This document shows positions 1 to 64,000 of a stretch of DNA of 64,000 bases, piece by piece. The stretch comes from Acidobacteriota bacterium. Lineage in GTDB: Bacteria > Acidobacteriota > Vicinamibacteria > Vicinamibacterales > CAVVIG01. Numbering within the stretch: position 1 is the first letter of the stretch; each line of letters begins with the position of its first letter. The notes beneath the pieces were generated by a model. The model had not been told where the DNA came from and searched no databases. It saw only the letters and a list, made by a program, of their open reading frames with translations. A program made the translations under genes and the position numbers. Location of the stretch: NCBI GenBank assembly GCA_003222395.1, contig QHWB01000062.1, positions 1-64,000 of the forward strand, given 5' to 3'.

Positions 1-573
1 TTTGGGATGGTCGATGGTCGCGAGCGCGAAGCAGCCTCGACACGGTTCGTTCCGACACGTCGACGCCCAATTTGGCTAATTCGCCATGAATGCGCGGTGC
101 GCCCCATAACGGGTTGTCCGACGCCATCTTGCCGACCAGCGTACGGATCTCGCCATCGATTGGTGCCCGACCCCACCGCGTCTGCGTCGAGCGGCGAGTC
201 CATCGGCGGCGCAGCCAGTCGTGATGCCATCGCATCACTGTCTCCGGCTGGACGATCAGCAATGCGGTGCGCCATTGCCGCCACGTGCTGGCCAACCCGA
301 TCCAGAACAGCCGGTCGCGGGTCCGGAGGCGCGGACGCTTCGTCGTCCGTTTTAACGCCTGAGCTGCTGGCGCAGCGCGATGTTCTCGAGGATCAATTCG
401 TGATGGCCGCGGCAGGCCAACGCGAGCGCGCGGACACTCAACAAGATCGTCTCCAGCACGCTCCAATCGTGTCGTGCGCCGCGTGCAATATCAACCGGCA
501 CCGAGGCGGATGGCGTTTTGGCGAACGACAGCGTGTTCTCACGTTCGAGGCGCGCCCGCTCGCGGTTCGTCAA
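1..573 (-). pseudogene. IS481-like transposase relic, frameshifted and cut by window edge
   Basis: Reading from the right, the first frame ends in the typical N-terminal phrase ENIALRQQLRR and stops near 352. The sense then continues in the -1 frame with a helix-turn-helix and linker region (RDRLFWIGLASTWRQWRTAL, then VMRWHHDWLRRRW) and an integrase-like segment (IDGEIRTLVGKMASDNPLWG). The catalytic DDE part lies beyond the window edge. No slippery heptamer is visible at the shift, so decay is more likely than programmed frameshifting. The family assignment rests on the order of these motifs. Confidence 0.75.
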
Positions 574-842
574 TCGGATCGCTGGGCGTCTGCTCGGCGC
601 GCCGGCTCACGCGCCTGTTATGCCAGAATTCCGGTCTCAGTATAAGTCAGACGCGGTAACCAAATACGATTTCAAATGCCAGGGTCGTTCATTCAATCGA
701 ATCGGCACAGTGTGATCGATTTGCCAGCCAGATTGGGCCGCACAGAATTTATGCAGACCACAGCGACGAGCGTTTCCATTTCGCACGTGGATCGGTACCA
801 GCGTCGTCGCGCTCGGTCGCGCCTTTTCGTACGTCCCGTACA

Positions 843-1382
843 TCACCACCGGCGGCTAAGTAGCTGCGAGAGAATCGCTCGTAGCGGTCCCGTCGTCGGC
901 ATGTCCGTCGGAAAGATTTGTCCCCGGATCTCACCGTCACCGTTCCGCTCGGTGTGCACATCCAAGTACGTTCCGGCCAACACTAACGACTTGAGGGCAT
1001 CCTCGGCCGTTCGGATCCCAAGATCGGCACTCAGCTTGACATCCGCGCGTGTCAGTGTCCCCTTCGAATTGACATCACCCGACTGACTCGCGGGCCTCAG
1101 ATCGAACACAATCGGACCAACAAGGCCGGGGCCTCCGATGTGGATATGGGCTCCGGTGAGCCGAGTGGCCAAATCAAAGAGCATGATGTCGTAGGACACT
1201 TCACTCTTGCCCAAATCGATCGTGAACTGTGCGGCACCCACGGCGCCGGTTAATACGCTTCGCGTCGGGACGTCGGCCCCATTCAACAACGCCACCGTGG
1301 TCACCGTTTGTGCGAGTGCCGGCGTCGAGACCACGCCGATCAGAGCCAACCCAGTGAGCAACGAACGAAAGGATTGCTGCAT
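843..1382 (-). CDS. secreted CHRD-domain protein
   Basis: A 179-residue protein with a clear signal peptide (hydrophobic stretch ending ALA-Q about residue 25). It is followed by one CHRD domain, recognisable from GAHIHIGGPG, GPIVFDL, GTLTRADV and the C-terminal TYLDVHTERNGDGEIRGQI. CHRD domains occur in chordin and in bacterial extracellular proteins; their bacterial role is unknown. The start is the ATG preceded by AAAGGAGAAG. A longer reading would add 54 residues before the signal peptide and is unlikely. No operon partner is visible. Confidence 0.85.
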   Translation of the reverse strand: MQQSFRSLLTGLALIGVVSTPALAQTVTTVALLNGADVPTRSVLTGAVGAAQFTIDLGKSEVSYDIMLFDLATRLTGAHIHIGGPGLVGPIVFDLRPASQSGDVNSKGTLTRADVKLSADLGIRTAEDALKSLVLAGTYLDVHTERNGDGEIRGQIFPTDMPTTGPLRAILSQLLSRRW

Positions 1383-2340
1383 GCGTGCTTCTCCTTTGTT
1401 GAACAATGAACTGACGCGTGATGAACGACGGGACGCGTAGCGCGGCTCGGGGTCGTCGGCGGGCTCGCCAATAGGTTTCGCACGGTCAGCGGCAGCCGTG
1501 GTGACCTGGCGAGATGAGTGCAAAAGGCGGGGGCCTGCGCACATGCGTCGTGGGCGCGCCGGCGCGCTGCGATGCTCGCGGCGATCACCTCTTCTGGCTC
1601 GTAAAGGATAGATGCTTGGTCGCGCGCGACTGGATCAGCCATGCCCCCTGCTCCCGTAAACGGCTTTGGTGAGAGCAGGCAGGGCCGGCAGCATCGCCGG
1701 AGATGGAGGCGCTCAGGAAAGCGCCAAAGCATGCGCCTTTTCGGTGCCATTGTCACGAACAATGATGCGTTAAGCTTGAATGTCCTGAGTGACGACGATC
1801 GACGACCGTGGCGCGACGGTGCATTCTTCGCAATGGTTGATGGTCCGACCTCTGTAATTGTCATGGTCATGACGGCGGTGCGCAACGTGCGACGAGCCGA
1901 GACTCTCCGAAATTCGGCGTGGCATAGCGGATTTTTGCTCCTTTTGATGATCGCCGGTGCCTAGTCAGCGCAGCGGGTGAGTTCGGTCCATGTTCTTTTG
2001 ATGTATCGACGAACCGCTGAACCTGATTCGCCGATGGGAGTGGTGCCGAAAGACCGGTCTCGTCTGACCGCGGCTGCTGCCGAAGGTCGTGGCGGCGGTT
2101 CCAGTCGCGTCGGGGCCGCGCTACCAGATGTTCATTTGTGTTCCTCGACCCGTACTGCGCAAACCGAGGGTGGCGAAGCTCATGAGGGGTCCGCGCGAGT
2201 GCGACGGACGCATCGATGGTGCTATTTCGGTCGGACGATCACCAGATTCCCAACCCATACCCTCCTGACGAGAAGTCGATGTACCCATCGTCGACGCGCG
2301 CTCGAGAACAGATTCTTCGCGGCAGGAGTACTTAAATTAA
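1383..2340. other. no supported gene (about 960 bp)
   Basis: Several open frames exist on both strands, but none shows a recognisable domain, signal peptide or convincing ribosome site with matching composition. A 50-codon minus-strand frame beginning near 1922 behind AAAAGGAG is the only one with a plausible start. It has no recognisable product and is not called. Confidence 0.5.
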
Positions 2341-2398
2341 CGGTTTTCATCGCTTTTCGCGGGCTGCACGCCCAGGGTTAACCAGGGTCGAAAATCTC
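2341..2398 (+). repeat. left copy of hairpin direct repeat flanking IS110
   Basis: Shares CG-TTTTCAT, TTTCGCGGGC, TGCA, GCCCAG, AACCAG and CGAAA with the copy on the other side of the element, in the same order and orientation (roughly 75-80% identity by eye). The core GGGC-TGCAC-GCCC can form a small stem-loop. Confidence 0.6.
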
Positions 2399-2404
2399 TC
2401 CCGA

Positions 2405-3688
2405 TCATGCTGGACTGCTCGATGGAGCCGGGAGCTGCTCGACACGATAGCCGAGACTTCGCAGTTCGCGGATCATCTTGCGCGCTCGCACCTTCTTCGC
2501 CTCTGCGCTGACCGCTGGTCCGCGTTCCTCGTACCGAATGCCTTGGTGAAGAATCTTCCAAATGAGACGACAGAGCCGGTGGGCGATGGCCCCGATGGCT
2601 TGAGCGTGCCCGAGGCGCGGGACGAGCCGTCGATAGACGATCGCGAAGATCGTGCCCTTGGCCTTCGCCGCCGCGTTTGCAGCTTGATTGACGACGCGCC
2701 GCATCTGGCGGTTGCCCTTGGGACAGCGGTGGCTGTAGTTCACTCCGGCACTCTCCTCACTGCCCGGGCACGCGCCCATCCACGACGCAAGGTGTTTGGG
2801 TGAGGGAAACGTGGCGGCAGTGGCACCGACTTCCGCGATGAGCTGCTGCGCGGAATCAGCGCCCAGCCCAGGGACTTCTGCGAGACGCTGCACCGCGTCG
2901 TGATGCTGCGCGAGGAGCTGCGCCATCTGGTGATCGAGCTGGGCGAGGTGATCCTCGATCAATCGCAATTCTTCGAGCGTCAGCTTCACGAGCCGGCGAT
3001 ACACGGGGTTCAGGGTCGTACACGCTCTGAAGGCGTCGCACAATTGAGCCGCCGTCGCGCGTAGGCGCTGGTCTGCCAGGGACGCCAGTGTCGCAGGATC
3101 CGACTCGCCATCGGCAAGGGCTTGGAGCATGCGTCGTGCGCTGGTGCCCAGCAAATCGGAGACAAGACTCGAGAGCTTGATGTGTGCTTCTTCGAGCAGC
3201 GATTCCAATCGATTGTGGAGCTGGACGCGGTTGCGCGTGACCTGATACTTGCGTCGCATCACGGTCCGCCAGAGCCGCTGTTCGGCGTCGGGCACAAAGC
3301 TCAAGGTCAGCTCTTGCGCCGCCAGGCGCTTCACCAATCGTTCGGCATCCGGAAAGTCCCGTTTGCGCCCGCCGGCGCCACGATTGGATTGCGCTTGCGC
3401 AAGGTGAAGGGTCCCGGACACGGGGCTCGCTCCTGCGCGCGTCCGGCGCACCGGCCTCCAGTACTGCTCCAATGCCTCCCACACGGGTCGCCAGTACTGC
3501 GCGGTCGATTCCATCACGACTTCGTCGACCTCACGCTCAACCAGGCAGTCGGCGAACGCGCACAATTGGGCGGGGCTGGTCCCGACCTTCAGCCGTTCAA
3601 AGTGGTAGTCACCTTCGACCTCGACGTCGGCCACCACAACGGCCAACATCTTCTTGTGCACGTCAATCCCCGCGATCTGGTACGGCAT
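2405..3688 (-). CDS. IS110-family transposase (DEDD recombinase)
   Basis: A 427-residue intact protein. The N-terminus (AGIDVHKKMLAVVVAD) carries the first Asp of the RuvC-like DEDD catalytic domain, and VMESTAQYWRPVWEAL carries the Glu. A central coiled region follows. The C-terminal transposase_20 domain contains the family signature around LAEVPGLGADSAQQLIAEVG and the catalytic-serine region FPSPKHLASWMGACPGSEES. IS110 recombinases are guided by a bridge RNA made from the element's own noncoding end. The segment around residues 77-115 contains a repeated QYWRPV and an Arg/Gly-rich insert, which is a little unusual. Confidence 0.9.
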   Translation of the reverse strand: MPYQIAGIDVHKKMLAVVVADVEVEGDYHFERLKVGTSPAQLCAFADCLVEREVDEVVMESTAQYWRPVWEALEQYWRPVRRTRAGASPVSGTLHLAQAQSNRGAGGRKRDFPDAERLVKRLAAQELTLSFVPDAEQRLWRTVMRRKYQVTRNRVQLHNRLESLLEEAHIKLSSLVSDLLGTSARRMLQALADGESDPATLASLADQRLRATAAQLCDAFRACTTLNPVYRRLVKLTLEELRLIEDHLAQLDHQMAQLLAQHHDAVQRLAEVPGLGADSAQQLIAEVGATAATFPSPKHLASWMGACPGSEESAGVNYSHRCPKGNRQMRRVVNQAANAAAKAKGTIFAIVYRRLVPRLGHAQAIGAIAHRLCRLIWKILHQGIRYEERGPAVSAEAKKVRARKMIRELRSLGYRVEQLPAPSSSPA

Positions 3689-3891
3689 CGGTCTCTCCTC
3701 GTGGGAGCGGAGAGCGTGCCTTCTCGCATCACTCAGGGTCGCGAGCTATCGCCGGCTCTTGGGCGAGCGCGACGACGCTCAATTATTCGGTCAATCGCGC
3801 ACGCTCCGGATCAAACAGTTGCTCGGCCTCGATTGCTCCATGGCTAATCTCGATCTCGCCGCTCCCAGCACCGACATTCTGCCCAATCCCA
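3689..3891 (-). ncRNA. candidate IS110 bridge RNA region
   Basis: This is the noncoding stretch directly upstream of the intact IS110 transposase, inside the repeat-bounded element. IS110-group elements are known to transcribe a structured RNA of roughly 150-250 nt from this end, pairing with target and donor DNA through internal loops. Only position and length support the call. The fold and the two guide loops were not computed. Confidence 0.3.
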
Positions 3892-3949
3892 CGATTTTCA
3901 TTCCCTTTCGCGGGCCTGCAGGCCCAGCCGCAACCAGTTGCGAAACTCG
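3892..3949 (+). repeat. right copy of hairpin direct repeat flanking IS110
   Basis: Second copy of the IS110-flanking segment. Its core is a perfect palindrome, GGGCCTGCAGGCCC. The copies may be a REP-like insertion target or element-end sequence. Confidence 0.6.
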
Positions 3950-4168
3950 TCCCGTACGGCCCGCCAACTTATCCTTCAGTGAAGCAAGGAGTTCCCGTTG
4001 CGAGGCGGGAGCCTGCTTCCAAGCAGGCCGGTGTCCGCGGGAAGGTTCGCTTGCAACGAACTTGCAAGATTTCCGAGCTTCCTCGAGACTCCGCAAGCCT
4101 CGGAGCGTCGCGTTGAGGTATCCTTCTGGCGCGCGAGCATGGCGTTCGCGTACCGGTACTGATCGTTT
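3950..4168. other. hairpin-rich noncoding stretch
   Basis: Contains consecutive perfect stems: GCCTGCTT/AAGCAGGC around 4011-4028, CTTGCAA/TTGCAAG near 4050-4068, and TCCGAG/CTCGGA near 4074-4107. No protein with recognisable features is encoded. It could be the end of an older mobile element or a structured RNA. The density of stems is real; a function is not established. Confidence 0.4.
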
Positions 4169-4724
4169 ATGCGCGCGGCTCGTATCTCGTGTTTCGTCGC
4201 GATCGCGTTCATCGTCGCCGCCTCCACGATCCTGCGCGCCGCCGAAAGCCTGCGCGTGACGCCGATCGTACGGGACGATCAGGTGCTCGTCACCATCGAG
4301 CTCGCCGAGGTCTACACGGACGCGGTCCGCGACGCGATTGCGAGCGGGCTCACGACCACGTTCACCTACGAGCTGGAGCTGCGCACCGCCGCGCCGCGCA
4401 TATGGGTAATCCCGGCGTGGATGGACCGCACGATCGTGACAAGCGGTCGTCAGCGCGAGCGATCACTACGACAACCTCACGCGGCGCCACACGCTCACGC
4501 GGACGATCGACGGCCGCGTCGATTCGGTGACCGTCACGAGCGACGAAGAAGTCGTGAAACCGTGGCTCACGACGTGGAACCGCCTGCCGCTGTGCGATAC
4601 GTCGAAGCTGGATCCGATCCGCGACTACTACGTACGCGCCACCGCGCGCACGCGGTCGCCCGGATCGCTCTTCGGCTGGGCCAAGAGCATCACAGCGCAG
4701 ACGAAGTTTACGTTCGTGCCCTGA
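4169..4724 (+). pseudogene. DUF4390-type secreted protein, frameshifted
   Basis: Begins with a signal peptide (MRAARISCFVAIAFIVAAST) and a typical DUF4390 opening (LRVTPIVRDDQVLVTIELAE, then SGLTTTFTYELELRT). The frame breaks near 4440-4465. The rest of the domain continues in another frame (SDHYDNLTRRHTLTRTIDGR, VVKPWLTTWNRLPL, YYVRATA) to a natural end KFTFVP. DUF4390 proteins are small exported proteins of unknown function. One frameshift is enough to explain the damage, so it could also be a sequencing error. Confidence 0.8.
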
Positions 4725-4742
4725 CGCGCAACCGCATGACAA

Positions 4743-4829
4743 CGTAGGGGCGGCTTCCTCCGGCCCCTTCGACAGGCTCACGGCGTCCGAGTGTAGTCGA
4801 GGGGAGCCGACCCAAGGTCGGCCCCTACG
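4743..4829. repeat. palindromic intergenic repeat (REP-like)
   Basis: Outer arms CGTAGGGGC and GCCCCTACG are perfect inverted repeats about 70 bp apart. An inner hairpin GCCGACC-CAA-GGTCGGC lies at 4806-4822. The middle contains CCCTTCGACAGGCTCACGG, a phrase typical of dispersed bacterial intergenic repeats. It sits just downstream of the DUF4390 relic and could act as a terminator or a REP-type nonautonomous element. Confidence 0.6.
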
Positions 4830-4860
4830 CGGTAAACGGAATCTTCGTGAGCCGGACAGT

Positions 4861-5585
4861 CTACTTGACGCTGATTTTGACGAGGCCGGTCGTACAACAG
4901 CAGCCGAATCCGCCGCCGCCGTCGCCCGAGTAGTCGTTGGCGGTGACGTGCAGCACGTAGTCGTCCGGCTCGCTGAACGTCACGGTAGTGGTGGCCTTGC
5001 CTCTGAACCCGCCATGGTGGCGTTGCCGTCGGCGAGCTTCTGCACTTCAGGATTGGGCTTGTCGAACGTCACGGTACCGGGGCCGCGGTACTTCCAGCAC
5101 CTGAGCGTCACCGCGGGGACGCGGCTTGCTCATGGGCGCGCTCGTACCGCTCGTGTACTTCATGTCGTCGGCGGCCCGCAGATCGAGCTGAAACGGCGCC
5201 GACACCGACGCGTTTGCGTCGGCGCAAGCGTCATGTTCGCCAGCGGCCCCTGGATGGCGTGGCCGTTCGGGTCGAAGCGGATCGCCGGCGGCGTGTTGCC
5301 GACGGCGATCTCGCTGAAGGGGCTCATCACGTAATCCGGATGCAGGCGGAACGGAATAGTCGTCGTCCGTCCGTTCGCAAAATGGGTCCAGGTGCCGTTG
5401 TCCTCTGGCGAGAAGTCCTTCGGCACGTGAACCATGAACATGCCCCACTGACGTCCGGTCAGATCAGAAAGTGCGTTGGCTGTCCAATGTCGGGGTCACC
5501 CGGCGCGATCCGGTTGTTCGGCCCGATCGGGATATCGAGCTCGAATTGTCCCACGAGTCGATCGACTGCTGTGATCAGCCGATTC
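4861..5585 (-). pseudogene. secreted protein of unknown family, truncated and frameshifted
   Basis: Read across frames the protein runs: RLVGQFELDIPIGPNNRIAP ... GDPDIGQPTHFL / RQWGMFMVHVPKDFSPEDNG ... PFRLHPDYVMSPFSE / VSAPFQLDLRAADDMKYTSG / GKATTTVTFSEPDDYVLHVT ... FGCCCTTGLVKISVK, stop. At least three frame changes are needed. The 5' end is lost where an IS481-like element begins. The C-terminal part resembles an Ig-like beta-sandwich ending (TVTFSEPDDYVLHVTANDYS). No function is known to me. Confidence 0.7.
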
Positions 5586-5611
5586 TTCGTTTCGTGAGAT
5601 AGACTCCCGTC

Positions 5612-6659
5612 GTGATCGACATGTCGGCTCTCCAGATGCGGTTCGCAGTCCTGATCGGCTGGTTGGATCGTCAGGAGCGCGAGGCACTCGCGTACCTGAT
5701 TGAAGAGAATCGCGTCCTGCGAGCGCAGCTGGGTGGGCGACGCCTGCGTCTGACAGATGACGACCGACGACGCCTCGCCGTCCGGGCGTGTCGGTTGGGA
5801 CGGCAGGCCTTACGCCAAGCTGCGACGATCGTGACGCCGGATACCTTGCTGCGGTGGCACCGGCAACTCGTTGCTTGTAAATGGACCCACGCGCGACGAT
5901 CCCAGCCTCGGGGAGTGCTGGCCGAGATCCGGCATTTGGTCGTGCGGATGGCCGAGGACAATCCGACCTGGGGCTACACGCGGATTCAAGGTGCGCTGAA
6001 GAACGTGGGGCATCGCGTTGGCCGCTCGACGATTGCGCGCATCCTGAAAGCGCACGGCCTGGCGCCTGTCCCGGAGCGGACGACGTCGTGGCAGACGTTT
6101 CTCCGCGCTCACAGGGATGTGATCGCCGCGGCGGATTTCTTCACGACGGAGGTGTGGACCTAGCGCGGCTTGGTGACGGTCTACACGGTATTTGTCATTC
6201 ACCTCGCGTCTCGTCGCGTGCAGATTATGGGGTCGACGGCGCATCCCGACGAGGCATTCATGCGCCAGGTCGGCCGCACGCTGACGATGGCTGACGCCGA
6301 GACCTGTCGCGTCCTGATTTGCGATCGGGATGCGAAATGGAGCAGGCCGGTGCGCGACGTCTTGCAGGAAGCGGGGATCCGCATCGTGCAAACGCCGTAT
6401 CGAGCACCGAACGCAAATGCGTACGCCGAGCGATTCGTACAATCGATCAAAGAAGAATGCGTCGATCGGATCATTCCCCTTCGGTGAGCGACATTTCCGA
6501 CGCTCCGTGCACGAGTTTGTTGCGCATTACCATCTTGAACGCAATCATCAAGGGCTCGGAAACGCACTGATCGATCGCGTCGCGGCCGACACGGTTGGAG
6601 CGATTCGCCGCCGACCGCGCCTGGGCGGATTGCTGAATTACTACGAGCGCGCCGCATGA
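5612..6659 (+). pseudogene. IS481-like transposase with internal stop and frameshift
   Basis: Starts at a GTG with helix-turn-helix and linker segments (TPDTLLRWHRQLVACKW, EDNPTWGYTRIQGALKNVGH) leading into the rve/DDE core. A TAG stop interrupts the frame at 6161-6163, just after the first catalytic Asp (AAADFFTTEVWT). The same frame resumes with VYTVFVIHLASRRVQI, the second Asp (LICDRDAKW) and the Glu region (YAERFVQSIKEEC). A frame change near 6480 is needed to reach RNHQGLG and the C-terminus GGLLNYYERAA. It cannot make a full transposase. It abuts a truncated gene on each side. Confidence 0.85.
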
Positions 6660-6683
6660 CCGTCGGTTCGGCCGATGAGCGGG

Positions 6684-7034
6684 ATATTACGCGCTCGCCG
6701 GGCTGACGGACGTGATCGTCTCCGATCTGGCGTTGACGGAAATGGCTTCCGCGCTCGGGCGGCGCACGCGCGAACAGCGCCTCACACGCGCAGAAGCGCA
6801 GCGCCTCTATCGCGAAGCGTCGAAGCTGCACGCGGCATCGCACCGTGCCGAATTGACACCGCCGATTCTCGGCGTGCCGAACAGCTGATGTTGACGCTTG
6901 CGATGGCCCTGCGCGCTCTTGATGCTCCACTTGGCCACCGCACTCGATGCGAGAGCGCGACCGTCGTCACGTTCGATCCGCGCTTCCGGGATGCCGCCAG
7001 CTCGCAAGGATTATTCGTGGCGCCGAGTACGTAA
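6684..7034 (+). pseudogene. PIN-domain (VapC-like) toxin relic
   Basis: The N-terminal first Asp of the PIN fold is missing, replaced by the end of the IS element. What remains is LAGLTDVIVSDLALTEMASA, REQRLTRAEAQRLYREASKL, then in other frames RRAEQLMLTLAMALRALDA, LHLATALD and VVTFDPRFRDAA. The LDALHLATAL and VTFDPRF segments are the conserved central and C-terminal PIN acidic motifs. At least two frame changes are required. No antitoxin partner is visible. Confidence 0.7.
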
Positions 7035-7176
7035 CGTCGTCGCCGCGGGCGCGAGCGTGCCCGTCAAAGACGTCTGGACAATTTCTGGACAATTCTTTGC
7101 CGAACAGCACGCAATACCAGGTTCTCACCCGAGCTACCGGCACGAAGAACCCGCGAGTCCGAAGACCTGCATTACG

Positions 7177-7221
7177 CTGTTAACCGGAGGGTTGCTGGTT
7201 CGAGTCCAGCCTGAGGAGCCA
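7177..7221 (+). tRNA. 3' half of a tRNA-Asn (anticodon loop to CCA), fragment
   Basis: From the anticodon loop CTGTTAA (anticodon GTT) onward everything fits tRNA-Asn: CCGGA stem strand, GGGTT variable loop, T-arm GCTGG-TTCGAGT-CCAGC, acceptor strand CTGAGGA, discriminator G and encoded CCA. The expected 5' stem TCCGG and acceptor TCCTCAG are absent upstream. A tRNA 3' segment that begins at the anticodon loop is the typical footprint of a tyrosine-integrase attachment site. Confidence 0.7.
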
Positions 7222-7344
7222 AATCCTCCATCGAGTCAATGATTTACAACGGTGCAAGTTCTTGGAATATCCGGCTGTGACGCCGATTGTGACATAACCC
7301 TCTGAAAACCGATCGATTTCGACGCGGTGATCGCGAAAATCATT

Positions 7345-7419
7345 CGGGAATTCGCGCAGACCGTTTGCACCATCCGGTTCGGGACCGGAAGGTCGCTGGT
7401 TCGAATCCAGTCGCCCCGA
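7345..7419 (+). tRNA. degenerate tRNA-Pro (CGG)
   Basis: The anticodon arm is perfect (TCCGG-TTCGGGA-CCGGA, anticodon CGG at 7380-7382) and is followed by AGGTC and a T-arm GCTGG-TTCGAAT-CCAGT. The 3' acceptor CGCCCCG-A pairs with only the first four bases of the best 5' partner (CGGGAAT). The D-stem has a mismatch, and no CCA is encoded. It is probably a decayed gene or attachment-site copy rather than a functional tRNA. Confidence 0.55.
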
Positions 7420-7531
7420 TTTCCTCACAACCACAGAACATTCCGGTACGCGCAATCGCCGCTCTCGAACAGCCACGCAAGCACCCCTGGGAGACGCGCG
7501 GCGATCCAGCGTCAATGCCGAAGGCGTTCGT

Positions 7532-7571
7532 TGTCCAAGCCGTGCGCCATAGACCACTCGGCCATCTCTCA
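7532..7571 (-). tRNA. 5' half of a tRNA-Ser, fragment
   Basis: On the minus strand the sequence reads (T)GAGAGA-TG-GCCGAGTGG, D-loop, CGC, ACGGC, then the loop TTGGACA, which is the start of a class II tRNA-Ser with anticodon GGA. The 3' strand of the anticodon stem, long variable arm and T-arm do not follow, so the gene is cut at the anticodon loop. A tRNA-Ser 3' end without its 5' half lies about 23 kb away on the opposite strand. Confidence 0.6.
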
Positions 7572-7809
7572 GTCTTTAGACTAAGACTAGACTCGAAGAT
7601 TGGCGAACGCTCTGCAGTTCACGCTGTTGCGCACTGTGATACCTAATCCGATGCGATCACTTACAGGTGATCCCAGTGCAGCCGCAGGATTTCGGTTGCA
7701 GATCCAGCGCGTTGCTGCCGCGCCTGTCAGACGCGCAGCGGCTCGACGATACCAGATAAGTCACCCATCGAAGACATGACGCATGCTGAAGATCGGCGCT
7801 TTGTGAGCA

Positions 7810-8454
7810 TCATGCCTTCGCCGCGAGCATCGCCTCGACGGCGTCGATCTCGTCCGCGACGATCGTGTGAGCCATGCGCGGGTAGATGCGTTCGTCAACG
7901 CTGGCGCCCATGCGCCGGAAGACCGCCACGGATTCGCGCACGCGATCGAGTGGTATGTGCGGGTCGATGTCGCTGCACCCGATGAAGATCGGAGTGGCGT
8001 CGAACGCGCCGACGTAGTTCCGTGGTGTCCCCGGCGGCCCGATCAGCCCTCCGCTGAATGCCGCCACCGCCGCGTACCGTTGCGCATGCCGGGCCACGAA
8101 CTCGAGGGCAAGGCACGCGCCCTGCGAGAATCCCATCAGCACCACGCGCTCCGACGGGACACTCTGTTGCAGTTTCTCGAGCAAGGATTCGATCATATGA
8201 AGCGCGGAGTCCAGCCACGGCGCGTTCTGGTCGAAGGGCGCGAGAAACGAATATGGGTACCAGGTGCTGCCCGCTGCCTGCGGCGCCAGGTACGCGATGT
8301 CCGTCGCGCTGAACTGAGCGGTCAGACCGAGGATGTCTTCCGCCGAGGCGCCGCGCCCATGCAAGAGGATCGCGACGAGTCGCGCGTCCTTCTGAGATGG
8401 TCCGGATCGGAGTACCGGCTGATCTCTATGTGGATCCTGAAGATTCGTGGCCAT
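7810..8454 (-). CDS. mhqD: carboxylesterase/phospholipase (MhqD-like)
   Basis: A 214-residue alpha/beta hydrolase of the Abhydrolase_2 class. An oxyanion-region LLHGRGAS lies near residues 30-37, the nucleophile elbow GFSQGA has Ser110, the acid is in CSDIDPH (Asp162 or 164), and His196 is in RMAHTIV, giving a complete catalytic triad. No signal peptide, so cytoplasmic. It starts 15 bp after the stop of a ring-cleaving dioxygenase gene on the same strand, the arrangement of mhqO and mhqD in Bacillus quinone-resistance operons. The substrate is probably an ester or ring-cleavage product, but this is inferred from the pairing. Confidence 0.75.
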   Translation of the reverse strand: MATNLQDPHRDQPVLRSGPSQKDARLVAILLHGRGASAEDILGLTAQFSATDIAYLAPQAAGSTWYPYSFLAPFDQNAPWLDSALHMIESLLEKLQQSVPSERVVLMGFSQGACLALEFVARHAQRYAAVAAFSGGLIGPPGTPRNYVGAFDATPIFIGCSDIDPHIPLDRVRESVAVFRRMGASVDERIYPRMAHTIVADEIDAVEAMLAAKA

Positions 8455-8469
8455 GGCGGCGCGATTCCC

Positions 8470-9420
8470 TCAGTCGATCGGCTTCAGGTTCGCGAGGATC
8501 TGCGGGCGATGTGCCTCGAGAAATGGTGGCAGCACGACGTGCTCTCCCAGCGTCGCCGGATCCTCGTCCACCGCGAATCCGGGACCGTCCGTCGCGATCT
8601 CGAAGAGGACGCCATTCGGCTCGCGGACGTACAAGCTGCGGAACCAGTAGCGATCCACCTTGCCACTGTTCGGCACGTCGAACTCGGTCAGCCGCTCCGC
8701 CCAAGCGTCGTAGTTGACGTCTGGTGTGCGGAACGCCACGTGGTGCACGCCCCCTGCGCCCTGGCCGACCATCGGCAGATCGGGCTGCACGGCGACGTGC
8801 AACTCGGCATGCGGGCCGCCACCTCCCATCTCGAACACGTGCACGCGCGTGCCTGGGTTGTCGGGATGCGGACACTCACGCGCCATGCACATGTTGAACA
8901 CGCGCGTCAACAGCGTGTCGGTGGGAGTCAGCGTCGGAATGCTGATGACGATGGGTCCGAGCCCCCGGATCTGGTGTTCCTTGGGCACTGGACTCCGGGC
9001 CCACGCGGTCGGCGGATCGCCGGCGCCGCCATCGTCCACAAGGGCGAGTCGCTGGCCTTCAGGATCCTCGAATCGCAGCGTGAGACGCCCGTCGCGCTCG
9101 AACATCTCGCTATGCGGGACACCTTTTTCATCGAAACGCTGCACCCACCACTTCAACGCGGCTTCCCCGTTCACGCGCAAGCACGTACGGATGATGCTGC
9201 GCGTGCCGCGGCGCTCACGGGGCACGGGCCAATCAAAGAATGTCAGATCTGTGCCCGGGCTGCCTTTCGCATCCGCGTAAAACAGGTGGTAGGCGCTCAC
9301 GTCGTCCTGATTGACGGAGCGCTTGACCAGGCGCATGCCGAGAGTCTGTGTGTAAAAACGATGATTCTCCCGTATCGCTGCCGAGATCGCTGTGAGGTGA
9401 TGAATGCCAGTGAGTTTCAT
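8470..9420 (-). CDS. mhqO: ring-cleaving dioxygenase, VOC superfamily (MhqO-like)
   Basis: A 316-residue protein with two glyoxalase/VOC modules. The first opens with [11 protein letters not shown] (metal His) and contains [10 protein letters not shown]. The second contains [14 protein letters not shown] and ends with the metal-binding Glu in [18 protein letters not shown]. These match Fe(II)-dependent extradiol dioxygenases acting on hydroquinones (MhqO/LinE type). The start is set at the internal Met before KLTGIHHL, because the upstream 14 codons do not resemble the family. It is co-transcribed with the downstream esterase. Role: detoxification of quinones, inferred. Confidence 0.8.
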
Positions 9421-9722
9421 GATCCACCTGTGCTGCTGGACGCGCAGCAGATTGCCAGTCACGCAATCGGAGCGCCCTATTACTCGGAAAGCGTCAGTCG
9501 CTAGATTCAGCCCATCGTATCGAAGCGCCTTGCGAGCCGCCAGCGTGGACTAGGCCGGCAGGTCGGCGTTGTCTGGGTCGGAGCGAATTCCTCCGCGCGA
9601 TCATCGAATCAGGTACATCATCAATTCCGACGCGTCCCTGGGCATCGACTTAGCGTTGACATTGACGGAACCTACGAAATGAACCGGCTCTCGCCAGAAC
9701 ACGACGCGAGCACCATCACGCG

Positions 9723-9919
9723 TTGCCGCCCGCGGTCGACGTGTCCGGCAAAGGCTCGGGGCCACATGGGACGATCGGACACGCCGTTCAGGGCACGTCC
9801 GGCGCGCACGATCGCCACCAAGGGCACAACGTGGCGATGTTCCGGGATCGGTTCTGGATCACGCTCCTGCTCAGCATCCCGACCCTGCTCTGGAGCGGGA
9901 TGGTGCAGCACATGCGACG
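9723..9919 (+). pseudogene. heavy-metal P-type ATPase N-terminal fragment
   Basis: A His-rich stretch (HDRHQGHNVAMFRDRFWITL, then LLSIPTLLWSGMVQ) matches the start of CopB-like copper/silver P-type ATPases just before the first membrane helix. The sequence then runs directly into a YceI relic in a different frame, so the catalytic ATPase body is gone. Confidence 0.65.
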
Positions 9920-10299
9920 CGGCAAGCATCGACACCGGCGTCGCCGACCGCGACGTGCATCTGCGATCGGCGGATTTCTTGGATGTCGACAACAATCCCA
10001 AGATCACGTTCCGCAGCACTCGCGTCGAAGGAGCCCACCACAAGGAGGGGGATCGCTTTCGCTTGACCGGAGACCTCGAGATCCGCGGCAAGGCTATTCC
10101 CGTCACGCTCGACGCGACCTTCGAAGGTGTCGGCAAGGATCCCTGGGGCAAGCAGCGCGCCGGGTTCGCGGCGCGCGCCGAGGTCGATCGGCGCGAGTGG
10201 GGATTGCGTTGGAATCAGGCCCTCGAGACCGCCGGCATCCTCGTCGGCAACACGGTCAAGATCGAAATTGAGGCGCAGGCCGTTGCGCAGGAAGGTTAG
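9920..10299 (+). pseudogene. YceI-family protein lacking its N-terminus
   Basis: Contains the conserved YceI middle and C-terminal blocks (AASIDTGVADRDVHLRSADF, NNPKITFRSTRVEG, FRLTGDLEIRGKAIPVTLDA, DRREWGLRWNQALETAGILV, VKIEIEAQAV). The N-terminal signal peptide and first lipocalin-like strands are missing; the upstream DNA belongs to a P-type ATPase. Intact YceI proteins are periplasmic lipid-binding beta-barrels. Confidence 0.75.
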
Positions 10300-10405
10300 G
10301 CCCAGATCGCAGTGGCTATCCGGCACACGCCGCGCCAACGCGTAGGATCGTTGAATTCCGTGTGCGGAATCGGCTGAGACTCGGTGGCCGATCCGTTCCG
10401 GTGAT

Positions 10406-10837
10406 TTACAAGACGCCGATCTGCCGGAGGAAGCTCACCTGGTCGTAGAACAACTTCTCTTCGACGATTTCGCCATCCTTCCAGCGCGCAACGGTGCAGA
10501 ATTCGAGTTCGAATGTCTTGCCGGTCGCGGCGTGCACCTTGCCATCTAGCCCCTGCCACGGGCCGATCATCTTGCCCTTCCACTTCGCGATCGTACACGT
10601 CCAATCGCCAGAGGCGAACATGACCTTGTACGGGTTGTTGTCCAGATGATTCTCGATCGATTTGAAGAACGCTTCGGACTCGGCCTGGTGTGCGTCCCGA
10701 CCGCGCGTCGGGTCCGGCTGTCCCGGCCAGTACACGGCGGTGTCCTTCGAATGCCGCTTCCTGAAGACCTCCCAGTCCTGCGCGTTCCAAGCGTCGTCGA
10801 GCGTCTTCATTCGTTGGAGATTGTCTTCGCCGCTCAT
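10406..10837 (-). CDS. SnoaL-like / ester cyclase family protein
   Basis: A 143-residue NTF2-fold protein: MKTLDDAWNAQDWEVFRKRH, AVYWPGQPDPTRGRDAH, a central beta-sheet (FASGDWTCTIAKWKGKMIGP) and C-terminal CTVARWKDGEIVEEKLFYDQ. The start is the Met preceded by GAGGTGACC; an earlier ATG seven codons upstream lacks a ribosome site. The pattern matches the SnoaL-like polyketide cyclase superfamily, whose members have varied or unknown functions. No signal peptide. Confidence 0.75.
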   Translation of the reverse strand: MSGEDNLQRMKTLDDAWNAQDWEVFRKRHSKDTAVYWPGQPDPTRGRDAHQAESEAFFKSIENHLDNNPYKVMFASGDWTCTIAKWKGKMIGPWQGLDGKVHAATGKTFELEFCTVARWKDGEIVEEKLFYDQVSFLRQIGVL

Positions 10838-10988
10838 GGTCACCTCAATTCCCAGCATTGATTGCCGAGTGAACCAGTCAATTCACGTCATGTGAGACAT
10901 GATACGCCCGGCATGGGTCGGTGCTCAGAGCGCGCGAGATCTGTCTGCGAGCAATTCATCAATCGACGGTGTTCCCCTTGAGACGGCT

Positions 10989-11639
10989 CTATCTCACGAT
11001 GAGACCGGCAGGGTTGGCTGGTGGAAGATTCCAGCCGCGTCGAATGGCGACGAGACGCATGCCGAAGCACAGTGTCGCGCCCGCGATCGTCGTCGCGGTG
11101 GGTGGCCAGTGCAGCAGGTGCCCGCCGACGACAACTCCCGCGCCGCCGAGCGCGGCGAGCGCGTACAAGTCCGCCCGCAGCACGACCGGAATCTCGTTGA
11201 CGAGCAGGTCGCGCAGGACGCCCCCGCCGATGCCGGTCAGCATCCCGAGCAGCGCCGCGACAAAAGGATTGACGCCGAATGCCAGCGCCTTTTGCGTGCC
11301 CGACACCGCGAACAGGCCAAGTCCGGCCGCATCGAGCAGCAGCACGATCGGACGGAATCGTCTGATGCTCTGGTACCAGAGGAACGTCACCCCACCTGCC
11401 AACAGCGAAACCGCGACGTACCGCCAGTCTTTGATCGCCGCAGGCGGGACCGCTCCGATTAGCAGATCACGAGTCACGCCGCCGGCGTTGCCCGCGACGA
11501 ACGCCAGCACACCGACACCGAACGGATCGAGTTTATTTTTGACGCCGGCCGCCGCGCCGCTTAGGGCGAACACGAACGTCCCGATCAGATCGAGCGTGAA
11601 GAGGAGCGTGGCGGTCGACAGCAGGAGCGGGGACACCAT
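10989..11639 (-). CDS. TRIC-type (UPF0126) cation channel protein
   Basis: A 216-residue integral membrane protein with two repeated halves, each containing a glycine-rich helix pair: FALSGAAAG ... FVAGNAGGVTRDLLIG and FAVSGTQKAL ... GMLTGIGGGVLRDLLVNEIP. This duplicated GG-x-RD-LL signature is diagnostic of bacterial TRIC proteins, trimeric monovalent-cation channels. It ends ten bases before the M20 stop region on the same strand, so co-transcription is possible but a functional link is not evident. Confidence 0.9.
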   Translation of the reverse strand: MVSPLLLSTATLLFTLDLIGTFVFALSGAAAGVKNKLDPFGVGVLAFVAGNAGGVTRDLLIGAVPPAAIKDWRYVAVSLLAGGVTFLWYQSIRRFRPIVLLLDAAGLGLFAVSGTQKALAFGVNPFVAALLGMLTGIGGGVLRDLLVNEIPVVLRADLYALAALGGAGVVVGGHLLHWPPTATTIAGATLCFGMRLVAIRRGWNLPPANPAGLIVR

Positions 11640-11648
11640 CGGGAGCGC

Positions 11649-12905
11649 CTATCCGGCGAGCCAGGCGCGTGAGGCCACGATCAGCGTTGCAACGCCCGTT
11701 TCGAGCGTCGGATGCAGCACGGGTGCGAATCGGGGATTGTGATTCGTCGGAAGCTGCCCGATCGTTCCGGACTGTTTCGCCTTCGAGTAGATATCGGGAT
11801 CGGTGCCGCCGATGAACCAGAAGACCGATGGCGCATGCCACTGAACGCCGAACGTCCCGAAGTCCTCGCTGGCGGAGGTGGGATCCGTCTGCCGGATGCG
11901 ATCGGCCGGGAAATGTGACCTGAACGCGTCGAGAACACGGCGCGTGGCATCTGGATCGTTCGTGACCAGGGAGTAACGATCGATCGGCGTAATCTCAGGC
12001 CGCTTGGGCGCCCCCGATGCATCCGCTTCCGCATTAACGATCCGCGTGATCGCGGTCAGCACACGCGCGCGCACGCCTTCGTCGAAGGTGCGCACGTTCA
12101 GCTTGATGACCGCTTCGTCGGGAATCACGTTCTCCTTCGTGCCCGCCTGCAGCGAGCCAATCGTGACGACCGCGGCTTCGGTGGCGGCGAGCTCGCGAGA
12201 GACAATCGTCTGGAGCCGAAGCACCGTTGCCGCGGCCATCACCACCGGGTCGATAGCGGCTTGCGGCATAGACCCATGCGCGCCGCGCCCGAACATCCGA
12301 ATCTGCAGGCTGTCGGCCGCCGACGTAATCACGCCCGCTCGTCCGCCGATCATGCCGGCGGGCCCGACCATCACGTGCTGGCCGATCACGACGTCGGGTT
12401 TCGGAAACCGCGTCATCAGCCCGTCGTCAATCATCGCCTGCGCGCCCGCCCCCGTCTCTTCCGCGGGCTGGAACACCGGCATCAGCGTGCCCTTCCACGT
12501 GTCACGCGTCTGGGCCATGACGGTGGCGGCGCCAATCAGCCAGGTAACATGCATATCGTGACCGCACGCGTGCATCACCGGCACGCTCGTGCCGGTGCTG
12601 TCGGTCGCGGTTTCCGTGCTCGCGTACGCGAGACCAGTCTCCTCCCGTATCGGCAGCGCGTCCATGTCCGCACGCAGCATGACCGTCCGCCCCTGGCCGT
12701 TGCGCAGCACGCCTACGACGCCCGTCTTGCCCACAGCCGGCGTCACGTCGAACCCGGCGGCGCGAAGCCGATCCGCCGCCACTCCTGCCGTCCGTGTTTC
12801 CTGCATGGACAGTTCGGGATGCGCGTGGATATCGGCGTAGACGCGCTCGAGATCAGGCAACAAGTCGCGAATTCGCGAATCGAAGCCGCTGATGGCCGAA
12901 CCCAT
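11649..12905 (-). CDS. M20-family amidohydrolase (hippurate hydrolase-like)
   Basis: A 418-residue metallopeptidase-fold amidohydrolase. Key sites: HAHPELSMQE near residues 27-36, Asp81-82 in LRADMDALPI, the metal-binding HACGHDMH (112-119), the catalytic and metal Glu pair in QPAEE (146-150), a later metal His region (VIGQHV), and C-terminal SASEDF. It probably hydrolyses N-acyl amino acids or related amides; the substrate is unknown. The start has a GGAGG nine bases upstream. Its first roughly 180 bp are duplicated beyond ftsH. No signal peptide, although some relatives are exported. Confidence 0.9.
   Translation of the reverse strand: MGSAISGFDSRIRDLLPDLERVYADIHAHPELSMQETRTAGVAADRLRAAGFDVTPAVGKTGVVGVLRNGQGRTVMLRADMDALPIREETGLAYASTETATDSTGTSVPVMHACGHDMHVTWLIGAATVMAQTRDTWKGTLMPVFQPAEETGAGAQAMIDDGLMTRFPKPDVVIGQHVMVGPAGMIGGRAGVITSAADSLQIRMFGRGAHGSMPQAAIDPVVMAAATVLRLQTIVSRELAATEAAVVTIGSLQAGTKENVIPDEAVIKLNVRTFDEGVRARVLTAITRIVNAEADASGAPKRPEITPIDRYSLVTNDPDATRRVLDAFRSHFPADRIRQTDPTSASEDFGTFGVQWHAPSVFWFIGGTDPDIYSKAKQSGTIGQLPTNHNPRFAPVLHPTLETGVATLIVASRAWLAG
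12726..12905 (-). repeat. parent copy of duplicated M20 5' segment
   Basis: The start of the M20 gene is repeated in the same orientation on the far side of ftsH. Shared blocks include CCTGCATGGACAGTTCGGG, TAGACGCGCTCGAGATCAGG and GCCCGTCTTGCCCAC. Confidence 0.8.
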
Positions 12906-13250
12906 GCGAAAAGCCTCCGTGTTGACAACAATCCCTCAGGACCGTCCACGTCCACCGCCAAACGTGCGGCAGGGAGCGCGACGGTTCTTGGGTTCACCTT
13001 CCGATTCTATGCCCGGGTTTGGTGAAGAATCGGAGGATGGCTTCGCAGCCAGTCGGACGGTCTCAGCGGGTTTACCGGCCTGCTTGTCCGGGCCTGGTGC
13101 GGAGCGAGGTGGAGGACGGAGCCTGGCGCTGCGCGAAACACGTATAGCGGTATGCTGCGGCCTTCCGGCGTTGACACTTCGCGCGGCCGACGTGATCTGC
13201 CGTCTGTCAGGAGTCGCTCAATTGATGGTGTCGGGAGCAGGAGACGTCTT
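12906..13250. other. divergent intergenic region between M20 gene and ftsH
   Basis: This 345-bp gap must hold the promoters of the two divergently read genes. A TTGACA hexamer is present at 13171-13176, but no good -10 box follows at the right distance, so no promoter is called. No small gene or riboswitch is recognised. Confidence 0.4.
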
Positions 13251-15227
13251 ATGACGGTTCAGGAAGGGCAGCCACCCCACAGTCCGCCGAGTGTTCCACC
13301 ACCGTCAGACAAACCAGCGCAGCAGCCGTGGCGTACGGAAGGCATCCCGAGCGGACCGGCCGCCAAGCGGGGCTCCGGCTGGATGCGATGGGCGCTGTGG
13401 CCGGTCGGTTACCTCATTCTGTTCGCGATGTTCACCTATCAAGATCGGATGAGCGGGCCCGAGGCTGTGTCCTACACGGAATTCAAGTCCCAAGTCGCGA
13501 GCAAGAATGTCAAGGAGGTCTTTGCTCGGGGCGACACCATCCAGGGAGCGCTCAAGAAAGCCGCGCCGTTGCCCGACCAGCAGGATCGCACGTATGACAA
13601 GTTCACCACGGAAAGGCCAACCTTCGCGACCGACGACCTGCTCGCCGAATTGATCGGGGGCGAAGCAACGGTACGAGCGAAGCCGCTCGTGCAGGAACGC
13701 GGCGTGTTGACGAATCTGCTGTTCTCGATCGGGCCTCTGTTGTTGCTGTTCGGGTTCTATTTCTGGATGTTCCGGCGGCAGCAGCGTGCGATGGGCGGCG
13801 GCATACTGGGAGGCCGCGCGCGAAAGCCGGTCGACCCCGAAACCGTACGGGTCACGTTCGCCGACGTAGCCGGCATCGACGAGGTCGAGGCCGAGATCAA
13901 CGAGGTCGTCGATTTCCTGCGACAGCCAGAGAAGTACCGGCGCCTCGGAGCGCGTGCGCCGAAAGGCGTGCTGCTCACCGGAGCGCCGGGTACCGGGAAA
14001 ACCCTGCTGGCTCGCGCCACCGCCGGCGAAGCCGATGTGCCGTTCTTCAGCGCGAGCGCATCAGAGTTCATTGAAATGATCGTGGGCGTGGGAGCCAGTC
14101 GGGTGCGCGAGTTGTTTGCGGAAGCACGTAAAGTCGCCCCCGCGATCATCTTCATCGACGAGATAGACACCATCGGGCGCACGCGCGGCGCGAATGCGTT
14201 CGGCGGTCACGATGAGCGCGAACAGACGTTGAATCAGATCTTGACTGAGATGGACGGCTTCTCCGGCACAGAAGGCGTGATCGTCCTGGCGGCGACCAAC
14301 CGTCCGGACGTCCTCGATCCTGCGCTCCTGCGGCCGGGGCGTTTCGACCGGACGATCGTGGTACACCCGCCAGACCGCAAGGGCCGCGCCGATATCCTGG
14401 CCGTCCACACACGAAAAGTTCCTCTGGCAAAGGATGTGAGCCTTGACGAACTCGCGGCGTCAACCCCAGGCACGACTGGTGCCGACCTCGCCAATCTGGT
14501 GAACGAAGCGGCACTGCTCGCGGCGCGGCGCGGAGAGACGGAAGTATTCCAGCACGACTTGATGGATGCGTTAGAGAAAGTTCAACTCGGGACGGCGCGC
14601 AACGTCGTCATCCCTGAGAATGAACGACGCCGGACCGCGTACCACGAAGCTGGTCACGCTCTATTAGGGATGTTGCTGCCGGGTGCCGACCCTGTGCGCA
14701 AGGTGTCCATAATTCCGCGCGGCCGCACGCTCGGTGTGACCCTGTCCACGCCGGAAGCAGACCGTTACGGATACGACGCGAACTACCTGCGCGGCCGCAT
14801 CATCGGTGCGCTGGGCGGCATGGCCGCCGAACATGAAGTGTTCGCGGTCGTCACCACGGGATCCGAGAGCGATCTGGAGGTGGTCAGCCGGATCGCGCGT
14901 TCCATGGTTGGCCGGTGGGGCATGTCGGAGCGGGTCGGCAGACTATCCGTTTTGCCGGCTGACGGCGATCCACGCATGGCAGGCGTCTCCGACAGCATGC
15001 TCAGTACCGTCGATGAGGAGGTGCGCCGCATCACGGACGAATGCTTTGCCGAGGCGCGCCGATTACTGAAAGACAACCGAGACAAACTCGACGCCATCGT
15101 CGCGGAGCTCATGATTCACGAGACCCTCGACGAGGCCGAGGTCTATGCAGCTGCCGGTTTCTCACGACCAGTCGTCGGTGGCAACGTCAAGGCCAGTGCT
15201 GCCGCACGCGGAACCGGCAGTCTTTGA
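13251..15227 (+). CDS. ftsH: ATP-dependent membrane metalloprotease FtsH
   Basis: A 658-residue AAA+ protease. Membrane helices lie at about 44-62 and 153-174 with the FtsH periplasmic domain between them. Walker A GAPGTGKT is at 244-251, Walker B IIFIDEID at 299-306, the second region of homology is [20 protein letters not shown], and the zinc site HEAGH is at 465-469. The start is the ATG behind AGGAG; an upstream in-frame start would add 33 residues lacking family features. One oddity is the pore loop, which reads M-I-V-G-V-G where FtsH normally has M-F-V-G-V-G, so the substrate-gripping aromatic is replaced by Ile. This may mark a secondary FtsH paralogue. Confidence 0.95.
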
Positions 15228-15274
15228 TCCGGCACTCACACATCGTCTGTGGACGTCGACGTCAGCTTCCCCAG

Positions 15275-15541
15275 TTAGCTGATCGACCTCGCGACCGGGT
15301 GATTGCGGCCAACCACGAGATCGTGAATTAGACCGTCGCCCTTAAGCAGCACGCCTACCACGCCCGTCTTGCCCACGGCCGGCGTCACATAGAACCGGCG
15401 GCGCGAAGCCGATCCGCTGCCTGAGGTCCGTGCTTCCTGCATGGACAGTTCGGGGTGCGCGTGGATGTCGGTGTAGACGCGCTCGAGATCAGGCAACAAC
15501 TGGCGGTTGGGCGAATCGAGGTCGCTGGCGACGGGGTTCAT
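15275..15541 (-). pseudogene. truncated duplicate of the M20 amidohydrolase N-terminus
   Basis: Encodes LLPDLERVYTDIHAHPELSM, a frame-scrambled patch (TSGSGSASRRRF), then VTPAVGKTGVVGVL before diverging. This is the same N-terminus as the intact M20 gene upstream of ftsH, with high nucleotide identity over about 180 bp and a small internal frameshift. All catalytic residues beyond this point are absent. Both copies read on the minus strand and bracket ftsH as direct repeats. Confidence 0.85.
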
Positions 15542-15604
15542 GCTGAGCCTCCGTCTTGTTCACCTGCCGATTCTACTGCCGGACCCGTATGGCAGAATCG
15601 ACCG

Positions 15605-16168
15605 ATGGCTTCTGATTCTCCATACCGCATCGTCGGCATCGCCGGAAGTCTGCGGCGCGGATCGTTCAATCGAGCGCTGCTCCGGACCGCACAGGAACTC
15701 GCACTGGAACGACTCAACATCCAGATTCACGAGATCGGCGACGTTCCGCTCTACAACCAGGATATCGAGGACCAGACGGTGCCGCAGGCCGTGGATTCAC
15801 TGCGACAGGCGGTCCGTGAAGCCGATGGCCTCTTGATCGCGACGCCCGAATACAACCATGGGGTACCGGGCGTCCTGAAGAACGCCATCGACTGGCTGTC
15901 GCGTCCACCTCGAGGCAGCGCGCTCAATGGCAAGCCAGCGGCTCTCATGGGCGCGTCGCCGGGCATGACGGGTACCGCGCGCTGTCAATCGCAGTTGCGG
16001 CAGTCGTTCGTCTTCACGAACACGCCCGCCATGTTGCAGCCGGAAGTGCTCGTGAGCCGCGCGCATGAAAAGTTCGACGCGAACGGCCGCCTCACCGACG
16101 AGCCGACGCGCAAGTTCCTGGGACAGTTTCTGGACCACTTCGCAGCGTGGATTCCTCGTTTTCGATAA
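15605..16168 (+). CDS. NADPH-dependent FMN reductase (flavodoxin-like)
   Basis: A 187-residue flavodoxin-fold protein with the FMN phosphate-binding loop GSLRRGSFNRAL near residues 14-25 and the flavin contact PEYNHGVPGVLKNAIDWLSR. It resembles chromate or azo reductases and NADPH:FMN reductases that reduce quinones by two electrons. The start is the ATG right after the short intergenic gap downstream of the M20 fragment; longer readings run into the duplicated M20 DNA. It could work alongside the mhq-type quinone genes, but it is not linked to them. Confidence 0.88.
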   Translation: MASDSPYRIVGIAGSLRRGSFNRALLRTAQELALERLNIQIHEIGDVPLYNQDIEDQTVPQAVDSLRQAVREADGLLIATPEYNHGVPGVLKNAIDWLSRPPRGSALNGKPAALMGASPGMTGTARCQSQLRQSFVFTNTPAMLQPEVLVSRAHEKFDANGRLTDEPTRKFLGQFLDHFAAWIPRFR

Positions 16169-16290
16169 CGCCGGGCCTCTAAACCTTGTCAGCCGGCGAC
16201 TGGCGTCCGAACGCGGGCCCCAATGAACAGTTCGCGGCTGCAATATCTGGGCAAGGGGATACCTGTACGGTGCACAAATGCGGATCCGGC

Positions 16291-17358
16291 TCACGCCACG
16301 CGCTCGTACTCGTGCAGTAGGCCGCCAAGACGGTCGCGACGTTTCACGGCCATCGTGTGCGCGCCGGTCCAGATCGCAATCACCGGCCGGCCGTTGGGCG
16401 GCGCCAGGTCCAAGCTGCGGTGAGGTCGATACGTATTGTAGTGATCGATGAACACTGTTAACGCGCGCTCGAGATGACGTGCGCTCACGATCATCAATCA
16501 GTCCAAACATTCGGACCGGACGGTTCGAACGAAGCGTTCCGCGGTCCCATTCGCCTCAGGCACCTGAACCGGCGTGCGGAGGATTCGGACGCCTTGCGTC
16601 TGAAATACCGCGTCGAAGCCGCTGGTGAATTTGGAATCGTGATCGCGGATCAGAAATCGAACCGGCTCCGCACGCTCCGCCAACGTCCACGCGACCTGCC
16701 GGGCCTGCTGCGTGACCCACTCCCCATCTGGATGGGCCGTGCAGCCGGCCAGATACACGCGGCGGGTCGCAAGCTCGATGAAGAACAGCACGTACAACCG
16801 CTGGAGCCAGATCGTGTCGACGCTGAAGAAATCCACAGCAATCACACTGTTCGCTTGCGCACGGAGGAACTCACGCCACGATGGGCCCAGACGCTTGCCC
16901 GATGGGCCGAGGTGTTCCTCGCGGAGAACCTTCTTGACCGTAGTCGCCGAAACGGCAACGCCCAGTCCTTTCAGTTCGCCAACGATGCGCTGATAGCCCC
17001 ACTGCGGATTCTCGCCTGCCAACCGCACGATTAGCGTTCCGACCTCACGGGCGATCGGCGGTCGGCCTGGTCGTCGCGCGTAAGTCCAGCGGTTCGCCAC
17101 GAGGTGCCGGTGCCAGCGCAGCAGGGTCGCCGGCCTGACCAGGAACGACGACCACCTGACGCGTGGCAGCATTCGGCTCACCGCTGCCAAAAACAGTCGA
17201 TCGGCCGACCTCAAAGCCGGCCGCCGGACCTGACGGCGCAGGACCGCCAGCTGGTGGCGCAGGACGATGATCTCGAGTTCCTTGAACTCAGTCGATCGGC
17301 CCAGAAGGCAAACGAGCGGTAGAACCCGTTGAAGCGCGACGTAACAGGCAGAGAGCAT
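16291..17358 (-). pseudogene. IS481-like transposase with single in-frame stop
   Basis: A nearly complete transposase of about 355 codons: EIIVLRHQLAVLRRQVRRP, RWHRHLVANRWTYARRPGRP, ENPQWGYQRIVGELKGLGV, the first Asp in SVIAVDFFSVDTIWLQRLYV, the second Asp in RFLIRDHDSKFTSGFD, Glu in NGTAERFVRTVRSECLD. A TGA then replaces the expected Trp. After it the frame continues with LERALTVFIDHYNTYRPHRS and GGLLHEYERVA. One base change would restore it, making this the least damaged of the five IS481-like copies in the window. Confidence 0.85.
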
Positions 17359-17394
17359 GGCACCTCTCCGAGCACAAACGACAGCGGCGCCATT

Positions 17395-18366
17395 CTACGT
17401 AGATCGAATTAAAGCACCCCACAGGGTGCGGAGCGCTTCTTTCATCGCCCACGCGCGACCCACCTTCAGATTCAACGCCTGGAGCGTCGCGAACGTCTCG
17501 GCGTGCCGCTCGGGGCGCCGCTCGTCGCTGAAGAGCCAGAGGTATTTCGTGCCCGTCAACGGCGAGTCCTCCCCGTCGCGGAGAAACGCTCGATGTTCCT
17601 GTTTGCGCACGGTGTCGACGGCCTTGGTCATCTCGCGCATGATGTGGAACCGGTCGAACACGATCTTCGCCGCTCCATCGGGCAGGCCGTCTCGCGTGGC
17701 ACCGATGTACGGCTCCCACATATCCATCGCCACCGCCTTCAACGCGCTGCGCTGGGCGGCCGTCAGCGAGTCGTAATACGTCGCCAAGCTTGTGGTCTCG
17801 CGGTCCTCGGCGACAAATTCGACCGTGGACCGCTCCAAGTCACACACGATCGTGTGATAGCGGTGGCCTTTCCGAAACGCCTTCTCGTCGACACCGATGT
17901 ATGGAATCGGGTGGGCCACCTTACGAGCCCGACCGCGCACCACCGCGCGCACCATCACGCCCCAGGCTTCATCCCACGAGATGCGGGCAATGCGACAGGC
18001 CCCGGTCACTGTGCTGCACTGCTGAATCAGATCGATGACGAGCCGTTCCATCAACAGCGTGAAGCGACTGCGCGGTTCCGCCCAGGGGACGCGCGCTTGT
18101 TTCACGCCATGCGTCGGGCACTGCACCCGCGGAATCTCGGCGTGCACGTGCGTCTGAAACTGGCAGGTGTCCAGATGCCGCCAGACCCGCTCCTCCGCAT
18201 GGTCGAACCCGGGCAGCAGCTCGCCGCATTCCGGACACGGCCACCGAGTCGGATCGTGCGTGAGCCACAAATCCACCCGTTGCTCGTTGGTGTTCAACTC
18301 CACGCGCGCGATATGCCACGGCGCCTGCAATCCCAAAATCGTCTCAAAGAGCTTCGTATCCTGCAC
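17395..18366 (-). pseudogene. ISL3-family transposase truncated at the C-terminus
   Basis: The 323 residues include the N-terminal zinc ribbon (CPECGELLPGFDHAEERVWR, CPTHG) and the DDE domain (IPYIGVDEKAFRKGHRYHTI, AVAMDMWEPYIGATRDGLPD, IVFDRFHIMREM). ISL3 transposases normally run to about 400 residues and include the final catalytic Glu region. Here the reading ends right where the neighbouring IS481-like element starts, after TLWGAL. Insertion of that element removed the C-terminus and the right end of the ISL3 element. Confidence 0.85.
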
Positions 18367-18753
18367 CCACGACCTCCCTCCGTTCGTCGCGCTGGTGCGA
18401 TCGTAATCGGTCGGTGGTCGTCGGCGCTGGCTGGCTGGCCAGCAAGCGTCAGCTTGCTGGCGATAAGTGCTTCAGGCTACGAGCGCGACGCGGGGTCCAG
18501 GGGCGCCGAAGGCGCCGCGCGTCGCGCGCGAAGCCCTGGACGCCGTGGCGCGATCGTGGCACATCACCATCAACTTACCCACGGAGATCTCTGAAGGACC
18601 CTTTCTTTAGGCGATCGCGTACGACCACGATGAGCAACTCCAGCATGCGGTGATCGTGGCTGGCGTTCGCGGGAAATTCAACCCGGACGAGTGTTGGCGA
18701 GGGTCAGGATACCGAAACGCAAGTCCCTGTAGCAGCGTTGTCATGGTCGGCGC
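18367..18753. other. ISL3 left end and intergenic region
   Basis: Near 18570-18605 lies a stretch that, on the minus strand, reads GGTCCTTCAGAGATCTCCGT followed by GGGTAAGTTGATGG, consistent with the inverted-repeat end of an ISL3 element. Between it and the transposase start are GC-rich stems. Beyond 18605 the DNA leads to the 3' end of the PQQ gene without another gene. Confidence 0.5.
18438..18461. repeat. perfect 10-bp stem-loop
   Basis: GCCAGCAAGC, a GTCA loop, then GCTTGCTGGC form a perfect hairpin. It lies inside the leader of the truncated ISL3 transposase gene. No U-tract follows, so it is not a simple intrinsic terminator. Confidence 0.6.
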
Positions 18754-20943
18754 CTATTGCTCGTTCTTGTATGCGCGCGGTCCTTCCTTGTATGTCTTCC
18801 ACTGCACATCGATCAGGTATGCATGAAGAGCGTCCGCTTCTTCCTGTGTCATCCCGGTCTTGACCCACGGCCAGCCTGGCGCGGTGCCGTATTTCGGCAT
18901 ACCGCGTTTTTGATTACTGCCGCCCAGGACGATCGCGTCGAAGCGCCGATGAACACTGAGCGGCATGTAGCGGAGATCGGGCACTTCGCCATCGAGCGCC
19001 CACGCGCCGCTGCCATCCGCCTCAGGAGAGTGGCACTTCTGACAGAAGAACTTGTTGTATACGCGCTGACCCTGCTGAATCTTTTCTGCGCTCGCCGTCT
19101 GTTGCGGCGGCTCCGGGACCGGCGGGATGTACGCTTGAATTCGCGGCATCGGTGCTTTGCTCCCCAGCTTGAAGGCCAGGAGTTCGGCCGGGCCGCGTTT
19201 GGTTTCGAGCGTGGCCATGTCGCTGACGCGCCCGAACAGCCGGAAGCCGCCGCCAAGCCCGATCGGCATCAGCACGTACTGTTCGCCGTTGACAGCATAA
19301 GTGACCGGCACCGACTGGATCGCGGACCCGGTTTTCACGGACCAGATCTTCTTGCCCGTGTCGGCGGCGTAAGCCGAGAAGTCTCCGCTGGCGTCGCCGT
19401 GGAATACGAGATTGCCGGCCGTGCCCAGCACTCCTCCGTTGACCGACAGCGGCAGCGTGATGACCCAGCGTGGTGCCTGCTTGATCGGATCGTACGCGAC
19501 GAGCTTGCCATGCGCTAACGTCCCGCTGCCCGGCCGGACCGTTTCGTACGCGGGAATGTAGACCAAGCCCGCACGCGTGTCGTAGCTCATAGGGAACCAT
19601 GCATGGCCCATCGTCGTGAGCGGGCCGTTGGCGTTGTTCCGCACCGCCTCGCCGCGGGCGAGCGTCGCATTCTCGTCGGGAGCCGCACCGGAATACGTCC
19701 TCACGGGCGCAGAGGACGCCGACGCTGGCACGGCGCTCAAATCCATCTGCGGCAGCGCGGGGACCGCCGTGCCATCGATACCGCGCGGAGGGAGAACCGC
19801 CTTGCCGGTGCGCGCGTCGAGCGTGTAAAACACGCCGTTTCTCGGGATGGTCATGACGACCCGCTGTTCCTTGACGTCCACCGCCAGATTCGCCACAAGG
19901 ATGTGGAACTCCTCCGCGCCGTTCGGAGGCGTGTTCGTCTGGTAGTGCCACACATACTCGCCCGTCGAGGCGTTCACCGCTACGACCGAGTTGGCGAACA
20001 ACCGGCTCCCACCCGACTTGATCCCGGTAAAGTCGCCAACATCCTCGCCGGTGGTCGACGTGCCGAAGAGCAATAGGTTCGTGACCGCATCGTAGGTGAT
20101 CGCCGTCCAGACGTTGGCGCCACCGAGCTTCCAGGATTCGCCCACCCAGGTTTTCGCAGCGGCCTCGATTGTTTTCGATTCGTATGGCTTCGACGGATCG
20201 CCGGGTGTGGTCCAGAATGTCCAGGCTTTCTTGCCGGTCTCGGCGTCGAGTGCTACAACGCCGCCGCGCACGTCGTACTCCATACCCGCCCAACCGGTGA
20301 ACACCTTGCCGTCCCCCACGCGCGGCGCTTCGGTGATCCCGGTCTGATCGGGGTCGCACACAGTGGTCTCCCACGCCTGCTTGCCGGAAACCGCATCGAT
20401 CGCCACCATGCGGCAGTCGCCGGTGCCGACATAGACCTTGCCGTTCCACACCGCGACGCCGCGATTCTTCCGCCCCTCATAGGAGTTGCGCCACGGCCCG
20501 TCGATGCGGATGTGCGGATCGAATTGCCAGCGGACCTTGGCGGTCACGGCATCGATGGCGTATACCCGGTCGAAGGGAGCGCCCAGATAGATCACGCCAT
20601 CGACGACAATCGGCTCCGCGGAGAGACCCATCCGACTGTCGATCGGGAGTGACCAGGCCAACCCCAGTCCGCTTACGTTCTGGTCAGTAATGTTCTTGAG
20701 TGAACTGAAGTGCTGTGACTCGAAGTTACCGCCGTTCACGAGCCAGTTATCACCGCGGCCCGCTTCCGCCAGCACGCGCGCTTGAGTCACATTGCCCGCT
20801 GCGCCAGTGGCTCTCACGCCACGTCCCGCAGGAGTAGTCTTCCCGCCGCCTTGTGGTCCAGCCGTTTTGGTGGGCGTCTGTGCGCCGATTGCTGCGTACG
20901 CCAGCACACACGCCGCGAGCATCGCGATCGACCAGCCCTTCAT
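18754..20943 (-). CDS. PQQ-dependent quinohemoprotein dehydrogenase
   Basis: A 729-residue periplasmic protein with a signal peptide (AMLAACVLAYAAIGAQT). Eight-bladed PQQ propeller motifs include VIYLGAPFDRVYAIDAVTAK, VYVGTGDCRMVAIDAVSGKQ, GVVALDAETGKKAWTFWTTP and GVLGTAGNLVFHGDASGDFS. A C-terminal class I cytochrome c domain has CQKCH at 634-638 and a distal Met in KRGMPKYG. Type II alcohol dehydrogenases have this layout, oxidising an alcohol or aldehyde and passing electrons through haem. It is the last gene of the ankyrin/DUF1592/DUF1552 operon, so its electron acceptor may be the DUF1592 cytochrome; that is an inference. Confidence 0.92.
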   Translation of the reverse strand: MKGWSIAMLAACVLAYAAIGAQTPTKTAGPQGGGKTTPAGRGVRATGAAGNVTQARVLAEAGRGDNWLVNGGNFESQHFSSLKNITDQNVSGLGLAWSLPIDSRMGLSAEPIVVDGVIYLGAPFDRVYAIDAVTAKVRWQFDPHIRIDGPWRNSYEGRKNRGVAVWNGKVYVGTGDCRMVAIDAVSGKQAWETTVCDPDQTGITEAPRVGDGKVFTGWAGMEYDVRGGVVALDAETGKKAWTFWTTPGDPSKPYESKTIEAAAKTWVGESWKLGGANVWTAITYDAVTNLLLFGTSTTGEDVGDFTGIKSGGSRLFANSVVAVNASTGEYVWHYQTNTPPNGAEEFHILVANLAVDVKEQRVVMTIPRNGVFYTLDARTGKAVLPPRGIDGTAVPALPQMDLSAVPASASSAPVRTYSGAAPDENATLARGEAVRNNANGPLTTMGHAWFPMSYDTRAGLVYIPAYETVRPGSGTLAHGKLVAYDPIKQAPRWVITLPLSVNGGVLGTAGNLVFHGDASGDFSAYAADTGKKIWSVKTGSAIQSVPVTYAVNGEQYVLMPIGLGGGFRLFGRVSDMATLETKRGPAELLAFKLGSKAPMPRIQAYIPPVPEPPQQTASAEKIQQGQRVYNKFFCQKCHSPEADGSGAWALDGEVPDLRYMPLSVHRRFDAIVLGGSNQKRGMPKYGTAPGWPWVKTGMTQEEADALHAYLIDVQWKTYKEGPRAYKNEQ

Positions 20944-20981
20944 CGCAAGTTTCCTTCGCGCGATCTCACGTAATCGGCGTT

Positions 20982-22334
20982 TTAGACACCGACCTCGGAC
21001 AGCTCCTTGAACTGCCCTGTGCTGTCACCGATTTTCTCAGTCGGCACGCCGAGGAGATTCAGGAGCGTGAGCTGCAGGTTTGTCAGAGGTGTGTGCACCG
21101 GATAGACGAGATGACGGCCGCCTTTGAGCGTGCCGCCGCCGCCGACGAGCAGCGTGGGGAGAGGCCCGTGCGTATGGCGATCGCTGTTGCTGATGGCGGC
21201 ACCATACTGAATGATCATATGGTCCAGCAGCGAACCGTCGCCGTCTGGCGTGTTCTGCAGCTTCTCGAGATAATCCGTAAATAGTTTCAGGTGGTACCGC
21301 TGAATGGCGGTGCACTTTTCCATCTTCACCGGATCGTTCTGGTGATGCGTGACCGGGTGGTGCGGCTCGGGCACGCCAATCTGCGGATACGTCCGCGGAC
21401 TCTGCTCGCGGCCGTACATGAACGTGATGACGCGCGTCATGTCCGACTGATACGCGAGGAGCTGCAGGTCGTAGAGCAGCCGCGCGTGCTCGTCGAAGCT
21501 CTCCGGAATGCCCGCAGGCCGCTCGACATCAGGAACTTCCTTGGCGCTCTGTTCCTCGGCCTTCTGAATCCGCCGCTCCACGTCGCGAAGCGACGTCAAG
21601 TAGTCATTGACCCTCGTGTTGTCCGCCGCGCCGAGCCGCCGCTGCAGTTGTTTCACCCGATCGGTCACTGAATCGAGGATGCTGCGATCCTGGCGCAGCC
21701 GCGCCGCGCGCACCTTCGGATCCGTGCTGTCGCTTGCGCCGAACAGCCGTTCGAACACCACACGCGGATTGTTCTCGGTCATCAGCGGCAGCGTCGGCGT
21801 GAGCCACGAGATCGTGCTGCTGTACGCGCAGCTGTAGCCGACGTCGCAGGATCCGACGAGGCTGTTGTCGTCCATTTGCAGCTGGAGCGACGAGAGCTGT
21901 GTCTCGCCCTCGAACGCCCTGGCCGCAATCTGGTCCATCGAAATGCCGGCCTCGACAACCGTGTCCGACTTCTTGACGTGCACGCCGCTCAAGTACCCAC
22001 CGCAGGCACGGGAGTGATCGCCGCCGCCGTCTCCGAGCGCCTCCGCCAGGTCCATGTAGAGGTTCGTCACGACGATCAGCTTGTCCTTGAACGGCTGCAG
22101 TCCTGCGAGCGTGGGGGACAGCTCGAAATCGGCGCCGACGCCCTTCGGCAGCCACTTGTCGTAGATGACGCCGTTTGGATGGTAGACAACGCCCAGGCGA
22201 CGGACAGGCTTCGCCGGCGTATTGGCCGCGGCCGTCAACGGCGGAATCATGGCGTCGAGCAGCGGCAACGCGACGGTCGCGCCCATGCCGCGAAGAATCG
22301 TGCGACGCGAGATCGCCTTCTTGGTCACGATCAT
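20982..22334 (-). CDS. DUF1552 Tat-exported protein
   Basis: A 450-residue protein starting at an ATG that overlaps the previous stop by four bases (ATGA), behind GAGGAGGG. A twin-arginine signal (SRRTILRGMGATVALPLLDA) marks Tat export. The DUF1552 body includes LGVVYHPNGVIYDKWLP, CGGYLSGVHV, a conserved LLYDLQLLAYQSDMTRVITF segment and DHMIIQYGAAISNSDRHTHG. DUF1552 belongs to the alkaline-phosphatase/sulfatase-like superfamily by general architecture, but no reaction is known. It is almost always found next to DUF1592-type cytochromes in Planctomycetes, Verrucomicrobia and Acidobacteria, suggesting a joint function. Confidence 0.92.
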   Translation of the reverse strand: MIVTKKAISRRTILRGMGATVALPLLDAMIPPLTAAANTPAKPVRRLGVVYHPNGVIYDKWLPKGVGADFELSPTLAGLQPFKDKLIVVTNLYMDLAEALGDGGGDHSRACGGYLSGVHVKKSDTVVEAGISMDQIAARAFEGETQLSSLQLQMDDNSLVGSCDVGYSCAYSSTISWLTPTLPLMTENNPRVVFERLFGASDSTDPKVRAARLRQDRSILDSVTDRVKQLQRRLGAADNTRVNDYLTSLRDVERRIQKAEEQSAKEVPDVERPAGIPESFDEHARLLYDLQLLAYQSDMTRVITFMYGREQSPRTYPQIGVPEPHHPVTHHQNDPVKMEKCTAIQRYHLKLFTDYLEKLQNTPDGDGSLLDHMIIQYGAAISNSDRHTHGPLPTLLVGGGGTLKGGRHLVYPVHTPLTNLQLTLLNLLGVPTEKIGDSTGQFKELSEVGV

Positions 22335-24991
22335 GAGCCCGCCCTCCTCATCCGAAACGGAGCGCTCTTCACCAGCGCCAGAATCGTCGACGACCACTTG
22401 TCGTCGTCAGCCGCAGCCGCTCGCGCGATTCCGCGTATCGCGGGCGCATCGTCGTATTCGAGCCCGCGGCCGATCGCGTAGGTCAGCAGCTTGCCGGTCA
22501 CCGTTCTGACGAACTGTTCTTTCTGTGTCACGAGGGCCCGGCGCAGCGCCGCAGGGCCGTCCACCCTGGTGCCGTCCAGCAGCACACCGGATGCATTGAT
22601 CGGCGTGCCGGCGTCCGTCGTGCGCCACTGTCCGATCGCGTCGAAACTTTCCAGGCTCAGGCCGAGCGGATCCATCCGCGCATGACAGCTCGCGCACGCC
22701 GGATTCTTCCTGTGCACCTCCAGCATGTCGCGCACGGATCGCGGCTTACCGTCCTTGCTGCTCTCTTCGAGCGCCGGAACATTGGCCGGCGGTGCGGGCG
22801 GCGGCGCGGCAAGGATGTTCTCGAGCAGGTATTTCCCGCGGATCGTCGGCGCCGTTCGAGTCGAATACGACGTCACCGAGAGAACGGCAGCCTTGCCGAG
22901 CAGGCCAAAACGATTCTCGTCGGTGAGCGTAACCGGCCGGAAGTGGCTGCCGTATACGCCAGAGACACCGTAGTGCCGCGCGAGCTGCTCGTTGAGAAAC
23001 GTCTGGTTGGAGGTCAGCAAGTCGACGATGCTGCGGTCTTCTTTCAGTTGAGCGTCGAGAAACAGCTCTATCTCTTTGGCGAACGCCACTCGCAGGTTGT
23101 CGTCGAACCAGGGAAACTTCTGGTTGAGATCCGGCTTGATCAGCCAGATATTTCGTGTCTGCAGCCACTCTTCGAAGAAGTTCTGCACCAGCGAAGTACG
23201 TGCGCGTTTGTCGCTCAACATCCGCCGTACTTCCCGCTCGAGCACCGACGGCTCGTGCAGCTTCCCGCGGACGGCCGTGTCGAGCAGCTCGTCATCGGGG
23301 ATGCTGCTCCAGAGGAAAAACGACAAGCGCGAGGCCAGTTCGACGTCCGACAGGTTGTACGCCGTTCCCGGCGCGACGCCGGCCGGATCGGCCTCGATCC
23401 GGAGCAGAAAATCGGGGCTGACGAGCACGCGCTCGACGCCCGCGCGAATACCCGCGTCGAAATCTCCGCCGGCGCGAGCGGCCTGATAGAAGCCCACGAG
23501 CGTCTGGATGTCATCATTCGTCGGCGTGCGCCGGTACGCACGGCGCGCCAGCGTCGACAGAATCTTCGTCGCGCAGGCGGTCTCTTCACGACTGCTGGCG
23601 GGGTGGCAGACGTAAATCCGCTCTCGGCCAGGCGAGGTCTGTGACACGCGGGCGCCGTACGGCCCGCCAATGAGCAGCGACGAGATCATCGCGGGGTTAT
23701 TGGGTTTGGTCGTGTGCTCGCGGCTCCATATCGGAGTTCCATTCAGCGCGAGTCCTTCGGTCTCGAGGTTATCGGTCTTCACGAGCGTGGCGATCACCTG
23801 ACGCATGCCGGCCTTGACGGGCGCACGAACTTCCAGCCCGCTATCGGCCGTCATCAGCGGGTTCCTCGACGCGGCGTAGTCTGGATTCTCGATCGAGTTC
23901 GTGTTCGCGCCAGTGAACTCCGGCGTACCACCGATCGTCAGTTGGCCGACGCGCGCGCCGTCGACGCGAATTTCGATGTCGTTGCGTGCCGACAGCCCAC
24001 GAATGAGTCCCGTATCGGTGCGGTCCATCCGAACCTTGAAGACGTAGTCGCCGTCCACCGGGAAATAATGGCGCGCCACGATCCCGCCGCGCGACCCGAG
24101 CGGAAACTCCTCGCCGATCCGCTCGTTCTGCGAAAACCATGTGGACTCGTTCGAGTTGTCTTTGAGCGCCGTGTAACGCTCGAAACCGGGAGGAATCGTC
24201 GGATCGCCGACGGCCAGCCGCGTGATCTTCGCGGCCGCGCTGAGATACCGATCCAGGAGCGCAGGCTGGATCGACAGCGCGTCGGCGTTGGTGTCGAACC
24301 CGTGGGCCTGCTCGTCGGGCGGCAGCATCATCCTCGGCTCGACCTCCACTCCCAGCAGATCGCGAACCGCGTTGGCATATTCAGCGCGGTTGAGCCGATG
24401 GAGCGCTGCCGGCCTGCCAGGATTCACGTGCGCTGCGGCCGCCCGGTCGAGCTCCGTCTCGAGCCACATGGCCACCTTGTCATATGTCTCGTTGTCGGGA
24501 CGCCGAGCGCCCGGAGGCGGCATGGCGCGGCTCCGGAGCTTCACGACGACCTTCTCCCACTCGTTGGCTGAATTGGACACCCGATCGGCATCCACTTTGT
24601 CGAGCATGAGATTGGCGGTCTTGACCCGTTCGTTGTGACAGCTCACGCAGTACGTGTTGACAAGCTGGCGCGCCGGCGTGGTCGCGGGCGCCGTTGTCGT
24701 CGCGGTTTGAGCTAACAGCCCGTGGTGCAAGTCCCGGCGTCGCACCGAGGGCGGCGAGGCGCCCCGCTGGTAAGGCGCGACGACCGAGAATACCGGGAGT
24801 ATTTGCAGGGAGTCGCAACGCAGCCAGCGGGGATGCATCGCCGGCCGAATGCAGCCGGGACTTGCACCACGGGCTGTTAAGGCCGCTGATGTTCCCGCCT
24901 GATGTGCGGACAACACTACTGAGATCGTCGCGGCGAGCGCGGTCGCTCCGCAGGCGATCGTCACGGTTACGTGCTTCTGGCGAATGCGCAC
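22331..24991 (-). CDS. DUF1592-type (DUF1587/1592/1588/1585) secreted cytochrome
   Basis: An 886-residue exported protein beginning at a GTG with GGAG upstream inside the end of the ankyrin gene. After the signal segment and an unusual 55-residue insert, a CVSCH haem-type motif appears at 115-119 (PSD1-like cytochrome) and RAMPPPGARRPD follows. Then come DUF1587 (LNRAEYANAVRDLLGVE), a carbohydrate-binding-like middle region, DUF1592 (LASRLSFFLWSSIPDDELLD), DUF1588 with CASCH at 766-770, and DUF1585 at the C-terminus (VRTVTGKLLTYAIGRGLEYD). The family is exported and of unknown reaction; the paired CXXCH motifs suggest electron transfer. The insert (residues ~38-93) is encoded by a palindromic DNA element. 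Confidence 0.92.
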   Translation of the reverse strand: MRIRQKHVTVTIACGATALAATISVVLSAHQAGTSAALTARGASPGCIRPAMHPRWLRCDSLQILPVFSVVAPYQRGASPPSVRRRDLHHGLLAQTATTTAPATTPARQLVNTYCVSCHNERVKTANLMLDKVDADRVSNSANEWEKVVVKLRSRAMPPPGARRPDNETYDKVAMWLETELDRAAAAHVNPGRPAALHRLNRAEYANAVRDLLGVEVEPRMMLPPDEQAHGFDTNADALSIQPALLDRYLSAAAKITRLAVGDPTIPPGFERYTALKDNSNESTWFSQNERIGEEFPLGSRGGIVARHYFPVDGDYVFKVRMDRTDTGLIRGLSARNDIEIRVDGARVGQLTIGGTPEFTGANTNSIENPDYAASRNPLMTADSGLEVRAPVKAGMRQVIATLVKTDNLETEGLALNGTPIWSREHTTKPNNPAMISSLLIGGPYGARVSQTSPGRERIYVCHPASSREETACATKILSTLARRAYRRTPTNDDIQTLVGFYQAARAGGDFDAGIRAGVERVLVSPDFLLRIEADPAGVAPGTAYNLSDVELASRLSFFLWSSIPDDELLDTAVRGKLHEPSVLEREVRRMLSDKRARTSLVQNFFEEWLQTRNIWLIKPDLNQKFPWFDDNLRVAFAKEIELFLDAQLKEDRSIVDLLTSNQTFLNEQLARHYGVSGVYGSHFRPVTLTDENRFGLLGKAAVLSVTSYSTRTAPTIRGKYLLENILAAPPPAPPANVPALEESSKDGKPRSVRDMLEVHRKNPACASCHARMDPLGLSLESFDAIGQWRTTDAGTPINASGVLLDGTRVDGPAALRRALVTQKEQFVRTVTGKLLTYAIGRGLEYDDAPAIRGIARAAAADDDKWSSTILALVKSAPFRMRRAGS
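24713..24879. repeat. 167-bp palindromic element inside the DUF1592 coding sequence
   Basis: Perfect 26-bp terminal inverted repeats (arms at 24713-24738 and 24854-24879, outermost bases TAACAGCCCGTGG and CCACGGGCTGTTA). Inside them is a second perfect pair, CCCCGCTGG and CCAGCGGGG, around 24764-24835, plus complementary GGCGGCGAGG / GCATCGCCGGCC tracts. The whole element could fold as a long hairpin. It has no transposase, so it resembles a MITE or a Rickettsia-type palindromic element. It is read through in the host gene's frame. Confidence 0.85.
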
Positions 24992-24997
24992 CGGAAC

Positions 24998-26614
24998 CTA
25001 CTCCGGACGACACCGGTTCTGCGCTTGGCAGGGGTGACCGAGCTTCGGATCGGCCCCGTGCTTGAGCAGAATTTCAGCTCCTGCGTTGTTATACAGAACG
25101 CCGCCGAGACGGTCGCCGAAACCTGAGGCCGCAAGGTAGGGTGTGACGCCAGCCTTGTTGACAACGTTCACGTCGGCGCCCTTTTCGATCAGCAGCTCGA
25201 GCATCCTGTTCCAGCCGCGATAGCCAGGGCCGAAGAGCGCGTTCTCGTTGTACGTAGTCACGGCCCTCACGTCAACCCCCGCTTCCAGGAGAAACTTGAC
25301 GGCCGCGATCGCCCGATCCTCATCGTCGACGATCTCGCCGATTCCGCGGTTGAGCCCGGTCGCGGCGAGCAGCGCATTCGAGTTGGTCTTCGTCACGAGA
25401 TGAGGATCCGCGCCGGCGGCGAGGAGGATGCGCATCATCTCGACGTCGGCGGCGTTGGCAGCGACGACAAACGCCGTGGCGCCAACGGCGTCGTTATATC
25501 CGCCGGTTCCAGTCCCGCCGTACCCGGGCGGCCGGGCTGTCATCTGGAGATTCGGGTTTGCGCCGTGCGCCAGGAGCGCCTTGACGAGCCGCAGCTTGGC
25601 GTCGCGATCGGGAATTCCGCCGACCGGATCGACGAACCCATACACAGGATTTGACAGGCCGTTTTCCCAGGTGCCCGCCGCCCAGAAGAGCGGAGTGAAG
25701 CCGGCATCCATGACATTCGGATCGGCGCCGTGGTCCAGCAGGAACAGCGCGAGCGGCACATGCCCCCGCACCGTGGCGACGAGCAGCGGGGTGCTGCCCG
25801 GAAACGTCGAGTCTGCGCGGGCACCGGCACCACCGCCGGCTGCGCCTCGGGCGGTGCCCGCACGGCCGGGCGCAGCTGCTCTTCCTCCAGCTCCTGCTTC
25901 CGCCGCGCCGCGTCCCCGGCCGCTTTCAGCGTCTCGCTGGTATCTGATGTTCACGTCGACGCCTGCGTCCAGCAGCATCCTGGCGGACTCGAGATCACCA
26001 ACCCGCGCGGCAAAGTGCAGCGGCGTGAATCCAGTCTTCGTGTGCGCCTTCAGATCCGCTTTCACCTCGATCAGCGTCCGAAGCACCTGCGTATGCCGCT
26101 CGGCAGCCGCCCACATCGCAGCGGTTTGATTCTGTGTTGGCTCTTTCGCGTTCACGTCGGCGCCATGAACGAACAGCATCCGCACGGCGCTGACGTTGCC
26201 GGTGCGCGCGCACGTCATGATCGGTGTCTCACCGGTCGCAATCGGCGTGTTCGGATTGGCGCCGGCCTTCAGCAGCAGGTCAACCAACGCGCTGCTTGCA
26301 TTCGTGCACGCTTGAGAGAGCGGCGTCATGCGAAAGTCATTGGCGACGTTCGCATCCGCGCCGGCCCGGATCAGCAGTTCAGCTGTCCGAACATCGTTCC
26401 AATGCGCGGCCCACAACAGCGCTGTCGAACCGTCCTCGGACCGGACGTTCACATCCGCCCGCTGACCCAGGAGCGCGCGCACCTGCTGCGAGTCTTGATT
26501 TTTCGCGGCGTCGACGAGCCGGAGATCCTCGTTCTCGGCGGCTGCGCCGACCACCATGAGCAGCGTCAACAAGAACGCGCACAGGACGCCTGGTCGATCG
26601 CGGCGGTCTGGCAT
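24998..26614 (-). CDS. exported ankyrin-repeat protein
   Basis: A 538-residue protein with a signal peptide (VLCAFLLTLLMVVGAAAENE). About nine to ten ankyrin repeats follow, seen from recurring TPLxxA ... LLxxGADxN units, e.g. GSTALLWAAHWNDVRTAELL, TGFTPLHFAARVGDLESARM and GATAFVVAANAADVEMMRIL. A Gly/Ala/Arg-rich low-complexity insert at about 227-270 interrupts the array. It is the first gene of a four-gene operon; its stop is six bases from the GTG of the DUF1592 gene. Ankyrin arrays bind proteins, so a scaffold or inhibitor role for the exported redox proteins is plausible but unproven. Confidence 0.9.
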   Translation of the reverse strand: MPDRRDRPGVLCAFLLTLLMVVGAAAENEDLRLVDAAKNQDSQQVRALLGQRADVNVRSEDGSTALLWAAHWNDVRTAELLIRAGADANVANDFRMTPLSQACTNASSALVDLLLKAGANPNTPIATGETPIMTCARTGNVSAVRMLFVHGADVNAKEPTQNQTAAMWAAAERHTQVLRTLIEVKADLKAHTKTGFTPLHFAARVGDLESARMLLDAGVDVNIRYQRDAESGRGRGAAEAGAGGRAAAPGRAGTARGAAGGGAGARADSTFPGSTPLLVATVRGHVPLALFLLDHGADPNVMDAGFTPLFWAAGTWENGLSNPVYGFVDPVGGIPDRDAKLRLVKALLAHGANPNLQMTARPPGYGGTGTGGYNDAVGATAFVVAANAADVEMMRILLAAGADPHLVTKTNSNALLAATGLNRGIGEIVDDEDRAIAAVKFLLEAGVDVRAVTTYNENALFGPGYRGWNRMLELLIEKGADVNVVNKAGVTPYLAASGFGDRLGGVLYNNAGAEILLKHGADPKLGHPCQAQNRCRPE

Positions 26615-26809
26615 CTCGACAGATCAGTCTACAGGAAACCATTGGTCCAGGCTGAGAATTCCGAGAGGGCGATGTCAGCCGGCGAGCTATGTTCACGGAC
26701 ATTCTGGAATTTTGATCAGATGAAAGGGCCGTCTTTATTCGACCGCCGCAGATAATGCCGTGGTTCCAATCACCGCATTTGCTCCGGGCCTCGAGAGGAG
26801 GACAGCCCT
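26615..26809. promoter_or_regulatory. probable promoter region of the ankyrin/DUF1592/DUF1552/PQQ operon
   Basis: This 195-bp gap lies upstream of the first gene of the minus-strand operon and borders an IS110 remnant on its far side. No clear -35/-10 pair or operator was recognised by eye. The call rests only on gene layout. Confidence 0.35.
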
Positions 26810-26918
26810 ATGGAGCGAGAGTATATCGGCGTCGACCTACATAAGGAGTTCCTGCAAGCGTGCGCCGTCACGAGCAGTGGCACGCGCGTGTGGGAGGGGC
26901 GTTTCCAGCCGATGTCGG
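26810..26918 (+). pseudogene. IS110 transposase N-terminal fragment
   Basis: Begins at an ATG with YIGVDLHKEFLQACAVTSSG, the first catalytic Asp region of an IS110-type DEDD recombinase, then TRVWEGRF. After roughly 36 codons it runs into the C-terminal end of an oppositely oriented IS481-like transposase. It is clearly distinct from the intact IS110 copy near the start of the window (AGIDVHKKM). Confidence 0.75.
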
Positions 26919-27866
26919 TTGTAATGATCAATGAACACCGAGAGGGCACCCAAGGTGACGCCTGTTGGCGATCAGCAGCCAATCGAGGCACTCGGAGCGA
27001 ACCGTCCGCACGAATCGTTCCGCGATGCCGTTCGCCAGCGGCGCTTGAATCGGCGTGCGCACAATACGAATGCCTGCGCCCTGAAACACCTCATCGAAAC
27101 TTCGTGTGAATTTGCGATCGTGATCCCGAATCAGCAGGCGAATCGGCTTCGGGCGTTCGGCGAGCGTCCGCGTGACCTGACGTGCCTGCTGCGTGACCCA
27201 CGCGCTGTCGGGATGGGCGCTGCAGCCGGCGAAGTGCACGCGCCGCGTGGCCACTTCGAAAGAACAAGACGTACAACCGTCGCAGCCAGACCGTGTCGAC
27301 GGTGAAGAAATCGACGGCGATGAGGCTCTTCGCTTGCAACTGCAGGAATTGACGCCACGATGGCCCCGATCGGCCACCAGCCGGACCCACTTGTTCCTCG
27401 CGGAGCACGTTCCGGACGGTGATCGCCGATACGACGACACCGATTCCTTTCAGTTCTCCGACGATGCGCTGATAACCGCATCGCGGATTCTCGCGCGCGA
27501 TCCGCAGGATCAGCTGCCGAATCTCGCGGCGGGTCGGCTTTCGGCCTACACGGCGACGATAGGTCCAACGCGCCTGGCGACCGACCGACGATGCCACTCG
27601 AGCAGCGTGGCCGGTTTGACGAGGAACAGCGTCCAGAACGAGCGTGGCAACACCCGACTGGTGGCGGCCAGGAAGACGCGATTGTCTGTCGTGAGTCGCG
27701 GCCGCGCGGTCTGGCGGCGCAAGACCGCCACTTCGTGGCGAAGCACGACGATCTCCAGCGCGTTGACATCGCGGGAGCGACACCGAAGAACAATCAACTG
27801 GAGCACGTGTTGAAGCGCAACGTAGCAGATTGACAGGAACACGACGCCTCCGGAATCAACAAGCAC
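26916..27866 (-). pseudogene. IS481-like transposase with several frameshifts
   Basis: Successive frames supply EIVVLRHEVAVLRRQTARPR, then ENPRCGYQRIVGELKGIGVV and SLIAVDFFTVDTVWLRRLYV, then CSAHPDSAWVTQQARQVTRT with LLIRDHDRKFTRSFD and NGIAERFVRTVRSECLDWLL, and finally VFIDHYNRHR. At least three frame changes are needed, and the C-terminus is cut at the IS110 fragment. It closely resembles the copy at 16.3-17.4 kb; here the Trp that is a stop in that copy is intact. Confidence 0.85.
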
Positions 27867-27910
27867 CGGCTATTTTACGCACGCTGAATTTGTGCACCCC
27901 ACACGCCGCG

Positions 27911-28822
27911 TCACTTAGCTTTGACCAGCTTTCTCACGTTGGCGCCGTTGACCTCGGCGATGTAGATCGCGCCCTTCTCGTCGACGGTGACTGCGGTCGG
28001 ATTCTTGAGCCCGTCGATGCGCTCGATCACAGCGCCGTCCTTGATGCTGGCGATGTACAGGCAGTTGCTCTCGGTGCCGTCGACGACGTAGAGGCGATCG
28101 CCCTTGACGAAGACGCCCCACGGCGTGCCGAGATTCGTCCACTGCGTGATGAACTGGCCGCGCTGATCGAACACCTGGACGCGCTTGTTGCGGCGATCGC
28201 CGACGTAGAGCCGTCCCTGCGCATCGATGGCGATGCTGTGCGGCTCGTCGAACTTTCCCGGCTCGGTCCCCTTGCCGCCCCACCAAGTGACGAACTTGCC
28301 GTCCTTCGAGTACTTGACTACCCGCGTGTTGGTGCTCTCGCCGTCGGCGATGAAGATGTCGCCGTTCTTCGCGATGACCAGATCGGCCACGCCGTTGAAC
28401 GCATCGCGCGACTCATTGTCGCCGGCGACGCCCTTGCGGCCGAGCGTCATCAGCAGCTTGCCGTCGGCGCTGAACTCGAAGACCTGGTGGTCGCCGCGAT
28501 CGGTGACCCAGACATGCCCCGCGCGATCGGTGCGCAGAAAATGCGTCGTCTTGAACATATTCTGGCCCCAGGCGCGGAGGAAGCGGCCGTCCTTGTCGAA
28601 CGCCATGATCGGCATCGCCGGGTTGCGGTGGAAGACGTAGATGTTGCCTTTCGCGTCGATGTCGACGCCGGTCGCGCTGCTCCACGCGGTCATGCCCTCG
28701 GGAAACGTCGTCCAGTTGTCGACGAATCGATACGACCCGGAGTCCGCGGCGATCGACGGGCGGCTGGCGGCGAATTGGAGCACCACGGCGGCGAACACGA
28801 CGGCGATCCGCACTCGGCTCAT
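27911..28822 (-). CDS. secreted NHL-repeat beta-propeller protein
   Basis: About 303 residues from the Met behind AAAGGATC, with a signal peptide (VAVVFAAVVLQFAASRPSIA region). It carries a series of NHL units: ATGVDIDAKGNIYVFHRNPA, GHVWVTDRGDHQVFEFSADG, PHSIAIDAQGRLYVGDRRNK, RVQVFDQRGQF, AVTVDEKGAIYIAEVNGANV. Similar propellers include peptidyl-alpha-hydroxyglycine amidating lyase-like proteins common in Acidobacteria. No catalytic residues could be assigned. It stands alone between IS fragments. Confidence 0.85.
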   Translation of the reverse strand: MSRVRIAVVFAAVVLQFAASRPSIAADSGSYRFVDNWTTFPEGMTAWSSATGVDIDAKGNIYVFHRNPAMPIMAFDKDGRFLRAWGQNMFKTTHFLRTDRAGHVWVTDRGDHQVFEFSADGKLLMTLGRKGVAGDNESRDAFNGVADLVIAKNGDIFIADGESTNTRVVKYSKDGKFVTWWGGKGTEPGKFDEPHSIAIDAQGRLYVGDRRNKRVQVFDQRGQFITQWTNLGTPWGVFVKGDRLYVVDGTESNCLYIASIKDGAVIERIDGLKNPTAVTVDEKGAIYIAEVNGANVRKLVKAK

Positions 28823-29418
28823 CACGGGATCCTTTCGAAGAGCATGTTCGGTCGCTGTAATCCTACGCGAAGCGGCGCAATCGACGTGTGCCTGCTGAAA
28901 ATCTCGTCGGACCACTTGCACCCAGCCATCGAGAGCGGATCGACTTGAGTCGGGAGCCTCATTATGAAGAAGCCCCAGCCGGCTTCGCTCAGAACACGTC
29001 GGGACGGCGCGCCACAAGGCCAGACGCATTTCGGCTGATGTGCTGCAGACTGCAACTCGCCTGCTGGAACGGAATAAATCGTGGACTACGCCGCGCGCCG
29101 TTCGTCGTGGTGGTGCAAGTCACCAACGTGCGGGATCGACACGATCGTCCCGCCGGTCGTCGGCGCGACCGGCGCCTCGCGCGTGCCTGCTGTACCGAGC
29201 TGTTCCTTGCGCAGGATCTTCTTGACAGTCGTTGCGGACAGCAATGAACCATCAGGAGGGTGCTCCCGCACTGGACGATTTCCGCAATTGGGCTTACCCG
29301 CGAAGCCGCATAATGGGCGATCTTCGGAAACTCAAATCGAAGTGCGGTCCAAATGCCCATCGGGACACTGACAATGCGAAGCGCCGAGTGGGCGACCAAT
29401 AGGTTCAGGAGGAACACT
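28823..29418. other. intergenic region with IS481-like debris
   Basis: Apart from a short transposase relic in the middle, nothing with coding character is visible. The 3' part must contain the promoter of the cupin gene, but no convincing core elements were found. Confidence 0.4.
29160..29271 (-). pseudogene. short IS481-like transposase relic
   Basis: Encodes SATTVKKILRKEQLGTAGTR, the same phrase that follows the WGYQRIVGELKG block in the copies at 16.3 and 26.9 kb (there SATTVKKVLREEHLG and SAITVRNVLREEQVG). Only about 35 codons remain recognisable. Confidence 0.6.
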
Positions 29419-30117
29419 ATGAAGAACACTGCACTGAAAGTCTTGCTTGCGGCGGCGGCCCTGATTCCTCTGGCGGTCTACGCGCAGCCCAGACCGGGAA
29501 ACCCGACGACCGCTACCGTCATCACCAAGGCGGAGATCGACAAGATCAGCGCCACAGAACAAAACCAGACGACCCGTGACGAGAACGCCATGGTCGTCGA
29601 TATCGGCGATGGCTGGAGCATGGAGTTGGGCATCGTTCATCGCTCGAAGCAGCGCGTGCTGACGGTCGGGGAGGCCGCTCAGGCTGGCCGTGGTCGTGAC
29701 AATGCCCAGGCGGCCCGCGGAGGCAATGCTCAGGCTGCGGCCCAAACGACGCCGTGTGGAGAACAAATGGCCAATCCGCCGGCGGACGCACTTCAGGGCG
29801 CCATCACGCACGACAATCAGACCGAAGGCTATTACATCGTCTCCGGAGGCGGCACGGCGTTCATTGACGGCAAGGTTGTCAACGGCCGGCGCAGCACGAA
29901 CAACCCAGACGGCGGACCGAACGGTCCGGGCTGTGGCGGCGGCGTGGCGGTTGGCTCGCGTAAAGTCGAGTTGAAGGTCGGTGACGTGCTGATCGTTCCG
30001 CCCGGCGTCATTCATGGCTGGTTCGACATTCCCGATCATGTGGACTATCTCAGTTTTCGTCCGTCGCATGGCGTGATGAAGAACGGCTGGGTGAACCCGA
30101 CCATAGCCTCGAAGTAG
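29419..30117 (+). CDS. secreted cupin-domain protein
   Basis: A 232-residue exported protein: signal peptide MKNTALKVLLAAAALIPLAV ending YA-Q. A cupin core follows (QTEGYYIVSGGGTAFIDGKV, then ELKVGDVLIVPPGVIHGWFD with the C-terminal cupin His). The first cupin motif lacks the usual HxH. A Gln/Ala/Gly-rich linker at about 90-115 precedes the domain, and four Cys are present, e.g. TTPCGEQM and GPGCGGG. The start has AGGAGGAAC upstream. The metal site and substrate are unknown. Confidence 0.85.
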   Translation: MKNTALKVLLAAAALIPLAVYAQPRPGNPTTATVITKAEIDKISATEQNQTTRDENAMVVDIGDGWSMELGIVHRSKQRVLTVGEAAQAGRGRDNAQAARGGNAQAAAQTTPCGEQMANPPADALQGAITHDNQTEGYYIVSGGGTAFIDGKVVNGRRSTNNPDGGPNGPGCGGGVAVGSRKVELKVGDVLIVPPGVIHGWFDIPDHVDYLSFRPSHGVMKNGWVNPTIASK

Positions 30118-30600
30118 CGCTCTCGCGTTCTGTCGGAGGGTGCCAGTAGTGGTCGGCGGCCAGTAAGGCCTCTTCCGTCAATCGGCCGCCCTCGTTCGTT
30201 AGATCGATCGCTTGGAATCCAACCAACCAAGGGCGCGTGGGCTGACATGAATGCCGCCCGCCGCGCAGCGGCGGTCAACGCCCCACGGGCACTTCGAATG
30301 CGGGCGGCGCCGCCGCCGCCACTAACAATCAGCGTGATCCGCAAATGTTTCGTCGTCCAGGATCCGCGCGTTCGCAACGCAGAGCACGTGGTCGTCGAAG
30401 CAGGCAAATGGCTCCGAATCGAGGCGCTGGATCTGACGGCTCCGGCATCGCCGATCCTCCGACAGATTACGGACGTCGCTGGGCGCTCTGGACTGGCTTG
30501 GCGAACTCAGCTAGCGGGCAATAGCGGGCAAGGCGCCACGGCATCGCTGGCATTCACGGTAACATCGGCATTGTAGAATCTGTAACTTGCAGAATCTAAA
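30118..30600. other. no supported gene (about 480 bp)
   Basis: Open frames on both strands lack family features or ribosome sites. The segment ends at a tRNA-Ser 3' fragment. It may be part of a decayed mobile region, but nothing recognisable remains. Confidence 0.45.
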
Positions 30601-30608
30601 GAGTCCTG

Positions 30609-30636
30609 CCGGGTTCGAATCCCACCCTCTCCGCCA
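30609..30636 (+). tRNA. 3' end of a tRNA-Ser (T-arm to CCA), fragment
   Basis: T-loop TTCGAAT, T-stem strand CCCAC, acceptor CCTCTCC, discriminator G and encoded CCA match the 3' end of a bacterial tRNA-Ser. The left T-stem strand is CCGGG instead of GTGGG, and no variable arm or anticodon arm is found upstream. It marks the first of three tandem copies of this tRNA end. Confidence 0.65.
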
Positions 30637-30855
30637 ACTCCATCGCCTTCGGCTCAGTCGTTGGCGGGTCGGGTTGTCTTCAGGCTTCGCGCGGCTCGCT
30701 CACGCTCGCCGCGCTCGGCACGAATCCCACCACCCTCTCCGCCAACTCCTTCGCCTTTGACTCAATCGTTGGCGGGTCGGGTTGTCTTCAGGCTTCGCGC
30801 GGCTCGCTCACGCTCGCCGCGCTCGGCACGAATCCCACCACCCTCTCCGCCAACC
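30617..30855 (+). repeat. 108-bp tandem repeats built on a tRNA-Ser 3' end
   Basis: The sequence GAATCCCACC(ACC)CTCTCCGCCAA occurs three times. The two full intervals between copies share TTGGCGGGTCGGGTTGTCTT and the following CAGGCTTCGCGCGGCTCGCT with an exact 108-bp spacing (30661 and 30769). Units differ by a few bases in the ACTCC..TCAGTCG part. The last partial unit runs straight into the mntA coding sequence. Confidence 0.85.
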
Positions 30856-30874
30856 AAAAAAGAAACAGCCAAGC

Positions 30875-31171
30875 CTGACGCGGGTCCGAATCCTCAAGAC
30901 TCTGCGCGATCACGACGAGGCGCTCAAGAAGTACTCAGTCAAGCGGATCGGGCTCTTCGGCTCGTACGCGCGGGGCAGGCAGAAGCGCGGTAGCGACATC
31001 GATTTTCTCATGGAGTTTGAGAAGTCGACGTACGACAATTTCTTCAATCTGATCGTGTATCTGGAGAAAGTTTTCGGCAGGAAGGTCGAAATTCTGACCC
31101 CAGACGGCGTCGACAGCATCAGGGTTCCCGAGGACGCCTGCAGCATCCGAGACAGTGTCGTCTATGCCTGA
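30875..31171 (+). CDS. mntA: MntA-type nucleotidyltransferase antitoxin
   Basis: Minimal nucleotidyltransferase of about 98 residues with the active-site motif GLFGSYARG and Asp pair in SDIDFLMEF, then VYLEKVFGRKVEILTPDGVD. MntA proteins AMPylate and neutralise HepT RNase toxins. The normal start codon is not obvious: the position where relatives have ATG-ACG-CG reads CTG-ACG-CG, immediately after the tRNA-derived repeats, so either CTG is used or the start lies upstream in the repeats. It overlaps hepT by a few bases. Confidence 0.8.
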   Translation: MTRVRILKTLRDHDEALKKYSVKRIGLFGSYARGRQKRGSDIDFLMEFEKSTYDNFFNLIVYLEKVFGRKVEILTPDGVDSIRVPEDACSIRDSVVYA

Positions 31172-31417
31172 GCGCGGCGACGTTCCCGCTCTGAAGGACA
31201 TCCTCGAAGCGATCGGCCGAGTGCAACATTACGTTGGAACCATGAGCCTTTCGGACTTCATGGAGAACACCGAGAAGCAGGACGCGGTTGTCAGGCATCT
31301 GGAGATCATCACTACTTCGGCGTGAACTTGAAGATTGTCTGGGATGTTGTCCAAGAGAAATTGCCGGTGCTGAAAAAGCAGGTTGCCCACTTACTGCATC
31401 ACGAGGGCGAACAATAA
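31164..31417 (+). pseudogene. hepT: HepT toxin with internal deletion
   Basis: The N-terminus is typical (MPERGDVPALKDILEAIGRV, then DAVVRHLEI). At 31305-31310 it jumps directly, in a new frame, to the C-terminal block HHYFGVNLKIVWDVVQEKLP. Roughly 40 codons are lost, including the Arg of the catalytic R-x(4-6)-H motif that precedes HHYFG. The join sits at GAGATCATCAC, where both sides share an ATCATC-like run, suggesting deletion between short repeats. The toxin should be inactive. Confidence 0.8.
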
Positions 31418-31696
31418 CCCGTCAGACCGGCAAACATGAAAACCATCAGGGTGCTCTTCGACAAGACCGGCAATATGGCGTCCGGACGAGAAAGTCGATT
31501 ACGACGCGGCTGCAAAGTATCAGGAGATGCGGAACGCGATGTCGTCGCCGCCGCCGACGCGTACTTCGCCGCCCTCAAGTGGACCACTGTCCGAGCAGCA
31601 GCGTACTGACCTAATTTCCGAGCGGCCCACCCACGGCCGATCCGCAAGGCCATCTCGCGGGTCGTGAATCTCACGCACGAATCCATTTCTTCGGGC
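31418..31696. other. intergenic, possible decayed small gene
   Basis: A 57-codon frame starting at 31436 (MKTIRVLFDKTGN...) has a plausible first dozen residues but no ribosome site and then loses any resemblance to a known family. In the neighbouring frame RPDEKVDYDAAAKYQEMRNA also looks protein-like. Probably a frameshifted small gene; not identified. Confidence 0.3.
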
Positions 31697-32119
31697 TCAC
31701 TCAGTTGGAACGAGCCCCAGCTCACGCAGCACGCCGATCCGATCCCATTCGGTCCAACTCTCGATGATCTTCCCACCAGCCAAGCGGCTGCGCGTGATCC
31801 CTGTGAGCGATTTCTGGTTCGACAGGACGGCACTGCCATCCGTTCTGGCGGCGGACCCTCTCCTGGCAGTCCAGCGGAGCACGACTGTGTCCTCGTCGGT
31901 GCTCAATTCCTCTACCACAACGCAAAGGTCGGGAAATGCCAGGCGGTGCAACGCCGCACTGATCCTGATTGCCTCGGGACCGAGTAGGAGATCCGTAATC
32001 ACACCAGCGTGGTTGACGTAGTCGGCGGCGAACAGATCGTCGGCCACGTCGAGATCGCCGCGATTCCAGATTGCCTCGATCGCCCGACGCACCACGGCTT
32101 CGTTGGCTGAGTCAGACAT
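31697..32119 (-). CDS. SnoaL-like ester cyclase family protein
   Basis: A 140-residue NTF2-fold protein: NEAVVRRAIEAIWNRGDLDV, LFAADYVNHAGV, GPEAIRISAALHRLAFPDLC, VVLRWTARRGS, then ESWTEWDRIGVLRELGLVP. This block order is characteristic of SnoaL-like ester cyclases. The start is the Met before SDSANEA; an upstream reading adds 43 residues with no family match. No neighbour suggests a substrate. Confidence 0.8.
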   Translation of the reverse strand: MSDSANEAVVRRAIEAIWNRGDLDVADDLFAADYVNHAGVITDLLLGPEAIRISAALHRLAFPDLCVVVEELSTDEDTVVLRWTARRGSAARTDGSAVLSNQKSLTGITRSRLAGGKIIESWTEWDRIGVLRELGLVPTE

Positions 32120-32391
32120 CGCACTACGCGTGCGGCAGGTGATCGAGTTTCCGACGGCGATTGGGGAAACAGCGCACTTCAGATGTGACACTCCACAAGC
32201 GTCGCACCATGGAGCGGCTGTTTCATGAAGTTCTGTCATCCGCTCCATTCAGCGCGGACGATAACGACCGGGAGCCGGCCACCTGGGTGCGTTGTCGCTC
32301 GGACGGAGGGGACTGGTCAGATACAGAGTTCGCTGGATCGGGTAACATCGGGGAGAGCATCGGGCTGCCGTGCATCCCGGAGCTGAGCATT

Positions 32392-33135
32392 ATGACCTCG
32401 CAGGACCAGCGGCTGCGCGGCCCGGCTCGCGCGCTACTGGTGATTGACCAACCCGTGCTTGCCGACGTCGTGAAGCTTTCGCTCAATCACGGCCACTACC
32501 GCACGCGTATGGCGCAAACGGTCGAGGAAGCCGCAACGGCGCTGAGTGAGTGGCGGCCTCATCTCGTCGTACTCGACATGGACATTGCGGGGAGCACGAT
32601 CTTGGAGCGTCGCGGCGACGCGACAGTTCAGGACGGCCGTCTCCCCGTCATCGCGCTTACGCGGCGCGGCGACCTCAAAGCCAAGCTGGCGGCCTTCGAA
32701 CGAGGAGTGGACGACATCCTCACGGTGCCGTTCTCCCCTGAGGAGTTTGTCGCGCGCGTCCTGGCGGTTATGCGGCGGACCTACCACGACGCTGTTGTGT
32801 TTACCCCAGTGCTTCGGCTGGGGGACCTGGTAATTGACATCTTGAATCGTCGCGTGCGAGCCGGTGACAGGGAACTGCACCTCACGTCCCTCGAGCAGAG
32901 TCTGCTCTATTTACTGGCTGCCAACGCGGGCCGCCTGCTGACCCGCGACGAGATTCTGGACTATCTCTGGGGCGCCGGCTACGTTGCGGAGAGCAACGTT
33001 GTGGACCGCCACCTCCGCAATCTGCGCATCAAGCTGCAGAATCACTCGAGTCGACCGAAATACATCGCCACGGTTGCCGGCCGTGGATACCGCTTCCTGC
33101 GCGCGGCCGCGGCATCATCTGGTTCTACGCTCTGA
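32392..33135 (+). CDS. OmpR-type response regulator with degenerate receiver
   Basis: A 247-residue regulator. The receiver domain has the phospho-acceptor Asp in HLVVLDMD and the Thr in IALTRRGD. The usual acidic pair at the N-terminus is Ile-Asp (LLVIDQPV), and the conserved Lys is replaced by Val (LTVPFSPEE instead of TKPF). A winged-helix Trans_reg_C domain follows (LHLTSLEQSLLYLLAANAGR, DEILDYLWG, VDRHLRNLRIKLQ, VAGRGYRFLRA). Missing switch residues suggest phosphorylation-independent or altered control. Start: ATG at 32392 with GGAG about ten bases upstream. Confidence 0.88.
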   Translation: MTSQDQRLRGPARALLVIDQPVLADVVKLSLNHGHYRTRMAQTVEEAATALSEWRPHLVVLDMDIAGSTILERRGDATVQDGRLPVIALTRRGDLKAKLAAFERGVDDILTVPFSPEEFVARVLAVMRRTYHDAVVFTPVLRLGDLVIDILNRRVRAGDRELHLTSLEQSLLYLLAANAGRLLTRDEILDYLWGAGYVAESNVVDRHLRNLRIKLQNHSSRPKYIATVAGRGYRFLRAAAASSGSTL

Positions 33136-33633
33136 CACCGACCCGCAATCTAGATCCACTGCCGAGCTGGTAGAGGCGTAGCGCCGGTGCGCACGCTCGC
33201 CCACACGCCTACTTCGCGCGCGGCGCGTGCGTCTGAACCAAGCGAGCACAAGGTGATCGGATTTCAGCAACGGAAATTGTCGAGCACCGGTCGCCCGATC
33301 GGCGAGCGAACGATTCTCTCGAACGTAGATCCGGCATGACGAAACTTCATCACTCTGCCCTGCCAGTTTCGGATACTGGCCGACGATGATTACGACGAGA
33401 GCCCGGACAACTCTGAAGCCCGGAAAGGTTCCGCGAGAGGATTAAACCCCAAAGGGCAGCTCTGATCGGGCGAATTCTCCGGGTGCTGTACTCAGCTTCC
33501 GCGACGCTCCAAGGACGGCGCCATCCGCGGCATCGGCGAGAGAGCGAGAGAGTTCGTGGCGAACCCGGTGACTGGGTCCGTGCGCTGGAACGTGGGCATC
33601 GCGATTCACCTGGCCGTCAGGGAGAGGGGTCTC
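33136..33633. other. no supported gene (about 500 bp)
   Basis: No coding features or RNA structures were recognised. It is expected to carry the promoter of the downstream receiver/kinase pair. Confidence 0.4.
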
Positions 33634-34185
33634 ATGCACCTTCGAATTCGCCGACAACTTACTGGATCAATCGACGGCGTACGGCTTGATCGTTTCCGCG
33701 CGGGTATTGTGTACGAGGTCGGCACCCAACTCGCCAGCGTATTCCTCGCCGAAGGTTGGGCGGAACCCGCCGCAGAGGTTGGTGCGGTCGCAGCCGTCTG
33801 TCCGGCGCCGAGCAGGACCGCCGCCCTCGTGTTGGTGGTTGATGATGAAACTCGCGGGCGACGCTTCACGACGAGGCTTCTGACGGGCAAGGGGTACGAG
33901 ACGGAGGAGGCAGGGGATGGCAGGGAAGCGATAGTGCGCCTTTGCGAACATTCGCCCGACCTCGTGCTCCTCGACCTCTACATGCCTTTCATGGACGGCT
34001 GGCAGTTCCGTGCCGAGCAGCAACGGCTGCCGGACAGACGGCTGGCAGACATACCTGTCCTCCTAGTGACGGGGGCGGACGTCACTATTGATCATGCGGC
34101 AACGCTGAGGGCGGTGGGACTGGTCCAGAAGCCGTTCTATCCCGAGCGACTGCTCGACGCCGTCAGGAAAGCCTTGCCGTCTTAG
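33634..34185 (+). CDS. single-domain response regulator with small N-terminal module
   Basis: A 183-residue protein from the ATG behind GGGAGAGGGG. Residues 1-50 form a small module (MHLRIRRQLTGSIDGVRLDR, FRAGIVYEVGTQLASVFLAE, GWAEPA), not named by any domain I know. Then follows a full receiver: acidic residues in LVVDDETR, phospho-acceptor Asp in DLVLLDLYMPFMDGWQF, Thr in LLVTGAD, Lys in VQKPFYPE. It has no output domain. It lies 165 bp upstream of a hybrid kinase on the same strand and may take part in its phosphorelay. Confidence 0.85.
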   Translation: MHLRIRRQLTGSIDGVRLDRFRAGIVYEVGTQLASVFLAEGWAEPAAEVGAVAAVCPAPSRTAALVLVVDDETRGRRFTTRLLTGKGYETEEAGDGREAIVRLCEHSPDLVLLDLYMPFMDGWQFRAEQQRLPDRRLADIPVLLVTGADVTIDHAATLRAVGLVQKPFYPERLLDAVRKALPS

Positions 34186-34349
34186 ACGCGCTGACCGCCG
34201 TCATGGCGGACAATTTCTGTTAGAGCTTCTGAAGCTGTTTCGACCGGCTGCATTTCGGCGGAGTGTTGCTCATCTGGCGGCACCGAGGTCGTCAGCCACT
34301 GCACGGGTTCCTTTCGAACTGGCTACCTGACGGGGAAGTTTACCCGACG

Positions 34350-37337
34350 ATGGGATCACCTCTCCCGCTCACGAAGTCGGAGCCGCTCCCGAAGGTCGAG
34401 AGCATTCGAGAGATGGCGGGGCGCCGCGTCGCCCGATACGTCGCGGTGTGCACCGCGCTGGCCGCCGTGTACATCGCGGCCGGCAAACTCGGGCTCGGGG
34501 TTGCCCTTGTCCACGCGAGCGTCACGGCCGTCTGGCCACCGACGGGCATTGCGCTGGCCGCACTTCTGCTCTTCGGCACGCGCGTCTGGCCGGGAATCTT
34601 TGTAGCGGCGTTTCTCGTGAACGCCACGACGGCCGGCAATCTGGCGACCTCGATGGCGCTCGGCGTGGGCAACACGCTTGAAGCAATTGTCGGTGGCGCG
34701 CTGGTCCACCGGTTTGCGCATGGGCGCGCGGCGTTTGAACGCGCGGACAACGTGGTCAAGTTCGCGGCGTTCGCGGCGGCGGCCGCCACCGTGAGCGCGA
34801 CGATCGGCACCACGAGCTTGGCCTGGGGCGGGGTCGCCCCGTGGACGGCTTACGAAGCGATGTGGCGCACGTGGTGGCTCGGGGACACGGTCGGAGCGCT
34901 CCTTATCACACCGCTGCTGGTGATCTGGACTGTCCAACCTCAGCCGGCCTGGAAGCGCGCGCAGTCGCTCGAGGCCGTCTGCGCGCTGCTCGCGCTGCTC
35001 GCCATCGCCTTATGGCTGTTTAGTGGCTGGTTCCCCGTAAACAGCCCCGATCTGCAGCTGACCTTCCTCTGTGGCCCCTTATTAATCTGGGTGGCATTTC
35101 GGTTGAGTCCGCGCGAGGTCGCGACCGCCAACGTCGTCCTGTCTGGCTGGGTGCTCTGGGGGACCCTGCGCGGTCTTGGCCCGTTTGTGCGACCGTCTCC
35201 TCAACAGTCGCTGCTGCTCCAGCAAACCTTCCTTGGCGTCCTCAGTCTGATGGCGCTGGTGGCCGCAGCGGCCGTGGCCGAACGCAAGCGCGCCGAAAGT
35301 GCAGTGCTGCAGGCCAACGAGGCCCTCGAGGACCGCGTCGCCGAACGGACGGCGACGTTACAGCAGACCAACGATATGCTGAGCGATCGGATCCGGAAGC
35401 ATCAGACAACGGAGGAGGCGCTCCGACGTAGCGACGAGCGCTATCGCCAGCTGTTCGAGAGTGCGAACGACGTGATCTACACAACCGACCTGCAGGGCTT
35501 CTTCACGTCGATGAACCGCGCCGGGGAGCGGATCAGCGGCTACAGCCGGGATGAAGCCCCAAGCACCCACATCGATCACATCGTGGCGCCCGAATATCTC
35601 ACGCTCGCCCGGCAGATGTTCGCGCGGAAACTGCACGGTGAAGTAACGCCGGCCTTCGAAATAGAGATTGTCACCAAGCAGGGACGGCGTGTGGCCCTGG
35701 AAATCCGCTCGCAACTGCTTTCTCGCAATGGGGTGCCCACAGGCATGCTGGGCATCGCCCGCGACATCTCGGAGCGCAAGCACGCGCAGCTGGCCCAGCG
35801 TCTCTCTGACGCGCGTCTCGCGGGTATTCTCGAAATCGCCGAGGACGGCATCGTCTCCGTCGATGAGACGCATCGCATTTCCGTCTTCAACCAGGGTGCC
35901 GAACGCATCTTCGGGTATGCCGCGGCGGAGATCCTGGGACAACCGCTCGCGCGACTCCTCCCTGCACATCTCGCGGAGCAGCACGAGGCGCACGTGCGGA
36001 CGTTCGCGGGCTCCGGCGAGACGGCGCGGCGCATGGGCGAGCGGCGGGAGATCTTCGGGCGACGCAAGGACGGGACAGTGTTTCCCGCGGAAGCCTCAAT
36101 CTCGAAACTCATCCTGCACGGAGAGACGACGTTCACCGCGATTGTGCGCGACGTCACGGCCTCGCGAGCACTGGAAGAGCAACTGCGTCAGGCGCAAAAG
36201 CTGGAAGCCGTCGGACGCCTTGCAGGCGGCATCGCTCATGATTTCAACAATCTGCTGACCATCGTGATCGGAATGAGCGACCTCCTGCGGGCCGAGTTCT
36301 CCGACGGAGATCCTCGGCGTCAGGATATCGAGGAAATCCGAAAGGCCGCCGACAGCGGCGCCGTCTTGACCCGCCAGCTGCTCGCCTTCGGTCGCAAGCA
36401 AACGCTGCGACCGCAGTTGCTGAGCCTCAGCGCGACGCTAGCCGGCATGCAGACGATGCTCCCCCGGCTCATTGGGGAACACATCAAGTTGGCGCTGGTC
36501 TCCGAGCCACACCTGGGCCTCATCCGAGCTGACCCGACGCAGATCGAGCAGATCGTGTTGAATCTCGCAGCTAACGCGCGCGATGCGATGGCCAACGGTG
36601 GCACACTTGTGCTCGAGACCTCGAACGTGACACTGGACGATAAGGAGGCCACTCCGAAGCTGATGAACGTGACGCCGGGGCCGTACGTCCAGCTCGCGAT
36701 CAGCGACAACGGAACGGGCATGGACGCTGAAACACAGGCGCGGATCTTCGAGCCCTTCTTTACAACGAAGGCCCGTGGCCAGGGCACCGGACTTGGACTG
36801 GCATCGGTATACGGCATCGTCAAGCAGAGCGGCGGCTACGTCTGGGTCGACAGCGAACTCCAGCGAGGGACGACGTTCAAGATTCTTCTGCCACGAATCG
36901 AAGGCGTCGCGGATGTGCCGGCGGCGACGTCCTCAAGGCTGGAGCCATCGGATGGAAGCGACACCGTGTTGTTGGCCGAGGACAACGCTAGCGTCCGCGA
37001 TGTGGCCTGTCGGGCGCTGAAGCTCCGCGGCTACCAGGTACTGGAAGCTACGACGGGTGACGACGCGCTCGCTCTAGCCAGCCAACACGCGGGCCGCATC
37101 GATCTGTTGGTCACCGATGTTGTCATGCCCGGCATGGGCGGCCGAGAGCTGGCGACGCGGCTCGTGGCGCGGAATCCGCGCATCGCGGTACTCTTCATGT
37201 CTGGGTATGCAGAAAACCAGATCATGCACCACGACCTGGTTGACCTCGGCACCGCCTTTCTCGACAAGCCGTTTACGCCGGCGCAGCTGGTGGCGAAGGT
37301 CGACGAAGTGCTTCGCGGACGGGCGACGAGCCACTAA
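34350..37337 (+). CDS. MASE1-PAS-PAS hybrid histidine kinase
   Basis: About 995 residues. The N-terminal ~290 residues are a multi-pass MASE1 sensor (YIAAGKLGLGVALVHASVTA, VWPPTGIALAALLLFGTRVW, WWLGDTVGALLITPLLVIW). A coiled coil follows, then PAS 1 (RYRQLFESANDVIYTTDLQG), PAS 2 (LAGILEIAEDGIVSVDETHR), HisKA with phospho-His in GRLAGGIAHDFNNLL, HATPase with NLAANARDAM, DNGTGMD and GTGLGLA, and a C-terminal receiver (AEDNASVRDV, LLVTDVVMPGMGG, LDKPFTP). The start is uncertain; ATGs at 34350 and 34413 and a GTG at 34263 are in frame. The MASE1 ligand is unknown. Confidence 0.92.
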   Translation: MGSPLPLTKSEPLPKVESIREMAGRRVARYVAVCTALAAVYIAAGKLGLGVALVHASVTAVWPPTGIALAALLLFGTRVWPGIFVAAFLVNATTAGNLATSMALGVGNTLEAIVGGALVHRFAHGRAAFERADNVVKFAAFAAAAATVSATIGTTSLAWGGVAPWTAYEAMWRTWWLGDTVGALLITPLLVIWTVQPQPAWKRAQSLEAVCALLALLAIALWLFSGWFPVNSPDLQLTFLCGPLLIWVAFRLSPREVATANVVLSGWVLWGTLRGLGPFVRPSPQQSLLLQQTFLGVLSLMALVAAAAVAERKRAESAVLQANEALEDRVAERTATLQQTNDMLSDRIRKHQTTEEALRRSDERYRQLFESANDVIYTTDLQGFFTSMNRAGERISGYSRDEAPSTHIDHIVAPEYLTLARQMFARKLHGEVTPAFEIEIVTKQGRRVALEIRSQLLSRNGVPTGMLGIARDISERKHAQLAQRLSDARLAGILEIAEDGIVSVDETHRISVFNQGAERIFGYAAAEILGQPLARLLPAHLAEQHEAHVRTFAGSGETARRMGERREIFGRRKDGTVFPAEASISKLILHGETTFTAIVRDVTASRALEEQLRQAQKLEAVGRLAGGIAHDFNNLLTIVIGMSDLLRAEFSDGDPRRQDIEEIRKAADSGAVLTRQLLAFGRKQTLRPQLLSLSATLAGMQTMLPRLIGEHIKLALVSEPHLGLIRADPTQIEQIVLNLAANARDAMANGGTLVLETSNVTLDDKEATPKLMNVTPGPYVQLAISDNGTGMDAETQARIFEPFFTTKARGQGTGLGLASVYGIVKQSGGYVWVDSELQRGTTFKILLPRIEGVADVPAATSSRLEPSDGSDTVLLAEDNASVRDVACRALKLRGYQVLEATTGDDALALASQHAGRIDLLVTDVVMPGMGGRELATRLVARNPRIAVLFMSGYAENQIMHHDLVDLGTAFLDKPFTPAQLVAKVDEVLRGRATSH

Positions 37338-37799
37338 CGTCGTCGTTGCCAACCGAGCTCGGTCGCGTCAATCAGCACGAGTCGAGCGACGGTTTTCGCG
37401 CGACACCTATCGAGGGTGAGCTATTCGCAGGCCAGGCCCGCTACGTCGGCGAGCGTGGCTTTATGAAGCGTCATCGTGGATGGGGCATCGAGGGTGGCCG
37501 GAGCGGCTGTGATGTAGGCGTAGTAGAGGCGGGTGTACCGGCCGATCGTGAGCCCGATGCTGGGCGTGATCGACGTGGTTGTCATAATACTTGGTGTCCA
37601 TCCTTTCGTATCGAAGAAGAAGTGCCCGATGTCCGATCGGCCATTTTGCGTCGAGGGCCATCACGTAAGAGCCAGAACCGGGCTCGACCGAGGGTCTCGT
37701 CAAGGCCGAAGCCCCCAGCGGGGTCGAAGCGAAACGGTACAAGAGCCTTGACGAACCCGCGGCGAGCCGGACAATGTGCCGCGTGATGGGCTCGCAGTC
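37338..37799. other. no supported intact gene; possible minus-strand relic
   Basis: On the minus strand, scattered frames give phrases such as SYVMALDAKWPIGHRALLLR and IGRYTRLYYAYITAAPATLD that look protein-like but cannot be joined or assigned. The upstream part of the VirB9-like gene should lie here but is not recognisable. Confidence 0.35.
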
Positions 37800-38197
37800 G
37801 GTGACGCGGATCGCACAGCCGCGCAATTCGAGAGCGTGCATGCGGAGGTGACCGCAGCCCGCGAGGCACTTGAAGCCGAACGACGCCGAGTCACCGATGC
37901 GATCGCAAGCTATCAACAGGAATATCCATCAAAGCTGCAGTTCGTCTACGGCACACCGAAGTACGAGAAACCCTTCCTCGTACGGGCGATCTGGAACGAC
38001 GGCCAGTTCACGTACGTCAAGACGGACGCGATGGAACTGCCAGCCCTGTACGAGATCAAGGACGGCACGCCGTCGTTGCTCGATTTCAGGTGCGCAACGG
38101 CACGTATGTCGTGCCGAACGTACTCGATCGAGGCTACCTCGCTCTGGGTAAGACGCAGTTCACCTTCGGAGCGCCGAGGGGAGCACAGGGGCGATGA
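37800..38197 (+). pseudogene. VirB9/TrbG/CagX type IV secretion protein relic
   Basis: The C-terminal half is clear: EYPSKLQFVYGTPKYEKPFL, VRAIWNDGQFTYVKTDAMEL, PALYEIKDGTPSLLDF, then after a frame change near 38090 QVRNGTYVVPNVLDRGYLAL and GKTQFTFGAPRG. This is the conserved C-terminal domain of VirB9/TrbG, an outer-membrane-core component of conjugative type IV secretion systems. The N-terminal domain and signal peptide are gone. Its stop overlaps the start of a VirB10 relic (ATGA), the native gene order. Confidence 0.85.
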
Positions 38198-38537
38198 AGA
38201 TGCCCGAGCCATCGTCCACGTCCGGCACTGCACCGGTTTCCGACCATCCGCCCGTTCCGCAAGGCGTGTTGCCGTGACGTCTGCAAATGTGGCTGATGGT
38301 CGGTGTCGCCGCCGGGATGCTGGTGATCATCGTGCTGACGGGGCATCGCAGCCGGTGCCGCGTGTCACGTCGGCTTCCGCCCCGCCACAACTAGCAGGGT
38401 TTCTCAACCGATTGCCGACGATCACGATCCGCGAAGGACATCGTGTGAAAGTGTACTTGACGAGCGACTTGGAGCTTCCAGCCTACAGTGACAGTGAACC
38501 GACTGCGGCGTCAGTAACAGGGGCTCGCATTCGATAG
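38194..38537 (+). pseudogene. VirB10/TrbI relic with large internal deletion
   Basis: The N-terminus holds a Pro-rich cytoplasmic tail (STSGTAPVSDHPPVPQGVLP), a TGA in place of an Arg codon, then the inner-membrane helix (MWLMVGVAAGMLVIIVLTGH). The sequence soon jumps to the extreme C-terminus, FLNRLPTITIREGHRVKVYL then TSDLELPAY, the last strand of VirB10/TrbI. The several hundred residues between are deleted. It is coupled to the VirB9 relic upstream. Confidence 0.82.
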
Positions 38538-38927
38538 GAGCAAATGATGCGTCGCACTTTCAACGTGATTGTTCGCGTCCCGACGACCGCGTGAGTATGC
38601 CCGCTTGCTCACCAGGCTCAAGGCTCGTCGCGTTGCTCCGATCCGCACGGCGGGCGGGCTGTCGGCCTTGATCGGGGCTCCGCGCGCTGCCAGTTTTGCA
38701 GCTATCGTCGGCCCGAGATTTAGCGTCCGTTCAGCTGTGGCCGAAGAGATCGTCGGACGACGATCTACGCTGCGAATACAGAACAGGCCATTCACACGAA
38801 TCGAGCAGCGCCGGCACGATTCGCGGCTCGAGGGCTCCCGATGTACCGACTCGCGTTCGTTGCGGCGCTTGCCATGCTCACGCTGCTGCTCGATTGGTTG
38901 CGGTACGGCGGGCATCGCGATTGACGA
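38538..38927. other. no supported gene (390 bp)
   Basis: Only short frames. One minus-strand patch (RTLNLGPTIAAKLAARGAPI) hints at a helix-hairpin-helix segment but is isolated. The right end abuts the 3' end of the PD40 protein gene. Confidence 0.4.
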
Positions 38928-40568
38928 TTACGAGTCGAAACGATTGGTCCTGGAATCAGGTGCGGCAGGAGTGACCCGCCAGATGCCCCACTGATCGTCG
39001 CGGCGGCTGTGGTACGCGACGCGGCGCCCATCAGGCGACCAGGCAAAGTCTCCGACCGTCGCATCGGTCAAGACGAATTTTGTCGTGCCGTCCCGCGCGT
39101 CGAGCACCCATCCTCCGCTGCCCGCGACTTGGAAGATCACGAAGGCGCCGTCGGGCGACACGGCAGGCGCGTAGAGGAAGCGCGCGGCCACGGGCGATTT
39201 GAAATCCTGAGTCGCGCCGGTGCTGATGTCGACGATGACCAATCGATCGCCGTGCGTATAGCAGATACGACGTCCGTCGGCGAACCACGAGGCTGCCGAC
39301 GTTTGTCCCTGCTGAAATCGGGTGAGCCGTGTCAGCTGCCGGCCGTCGAGCGACGTCAGCCAGAGGTTCCACACGTCGGAACGATCGGATTCGGCGCGCA
39401 CGAACGCGATGTGCATGCCGTCGGGAGACCAGGTCGGCACGGCGGCGAATTCGGCGCCGGTCACGCGCCTGACCTCGGTTCCATCGGCGCGTGCGACGTA
39501 CACGCCGCGCACCCCGTCGCGATCCGAATCGAACGCGACTTGCGAGCCATCGGGAGACCGTTGCGCGTGGTAGTTCCTGGAGCTGCCGCTCTCCACGGTG
39601 ATCACGCGTAAGTCGTCGCTGCCCGCGTCGGCGGACGGTAGCGCGCTCGGGCTGTCCGGCGACGGTTCGCGCTGAACGAACATCGCCGTGCTCGTCGAAG
39701 CAAAGGTCGGCAACCAGCCTGGATCGCCAGCGCGAGCGACCCGAATCACCCGCGGTTTGTGAGTCGGTCCGCGATTGACCGAGATTCGATCGCGCGCAGT
39801 CAAACGACCGCCGACGGGTGGCGCGCTATCGATCACGGCAGGTGCCGCGGCGCGCGGTGAGCTCTCGGCCCGCGCCGGCATGTCCGGAACGTGTTCCACC
39901 CACTTGACCGCTTCGTAGCCCGCTCCGACCGCGATGAGCGTCGCGACCGCGGCGGCGAAGACCCACCCGCGAACGTCGAAGCGCAACGACGCAGCACGCT
40001 TGGGAAGGGAAGCGGTTCGTGCGTGCGTCTCGGCGATCCTCGCCCGGAACAACCGCTCGTCTGCCTCTCGAAGCTGGCGGCGCAACTCGGCCGGTGAGGC
40101 GCCGCGCCGTCGGCGCTCGAGGCGTACCGCGACGGGTTTGGAATCGCGCTGATCGAGGCGCGCATATAACTTCCGCAGCAGCGCCCTGCGATCGCCGGCC
40201 GCGTGGCGCTCGAGCGCGGCCGCGAAATCGCGGAGCGAGTGGAACGGTGGAACGTCGACTTCGTGCAGGCCGCGCGCGATGGTGTATCGCAGCGCGCCCG
40301 GCACGCGGATGCGACTGTCGTGCGGCAGCATGGCGTCGAGCAGGAGCGCGATCTCGAACACGGCCGGCGAGGTCGCACAGGCGCGGCAGGTGACCGACCC
40401 GTCGCTCTCGAGCACGACGTTGTCGAGCGACGGCGGCCCGAACGGCGGCGCCACGTCGACGCCGGCCGCGATCGAGGCGATGAGCTCCTTGGCTATCGCG
40501 ATCGCCGTCTGATGATCGAGCGCGACACCACTCTTCAACACGTACGATATGGATCTCGCTTGGGGCAT
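38928..40568 (-). CDS. kinase-like N-terminus fused to TolB/PD40 beta-propeller
   Basis: A 546-residue protein. Residues about 1-150 resemble the C-lobe of a Ser/Thr kinase without its catalytic loop (PPSLDNVVLESDGSVTC in the place of the Asn-bearing segment, FEIALLLDAML, LRYTIARGLHEVDVPPFHSL, RDFAAALERH), i.e. a likely pseudokinase. One membrane helix is near 200-220 (VRGWVFAAAVATLIAVGAGY). The extracytoplasmic part carries PD40 blades: RSPDGSQVAFDSDRDGVRGV, TWSPDGMHIAFVRAESDRSD, AVSPDGAFVIFQVAGSGGWV, AWSPDGRRVAYHSRRDDQWG. Acidobacteria often fuse true kinases to such propellers; this looks like a signalling-dead member. Confidence 0.82.
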   Translation of the reverse strand: MPQARSISYVLKSGVALDHQTAIAIAKELIASIAAGVDVAPPFGPPSLDNVVLESDGSVTCRACATSPAVFEIALLLDAMLPHDSRIRVPGALRYTIARGLHEVDVPPFHSLRDFAAALERHAAGDRRALLRKLYARLDQRDSKPVAVRLERRRRGASPAELRRQLREADERLFRARIAETHARTASLPKRAASLRFDVRGWVFAAAVATLIAVGAGYEAVKWVEHVPDMPARAESSPRAAAPAVIDSAPPVGGRLTARDRISVNRGPTHKPRVIRVARAGDPGWLPTFASTSTAMFVQREPSPDSPSALPSADAGSDDLRVITVESGSSRNYHAQRSPDGSQVAFDSDRDGVRGVYVARADGTEVRRVTGAEFAAVPTWSPDGMHIAFVRAESDRSDVWNLWLTSLDGRQLTRLTRFQQGQTSAASWFADGRRICYTHGDRLVIVDISTGATQDFKSPVAARFLYAPAVSPDGAFVIFQVAGSGGWVLDARDGTTKFVLTDATVGDFAWSPDGRRVAYHSRRDDQWGIWRVTPAAPDSRTNRFDS

Positions 40569-41060
40569 GCGGTCGACCGTTGTGCGAGATGCGCGCCAAC
40601 CGACCGCTCGCGGATCACCCGCGCCAATAGTGCTTGGGTTGTCTCCTAGACAGGCCGGCCGACCGTTTCGCGCGACCTCTGCGGTGATCGCAGGCTGGCG
40701 TGTCGTGGTCCCCTTCGGCCTGATGAGTCAGGCGCGGGTGAGACCGATGCTTGCGTCGACGATCGAGATGGCGCTCACCGTGTTCGTGACGGATCGCGAG
40801 GCCGAGCAGGAGAGAACGTGATGAGCTTTTCGCCGATCAAGTAATCGAGCGCACTCTTCGCGCCAAACGTTCGCTTGATCCTTTTCGTCGCCCCGCACTG
40901 CTCCGCCCAGATCTTCTCGAACCGCATGCGGAGACTATAGCGCGCGAGACGAGTGGTCTGCAATCGTCCAAGACGGTCACTGCGTTTTGAGGCGCTGCCG
41001 CCCTGGCATGATATCGTCTCGCCCTTGGAACGAGTCACAGGGGAGGAGACATCACGCGCG
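40569..41060. other. intergenic with a small conserved-protein remnant
   Basis: Divergent gap between the PD40 gene and the SNF2 helicase. Apart from the fragment listed separately, no gene or RNA is recognised. Confidence 0.4.
40775..40927 (-). pseudogene. fragment of small conserved hypothetical protein
   Basis: Opens with MRFEKIWAEQCGATKRIKRT then FGAKSALDYLIGEKLITF, a start typical of a widespread small bacterial protein family with an ALDYLxGEKL core, for which I know no function. The family-like sequence stops after about 38 codons and the rest is out of register, so it is probably truncated. Confidence 0.5.
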
Positions 41061-43451
41061 ATGGGTGCAACAGCGGTCCGCAAGCTGTCTCGCCTTCACA
41101 AACCGCCGGACATGTCGCTCGAAACGTGGCAGCGGGAGCTCCGGCGGCAGTTCGGGCGCGAGCAGTCCTTCACGCTGACGAACCATGGGACCGAGCGCGT
41201 CTTCTCCGAATTCCAAGTCACCAATCCGCGAAGCGGCGGCACGTATCGTGTGGCGATCCGTGGCTCTCGGCTTGGCGACAACTACTGCAGTTGCCCCGAC
41301 TTTGCCACCAATTCGCTCGGCACGTGCAAGCACGTCGAGTTCGTTCTACAGAAGCTCGAGGGGCGCACACGAACGCGGGCGATGCTGGAGCGGGGGTTCC
41401 AGCCGACGTACAGCGAGATCGTCGTGCAATACGGCGCGAAGCGAGACGTGCGCTTTCGGCCGGGCACGTCGGCTCCCCGGGCACTGACGGCGCGGGCGAT
41501 GAGGTATTTCGACGCGCAGCACGTCCTGCGCGCCAGCGCTTACGCGGAATTCGAATCGTTTCTCTCTCAGGCCGCGAAGTTCAATCACGATCTCCGATGC
41601 TATGACGACGTGCTCGGGTTGATCGCGGAAGTGCGGGATCGATCGCGGCGCGAGCGGTGCATCGCCGAAGCCTTCCCTCGAGGCGTCCGCGACCCTGAAG
41701 TCCGCAGGCTGCTCAAGAGCGAACTCTATGAGTATCAGCGCGAAGGCGCCCTCTTCGCGGCTCGCGCCGGTCGCTGTCTCATTGCAGACGAAATGGGTCT
41801 GGGCAAGACGGTCCAGGCGCTCGCAGCCGCCGAGATCATGGCGCGCCACTTCGGCGTCGAGCGCGTGCTGATCGTCTGTCCGACATCGCTGAAGCACCAG
41901 TGGGAGCGCGAGATCGCACGCTTCACGGATCGCCGGCCGGTGGTCGTCGCGGGCCTCCGCGCGCGGCGCGAGCAGCAGTACGCCGCGCACGACAGCTTCT
42001 TCACGATCACGAACTATGACACCGTGCACGCGGATCTGGAGGTGATCGCCAGATGGTCGCCGGATTTGGTGATCCTCGACGAAGCGCAGCGAATCAAGAA
42101 CTGGAACACGCGCACGGCCCGCAGCGTGAAACGCATCGCCTCGCCCTACGCGATCGTCCTTACCGGCACTCCGCTCGAGAACCGGTTGGAGGAGCTCGTG
42201 TCAATTGTCGGGTTCGTCGACCGGCATCGGCTCGGGCCGACGTTCAGATTCCTGGCCAATCATCAGGTGCGTGATGACAACGGCAAGGTCGTTGGCTATC
42301 GCGATCTTGACCGAATCGGCAAGACGCTGGCGCCAGTGCTGATTCGCCGGACCAAGAATCAGGTGCTGACGCAACTGCCGGAACGGCTCGACAAGAACTT
42401 GTTCGTGCCGATGACACCGCAGCAGCACGTCCACCACGAGGAGAATCGCGAGGTCGTTGCGAAGATCGTCGCGAAGTGGCGCCGCTACAAGTTCCTGTCA
42501 GAGGCGGACCAGCGCCGGCTGATGATCGCCCTGCAGAACATGCGAATGAGTTGCGACAGCACCTATCTGCTGGATCACCAAACGGATTTCGGCGTCAAAG
42601 CTGACGAGCTGATGACGCTGCTGGACGAACTGCTCGAGCAGCCGGGCTCGAAGGTCGTCGTGTTCAGCCAGTGGTTGCGGATGCTTGAGTTGCTGGCCAG
42701 ACGACTCGAGAAGAAGCGTATCGATCATGTGCTGTTCCACGGCGGAGTCGACGGATCGCGGCGGAAAGCGCTCGTCGATCGCTTCCGCCAGCACGATCGC
42801 TGCCGCGCCTTTCTGGCGACGGATGCCGGTGGAGTCGGACTGAATCTGCAGCACGCATCGATCGTCGTCAACATGGACCTCCCTTGGAATCCGGCGGTGC
42901 TGGAGCAGCGCATCGGTCGAGTCCATCGCCTGGGGCAGCAAAACCCCGTTCGCGTGGTCAACTTCATTGCCGAGGGGACCATCGAAGAGAGCATGCTTTC
43001 GGTGCTCACGTTCAAGAAATCGCTCTTTGCCGGAGTCCTCGATGGCGGTGAGCGCGAGGTATTCCTTGGCGGGAGCCGTCTGAGCGGCTTCATGGAGGCT
43101 GTCGAAAAGACGACGATGGCGATTGCCTCACCGCCCGGCGTCGACGGCGATCGCAGGCGTAGGACCACGCGGCACGTCGAGAACGAGCGGCGCCCCGGCG
43201 CAACGATCACAGTTCCTGCCGGCGGGGCAGGTCACGGTTGGGCGACGCTGGTGCAGACGGGGCTGGCGTGGCTCGAGCAGTTGGCGGCGGTTTCAGCCGC
43301 TTCAAAAGATGACCCCGCCGACGGGCTCCGATTCGTCCACCGTGATCCCCAGACCGGTGAGGACTACTTGAGAATCCCGATGCCCAGCCCCGAAACGCTC
43401 GATCGGACGCTCCACACGATCGGTTCGCTCTTGGATCGGTTCAGGCGATAG
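41061..43451 (+). CDS. SNF2-family helicase with SWIM zinc finger
   Basis: About 796 residues. The N-terminal SWIM-type zinc site (NYCSCPDFATNSLGTCKHVE) is followed by an SNF2 ATPase: motif I ADEMGLGKTVQALAAAEIM, motif II ILDEAQRIKNW, motif III LTGTPLENRLEEL. The helicase C domain has VVFSQWLRMLELLARRLEKK, LATDAGGVGLNLQHASIVVN and QRIGRVHRLGQQNPVRV. It is an intact dsDNA translocase, likely in DNA repair or chromatin-protein remodelling. The start was chosen at the Met before GATAVRKLSRLHK with GGGGAGGAG upstream, slightly distant. Not embedded in a recognised defence cluster. Confidence 0.9.
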   Translation: MGATAVRKLSRLHKPPDMSLETWQRELRRQFGREQSFTLTNHGTERVFSEFQVTNPRSGGTYRVAIRGSRLGDNYCSCPDFATNSLGTCKHVEFVLQKLEGRTRTRAMLERGFQPTYSEIVVQYGAKRDVRFRPGTSAPRALTARAMRYFDAQHVLRASAYAEFESFLSQAAKFNHDLRCYDDVLGLIAEVRDRSRRERCIAEAFPRGVRDPEVRRLLKSELYEYQREGALFAARAGRCLIADEMGLGKTVQALAAAEIMARHFGVERVLIVCPTSLKHQWEREIARFTDRRPVVVAGLRARREQQYAAHDSFFTITNYDTVHADLEVIARWSPDLVILDEAQRIKNWNTRTARSVKRIASPYAIVLTGTPLENRLEELVSIVGFVDRHRLGPTFRFLANHQVRDDNGKVVGYRDLDRIGKTLAPVLIRRTKNQVLTQLPERLDKNLFVPMTPQQHVHHEENREVVAKIVAKWRRYKFLSEADQRRLMIALQNMRMSCDSTYLLDHQTDFGVKADELMTLLDELLEQPGSKVVVFSQWLRMLELLARRLEKKRIDHVLFHGGVDGSRRKALVDRFRQHDRCRAFLATDAGGVGLNLQHASIVVNMDLPWNPAVLEQRIGRVHRLGQQNPVRVVNFIAEGTIEESMLSVLTFKKSLFAGVLDGGEREVFLGGSRLSGFMEAVEKTTMAIASPPGVDGDRRRRTTRHVENERRPGATITVPAGGAGHGWATLVQTGLAWLEQLAAVSAASKDDPADGLRFVHRDPQTGEDYLRIPMPSPETLDRTLHTIGSLLDRFRR

Positions 43452-43783
43452 CAATCCGGACCTGTACTTCTACTTCGCCAAAATGAAATCCAGAGATTGA
43501 CATCCAATACCGACTGCAAGAGATCATCAGTGCTATGCGAAAACGTCTGGCAAAGAAGCCGGCGGGCCACGATCCGATCTTCGCCGCCTCTCTACCTGAA
43601 ACTGAATCGCCGCATAACGACACCAAGCAATCCTGTACCGAACAGAAGGAGACTTGCCGGCTCAGGCGTCGGCGAGAACGCGAATTCAGCCGTGTCAACT
43701 GCGGACACATTGAGGCGGCTGACGCTCTCTCCGTGTACCGTCAACGTGCCAGCGCCGATCGTTTCAAAAACGAGGAGACACAC
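43452..43783. other. intergenic region upstream of the ModA-like gene
   Basis: Contains the PEP-CTERM relic on the minus strand and the GAGGAGACAC ribosome site of the next gene. No further gene is recognised. Confidence 0.45.
43592..43765 (-). pseudogene. 3' end of a PEP-CTERM protein
   Basis: Ends with the sorting signal PTPEPASLLLFGTGLLGVVM then RRFSFR and a stop: the PEP motif, hydrophobic helix and Arg cluster recognised by exosortase. About 35 codons upstream (FETIGAGTLTVHGESVSRLN) are still protein-like; the rest of the gene is replaced by the start of the ModA-like gene on the other strand. No exosortase gene is in the window. Confidence 0.75.
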
Positions 43784-44605
43784 GTGCGGCGCATTCATAT
43801 GTTCGCGATCGCAACCGCATTGGTCGCGCCCTGTCTCATCGCCTCTGAGCTTGGCGGTCAGGGGCAAAATACACCCACGGTATTTGCGCCGACAACCGGC
43901 GATTATGCGACTGCAGATATCAGAGTCATCACCCCGGGTGTGGTGTTCGCTTCCGGCCTACCCGACATCGCCGCCGTCTTTACAAAGGAAACAGGGAAGA
44001 AGGTTGGCATCATCGTCGTCGGCATGGGCACCATCGTCGAGGAGATGACGAAAAAGAATCCGCCGCCTGATGTCATCGTGCTGCCGTTCCAATTGATGAC
44101 CACGCTGTCCCTGGACGGCGGCGTCGCGCCGGGCACGTTCAGTCCGCTGGGCCGCACGCGGATGGGTCTCGCGGTGCGAGCGGGCGCACCCAAGCCGGAC
44201 ATCTCGACCGTTGAAAAGTTCGCCGCCGCGCTCAAGAGCGCGAAGGCGGTGATGCGCTCTAATCCCGCTTCACGCACCATGGTTGCGATGCTGATCGACG
44301 ACGTGCTGAAGCGGCCGGAGTTCGCCGGCGTGAACGCTCCACCCAGCATCAAGGGGGAAGGAGGTCAGGCACTTGCGGCCGGCGAGGGCGACATGGCCAT
44401 TCAGACGATCAGCCAGATCCTTCCTTACAAGGAAATCGAGCTGGTCGGCCCACTGCCCGCCGAACTTGGAGCGTGGATCGACACGGCTGTCGCGGTGTCA
44501 GCCAGAGCCACACATACCGACGATGCGCGATGGTTCATCCGATATCTGTTGCGGCCGGAGTCTGTCGCGGTGTGGAAGCCGAGAGGCCTCGAACGGTTCG
44601 AGTAA
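43784..44605 (+). CDS. ModA-like periplasmic substrate-binding protein
   Basis: A 273-residue protein starting at GTG behind GAGGAGACACAC. A signal peptide (MFAIATALVAPCLIASELGG region) is followed by a type 2 periplasmic-binding fold: ITPGVVFASGLPDIAAVFTK, KKVGIIVVGMGTIVEEM, PPDVIVLPFQL, LGRTRMGLAVRAGAPKPDIS, GEGDMAIQTISQILPY. It resembles molybdate-binding or accessory ABC binding proteins used as stand-alone proteins. No ModB/ModC permease genes are adjacent, so its partner and ligand are unknown. Confidence 0.8.
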   Translation: MRRIHMFAIATALVAPCLIASELGGQGQNTPTVFAPTTGDYATADIRVITPGVVFASGLPDIAAVFTKETGKKVGIIVVGMGTIVEEMTKKNPPPDVIVLPFQLMTTLSLDGGVAPGTFSPLGRTRMGLAVRAGAPKPDISTVEKFAAALKSAKAVMRSNPASRTMVAMLIDDVLKRPEFAGVNAPPSIKGEGGQALAAGEGDMAIQTISQILPYKEIELVGPLPAELGAWIDTAVAVSARATHTDDARWFIRYLLRPESVAVWKPRGLERFE

Positions 44606-44639
44606 GCGTAAGCCATCGGTCGCACGCCGGGGTTGCCAG

Positions 44640-45980
44640 TTACCCTTCGTATTGCAGCACGTGCATTCCACCATTCCAGTCGGTGACGTACATCAGTCCA
44701 TCGGTCGTCACGTAGACATCGCATGTCTTCGCGGCAAGCCCAACGTTTGGCCGAGGATCGATGAGCTTCTGTGGGACTGGTGGCACCCACGAGGCGATTT
44801 CCTTTGGCGCAAATGCGTCCCTGATGTCGAACACGCGTAGGCCGGCGTTGTTGTAGGTTGCGAAGATTATCTCCTCGCTGCGGAAAGAACCGGGCCGATT
44901 TTCGTGGAGGTTGTGCGGGCCGAACACGCCCGCAGAGCAGAAGTCCCGGTCTCTCGGCGTCGGCAGTGTAGAGATCGGTACCGGATTCTCCGGCGCCCGC
45001 ACATCCACAATGAACGTGTAGAACGTGCCTTTCGCGCATTTCTCCGCGTTCGCTTCATCGACGACAACGGCGAGATTGCGACCCGGCAACGGGAGTGGCG
45101 TATGTGTGCCGCCTGGAAACGGCGGCGACCAGTTGATGTGCGACAGCAGCTTCGGGCGCGCGGCATCGCTGATATCGTGGATGGTGAACCCGCCGTCGCG
45201 CCATGCCGCATAACCGCGATCGCCGGCCGTGATCATGTGGTGCAGCGCGACCCGCCGTCCCGCCCGAAACGTCGGCGTCTCGCCGGCCGCGCGATTCATT
45301 CCAGGCAGCCACCAGCGCGACACGATCTCCGGCTTCATGATCTCTTTCAGGTCGACGATGCACAGGATGTGGTCGATGAAGCCGTCGAAGTGCGCGGACA
45401 CGTACGCGTAGCGCCCGCCCGGCCACCACAAACGGTTGATGCCGAAGCCAGGCATTTCGAGGAAGGCGATCTCCTTCATCTCCGCGGGGCGGGAAATATC
45501 GTGAATACTGAGGCCCGAGCGGAATTTTCTGCGATTCGTAATGCTGTCGGCGAGGTTGTTTTCGAAATAACCGCGCATGTTGTCGTAGGACTGCATCGCC
45601 ACGATGTTTGCGCCGTTCGCGAGCAGCATCACATCGTCGGCGACCTGCAGATGATGCGTGCGGGTGCCGGCGCCTGCGGTGAAGAAGCCGACCGGCTTCA
45701 AACGGCGAGGATCCGCGGCGTCGAGAATCGTGACACCATCGTTGAACATGTGGCCGACGTAGACATGCCGGCGGTTCACCATGATCTGCACGCCGTCGGG
45801 GCGGCCGCCCTGATCGCTGTACGACAGGTGCCGGATCCGCCGCCCGATGCCGTTCGACGGAATGGAGGTTCGCGAATCCTGTGAGGATCGCCCGATCTGT
45901 CCGGCCGAGCGCACGTCGAGCACGCTCCCCGCCGCGGCAGCCAGACCGAGCAAACCTCTCATGTGCTCACGGCGAGTCAT
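44640..45980 (-). CDS. Tat-exported LVIVD-repeat beta-propeller protein
   Basis: A 446-residue protein whose N-terminus carries TRREHMRGLLGLAAAAGSVL, a twin-arginine-like export signal. The body has repeated LVIVD-type blades: VGHMFNDGVTILDAADPRRL, GLSIHDISRPAEMKEIAFLE, GFTIHDISDAARPKLLSHIN, AGLRVFDIRDAFAPKEIASW and DGLMYVTDWNGGMHVLQY. Several Cys are present (ILCIVD, EKCAKG, DFCSAG, KTCDVY). No known enzymatic role. It converges tail to tail with the ModA-like gene. Confidence 0.85.
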   Translation of the reverse strand: MTRREHMRGLLGLAAAAGSVLDVRSAGQIGRSSQDSRTSIPSNGIGRRIRHLSYSDQGGRPDGVQIMVNRRHVYVGHMFNDGVTILDAADPRRLKPVGFFTAGAGTRTHHLQVADDVMLLANGANIVAMQSYDNMRGYFENNLADSITNRRKFRSGLSIHDISRPAEMKEIAFLEMPGFGINRLWWPGGRYAYVSAHFDGFIDHILCIVDLKEIMKPEIVSRWWLPGMNRAAGETPTFRAGRRVALHHMITAGDRGYAAWRDGGFTIHDISDAARPKLLSHINWSPPFPGGTHTPLPLPGRNLAVVVDEANAEKCAKGTFYTFIVDVRAPENPVPISTLPTPRDRDFCSAGVFGPHNLHENRPGSFRSEEIIFATYNNAGLRVFDIRDAFAPKEIASWVPPVPQKLIDPRPNVGLAAKTCDVYVTTDGLMYVTDWNGGMHVLQYEG

Positions 45981-46037
45981 GGATGTCAGACTATATGGGA
46001 ACCGAAGCGGTCACGCAGTTCAAAATGATGTCGACGA

Positions 46038-46961
46038 TTACTCTCGTGCATGTGCTCTACGGACGGACTGCAGCCGCGTGTTTCTCGATAGCGCAGTGTC
46101 CGTCGGCGCCGGCTTGATGAGCCATGCGCCGGTCAGGCACACACCTGCGCCGACAATCGCGATACGACTCACCTGTTCTTGACGAATCGTGATCCCGAGC
46201 AGCAACGAAACGACCGGGATGATGAAGTTGTTCGCCGACGCTCGTGTGGCATCCATACGCCCGGCTGCCGTCGCCAACAGCGCGTAGGCTACGCCCGTCC
46301 CCAGTGCGCCCAGTGCGACGAGCGATCCAACCGAGCGTCCTGTCCACTGGGCGTTGGCGAGAGCGGGCGCACCGAACGGCGCCGTCAACACGAGCGCCAC
46401 ACCAAGCGCCCGCCAAATCACCGGAAGCGCGCCGTTGCGCTGCTGGAGCGGACGCGCGAGGCTGTACGCGAACGCGTAAGACACGAGCGCCATCAGGATC
46501 ATCAATATGCCGTTGGTCTGACCGGCGACGCGGTGTGTCGTTGCCGTCGGGCTCGGAAGGCTTGGAAGTGCGATGAGCGCGGCGCCGGCGAAGCCGATCG
46601 CCAGGCCGGCCGCGACGCGACGTGACGGCGAGCGCCGCGCCAAGACACTCGCGACGAGCGCGGCAAAAAGGGGCGTCGCCCCGTTGAGCATTCCGGCAAG
46701 CGCCGACGAGACGTGCTGCTCCGCAAAAGGGAACATGCTGAGCGGAAACGCGAGCCAGAGGATTCCCAGGAGTGCGGTCTTCAAGCGATCGCCGCGCACG
46801 ATCGGGCGCCGTGCCGATGGCAGGAGCGACAGAGTGACGAATCCGATCGCGATCCGGACAAACGTCACGCCCATCGGCGCAACAGCTTGCAGGCCTTCAG
46901 CGATGAACAAAAACGACGCGCCCCAAATCAGGCCGGGGACGACAACGAGGAGCCACCCCAT
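46038..46961 (-). CDS. EamA/DMT-family transporter
   Basis: A 307-residue inner-membrane protein with ten predicted helices in two EamA repeats. The first includes LLVVVPGLIWGASFLFIAEG, VTFVRIAIGFVTLSLLP and FAEQHVSSALAGMLNGATPL; the second includes AYSLARPLQQRNGALPVIWR and TRASANNFIIPVVSLLLGIT. The hallmark Gly/Pro-rich helix ends of drug/metabolite exporters are intact. The substrate cannot be predicted. No linked enzyme gene suggests one. Confidence 0.9.
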   Translation of the reverse strand: MGWLLVVVPGLIWGASFLFIAEGLQAVAPMGVTFVRIAIGFVTLSLLPSARRPIVRGDRLKTALLGILWLAFPLSMFPFAEQHVSSALAGMLNGATPLFAALVASVLARRSPSRRVAAGLAIGFAGAALIALPSLPSPTATTHRVAGQTNGILMILMALVSYAFAYSLARPLQQRNGALPVIWRALGVALVLTAPFGAPALANAQWTGRSVGSLVALGALGTGVAYALLATAAGRMDATRASANNFIIPVVSLLLGITIRQEQVSRIAIVGAGVCLTGAWLIKPAPTDTALSRNTRLQSVRRAHARE

Positions 46962-47053
46962 GTGCTTGTCTAACAGAGATGATGCGCGACTGACGTGCGC
47001 CGTGGGTAGGAAATCAAGAAGTCCACAAGAGTACCGGACTACGAGGTCGGCGA

Positions 47054-47920
47054 CTACTGCGGCCGGCGGGCGGCGCTCGGATCGCCGGTCGGAGGGGGAG
47101 CGAGATCTGTCGTGCCAGGTGGGCCGAGCAACTCACGAAAGATCGGCTTCAATGCGTCTGCCCAGATCTGGTACCCCTTGATCGTGGGATGCAGCTTGTC
47201 CCGTTCGTTCAATACGCCATCGAAAAGCTTGCCTTCCGGATCCGCCAGACGATCGTTGATCGTCAGGAACCGAACGCGCGTGCCGTCTGCGAACCCGGCG
47301 AGCTTCTCGTTGATTCGGTTGATCGTCGGCATCACGGCCAGGTTGTCGTTCCTTGGGAAGATGGCCATCAGGACGATCGTCGCGTTCGACGTCTTCTGCT
47401 GGCAGATGTCGATAATGGCTTTTATCCCGCGCGCGATTTCCGCGACCGTCTGCTCGTCGCGCGGCTGCGTTCCGACGTTGTTCGTGCCTGCGAGCAGGAC
47501 GATGACCTTGGGATCGACGCCATCCAGCTCGCCGTGTTCGAGTCGCCACAGGACGTTCTGCGTCCGGTCGGCGCCCCAGCCGAAATTCGCGGCATTCCAT
47601 CCGAAGAAGTTCGCCCGCCAGTTGGCGAGCAGCTCCGGGTAATCGAGCGCCCCCCAACGTCGCACGATCGAATCGCCTTCGAAATACGCATCGATCCTGC
47701 CCTGCTTCGCTTTCTCGAGCAGCTGCGCGTGCGCAGTCATCGAGTTCTGATCGGTCCGCGGCGCCGACCGGTCGGCCGGTCCGTTGGTGGACGTTTCAGT
47801 GGCGGGAGTCTCCTGTGCGCGAGCCTGCATCGCGGTGGACCGCGCGTTTGCGGCTGGCATCGGAAGTGCGACAGCGGCCGAAAGAAGCAGCGTCGTGGCC
47901 ACTATCCCAGGATTCACCAT
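47054..47920 (-). CDS. secreted SGNH/GDSL hydrolase
   Basis: A 288-residue protein with a signal peptide (IVATTLLLSAAVALPMPAAN). SGNH blocks: block I FEGDSIVRRWG with the nucleophile Ser, block II NFGWGADRTQNVLWRL with Gly, block III LLAGTNNVG with Asn, and block V DKLHPTIKGYQIWADALKP with the catalytic Asp/His. This is the pattern of acetyl-esterase/PAF-acetylhydrolase-like enzymes acting on acylated sugars or lipids. The Pro-rich tail (LGPPGTTDLAPPPTGD) is unstructured. Confidence 0.9.
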   Translation of the reverse strand: MVNPGIVATTLLLSAAVALPMPAANARSTAMQARAQETPATETSTNGPADRSAPRTDQNSMTAHAQLLEKAKQGRIDAYFEGDSIVRRWGALDYPELLANWRANFFGWNAANFGWGADRTQNVLWRLEHGELDGVDPKVIVLLAGTNNVGTQPRDEQTVAEIARGIKAIIDICQQKTSNATIVLMAIFPRNDNLAVMPTINRINEKLAGFADGTRVRFLTINDRLADPEGKLFDGVLNERDKLHPTIKGYQIWADALKPIFRELLGPPGTTDLAPPPTGDPSAARRPQ

Positions 47921-48029
47921 CGTTCTGCTCGCGGTGAGGCTACGTACACCTTTCGGCCATGGAGGTGAGCCAGGGTCGGAAGCAATCGAACGTGATCTTC
48001 GGTCATTTCGGGTTCACGCGGCAACGGCG

Positions 48030-48235
48030 CTACTCATATCGCAGCGCCTGCGTCGGAGCGATCCGCGCCGCGCGCCGCGCGGGCACGTACGCCGCCAGCA
48101 TCGTCACGACGAGCAGCGATGGGACGATCGCGTAAGCGAGGATGTCGACGCCTCTGGCATTGAACAAGAACGGGTTCAGGACCCGCTCGAGACCGAGCCC
48201 CATCACCACACCGATCGCTGGAAAAGTCGTGCACC
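48030..48235 (-). pseudogene. C-terminal fragment of a MacB/FtsX-type ABC permease
   Basis: Encodes IGVVMGLGLERVLNPFLFNA, then YAIVPSLLVVTMLAAYVPAR and RAARIAPTQALRYE, stop. This is the last membrane helix and the ...P-A-R-R-A-A ... P-x-x-A-L-R-x-E end of FtsX-like permeases, as in the duplicated orphan permeases abundant in Acidobacteria. Upstream the frame loses homology, so only about 65 codons remain. Confidence 0.75.
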
Positions 48236-48316
48236 AACACGTCTCTGCGAGGATCTCGAAGGTGCGCGTCGACGCAGAGGCTGTGAAATGCAGCGCTCTG
48301 CGTCGATAGAGAAGCG

Positions 48317-48925
48317 TTACTGAACCGCGTTGATGATCACCGCGCCGTAGACGCGATGACCATACTGCGTCTGCTGGCCGAAGAACGCCGGCGCGCTGTC
48401 GTTCGATCGTACGGCGAGGAAGCGATAGTCGCCGCGAAGACCCCAGCGGCCATTTGGTGCGTACCACTTCAGTCCGCCGCCAACGTTGCCGGTCAGGAAG
48501 GTCTCCGTGCTGGCGACGCCGAACTCCGCGCGATCGTACATCGTCAGTCCGCCGATGCCTCCTGTCACGTACGGCACAACGGCGTGATGTGAGACGGCGT
48601 TGACGACGACGTTCCCGCTGTAGGTGAGCATATCCGGCGTTCTGGCGTTGCTGCCCGACCGAGCGAACGACAGATCCTGTGAGATACCGAGCGTTCCACC
48701 CACTTCACCTTCAACGCCAATCCATCGGCTGAAGTTGTACGCGACTCCGGTGCCCACCTCGTAGTTCCCGAAACTCGGACCGTTGCCTTGCGCGGTGAAG
48801 AACGTGCCGCCCCCGGGGATCAGCGTGACTTCGACGGTGCCCGGACCGGGCGTGGTCTCTTGCGCCAGTGCCGGTACTGCGGCGAGGGTGAACAGAGTGA
48901 TCAAGACTCCCATCCAACGTGTCAT
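48317..48925 (-). CDS. small outer-membrane beta-barrel protein
   Basis: A 202-residue protein starting behind AAGGAGGCGG. Signal peptide (MGVLITLFTLAAVPALA-Q), then alternating amphipathic strands: VEVTLIPGGGTFFTAQGN, NYEVGTGVAYNFSRWIGVEG, VVNAVSHHAVVPYVTGGIGG and GGGLKWYAPNGRWGLRGDYR. It resembles OmpA/OmpW-like porin-fold eight-stranded barrels. No function assigned. Stands alone. Confidence 0.8.
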   Translation of the reverse strand: MTRWMGVLITLFTLAAVPALAQETTPGPGTVEVTLIPGGGTFFTAQGNGPSFGNYEVGTGVAYNFSRWIGVEGEVGGTLGISQDLSFARSGSNARTPDMLTYSGNVVVNAVSHHAVVPYVTGGIGGLTMYDRAEFGVASTETFLTGNVGGGLKWYAPNGRWGLRGDYRFLAVRSNDSAPAFFGQQTQYGHRVYGAVIINAVQ

Positions 48926-49458
48926 AACCGCCTCCTTGGAACCATGCCGTCTCACGAAAGGGCAACCGCAATGCCGGACGCGATCGAGCGATTGCGGCGC
49001 ATTTCGAGACGTGGGCTCTCGGAGCGCTGGTTAGAAATGCGCATGTGCGTGAACATGCGCAATCGATCAACGGGTCGAGCGCGCCTTCAGCAGCAGGCGA
49101 CGTTGATTGCGAGCCGCTGCTGCATACGAATCCGAAGCGTGCGGTCGCCCTGGAACGGCGGCGGCAATGGAAGCGGCGGTGAATCGCTGTCACTCGCCTT
49201 TCAATCGAGCTCTGCTATTGATCTCACGGTCCTCTGGAAGTTGTCCGCACGAAGACTCGATCGGCGCGCACGAGCCACTTCCACCGCCTCGCCGTGCCAA
49301 CCGGCTCGGACGTTGACGATGCTTGACACTCGTCAAGCATGGTGGGCATCGTGTTTGCTGCAGGTTCGTGACGCCCGGCGCCAGGCGTACGCTGGTTGCT
49401 TATCGCCACCGCCGCGCGTTACCACGTCGAACGTGCTGTCAACCTGGAGGATCGGGCG
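48926..49458. other. no supported gene (about 530 bp)
   Basis: Divergent gap between the barrel protein and the PAS hybrid kinase. Open frames lack family features. It should contain both promoters; none could be identified with confidence. Confidence 0.4.
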
Positions 49459-51783
49459 ATGGCTGTCCAAACCGGCGCGCCGCTGGCCGCCGAGCTGATT
49501 GTCGCGAATGCCCCGGATCCTGTATTCGTTTGCGACCTAAACGGCAAGATCCTCGTCGCGAACAATGCAGTCTCCCAGCTCCTCGGCCTCCGCCGCGACG
49601 AGGTCCTCGAACAGTCGCTTTCCCGGTTCCTGAGCGCGACCGAGGCGAGCGAGTTCGTGGCCGCGGTGCGCGAGGTCATCGACCGCGGTGTCACGCGCAA
49701 TGTCCGGCTCCGCCCGCGGAGCGCCTCAGGCGATACGATCCCGACCAGCCTGAACGCCGCGGCGCTGCGCGATCCTCACGACAAGGTGATTGGGGTCATC
49801 GGCGTGCTGCGCGACATGCGCGAGCTCGACAAGGCGCGAGCCTACGCCGAAAGTCTCATCGAGAATGCGCCCGATCCGGTGTTCGTCTCCGATCTCGACG
49901 GAAAGATTCTCCAGGCGAACGATGCCGTCTTCCACCTCCTCGGATTCCGACCGGCGGAACTGATCGAACAATCGTTGTCGCACATCATCCCGCCAGACGA
50001 GACGCGCGAGTTCGTTGCTGCGGTGCGCGAGGTCGTCGACAAGGGAGCCACGCGAAACGCGCGCCTTCATCCGCGAAGTGCGTCAGACGAGATCATTCCT
50101 ACTACGCTCAACGCGTCTGCGCTGCGCGACGCGTCGGGCAACGTCATTGGCGTCATCGGGATCCTTCGAGATATGCGTGAGCTCGACGAGGCGCGGCGTT
50201 ACGCGGAGAGCCTGATCAAGAACGCGCCGGATCCCGTGTTCGTCACGAACCTCGAGGGAAAGATCTTACAGACCAACGACGCGGTGTCGGAGCTTCTGGG
50301 CTTTCGCGAGGACGAAGTCGTCGAGCAGTCGGTGTCGCGGTTCATCAGCTCGCGGGAAGCCGGCGAGTTCGTTGCGGCGCTTCGGGAGATTGTGGAGCGC
50401 GGGGTCACGCGAAACGTACGACTGAACCCGCGGAGTGCGTCGGGCGACGTCATTCCCACGATGCTCAACGCGTCGGCGCTGCGTGACAACGAAGGCCGCG
50501 TCACTGGCGCCATCGGGATCCTGCGCGACATGCGTGCGTACGACCGCGTCGTGTGCGCGCTCGAGGAGTCACGGCGGGAACTTCAGGCGGCCGACCAGGC
50601 CAAGGACCGTTTTCTGGCGGTGGTGTCACATGAGTTGCGCACGCCGCTCACAGCAGTGCTCGGTTGGGCACGCATGCTCCAAGGCGGCCTTCTGGATCAC
50701 GCGAGCGCTGTTCGTGCCCTCGAAGTGATCGAGCGCAACACGACGCTTCTCGCGCAGCTGATCGACGACCTCCTCGACTTGTCGCGAATCGTGTCCGGCA
50801 AGCTCCAGTTGGACCTGCGGCCGGTCGACCCCGTCGGCGTCGTCCAGGCGGCAATCGAGGCCGTCCGTGCCGTGGCCGACGCCAAGCATATCGCGCTCAA
50901 AGCCGTCGTCGACCCGTCGGCCGGTCCCGTGGTCGGCGATCCCAAGCGCCTTCAGCAGGTCGTCTGGAATCTCCTCTCCAACGCCATCAAGTTCACGCCA
51001 CAGCAGGGCGTCATCGAACTGACCCTCGATCAGGCGGACGGCGACGCGCGCATCACTGTTCGCGACAACGGACCGGGAATCAGTCCTCATCTGCTGCCGC
51101 ATATATTCAAGCCGTTCCAGCAGGGCACCGACGCGCGCCGACATGGTGGTCTGGGGCTCGGCCTTGCGATCGTGCATCAGATTGTCGGACTGCACGGCGG
51201 CAGCGTGCGCGCGAGCAGCGGCGGCGACGGCCATGGCGCAACCTTCGTCGTCGAACTCCCCATCAGGCGCGAACGCTTCGAAGACAAGGAGATCGAGATC
51301 GAGGCAGAGCGCGTCCGGCGAAGCGGCTCGGAGCACGATACGAAGCTGGAGCTCTCGAATCTCGACGGCGTGCGGGTACTGGTTGTCGAGGACGATCCGG
51401 ATGCGCGTGAAATGCTGACGGGAGTGCTGCAACAGGCCGGCGCGGAAGTCATCTCCGTTGCCTCGGCCGCCGAGGCACTGGACACCCTCCATCACCGGCG
51501 GGCTGACGTCCTCATCAGCGATATCGGCATGCCGGATGAGGATGGGTACGCGCTGATTCACCGAGTGCGAGCGCTCGACCCGAAGAGCGGCGGGACGGTG
51601 CCGGCCATCGCTCTCACGGCGAACGCGCGAGCGGAAGATCGGTCCCATGCGCTCGCTGCGGGATTTCAGATGCACCTCGCAAAGCCGATCGATCCCGGCG
51701 AGTTGACCCGTACGATTGCGGAAACAATCCGCGTGAGCTCCTTTGCTCGGCGATCAGGCGCACCGGATCAGAACATTTTGTAG
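49459..51783 (+). CDS. hybrid histidine kinase with three tandem PAS repeats
   Basis: A 774-residue soluble kinase starting at the Met behind GGAGGATCGG. Three near-identical PAS units follow with an exact 120-residue period (NAPDPVFVCDLNGKILVANN, NAPDPVFVSDLDGKILQAND, NAPDPVFVTNLEGKILQTND). HisKA has the phospho-His in LAVVSHELRTPL (about 391), HATPase has NAIKFTPQ, DNGPGIS and GLGLAIVHQ, and a C-terminal receiver has VVEDDPDAR, LISDIGMPDEDG and LAKPIDP. No membrane segment, so it senses a cytoplasmic cue. Its 3' end overlaps the convergent OMP-like gene by 16 bp. Confidence 0.92.
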   Translation: MAVQTGAPLAAELIVANAPDPVFVCDLNGKILVANNAVSQLLGLRRDEVLEQSLSRFLSATEASEFVAAVREVIDRGVTRNVRLRPRSASGDTIPTSLNAAALRDPHDKVIGVIGVLRDMRELDKARAYAESLIENAPDPVFVSDLDGKILQANDAVFHLLGFRPAELIEQSLSHIIPPDETREFVAAVREVVDKGATRNARLHPRSASDEIIPTTLNASALRDASGNVIGVIGILRDMRELDEARRYAESLIKNAPDPVFVTNLEGKILQTNDAVSELLGFREDEVVEQSVSRFISSREAGEFVAALREIVERGVTRNVRLNPRSASGDVIPTMLNASALRDNEGRVTGAIGILRDMRAYDRVVCALEESRRELQAADQAKDRFLAVVSHELRTPLTAVLGWARMLQGGLLDHASAVRALEVIERNTTLLAQLIDDLLDLSRIVSGKLQLDLRPVDPVGVVQAAIEAVRAVADAKHIALKAVVDPSAGPVVGDPKRLQQVVWNLLSNAIKFTPQQGVIELTLDQADGDARITVRDNGPGISPHLLPHIFKPFQQGTDARRHGGLGLGLAIVHQIVGLHGGSVRASSGGDGHGATFVVELPIRRERFEDKEIEIEAERVRRSGSEHDTKLELSNLDGVRVLVVEDDPDAREMLTGVLQQAGAEVISVASAAEALDTLHHRRADVLISDIGMPDEDGYALIHRVRALDPKSGGTVPAIALTANARAEDRSHALAAGFQMHLAKPIDPGELTRTIAETIRVSSFARRSGAPDQNIL

Positions 51784-54521
51784 CCGACGATTCGCACGAC
51801 GTGCGTGCCGATCGTGCCGTCCGCGTTCACACCGCGCGGGCCGTAGCCCCATTCGGCGGCGAGCAGCCAGCCGAACGGCGCCGGCGCTTCGACGGCGGCG
51901 CCAAGTCCCGGATAAGAGCGGCTCCGGCGGTCGTCGGGCCCGCGGACGACTCCGAGATCGCCGAATCCATCGAGTCGCACGCGGGCCGTCGGGGTCCATG
52001 TCGCCACGCTGCGAACGACGGCGCCCGTATCGTATCGGATGCTCACGCTTGGATAACCGCGCAGCGGATTGTCGAAGCTGCCGAGAGCGAACTCGCTGAA
52101 TCGATCGAGCCGTCTGCCGGTCATCCATGCCATCTCCACGTGTGCGACCGCTCGCGGCGACCAGACGATCGATCGCGCGAACGTTGCGCCGTACCGTTCG
52201 AACGTCCGCGCCTCGAGTTGAGTGGTCGAGGGTGCCAACCCCCATCGTCTCCATTCCTTGCGGCGCGCCGCGCTGAACCACGCGATCGCGTTCCACGGAC
52301 CGTGCTCCGCCTCCAGCGCGAAGCGGGCGCCGTGCTCGGGTGTGCTCGCGGGCACGAGAAAATCCACGGCCGTGGTCTCGGCGCGTGCGTATCGCGTGTA
52401 TCCCAGTTCGTAGGCCGCGCGCAGGCGCACGGCCGGCGCGATCGTTCCCACCATCGCGAGCGACAACTGCGTCGGCCGCTGGCGAATGTTCTCGTCGTAA
52501 TGCTCGACACCCGTGCGAAAGGCACGGTCGTTGTAGAACACCGCCACGCCGGATGCGTCGCCTGCCAGGCGCCATCGGTTCCGGACGAACGGCCGCGTCG
52601 CCCAGGAAAGGCGCCCGTACGTGCCGCCGAAGAACGCGTTCAACTGCGTGCCTGTCCTGAACAGGTTGAAGTCAACGTAACTGACGCCCGCGAAGACGAG
52701 CGGTACCGAGATATTCGGATCGAAAAGGCTTCCAACGACCGCTGTTGCCACATGATCGCGGCTCGACGAGGCCAGTCGCCGCGGCTCTCCACTCGCAGCA
52801 TCGGGTTGCCGCGCGAGGAACCGGTAGCCTTGCAGGGTGTCGCGGAGCATCACGGCGTCCGACCGATGTGCTTCGTCCAGACGCGACGCGTAATCGGCCG
52901 CATCGACCTCGCATTCGTCGAACGTGACGATGCGGTGAATCGGTGTCGATGCGGTAGGACCGACATATGCCTGGAAGGTCTCCGCGCGCTGCACGAACGA
53001 CATCGCGACTCCGGCCCGCACAGTCGCTCGGTATTCATCGACCTCGCGAGACGAGGCGATGGGCCCTCGCAGTCGCGTCTGCGTGGCGTCGGTTCTGAGC
53101 AGCACGAATGAACGCGCGTCGATCCATGCGCGGCCGTCGAACAACGTCTGCTGCGATGCGCGCGGTGTAAACGAGACGAGATAGGCATCGCGGCCGTTGA
53201 CGCGCTCCCGCCCGCGCAGCGCGTACGCATAGGCTTCCGTCAACATGATCGTCAGCGGCGGCGCGCTGACGCGCTCAGGCTCGATGAGCGGAAGTTTCGG
53301 CACCGCACCGGCCGCACGCGGCAGGTCGAGGCCATCGACTCGGATCTGGTCCTCCTCGATCTCCGTCTGACCGAACCCGGCGAAGACGGTCGTACGCGCC
53401 GTCACCGTCAACGGCCCGGGAAAGCCGGGCACTTGAAATGTCAGGACCGTCGACCCGGTCGAGATAAGCGTCCGCACGGCGCGTTCTTGACGCGCGCGCG
53501 CGATCTGGTGCCGTGCGACGATCTCGTCGACGGTCAACTCTCGCGCGCCCGTCACCTCCATTCCGGTGGCGAACGCTTCGTTCGTCGTGCCGCGCCAGCC
53601 GCGGATCTGCAGGACGAACGGCGCGACCGTGGCCGGCAGATCGAGCCGCGCGCCGATGGCCCGTACCTGCACGTCGCCGAAGGTCGCCAGTGCAGTGGCC
53701 CTCGGCGCAACGGTGACGCGCGTAATCGCTGCGTGCGGTCGCACGATGGCCACGGCGTCGAGTGTCTGTGGATTCAGGAACACCGTTCGGTCACATGCGG
53801 CGTCGCACATCACGCGGACGTCCGCCAACGGCGTCAGTCCGGTTGGCAACACGTCGCGCATGGCGCCGATCGCGGACACGAGATCGCGACGACCCGCAGG
53901 CACGTGCACGAGGAGATGCTCAGAATGGGGAATCCTCGCGCGTGTCACGACGTCGAGCGCCGACGGCGGCTCAGGGAAAACCGCATCGGTCCAGAGGGAC
54001 ATTCCGGGCAGCCGAGTCGAGACGGCTGCGGAGTCGGCATCGGCCGGCAACACGAGGAAGTCGATGTAGCCCGCGAGCGCGTCAATTGATGCTTCGCGTA
54101 TTTGGGAAGAGAGAAGCTCGACGCCGACCAACGTGTCGCGCGCAGCCCGAACTGCTGTTGCTAATGTGCGGAGCCGGTACCGCGACTCATCGGCCAGCGG
54201 GCCGACGGTGCGCGCGTCGAGGACGACCGCGACTGCGCGACCTTGCGGAACCGTGGACAGCAACGCGGCAACGTCGTCAGTGGCCTCTGCGGGGACGACC
54301 AGCGCGACGGGCACGTCGCCTGTGCCGGCCATCTGGAATTCCGGTGGCGCGATGGCGAAAACGACGCACGCCGCGCATGGCGGTGCCGCTTCCTGAGCAG
54401 CCGCGGCGACGGGAATCGTTATGGCGATGACGAATGCGCGAAGAGATCGCCCGTGGTACGAGGCGATCGGCTGCAGGCGCTGCCAGTCGCGCATCAGAAT
54501 ATTGTACGGGCTGAAGCTCAT
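51768..54521 (-). CDS. large secreted protein with putative C-terminal outer-membrane barrel
   Basis: 917 residues. A hydrophobic signal (LRAFVIAITIPVAAAAQ) starts near 28. The N-terminal ~550 residues are mixed periplasmic domains, including one with CAACVVFAIAPPEF. The C-terminal ~350 residues are rich in amphipathic aromatic strands (YVDFNLFRTGTQLNAFFGGT, YGRLSWATRPFVRNRWRLAG, WNAIAWFSAARRKEWRRWGL) and end in KMF, a terminal Phe as in Omp85/porin barrels. No named family. Its start overlaps a preceding TonB-receptor-like frame by four bases. Confidence 0.75.
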   Translation of the reverse strand: MSFSPYNILMRDWQRLQPIASYHGRSLRAFVIAITIPVAAAAQEAAPPCAACVVFAIAPPEFQMAGTGDVPVALVVPAEATDDVAALLSTVPQGRAVAVVLDARTVGPLADESRYRLRTLATAVRAARDTLVGVELLSSQIREASIDALAGYIDFLVLPADADSAAVSTRLPGMSLWTDAVFPEPPSALDVVTRARIPHSEHLLVHVPAGRRDLVSAIGAMRDVLPTGLTPLADVRVMCDAACDRTVFLNPQTLDAVAIVRPHAAITRVTVAPRATALATFGDVQVRAIGARLDLPATVAPFVLQIRGWRGTTNEAFATGMEVTGARELTVDEIVARHQIARARQERAVRTLISTGSTVLTFQVPGFPGPLTVTARTTVFAGFGQTEIEEDQIRVDGLDLPRAAGAVPKLPLIEPERVSAPPLTIMLTEAYAYALRGRERVNGRDAYLVSFTPRASQQTLFDGRAWIDARSFVLLRTDATQTRLRGPIASSREVDEYRATVRAGVAMSFVQRAETFQAYVGPTASTPIHRIVTFDECEVDAADYASRLDEAHRSDAVMLRDTLQGYRFLARQPDAASGEPRRLASSSRDHVATAVVGSLFDPNISVPLVFAGVSYVDFNLFRTGTQLNAFFGGTYGRLSWATRPFVRNRWRLAGDASGVAVFYNDRAFRTGVEHYDENIRQRPTQLSLAMVGTIAPAVRLRAAYELGYTRYARAETTAVDFLVPASTPEHGARFALEAEHGPWNAIAWFSAARRKEWRRWGLAPSTTQLEARTFERYGATFARSIVWSPRAVAHVEMAWMTGRRLDRFSEFALGSFDNPLRGYPSVSIRYDTGAVVRSVATWTPTARVRLDGFGDLGVVRGPDDRRSRSYPGLGAAVEAPAPFGWLLAAEWGYGPRGVNADGTIGTHVVRIVGYKMF

Positions 54522-54610
54522 CGACCTTCGTCCGGCTGCGTGGTGTTGAAGTGCAGCGCGGCGTCTCGTCCGCTGGAGATCGTGAACGGTGTTCCGCTGG
54601 AGAGCGTCAA
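54518..54610 (-). pseudogene. possible TonB-dependent receptor fragment
   Basis: The last ~30 codons before a stop read ILTLSSGTPFTISSGRDAAL, resembling the SGTPFTxTSG strand of TonB-dependent receptors; upstream the frame is not receptor-like. The stop and the next ATG overlap as ATGA. Short, so the assignment is tentative. Confidence 0.35.
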
Positions 54611-54683
54611 GATCCCATTGGGTTCATGAACGGAGAACCGAGGTACCTGGTACGCGGCGTTGTGCGCGTATCGGATACCCCCT

Positions 54684-55712
54684 TTACCGGTTAAGTACAG
54701 GACAGATCGTGATGATGACCTTCCCTTGGATGTCATCCTCAATCATGTGACGGAAAGCCTCGCGCGCCTCACTCAGACGGTAGATGCTGTCGATGACCGG
54801 TGTGATCTTGCCCGCTTCGAGGAGTTCCCTCAGGACGGCCATCGCCTCCTTCTTGGTGGGCATCGGAATGCAGGGACCTCGGAGTTGCTTCACGAAGCGT
54901 GAGAGGAAAATCAACATGAGGAAGTACGGGATGCCGCCGAACACACGCTTGCCGGACGCTCCGAAACGCTCATGCCCGATCAGTACGTATCGGCCGTCAG
55001 ACTTGAGCGCGCGCCTGCAAGCGGAGAATGGGCGATTCCCCGGAACGTCGAAGATGAGATCGTAGCGAACCCCTCGTCGAGTGAAATCCACCTGCGTGAA
55101 ATCAATGAGCTCATCTGCCCCCAGCGATCGCAGCATGGCGAGCTTACCCGCACTGTCCACGGCAGTCACGTGCGCGCCGCAGGCCTTTGCGATCTGTAAA
55201 GTGAGGGTCCCCACACCGCCTCCGGCGCCATTGATCAACACGGTCCGTCCCGGCCGTAGCCGTCTCCAGTCGCGCAGGTTCTGAAGGGCGATGTAACCGG
55301 AGGTAGGAACAGAGGCGGCCTGTTCGAACGTGATGTTGTCAGGCTTCGGCGCCAGCAGGTCTTGTCGGACAGACACATATTCGGCGAAGGCGCCGCCGTT
55401 GATCCATTGGTGGGCGGCGATGGTCTCGCCGAATACCGGGTCACCCGCCCGGAACCGGGTCACGCCTTTGCCAACGCACTCGACGATCCCGGCCATGTCC
55501 GTGCCAGGGATTGGGTTCTTAGGTCTGAAAAATCCAGCTCCCATCAGGCGTAGGACGTAGGGCTGCCCATTCACGACGTGCCAGACATCCGGATGGATCG
55601 AGGCCGCGCGCACGCGAACCAGGACGTCGTCATCGCCGACCACCGGCTTCTCGACTTCCCGGAGCTCCAGATCATCAGGAGAGCCGTACCGCTCTTGGAC
55701 GATCGCCTTCAT
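54684..55712 (-). CDS. zinc-independent MDR alcohol dehydrogenase / quinone oxidoreductase
   Basis: A 342-residue medium-chain dehydrogenase from the Met before KAIVQERYGSPDDL. An N-terminal GroES-like domain (VLVRVRAASIHPDVWHVVNG, PGTDMAGIVECVGKGVTRF) leads to a Rossmann dinucleotide site (VLINGAGGGVGTLTLQIAKA) and a C-terminal substrate region. The catalytic zinc Cys/His and structural Cys cluster are absent, so it is a zeta-crystallin-type NAD(P)H oxidoreductase. An upstream start would add 16 residues without homology. Substrate unknown, likely a quinone or enone. Confidence 0.88.
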   Translation of the reverse strand: MKAIVQERYGSPDDLELREVEKPVVGDDDVLVRVRAASIHPDVWHVVNGQPYVLRLMGAGFFRPKNPIPGTDMAGIVECVGKGVTRFRAGDPVFGETIAAHQWINGGAFAEYVSVRQDLLAPKPDNITFEQAASVPTSGYIALQNLRDWRRLRPGRTVLINGAGGGVGTLTLQIAKACGAHVTAVDSAGKLAMLRSLGADELIDFTQVDFTRRGVRYDLIFDVPGNRPFSACRRALKSDGRYVLIGHERFGASGKRVFGGIPYFLMLIFLSRFVKQLRGPCIPMPTKKEAMAVLRELLEAGKITPVIDSIYRLSEAREAFRHMIEDDIQGKVIITICPVLNR

Positions 55713-55814
55713 CGCGTCTTCAAGTCCCCGATTCCGGTTGTCAGGTGTTCCGAACTTCACTCGCGATTATCTGCAATCGTTCAGGTCATCGGTCGGGATA
55801 GTTTGGGAAGGTCG

Positions 55815-56630
55815 TTACCTTCCGATCAGGTGCGCCCGGTCCTTTTCGTTATCGTTGCAGTGATATTCCAGCAGATCCGTGTCCAGCAGAATCTTCTGGT
55901 TCAGCGTGACGGTAAACGGTTTCGTGTAGGCCTTTTGATCGTCGACCGTGACTTCAACCTCGAGGCGACCATAGTTCACGCGACGGAACCTCTCCGTGAT
56001 TCTGGCCTCGTCGGTCATCGGGCTGCCCCGGCGATCGAGCCATCCATCTCGCAAACCGTTCGTCTCGACCACCAGCGTGTCCTTCACCCATCGGCCGGTC
56101 GAGTAGCCGTTGAACGACGGTTCCGGATCCTTCGGCAGCGGACGTCCATCCGTGAAGATTTGGCGGTACGTGACATCGCGCTCCGAGAGAATGACGACGA
56201 GCCCGGCGAGCTGGAGCACTTTCCTGGGCGGCGGGAATGTGAGAAGGCGCAGCGCGCCAGCCGGCTTACACAAGGTCACCGGATCATCTTTTCCATTCTG
56301 CTCCGATCGTTGCTTGACGAGAGCAGCGGCCCAGGGTTGATAAGGGAGCCCGTTCGGAAGCCGGGCGCCAAGATTTCTGAACTCCGGCGCGACCGGATAG
56401 TCGCCAACCTGATTCACGCCTTCGCACCCTTGTGGAGGGCAGGACGTGTCGAGCTGCCAGAGACCCGACAGATCCGGCTTCCCATCGGAAGTTCGCGGCG
56501 CCGGCGCAGCGAGATTGGCTTTGCCGTGCGAATCACGCGGAACTCCGGGCGTCGGGTACTGCAGCCATTGGGCGGCGGCAGGCGTCGTTGTAAGAACTGC
56601 CACGACAAGCGTCAACGGCCAACGCGTCAT
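55815..56630 (-). CDS. secreted protein of the GRW...DTLVVET family
   Basis: 271 residues with a signal peptide ending AAA-Q. Key blocks: KPDLSGLWQLDTSC near the N-terminus, LPYQPWAAALVKQR, DPVTLCKPAG, and the signature YSTGRWVKDTLVVETNGLRD then SPMTDEARITERFRRVNYGR, ending LLEYHCNDNEKDRAH. The same block order occurs in two plus-strand genes about 2-4 kb away. The family is common in Acidobacteria but has no assigned function. Start: ATG behind AGAGGTGG. Confidence 0.8.
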   Translation of the reverse strand: MTRWPLTLVVAVLTTTPAAAQWLQYPTPGVPRDSHGKANLAAPAPRTSDGKPDLSGLWQLDTSCPPQGCEGVNQVGDYPVAPEFRNLGARLPNGLPYQPWAAALVKQRSEQNGKDDPVTLCKPAGALRLLTFPPPRKVLQLAGLVVILSERDVTYRQIFTDGRPLPKDPEPSFNGYSTGRWVKDTLVVETNGLRDGWLDRRGSPMTDEARITERFRRVNYGRLEVEVTVDDQKAYTKPFTVTLNQKILLDTDLLEYHCNDNEKDRAHLIGR

Positions 56631-56782
56631 AATCCACCTCTCATGGTTTACTTCTTCGCCACTCCGGCAATGACGATGCCGATCGCGACATAATCTGCCG
56701 GAGGTCGTGTGAAACCGGGCATCATCGCCTCACGGATGTAGTGAATCGATCTGCCGGGCTCGTGGTCGCGAAGAGAGCTTCA

Positions 56783-57898
56783 TCAACTCGACGACGATGG
56801 GATTCGAAGGAGTTTGATCAGATTTCCTCCGAGAATCGCTTCCTTTTCGGCGTTAGCCAGGAATGGCGCGTTGAGGACGAAATCGATGCCAACGGGCCAG
56901 TCAAACGGATAATCGGTTCCGTAAAAGATGTGATCGACGCCGACCTCGGCCACGATGTGACGCAACCCCTCCTCGTGAAAGATCATCGTGTCGATGTAGA
57001 GCTGGCTGCTGAAATAGTCGCTCGGCTTTCTCTTGAGCGCCTTGCAGTCGGCCCCCCCACCGCGTCCGCACAACGCGTCCGACCGACCACTGTATGACGG
57101 GAGGTAACCGCCGGCGTGAGCGGCGCAGATCTTGAGTCCCGGGAAGCGATCCAGCGTTCCCTCGAAAATCAGGTGTGAAAGGAACACCGTCGTCTCCAAC
57201 GGGTTCCCGATCGTGTTACCCAGACCGCCCTTCCCCTGGAGGCGCGGGTTCTGCGTGGTCCCTTGTGCCGGCTGCGGATGCATGAACAGCATCACACCGA
57301 GTTCCTCGGCCTTGGCCCAGAACGGATCGAACTTTCGATCGGAAAGCTCTTGCCCTTCGACGCTGCCCCCAATCGCGGCGCCTCGCATGCCGAGCTTCTT
57401 GACCGCGTCATCGAGCTGATCGGCCGCCAGATCAGGGTGCTGCAAGGCGACCGTCGCCATTCCGACAAAGCGGTCCCGATGCGCCGCACAGTACTGCGAG
57501 ATTTTCTCATTCTGGAGCGCGATCAAGTCGCGAGCCAGCGCACGGTCTGCTGAGTACCCCCAGGCGTTGACATTGATGGCTTGGACGTCGATGCCCTGGG
57601 CGTCCATGTCGATCAGACGCTGCGGGTTGCCGAGCGCAATGTTGCCCGTCAGGTTCCCTTTGGCCGCTGCCGCGAGCGGCGTAGCCTTCACCAGGTCCCA
57701 GACCTCCGGCACGAACGTATGCGCGTGAATGTCCACGGTCTTGACGCGACGACCGCCGATGACGACCTCACGCCGTTTGCCTGGCGCGGCACCAATCTGC
57801 GCGGCTGTGAAGCCGGCATCGGCAAAGCCAGTCCTCGTGACGAACATTCCGGCCGTGGCGCCCGCGAATTGTTTCAGAAAGGCTCTGCGATTGCGCAT
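56783..57898 (-). CDS. Tat-exported amidohydrolase (ACMSD-like, Amidohydro_2)
   Basis: 371 residues. A twin-arginine signal (NRRAFLKQFAGATAGMFVTR) is followed by a TIM-barrel amidohydrolase: metal His pair in KTVDIHAHTFVPEVW, EKISQYCAAHRDRFVGMATV, GAAIGGSVEGQELSD, FMHPQPAQG with metal His, FPGLKICAAHAGG, and the metal Asp in IFYGTDYPFDWPVG. This is the fold of aminocarboxymuconate-semialdehyde decarboxylase and related enzymes on ring-cleavage acids. Unusually for the family it is exported. Start behind AAGGAGAAGACC. Confidence 0.88.
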   Translation of the reverse strand: MRNRRAFLKQFAGATAGMFVTRTGFADAGFTAAQIGAAPGKRREVVIGGRRVKTVDIHAHTFVPEVWDLVKATPLAAAAKGNLTGNIALGNPQRLIDMDAQGIDVQAINVNAWGYSADRALARDLIALQNEKISQYCAAHRDRFVGMATVALQHPDLAADQLDDAVKKLGMRGAAIGGSVEGQELSDRKFDPFWAKAEELGVMLFMHPQPAQGTTQNPRLQGKGGLGNTIGNPLETTVFLSHLIFEGTLDRFPGLKICAAHAGGYLPSYSGRSDALCGRGGGADCKALKRKPSDYFSSQLYIDTMIFHEEGLRHIVAEVGVDHIFYGTDYPFDWPVGIDFVLNAPFLANAEKEAILGGNLIKLLRIPSSSS

Positions 57899-58055
57899 GG
57901 TCTTCTCCTTGCTCCCTCGCGGCTGCGATCGGCGTTCCAAGCAGATCCAAGGGTGACGTGGACGCTGAATATAGCTAGACGTCTCGTGACCCGCAAGAAC
58001 CGCGTTGGTGGTATAAGAGTGCGGCGCGCTTCAGATGTTCGCCGGGAGGCATCAA

Positions 58056-58946
58056 ATGCGGAGCCGGATTCGAAGCGTGTTGATTCCCGTTGGATCGGCC
58101 GCCGCCGTCGCGCTCCTGTGGCTGGTCGTGACGGCTACAGCGGGTCAGGCGCCGACCGCTGGGCGCTTTCCCTCCTACCGGGCGCCTCGTCTGGCCGGCC
58201 ACTCGGACTTGAACGGCGTGTGGCAGGCATTGGTCACCGCCAATTGGAACATTCAGGATCATGACGCGCAGCCGGGAGTTCATCCTGAGCTCATGGGCGC
58301 GTACGGCGCAGGCCCCGCCGGGCAGAGTGTGGTGGAGGGCGGCGAGATTCCCTACCAACCGTGGGCGCTCGCCAAGAAGAAGGAGAACTTCGAGAAGCGG
58401 ATGATGGTGGACGTGACCGACGACAAGAAATGGCACGACCTCGGCGACCCTGAGCTGAAATGCTATATGCCTGGCGTGCCGCGCGCGACCTACATGCCGT
58501 TTCCATTTCAAATCGTGCAAGGGTCGGGCGACTACATTCTGATCGCCTACGAGTTCACCACCACGACTCGCATCATCCGCATGAATTGGAAAGGGGAGGC
58601 GCCAGCCGACTCGTGGATGGGATGGTCGCGCGGCCGCTGGGACGGCGACACGCTGGTCGTCGACGTGACGGACCTGCGCGAGCAGACCTGGTTCGATCGG
58701 GCCGGCGATTTTCACAGCGACGCGCTCCACGTCGTTGAGCGCTACACGCCCATCAGTCCGTACCACCTCATGTACGAAGCCACGATCGAGGATCCGAAAG
58801 TGTTCACGCGGCCGTGGAAGATCAGCTTTCCTCTCTATCGTCGAATGGAAGATCACATTCAGCTCCTCGAATTCAAGTGCGTCCCGTTCACCGAGGAGCT
58901 GTTGTACGGAAGGCTTCGCAGGCAGCCGGGGCAGGCGAGCCAGTAA
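58056..58946 (+). CDS. secreted protein of the GRW...DTLVVET family (paralogue 2)
   Basis: 296 residues from the ATG behind GGGAGGCATC. Signal peptide about 30 residues (LIPVGSAAAVALLWLVVTAT). Shared blocks: HSDLNGVWQALVTANWNIQD, EIPYQPWALAKKKENFEKRM, DPELKCYMPGVPRATYMPFP, and SRGRWDGDTLVVDVTDLREQ then YTPISPYHLMYEATIEDPKV. It lies 13 bp before the next paralogue, so they form an operon. Function unknown; probably a periplasmic or extracellular enzyme or binding protein. Confidence 0.82.
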   Translation: MRSRIRSVLIPVGSAAAVALLWLVVTATAGQAPTAGRFPSYRAPRLAGHSDLNGVWQALVTANWNIQDHDAQPGVHPELMGAYGAGPAGQSVVEGGEIPYQPWALAKKKENFEKRMMVDVTDDKKWHDLGDPELKCYMPGVPRATYMPFPFQIVQGSGDYILIAYEFTTTTRIIRMNWKGEAPADSWMGWSRGRWDGDTLVVDVTDLREQTWFDRAGDFHSDALHVVERYTPISPYHLMYEATIEDPKVFTRPWKISFPLYRRMEDHIQLLEFKCVPFTEELLYGRLRRQPGQASQ

Positions 58947-58959
58947 GCGGAGGCGCCCT

Positions 58960-60006
58960 ATGAGTCGACGATTCGTGTCGTCAGTCGGTACGGCGCTCGT
59001 CGCGGCCGTCGTGTCGTTTCCGGCGCTGGCGGGTCAGGCGCGGAAGGCGCCGGCGAAGACGGCGACGTGGACCGTGCCTCACACCCCGTGGGGCGACCCC
59101 GATCTGCAGGGTGTTTGGAACGACGCCACCAGCACGCCGCTCTCGCGGCCAGGCGGCCTTTCAGACAAACAGGTGCTCACCGACGAGGAAGCCGCTGAAT
59201 TCCAGCGGGAGCTCGCGTACAACCTGACGCGCGATCGCCGCGACGGCGGTGCGCAGGCCGATGTCAATCGCGCGTACAACGAGCACTGGATGGACGCTCG
59301 GCGGCTGACGATCACCAAGGACCACCGCACGTCGCTCATCGTCGACCCGCCGGATGGAAGAATTCCTCCGCTCGTGCCGTTGTCGCCGGAGCGCCAGCAG
59401 GCGCGGGCCGCGCGGGCCGACGCCGCAGCCCGCTTCGCCGCAGGCCTGCCCGACAACCACGAGGATTTGTCATTGCCGGTACGGTGCATCATCCGGACCG
59501 ACTCGCCGCCGTATCTCCCCACGATCTACAACAACGATTTCCAGATCTTCCAGAGCCCTGGGTACGTCGCGATCGCCCCTGAAATGATCCACAGCGCGCG
59601 GATCATTCCGGTGGACGGTCGTCCGCACATCGGCAGCACGCTGCGTCAGTGGCTCGGCGACTCGCGCGGCCGCTGGGATGGCAACACGCTGGTCGTCGAG
59701 ACGTCCAATTTCCGAACCGATCAGGGAGTGATCTTCCAGGACGCGGATCCCGCGACCTTTCGCATCACCGAACGGTTCACGCGCGTCGACGCGCAGACGA
59801 TCCACTACGAGTTCACGGTCGAGGATCCGCACACCTGGACCAGGCCCTGGACCGCGATGATTCCGTGGACCCGAATCGATCCTGCCGAACAGATGTACGA
59901 GTACGCGTGTCACGAAGACAACTACGACATCGTGCATCTGCTGCACGGCGCGCGCATCCGGGAGAAGAACGGCGAGACGGTGCCGAAACGGATTCCTGAG
60001 AGGTGA
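58960..60006 (+). CDS. secreted protein of the GRW...DTLVVET family (paralogue 3)
   Basis: 348 residues; signal peptide (VSSVGTALVAAVVSFPALAG). Blocks: HTPWGDPDLQGVWNDATSTP, a helical insert around residues 70-130, VRCIIRTDSPPYLPTIYNND, SPGYVAIAPEMIHSARIIPV, SRGRWDGNTLVVETSNFRTD and MYEYACHEDNYDIVHLLHGA. The end overlaps a GTG that could start the next gene. It is the longest of the three paralogues; they probably share one biochemical role. Confidence 0.82.
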   Translation: MSRRFVSSVGTALVAAVVSFPALAGQARKAPAKTATWTVPHTPWGDPDLQGVWNDATSTPLSRPGGLSDKQVLTDEEAAEFQRELAYNLTRDRRDGGAQADVNRAYNEHWMDARRLTITKDHRTSLIVDPPDGRIPPLVPLSPERQQARAARADAAARFAAGLPDNHEDLSLPVRCIIRTDSPPYLPTIYNNDFQIFQSPGYVAIAPEMIHSARIIPVDGRPHIGSTLRQWLGDSRGRWDGNTLVVETSNFRTDQGVIFQDADPATFRITERFTRVDAQTIHYEFTVEDPHTWTRPWTAMIPWTRIDPAEQMYEYACHEDNYDIVHLLHGARIREKNGETVPKRIPER

Positions 60007-60011
60007 CTCCG

Positions 60012-60443
60012 ATGCGAACACGGCTGTCCTTCGTCGCCGGTGGAATTGGTGCGCTGCTGGCGCTGGCTGCGACGCCGGTCGTGGCCCATCACGCATTCAA
60101 CGCGGAGTTCGACGCGAACAGGCCCGTCAAGTTCCGGGGAACAGTCACGAAGATGGAATGGGTCAACCCTCATGCGTGGATCCACATCGCCGTGAAAAAG
60201 CCGGACGGCACGATGGAAGACTGGATGATCGAGGCCGGCACGCCGAACACGCTGTTCAGGCGAGGCTTGACCAAACAGTCGCTGCAGCCGGGCATGGAGG
60301 TCATCGTCGACGGGTACCAATCCAAGGACGGCGCGCTGCGCGCAAATGGCCGCGATCTCACGCTGCCCAATGGCCAGACGCTGTTTCTCGGCTCGTCCGG
60401 AACCGGCGCGCCGTACGACACCCCACCAAAAAAAAAGGGTTGA
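60012..60443 (+). CDS. secreted DUF6152 protein
   Basis: 143 residues from the ATG behind GAGAGGTGA (an in-frame GTG nine bases earlier is possible). Signal peptide, then HHAFNAEFDANRPVKFRGTV, TKMEWVNPHAWIHIAVKKPD and WMIEAGTPNTLFRRGLTKQS, typical of DUF6152, a small OB-fold-like exported protein of unknown function. The Lys-rich end (TPPKKKG) is notable. It is coupled to the paralogues upstream and followed by a TonB-dependent receptor. Confidence 0.85.
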   Translation: MRTRLSFVAGGIGALLALAATPVVAHHAFNAEFDANRPVKFRGTVTKMEWVNPHAWIHIAVKKPDGTMEDWMIEAGTPNTLFRRGLTKQSLQPGMEVIVDGYQSKDGALRANGRDLTLPNGQTLFLGSSGTGAPYDTPPKKKG

Positions 60444-60529
60444 TGACACCGTACAAGGAGGCACAACTTACACAGGATACCCACCGCGTCTGACCTGCGG
60501 CGCTGCCAAGCCTTGAATGGAGGAACGCG

Positions 60530-63500
60530 ATGACCGTTCAGCGATTTTTGCGGTTCGTCGTCGTGTCGGGATGTCTGCTCTTCCTGCCCGCTGCCGCGTG
60601 GGCGCAAGCCGAGACTGGTACCATCGCGGGAGTCGTGCGAGACTCATCGGGCGCACTGATTCCAGGCGTCACAGTAGAAGCCACCAGCCCCGCCTTGATT
60701 GAAAAAGTCCGCTCCGCCACCACGGATAGCCAGGGCCTCTATCGCATCGTCGACCTGCGGCCGGGCACGTACACAGTCGTCTTCACTTTGACCGGATTCA
60801 GCACGCTCAGACGGAACGGGATCGAATTGACGACAGGGTTCACGGCGACCGTGAACGCCGATCTACGAGTGGGGACGATCGAGGAGACCGTGACGGTCAC
60901 CGGGGCATCGCCGGTGGTGGACGTCCAGAACGTACAACAGCAAATCACTCTGTCGCGCGCGATGCTCGATGCGCTGCCGACCAGCAGACGTCCGGCCCAG
61001 TTGGTCACGCTCATCGTGGGAGCGAATGCCGGAGGCACGAACTTTCACGATGTCGGCGGAGTGGGAAGTGACCGAGGCTTTTTCGGCGTCCACGGCCAGC
61101 GCCCGGACGATATGACCTACAACGTTGCCGGCATGGATTCGAGAGTGTTCAGCGGCGGCGGCTTTCAATATAACGCTCACACCTTTCAGGAAGTCGTCGT
61201 CGAGACGGCGGCCGGCTCCGCTGAAGCGACAACCGGCGGCGTGCAGATCAACATCGTGCCGAAGGACGGCGGCAACAGGTTCTCCGGAAGCTTGAGCGCC
61301 GAGTTCACTGGCCCAGGCCTGACGAGTGACAATCTGACGGACGACCTGCGCGCTCGTGGTCTGACCGCGGCGCCATCGGTCAGAAGGTACTATGACGTTG
61401 GAGGAGGGCTGGGCGGCCCGATAAAACGCGACACGCTGTGGTTCTTCGTTGCCTCGCGGCGGGAGGACAGGTCGCTGTATCAGGTTGGCAATTACTACAA
61501 CAAGCGACAGGGCACCTTGTTCTACGAGCCAGACTTGAGCCGGCCAGCCTACAACCGTGATTACTCCAGCGATTACTCACTCCGCCTCACGTGGCAGGCC
61601 GCGGCAAAGCACAAGATCGTTTTTTCCCACACGCAGCATCCGGCCTGCCAATGTACGTTTGCAATTCTGGAGCAGGTGAGCCCCCTCTTTGCGCCAGAAG
61701 CCGTCGCGGAACACCATTACGACCCTCAGTTCTTATCGACGGCCATCTACACCTACCCGGTCACTGACCGGCTCCTTGTTGAAGCCAGCGCGGCGATGAA
61801 CAGCTATCACCGTAATCAAAAACGGATGCCGGGCGTGGGGAATGACGACATCGCGATCAACGATGTCGGGCTGAATCTCAGGTACGGCTCGAGGTCGGTC
61901 ACTGGCCCCGGCTACCAAGTCCTGACCGACGAGCGATTTCACGAACGGCTTTCTCTCGCGTACATCACCGGCACGCACAGTCTCAAGATCGGCGTCGACC
62001 TGAACCACTTCAGCGTGGGCCGTCAGAGCTACGGCGACGCCAACATGGTCAACCAGGCCCGATCGTACACATTCAGGAATCAAGTGCCGACGCAGGTCTC
62101 GATCTATGCGACGCCGTTGGGCCCCTATAACACCGCGATCGAGAATGGCGTCTACGCTCAGGATCAGTTGACCATCCGGAGGCTGACATTGAACCTGGGC
62201 TTGCGGTACGCCGTGTATGACGCGTTTATCCCGGCACAGCAGCTGCCGGCGGGCCCGTGGGTGCCCGCCCGCGATTTTCCGGCCGTGGAGCACTCGCCGC
62301 GCTGGCAAAACCTCAGCCCTCGCGTGGGCGCGGCCTACGACCTGTTCGGCGGTGGCAAGACGGCACTCAAGGTGTCGCTGGGCCGGTATGCGGCGCGCAA
62401 TACAGGCATCGGTGTCGACATACCCGTGCAGAACCAGGCTGTCAGCACCACGAGACCATGGAACGACACGACCTATCCCGTTGGTGATCCTCGCCGAGGA
62501 AATTACGTTCCCGATTGCGATCTCATGAACCCCTCACCCAACGGCGAGTGTGGACAGTGGTCGGATCTCAGCTTCGGCCAAGTCAGCGGCGGCAATACGC
62601 GCCGGGCGGCCGATGCGCTGAGCGGCTTCAATCGTCAGAATTACAACTGGCAGGGCTCGGTCTCGGTGCAGCATCAGCTGCGGCGGAATATCGGACTCAC
62701 TGCCGCGTATTTCCGCACCTGGTACGGCGGATTTCTGGCCGTCGACAATCAGTCCGTGACGCCGGCAGACTACGATCCATTCTGTATTACGGCGCCGGTA
62801 GATCCGCGATTGCCAACCAGCGTGAGTGGCCAGCAGTTCTGCGGGCTCTACGACGTCAAGCCGCAGAAGTTCGGCCAGATCGACAACCTCGTCACGCAAG
62901 CGTCGCACTATGGGAGGCAGAGCGAGGTCTTCAACGGTCTCGATGTTCTCATCGACGCGCGGTTTGGGCACGGCGCGCAGATCCAGGGGGGCCTGGGCAC
63001 GGGGCGTACTGTCCTCGACAACTGCTTCTCTGTTGATTCGCCGTCCACGCTCGTTGCCGGTCAGCCCGTCGCCGTGGGCGGGGTCTTGGTGATCCCGACA
63101 CAGGACCCGCGACCGGGATTCTGCCGCATCAGCCAGCCGTGGGGAGCCGCGACCCAGGTCAAATTCTCGGCTGTCTACCCGCTGCCCTGGGAAACGCAGA
63201 TCAGTGCCACGTACCAAAACGCTCCCGGGTTCCCGATCGCGGCGAGCTACGTGGCCAGCAATGAAGAAATCAGGCGGTCGCTGGGCCGGAACCTCGCGGC
63301 ATGCCCGAGCCAGACGGTGGCTACATGCAACCAAACCGTTACCATCGATCTGATTCCACCCAACACACTCTTCGATGATCGAATCCAACAATTGGATCTT
63401 CGTTTCAGCCGGACCTTCTCGATGGGCCGAGCCAAGGTGCGGGGAAATTTCGACATGTATAACGTATTTAACGCGAGCACCATCCTCAACGAGCAAACAC

Positions 63501-63589
63501 GATACAGCACGCAGAATAACCAGTGGCTGAACGCGATACAAATAATGGGCGCGCGGCTTTTGAAATTCAGCGCTCAATTGACGTTCTAG
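60530..63589 (+). CDS. TonB-dependent receptor with carboxypeptidase-regulatory-like domain
   Basis: 1019 residues starting behind GGAGGAACGC. Signal peptide (VVVSGCLLFLPAAAWAQ); CarboxypepD_reg-like domain (GTIAGVVRDSSGALIPGVTV, YRIVDLRPGTYTVVFTLTGF); TonB plug region (TVTVTGASPVVDVQNVQQQI, VHGQRPDDMTYNVAGMDSRV); then a long beta-barrel with recurrent aromatic strands, ending LKFSAQLTF with terminal Phe. This SusC-like receptor class imports oligosaccharides, metal chelates or other large substrates in Acidobacteria. It closes the DUF6152/GRW operon and may import the product of that pathway. Confidence 0.9.
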   Translation: MTVQRFLRFVVVSGCLLFLPAAAWAQAETGTIAGVVRDSSGALIPGVTVEATSPALIEKVRSATTDSQGLYRIVDLRPGTYTVVFTLTGFSTLRRNGIELTTGFTATVNADLRVGTIEETVTVTGASPVVDVQNVQQQITLSRAMLDALPTSRRPAQLVTLIVGANAGGTNFHDVGGVGSDRGFFGVHGQRPDDMTYNVAGMDSRVFSGGGFQYNAHTFQEVVVETAAGSAEATTGGVQINIVPKDGGNRFSGSLSAEFTGPGLTSDNLTDDLRARGLTAAPSVRRYYDVGGGLGGPIKRDTLWFFVASRREDRSLYQVGNYYNKRQGTLFYEPDLSRPAYNRDYSSDYSLRLTWQAAAKHKIVFSHTQHPACQCTFAILEQVSPLFAPEAVAEHHYDPQFLSTAIYTYPVTDRLLVEASAAMNSYHRNQKRMPGVGNDDIAINDVGLNLRYGSRSVTGPGYQVLTDERFHERLSLAYITGTHSLKIGVDLNHFSVGRQSYGDANMVNQARSYTFRNQVPTQVSIYATPLGPYNTAIENGVYAQDQLTIRRLTLNLGLRYAVYDAFIPAQQLPAGPWVPARDFPAVEHSPRWQNLSPRVGAAYDLFGGGKTALKVSLGRYAARNTGIGVDIPVQNQAVSTTRPWNDTTYPVGDPRRGNYVPDCDLMNPSPNGECGQWSDLSFGQVSGGNTRRAADALSGFNRQNYNWQGSVSVQHQLRRNIGLTAAYFRTWYGGFLAVDNQSVTPADYDPFCITAPVDPRLPTSVSGQQFCGLYDVKPQKFGQIDNLVTQASHYGRQSEVFNGLDVLIDARFGHGAQIQGGLGTGRTVLDNCFSVDSPSTLVAGQPVAVGGVLVIPTQDPRPGFCRISQPWGAATQVKFSAVYPLPWETQISATYQNAPGFPIAASYVASNEEIRRSLGRNLAACPSQTVATCNQTVTIDLIPPNTLFDDRIQQLDLRFSRTFSMGRAKVRGNFDMYNVFNASTILNEQTRYSTQNNQWLNAIQIMGARLLKFSAQLTF

Positions 63590-63655
63590 AAACGGCGGCC
63601 GGGCGGCGCGGTGATTGGGCGAAGGAGGAGAAACCAAGCCCGCGCCCGCCGGTTT

Positions 63656-64000
63656 CTACGGCTTCGTAGCCGGATCCCAGTGCTCGTCCGCCTTGCCGTC
63701 TGCGAACCGCCACATGTCGAACCAGGTCGACGTGTACGTTTTCGACGGATCCTTGGAATCCTTGTACTCGCGCGCAATCACGACTGTAACCAAATCGCCA
63801 TCAGCCAATACGGCGACGACTGGAGTGGTCAGCTTGTCGCAGGTCGGCGTCTTCGGTCGGCTCCCGAAAAACTTCACGACGGCGTCTCGCCCCGAGGCGA
63901 CGTTTGGATTGTGCTGAATGTAGCGCGCGGTCAGCCACTTGTCGGCTTCGTCCCAATGGTTGCACTGCAGCAGCTCCTTCATGATGTGGAGCGCCGCCTG
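63656..64000 (-). CDS. NTF2/SnoaL-like protein, cut by window edge
   Basis: Visible 108+ residues: IMKELLQCNHWDEADKWLTA, RYIQHNPNVASGRDAVVKFF, VAVLADGDLVTVVIAREYKD, WFDMWRFADGKADEHWDPAT, the usual SnoaL-like order with C-terminal DMWRF...DEHWD. The 5' end lies beyond the window. Likely a small ketosteroid-isomerase-fold protein; substrate unknown. Confidence 0.8.
   Translation of the reverse strand, partial: QAALHIMKELLQCNHWDEADKWLTARYIQHNPNVASGRDAVVKFFGSRPKTPTCDKLTTPVVAVLADGDLVTVVIAREYKDSKDPSKTYTSTWFDMWRFADGKADEHWDPATKP

What the first reader, a model, noticed from the sequence alone, without database searches (positions are those of the whole stretch)
2341..3949. Intact IS110 with possible bridge RNA and hairpin direct repeats
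The transposase is undamaged, about 200 bp of noncoding leader lies upstream as in bridge-RNA-encoding IS110 elements, and both ends carry related ~57-bp hairpin segments in the same orientation. The repeats could be the recognised target or a REP-like landing pad, giving a natural target specificity to test.
Basis: partly seen in the sequence, partly recalled or inferred. Interest (0 to 1): 0.6.

Follow-up and report, generated by a model that had tools for sequence, protein, structure and literature searches.

The report
Bridge-RNA jumping gene with mirrored guides
This is an intact bacterial jumping gene whose upstream RNA carries guide letters that match the DNA on both sides of where it landed; the guides sit in the opposite order to the best-studied example, and the puzzling repeat at its right-hand side looks like the leftover tip of an older copy into whose edge it inserted.

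Summary
The IS110 call is right, and comparison supports a real bridge RNA. Nineteen leaders, the window's among them (3865-3703, minus strand), fold into a closing stem, a target loop and a donor loop. Scanned against the flanks, one strand of the target loop equals each copy's left flank and the other is complementary to the right flank. Left guide: perfect in 16 of 24 own flanks against 9 of 552 swapped pairs. Right guide: at least 4 of 5 bases paired in 9 of 15 own against 3 of 210 swapped. The core dinucleotide (TG, AG or GG) agrees at both ends in 15 of 15 copies.
The guide order (right 5', left 3') is the reverse of IS621 and matches IS1111, although the RNA lies upstream of the gene as in IS110. 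Two bases after the left guide equal the element's first bases in 18 of 21 copies, a mirror image of IS621's handshake guide.
The hairpins do not look like REPs. The left one is the element's own left end. The right one is best read as a 41-bp fossil left end of an older copy, starting exactly at the core. One perfect, unoccupied target stands elsewhere in the genome. Nothing was tested at the bench.

The parts
2383..3934 (-). IS110-type element, LE to RE including the right-hand core TG (1552 bp)
   Evidence: borders from comparison of copies and from guide/core positions
2405..3688 (-). transposase/recombinase, 427 aa, DEDD RuvC domain plus Tnp domain
3703..3865 (-). predicted bridge RNA: closing stem, target-binding loop, donor-binding loop
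   Evidence: A1 alignment and fold, model R1 157.7 bits (the window is one of the model's rows)
3841..3847 (-). right target guide TTAGCCA, 5' side of the target loop; pairs with TGGTTAA (core plus right flank), 6 Watson-Crick + 1 G-T of 7
3816..3822 (-). left target guide GCAACTG, 3' side of the target loop; identical to the left flank plus core (7 of 7)
3734..3740 (-). left donor guide GACCCTG, 3' side of the donor loop; identical to the RE end
3893..3934 (-). LE tip: first bases after the core, GGGCCTGCAGGCCC hairpin, GCGAAA and GAAAATC (the 'left repeat')
   Evidence: GGGCC/GGCCC stem in 20 of 25 recognised left ends, another stem in 4, none in L025
2390..2396 (-). RE subterminal inverted repeat GATTTTC, partner GAAAATC at 3899-3893
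   Evidence: 7 of 7 in 10 of 16 copies, at least 6 in 16 of 16; changed together in L021 and L029; 96 of 240 swapped pairs also 7 of 7
3935..3936 (-). left copy of the core dinucleotide TG
2383..2384 (-). right copy of the core dinucleotide TG
2342..2382 (-). presumed fossil LE tip of an older copy (the 'right repeat'), used as the right half of the target
   Evidence: best match to LE of L020 (score 51, 34 matches in 39 columns with one gap), starts at the first base after the core
3937..3966 (-). left target half: part of a short segment seen at three other places of the genome
   Evidence: 91% over query 22-54, ending one base past the core

Best explanation
The element is a bridge-RNA-guided IS110 recombinase element. 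Its 163-nt upstream RNA has a target loop and a donor loop. [quoted passage not shown] both include the core TG. In the donor loop the 3' strand (LDG, GACCCTG) matches the right end of the element. The recombinase joins the circular RE-TG-LE donor to an LT-TG-RT target without a target duplication. The guide order is the mirror image of IS621, so by inference the complex sits the other way round on the element and the opposite strand is exchanged first. This copy inserted at the LT|LE border of an older copy of the same family, whose 41-bp LE tip remains as the right 'repeat'; the rest of the older copy has been lost. Shown computationally: RNA fold, guide-flank matches, guide order, element ends, and the likeness of the right repeat to a left end. 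Inferred: expression, RNP formation, circular donor, strand order, the older insertion, and that the element is active.
For: Scans of every leader column against every flank position: identity to the left flank peaks at leader columns 82-90 (1.54 excess against at most 0.90 in 60 permutations; 3.08 once flanks were set in core register with the guide's help); complementarity to the right flank peaks at columns 56-65 (1.94 against at most 1.30 in 200 permutations, 12 copies). Fixed tests: LTG (5 nt + core) perfect in 16 of 24 own left flanks against 9 of 552 swapped; RTG at least 4 of 5 Watson-Crick in 9 of 15 own against 3 of 210 swapped; neither sum reached in 20000 permutations. LDG equals RE in 7 of 7 bases in 13 of 16 copies and 6 of 7 in 3, with two variants changed in both places. 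Core equal at both ends in 15 of 15 copies (read). Fold: 7 of 40 pairs with changes on both sides, 0 of 500 shuffles. Handshake: the two bases after LTG equal the first two of LE in 18 of 21, or 17 of 20 without the near-duplicate L053. The same conventions on IS621 give LTG 5' and RTG 3'. Fossil LE.
Against: No transcript, RNP or circle was tested. Four of 24 copies (L025, L059, L085, L099) do not match their left flank (4 or 5 of 7). Right-guide matches are weak (at most 2 Watson-Crick of 5) in 4 of 15 (L024, L025, L034, L101). A right donor guide was not found, and the donor-loop handshake is inconclusive (11 of 30 bases). 33 of 40 pairs of the fold lack a two-sided change, and the number of further pair types is not exceptional (48 of 500 shuffles). 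The window's own fold alone is not exceptional (z -1.27). Copies are related, so they are not independent events; most come from draft MAG contigs. The window itself is one of the 3 of 21 copies without the handshake match. No body or right end of the supposed older copy was found in the parts searched (window 1-6500 for transposase; whole window for RE).
Confidence: 0.9

Rival explanations
1. Both hairpins are REP-like genomic repeats and the IS inserted into or between REPs, as reported for some IS110 elements.
For: Two similar hairpin segments in the same orientation flank the gene; IS110 elements that target REPs are known (recalled). The genome searches did not find even the window's right-hand repeat, so diverged repeats elsewhere could have been missed.
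Against: No further close copy of the 81-bp LE segment in the 7.7-Mb genome; the pattern count is like its reversed control, 5 against 4; relatives carry the hairpin at their left end with unrelated outer flanks, and 18 other right flanks lack it.
Confidence: 0.05
2. The right-hand hairpin is the trace of a tandem dimer or dimeric circle of this element that lost one unit, rather than of an independent insertion beside an older copy.
For: The fossil starts exactly at the core after RE; head-to-tail copies of a distant relative exist in Alicyclobacillus dauci.
Against: The fossil scores higher against the LE of L020 (51) than against the window's own LE (42), which suggests a different, older copy; decay could also explain this.
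Confidence: 0.25
3. The noncoding leader is only a 5' UTR or regulatory RNA and the guide matches reflect shared ancestry of flanks.
For: Some copies share guide and flank (window, L020 and L038 all have GCAACTG; L023 and L053 are near-duplicates); copies are related.
Against: The 21 copies with at least 6 of 7 matches carry 18 different left guides, and swapped pairs match rarely (9 of 552; 3 of 210).
Confidence: 0.03

Closest known systems
IS621 bridge-RNA system, IS110 family (PMC11208160: passages and one section seen; PMC11208158: passages seen)
   Same: Upstream bridge RNA with target loop first and donor loop second; two target guides that include the core; shared core dinucleotide; DEDD plus Ser recombinase; two-base handshake extension of the 3'-side target guide.
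   Different: LTG and RTG swap sides of the target loop, and LDG is on the 3' side of the donor loop; transposase 427 against 326 aa (24% identity); core TG instead of CT; LE hairpin; 7-bp subterminal inverted repeats where IS110-group members were reported to have 2-3 bp.
ISEc21, IS110 family seekRNA (PMC11187229: abstract and sections on features, seekRNA, ISEc21, targets, discussion read)
   Same: Upstream noncoding region that carries matches to both target strands.
   Different: In ISEc21 the match to the top strand is 3' of the match to the bottom strand; here it is 5'.
IS1111 group (ISEc11, ISPa11, ISKpn4; PMC11187229)
   Same: Guide order (top-strand match 5'); subterminal inverted repeats, here at the short limit.
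   Different: Noncoding region upstream instead of downstream; transposase 427 aa instead of 330-350; distant in the tree from two NCR-downstream elements (L173, L174).
IS110 elements with transposases of about 400 aa: ISArsp3 (L161), Alicyclobacillus dauci IS110 (L175-L177), Streptomyces (L165)
   Same: Upstream noncoding region; hairpin and GAAAAT motif at LE and ATTTTC at RE, by eye. Left guide in the 3' part of the putative target loop in Alicyclobacillus, and probably in ISArsp3.
   Different: 32-35% transposase identity; unrelated guides and targets; right guide not confirmed in Alicyclobacillus and only a by-eye candidate in ISArsp3; no guide resolved in Streptomyces.

Membership tests
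IS110 family (bridge-RNA recombinases) | DEDD RuvC domain and Tnp domain with catalytic serine | tested here: met
   Pfam and NCBIfam hits; D9, E60, D111, D114, S313 invariant in a 10-row alignment that includes IS621
IS110 family (bridge-RNA recombinases) | Noncoding-end RNA with a target loop and a donor loop | tested here: met
   by comparative fold only; no RNA was observed
IS110 family (bridge-RNA recombinases) | Guides complementary to target flanks and donor end | tested here: met
   target guides; left donor guide. Right donor guide not found
IS110 family (bridge-RNA recombinases) | No target duplication beyond a shared core dinucleotide | tested here: met
   core equal at both ends in 15 of 15 copies with both ends readable, including AG (L027, L102) and GG (L030) (read)
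IS110 family (bridge-RNA recombinases) | Circular intermediate and RNA made from the RE-LE junction | not testable with these tools
   needs reads or wet-lab work
IS110 group as opposed to IS1111 group | Long noncoding region upstream of the transposase | tested here: met
IS621/ISEc21 type of bridge RNA | Bottom-strand guide (LTG) 5' and top-strand guide (RTG) 3' in the target loop | tested here: not met
   order is reversed; the IS621 control gives the published order. Not filed under this subtype
IS1111 group | Long noncoding region downstream of the transposase | tested here: not met
IS1111 group | Top-strand guide 5' of bottom-strand guide | tested here: met
   definition from PMC11187229
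IS1111 group | Subterminal inverted repeats of 7-17 bp | tested here: inconclusive
   7 bp, perfect in 10 of 16 copies, at least 6 in 16 of 16, two co-changing variants: at the lower limit
REP-targeting IS110 | Target is a repeated palindromic element of the host genome | tested here: inconclusive
   no close hairpin copies, but those searches would miss diverged ones; the left target half is a short segment with three other partial copies, whose symmetry was not tested

The most novel reading that the evidence does not exclude
A whole branch of IS110 elements with transposases of about 400 aa runs the bridge-RNA reaction in mirror image: guides of both loops change sides, the handshake bases read the element's left end instead of its right end, and the first strand cut is the opposite one. 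Guide order is then not tied to whether the RNA lies upstream or downstream of the gene, and this branch stands between IS110 and IS1111, with IS1111-like inverted repeats.
Probability: 0.5. Interest if true: 0.65.

Novelty: new variant of a known kind. Interest (0 to 1): 0.55.

Why it matters
Guide order was reported as a difference between the IS110 and IS1111 groups, with one IS110 member tested (PMC11187229). Here an element with IS110-type location has IS1111-type order, and the handshake bases move with it, which makes the geometry of the reaction testable. The family also gives 16 copies whose left guide matches its own flank perfectly (14 different guides), core changes (TG, AG, GG), and one perfect, unoccupied target in the host genome as a ready test. 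The presumed fossil left end suggests that such elements can hit the edges of their own relatives.

Tried and rejected
REP search: no close genomic family; both searches also missed the window's right-hand repeat, so they are of limited reach. Rfam: one weak hit (pRNA, E 1.2) on the coding region, none on the leader. PDB by sequence: none at E 0.001. Single-sequence folding of the window RNA: z -1.27, not exceptional; L024 gave z -2.70. The first right-flank scan was faulty: one short flank (L002) cut all flanks to 19 nt and L027 was anchored wrongly; its best value (0.76 against at most 0.75 in permutations) lay in that cut stretch. It was replaced. In one search the left scan also shows a trivial signal (1.33) where the flank stretch overlaps the start of the leader. 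Right donor guide and donor-loop handshake: not established. Wider protein searches brought no copy that I could show to be new: four of their loci were found again in the set, and L072/L073 lie on a contig as long as that of L038; searches scored at most 4 and 9 candidates per genome, so they are no census. Caballeronia copies: the three printed side by side had the same flanks, and the guides stayed unclear. Two NCR-downstream elements (L173, L174) were used only in the tree; their guides were not resolved, so the IS1111 order rests on the paper. That the two bases after LTG equal LE in IS621 too was taken as chance, since the published handshake bases lie on the other guide. The target segment as the C-terminus of a gene (..FRNWL..) was considered; no long frame was seen to lead into it.

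Rows dropped: L053 (near-duplicate of L023), though it is; L025 (no left core recognised); L002 (flank ends with the contig); L102 from the handshake count (one base of flank left). Left out of all guide statistics: L026/L103 (run of N; same flanks as L034), L091 (same as L100), L032/L104 (cut leader), L033, L035, L047 (no recognisable LE), L098, L106, L107, L108 (divergent; only inspected). The 25 copies had to show the ATGAAA motif near the leader, so counts of the LE hairpin are among copies with a recognisable LE.

Full report
What is there. The window carries a 427-aa IS110 transposase on the minus strand, 3688-2405, with the two Pfam domains of the family, the NCBIfam IS110 model and the DEDD and serine positions of IS621 (the catalytic residues of IS621 are from passages of PMC11208158). 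203 bp of noncoding DNA (3689-3891) lie upstream of it. The genome holds two other close copies, one that ends with its contig at the right end (L002, 71%) and one without its 5' part (L003, 86%), besides more distant IS110 relatives at 32-35%. The protein scan of genome contigs gave 51 loci, many distant or partial, the closer ones mostly labelled Acidobacteria. Searches returned contigs already in the set as far as I compared them; one search added further copies.

Element ends. Copies in different surroundings share a left end with a GGGCC-GGCCC hairpin followed by GCGAAA and ATGAAAATC, and a right end GATTTTCGACCCTG, after which they diverge. Among 25 copies with a recognisable left end, 20 have a GGGCC/GGCCC stem; L021 has a 6-bp stem with both arms different; L038, L002 and L100 have other stems of 4-5 bp; L025 has none. 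GATTTTC and GAAAATC are subterminal inverted repeats: 7 of 7 in 10 of 16 copies, at least 6 in 16 of 16, with joint changes in L021 and L029; 96 of 240 swapped pairs also match fully, because many copies are alike. In window coordinates the element runs from 3934 to 2383 with the right core; the left core is 3936-3935.

The RNA. Nineteen leaders align (A1). RNAalifold gives a closing stem, an arm with an internal loop (target loop) and an arm with a second internal loop (donor loop), 40 pairs. 7 pairs have changes on both sides against 1.6 on average in shuffles, 0 of 500 reaching 7; the number of further pair types is not exceptional (48 of 500); sliding the partners lowers pairing from 97.8% to at most 47.8%. 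The structure was derived from these sequences, so the sliding control leans in its favour. The model R1 finds the window at 157.7 bits and L002 in the same genome, both rows of the model, and has matches in 20 of 24 genomes that hold loci of this family, most of which also gave rows to the model.

The guides. I scanned each leader column against each flank position, with copies permuted as control. The left flank gave one strong same-sense signal in the leader (1.54 against at most 0.90 in 60 permutations; 3.08 in core register, where the register was set with the guide), apart from a trivial one where flank and leader overlap. The right flank gave one strong complementary signal (1.94 against at most 1.30 in 200 permutations, 12 copies). 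In the other sense the best values were 0.77 on the left (permutations up to 0.91) and 1.01 on the right (95% of permutations below 1.03). With guides at fixed places, 5 nt plus core of the left guide are found perfectly in 16 of 24 own left flanks against 9 of 552 swapped pairs, and the right guide has at least 4 of 5 Watson-Crick pairs in 9 of 15 own against 3 of 210 swapped pairs; neither sum was reached in 20000 permutations. Of the other 8 on the left, L065, L021, L030 and L031 match in 6 of 7, and L025, L059, L085 and L099 in 4 or 5. L059, L085 and L099 have only pieces of the transposase; L025 has a full-length one. Right matches are weak in L024, L025, L034 and L101; L101 would match if shifted by one base (by eye). 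The window's own guides are GCAACTG (7 of 7 on the left) and TTAGCCA (6 Watson-Crick and 1 G-T of 7 on the right). The core agrees at both ends in 15 of 15 copies that can be judged, with AG in L027 and L102 and GG in L030 (read). The donor guide GACCCTG equals the right end in 7 of 7 bases in 13 of 16 copies and 6 of 7 in three; L025 (GAGCCTG) and L102 (GACCCAG) changed in guide and end together. A right donor guide was not found.

Order and mirror image. In the RNA the right target guide comes first and the left target guide second. Read with the same conventions, two IS621 copies from E. coli give left first, right second (by eye; L160 also by script), as published (PMC11208160, passages). 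PMC11187229 (abstract and sections read) reports the IS621-like order for ISEc21, the one IS110 member tested there, and the reverse order for IS1111 elements, whose RNA mostly lies downstream of the gene. So this element joins IS110 location with IS1111 order. In IS621 two bases after the 3'-side target guide pair with the donor after strand exchange (handshake guides, PMC11208158, passages). Here the 3'-side guide is the left one, and its two following bases equal the first two bases of the left end in 18 of 21 copies (17 of 20 without L053), with TC, TT, GC and GA all represented; the window, L065 and L020 are the three misses. In one search this signal was 0.70 against at most 0.65 in 200 permutations. 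This is what a mirrored complex predicts. The donor-loop counterpart is not supported (11 of 30 bases).

How far this reaches. An Alicyclobacillus dauci plasmid has several copies of a relative at 32% identity. Its left end also has a hairpin and GATGAAAATG. A leader stretch with GATTAG, which I place by eye on the 3' side of a target loop (no fold was made), equals the left flank in two copies and differs by one base in two more; one copy lacks that end. The left border was not fixed independently, and the right flanks showed no convincing right guide. ISArsp3 has a 10-base left match in the 3' part of its leader and, by eye, a right-guide candidate 5' of it. This suggests, without proving it, that the order belongs to the branch with long transposases. 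A tree puts the window with Acidobacteriota copies and far from two NCR-downstream elements; 5 of its 12 inner branches are open.

The repeats. The window's right flank from 2382 on aligns to the left end of L020 with 34 matches in 39 columns and one gap, score 51; the window's own left end gives 42, the best of 18 other right flanks 21, and 1000 shuffles at most 27. It begins at the first base after the core. I read this as the left tip of an older copy: the present copy landed on the border between the target segment and that tip. No other piece of the older copy was found (transposase in window 1-6500; right end in the whole window). The left flank matches a segment at three other places of the genome: C40, where the query was taken from an unbroken stretch, C10 (86%, similarity runs past the core, though the core bases differ), and C100 (97%, but similarity stops one base past the core, as in the window; no hairpin follows it in the stretch printed). 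The sequence GCAACTGGYTAAYC occurs once in the 7.7-Mb genome at up to 1 mismatch, as a perfect, unoccupied GCAACTGGCTAATC at C34:412494-412507; the reversed pattern gave 7 hits.

Known or new. A bridge-RNA IS110 is a known kind, and natural retargeting among relatives is known (PMC11187229, section; PMC11208160, passages). My paper searches (openly licensed PMC papers only, no preprints; listings, of which I opened three papers) showed me no report of the reversed order with an upstream RNA, but a figure in PMC11208160 that shows three further IS110-group RNAs could not be seen. I rate it a new variant of a known kind.

Noticed in passing
L025 and L099 leaders: The left target guide reads GACCCTG, the same as the family's usual right end, and does not match the left flank; such a guide would aim at the right end of sibling copies.
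   Followed up: partly
L176 (NZ_CP104065.1 56816-59573) and 96980-98197: Two head-to-tail copies of an IS110 element; the second lacks the hairpin part of its left end at the junction. A further copy at 96980 lacks most of the leader with the putative bridge RNA.
   Followed up: partly
G000:C40:2671-2755, C10:6148-6205, C100:5972-6003: Short segment repeated in the genome (GGCGGGCCATCTGGGACGA..TTTCGCAACT) that could encode ..WRAIWDDFRNWLVATA* but has no long frame leading into it where looked at; origin unknown.
   Followed up: partly
window 5612-6570: Broken IS3-like transposase in two frames (HTH_21 above its cut-off; rve_3 below its cut-off), another insertion sequence about 1.7 kb from the element.
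   Followed up: no
window 843-1544 (-) and 7810-8454 (-): A CHRD-domain protein and a phospholipase/carboxylesterase-family protein near the element.
   Followed up: no
L028 right end and left flank: Right end GACGCTG differs from the family's GACCCTG and equals this copy's own left target; its donor guide still reads GACCCTG.
   Followed up: no
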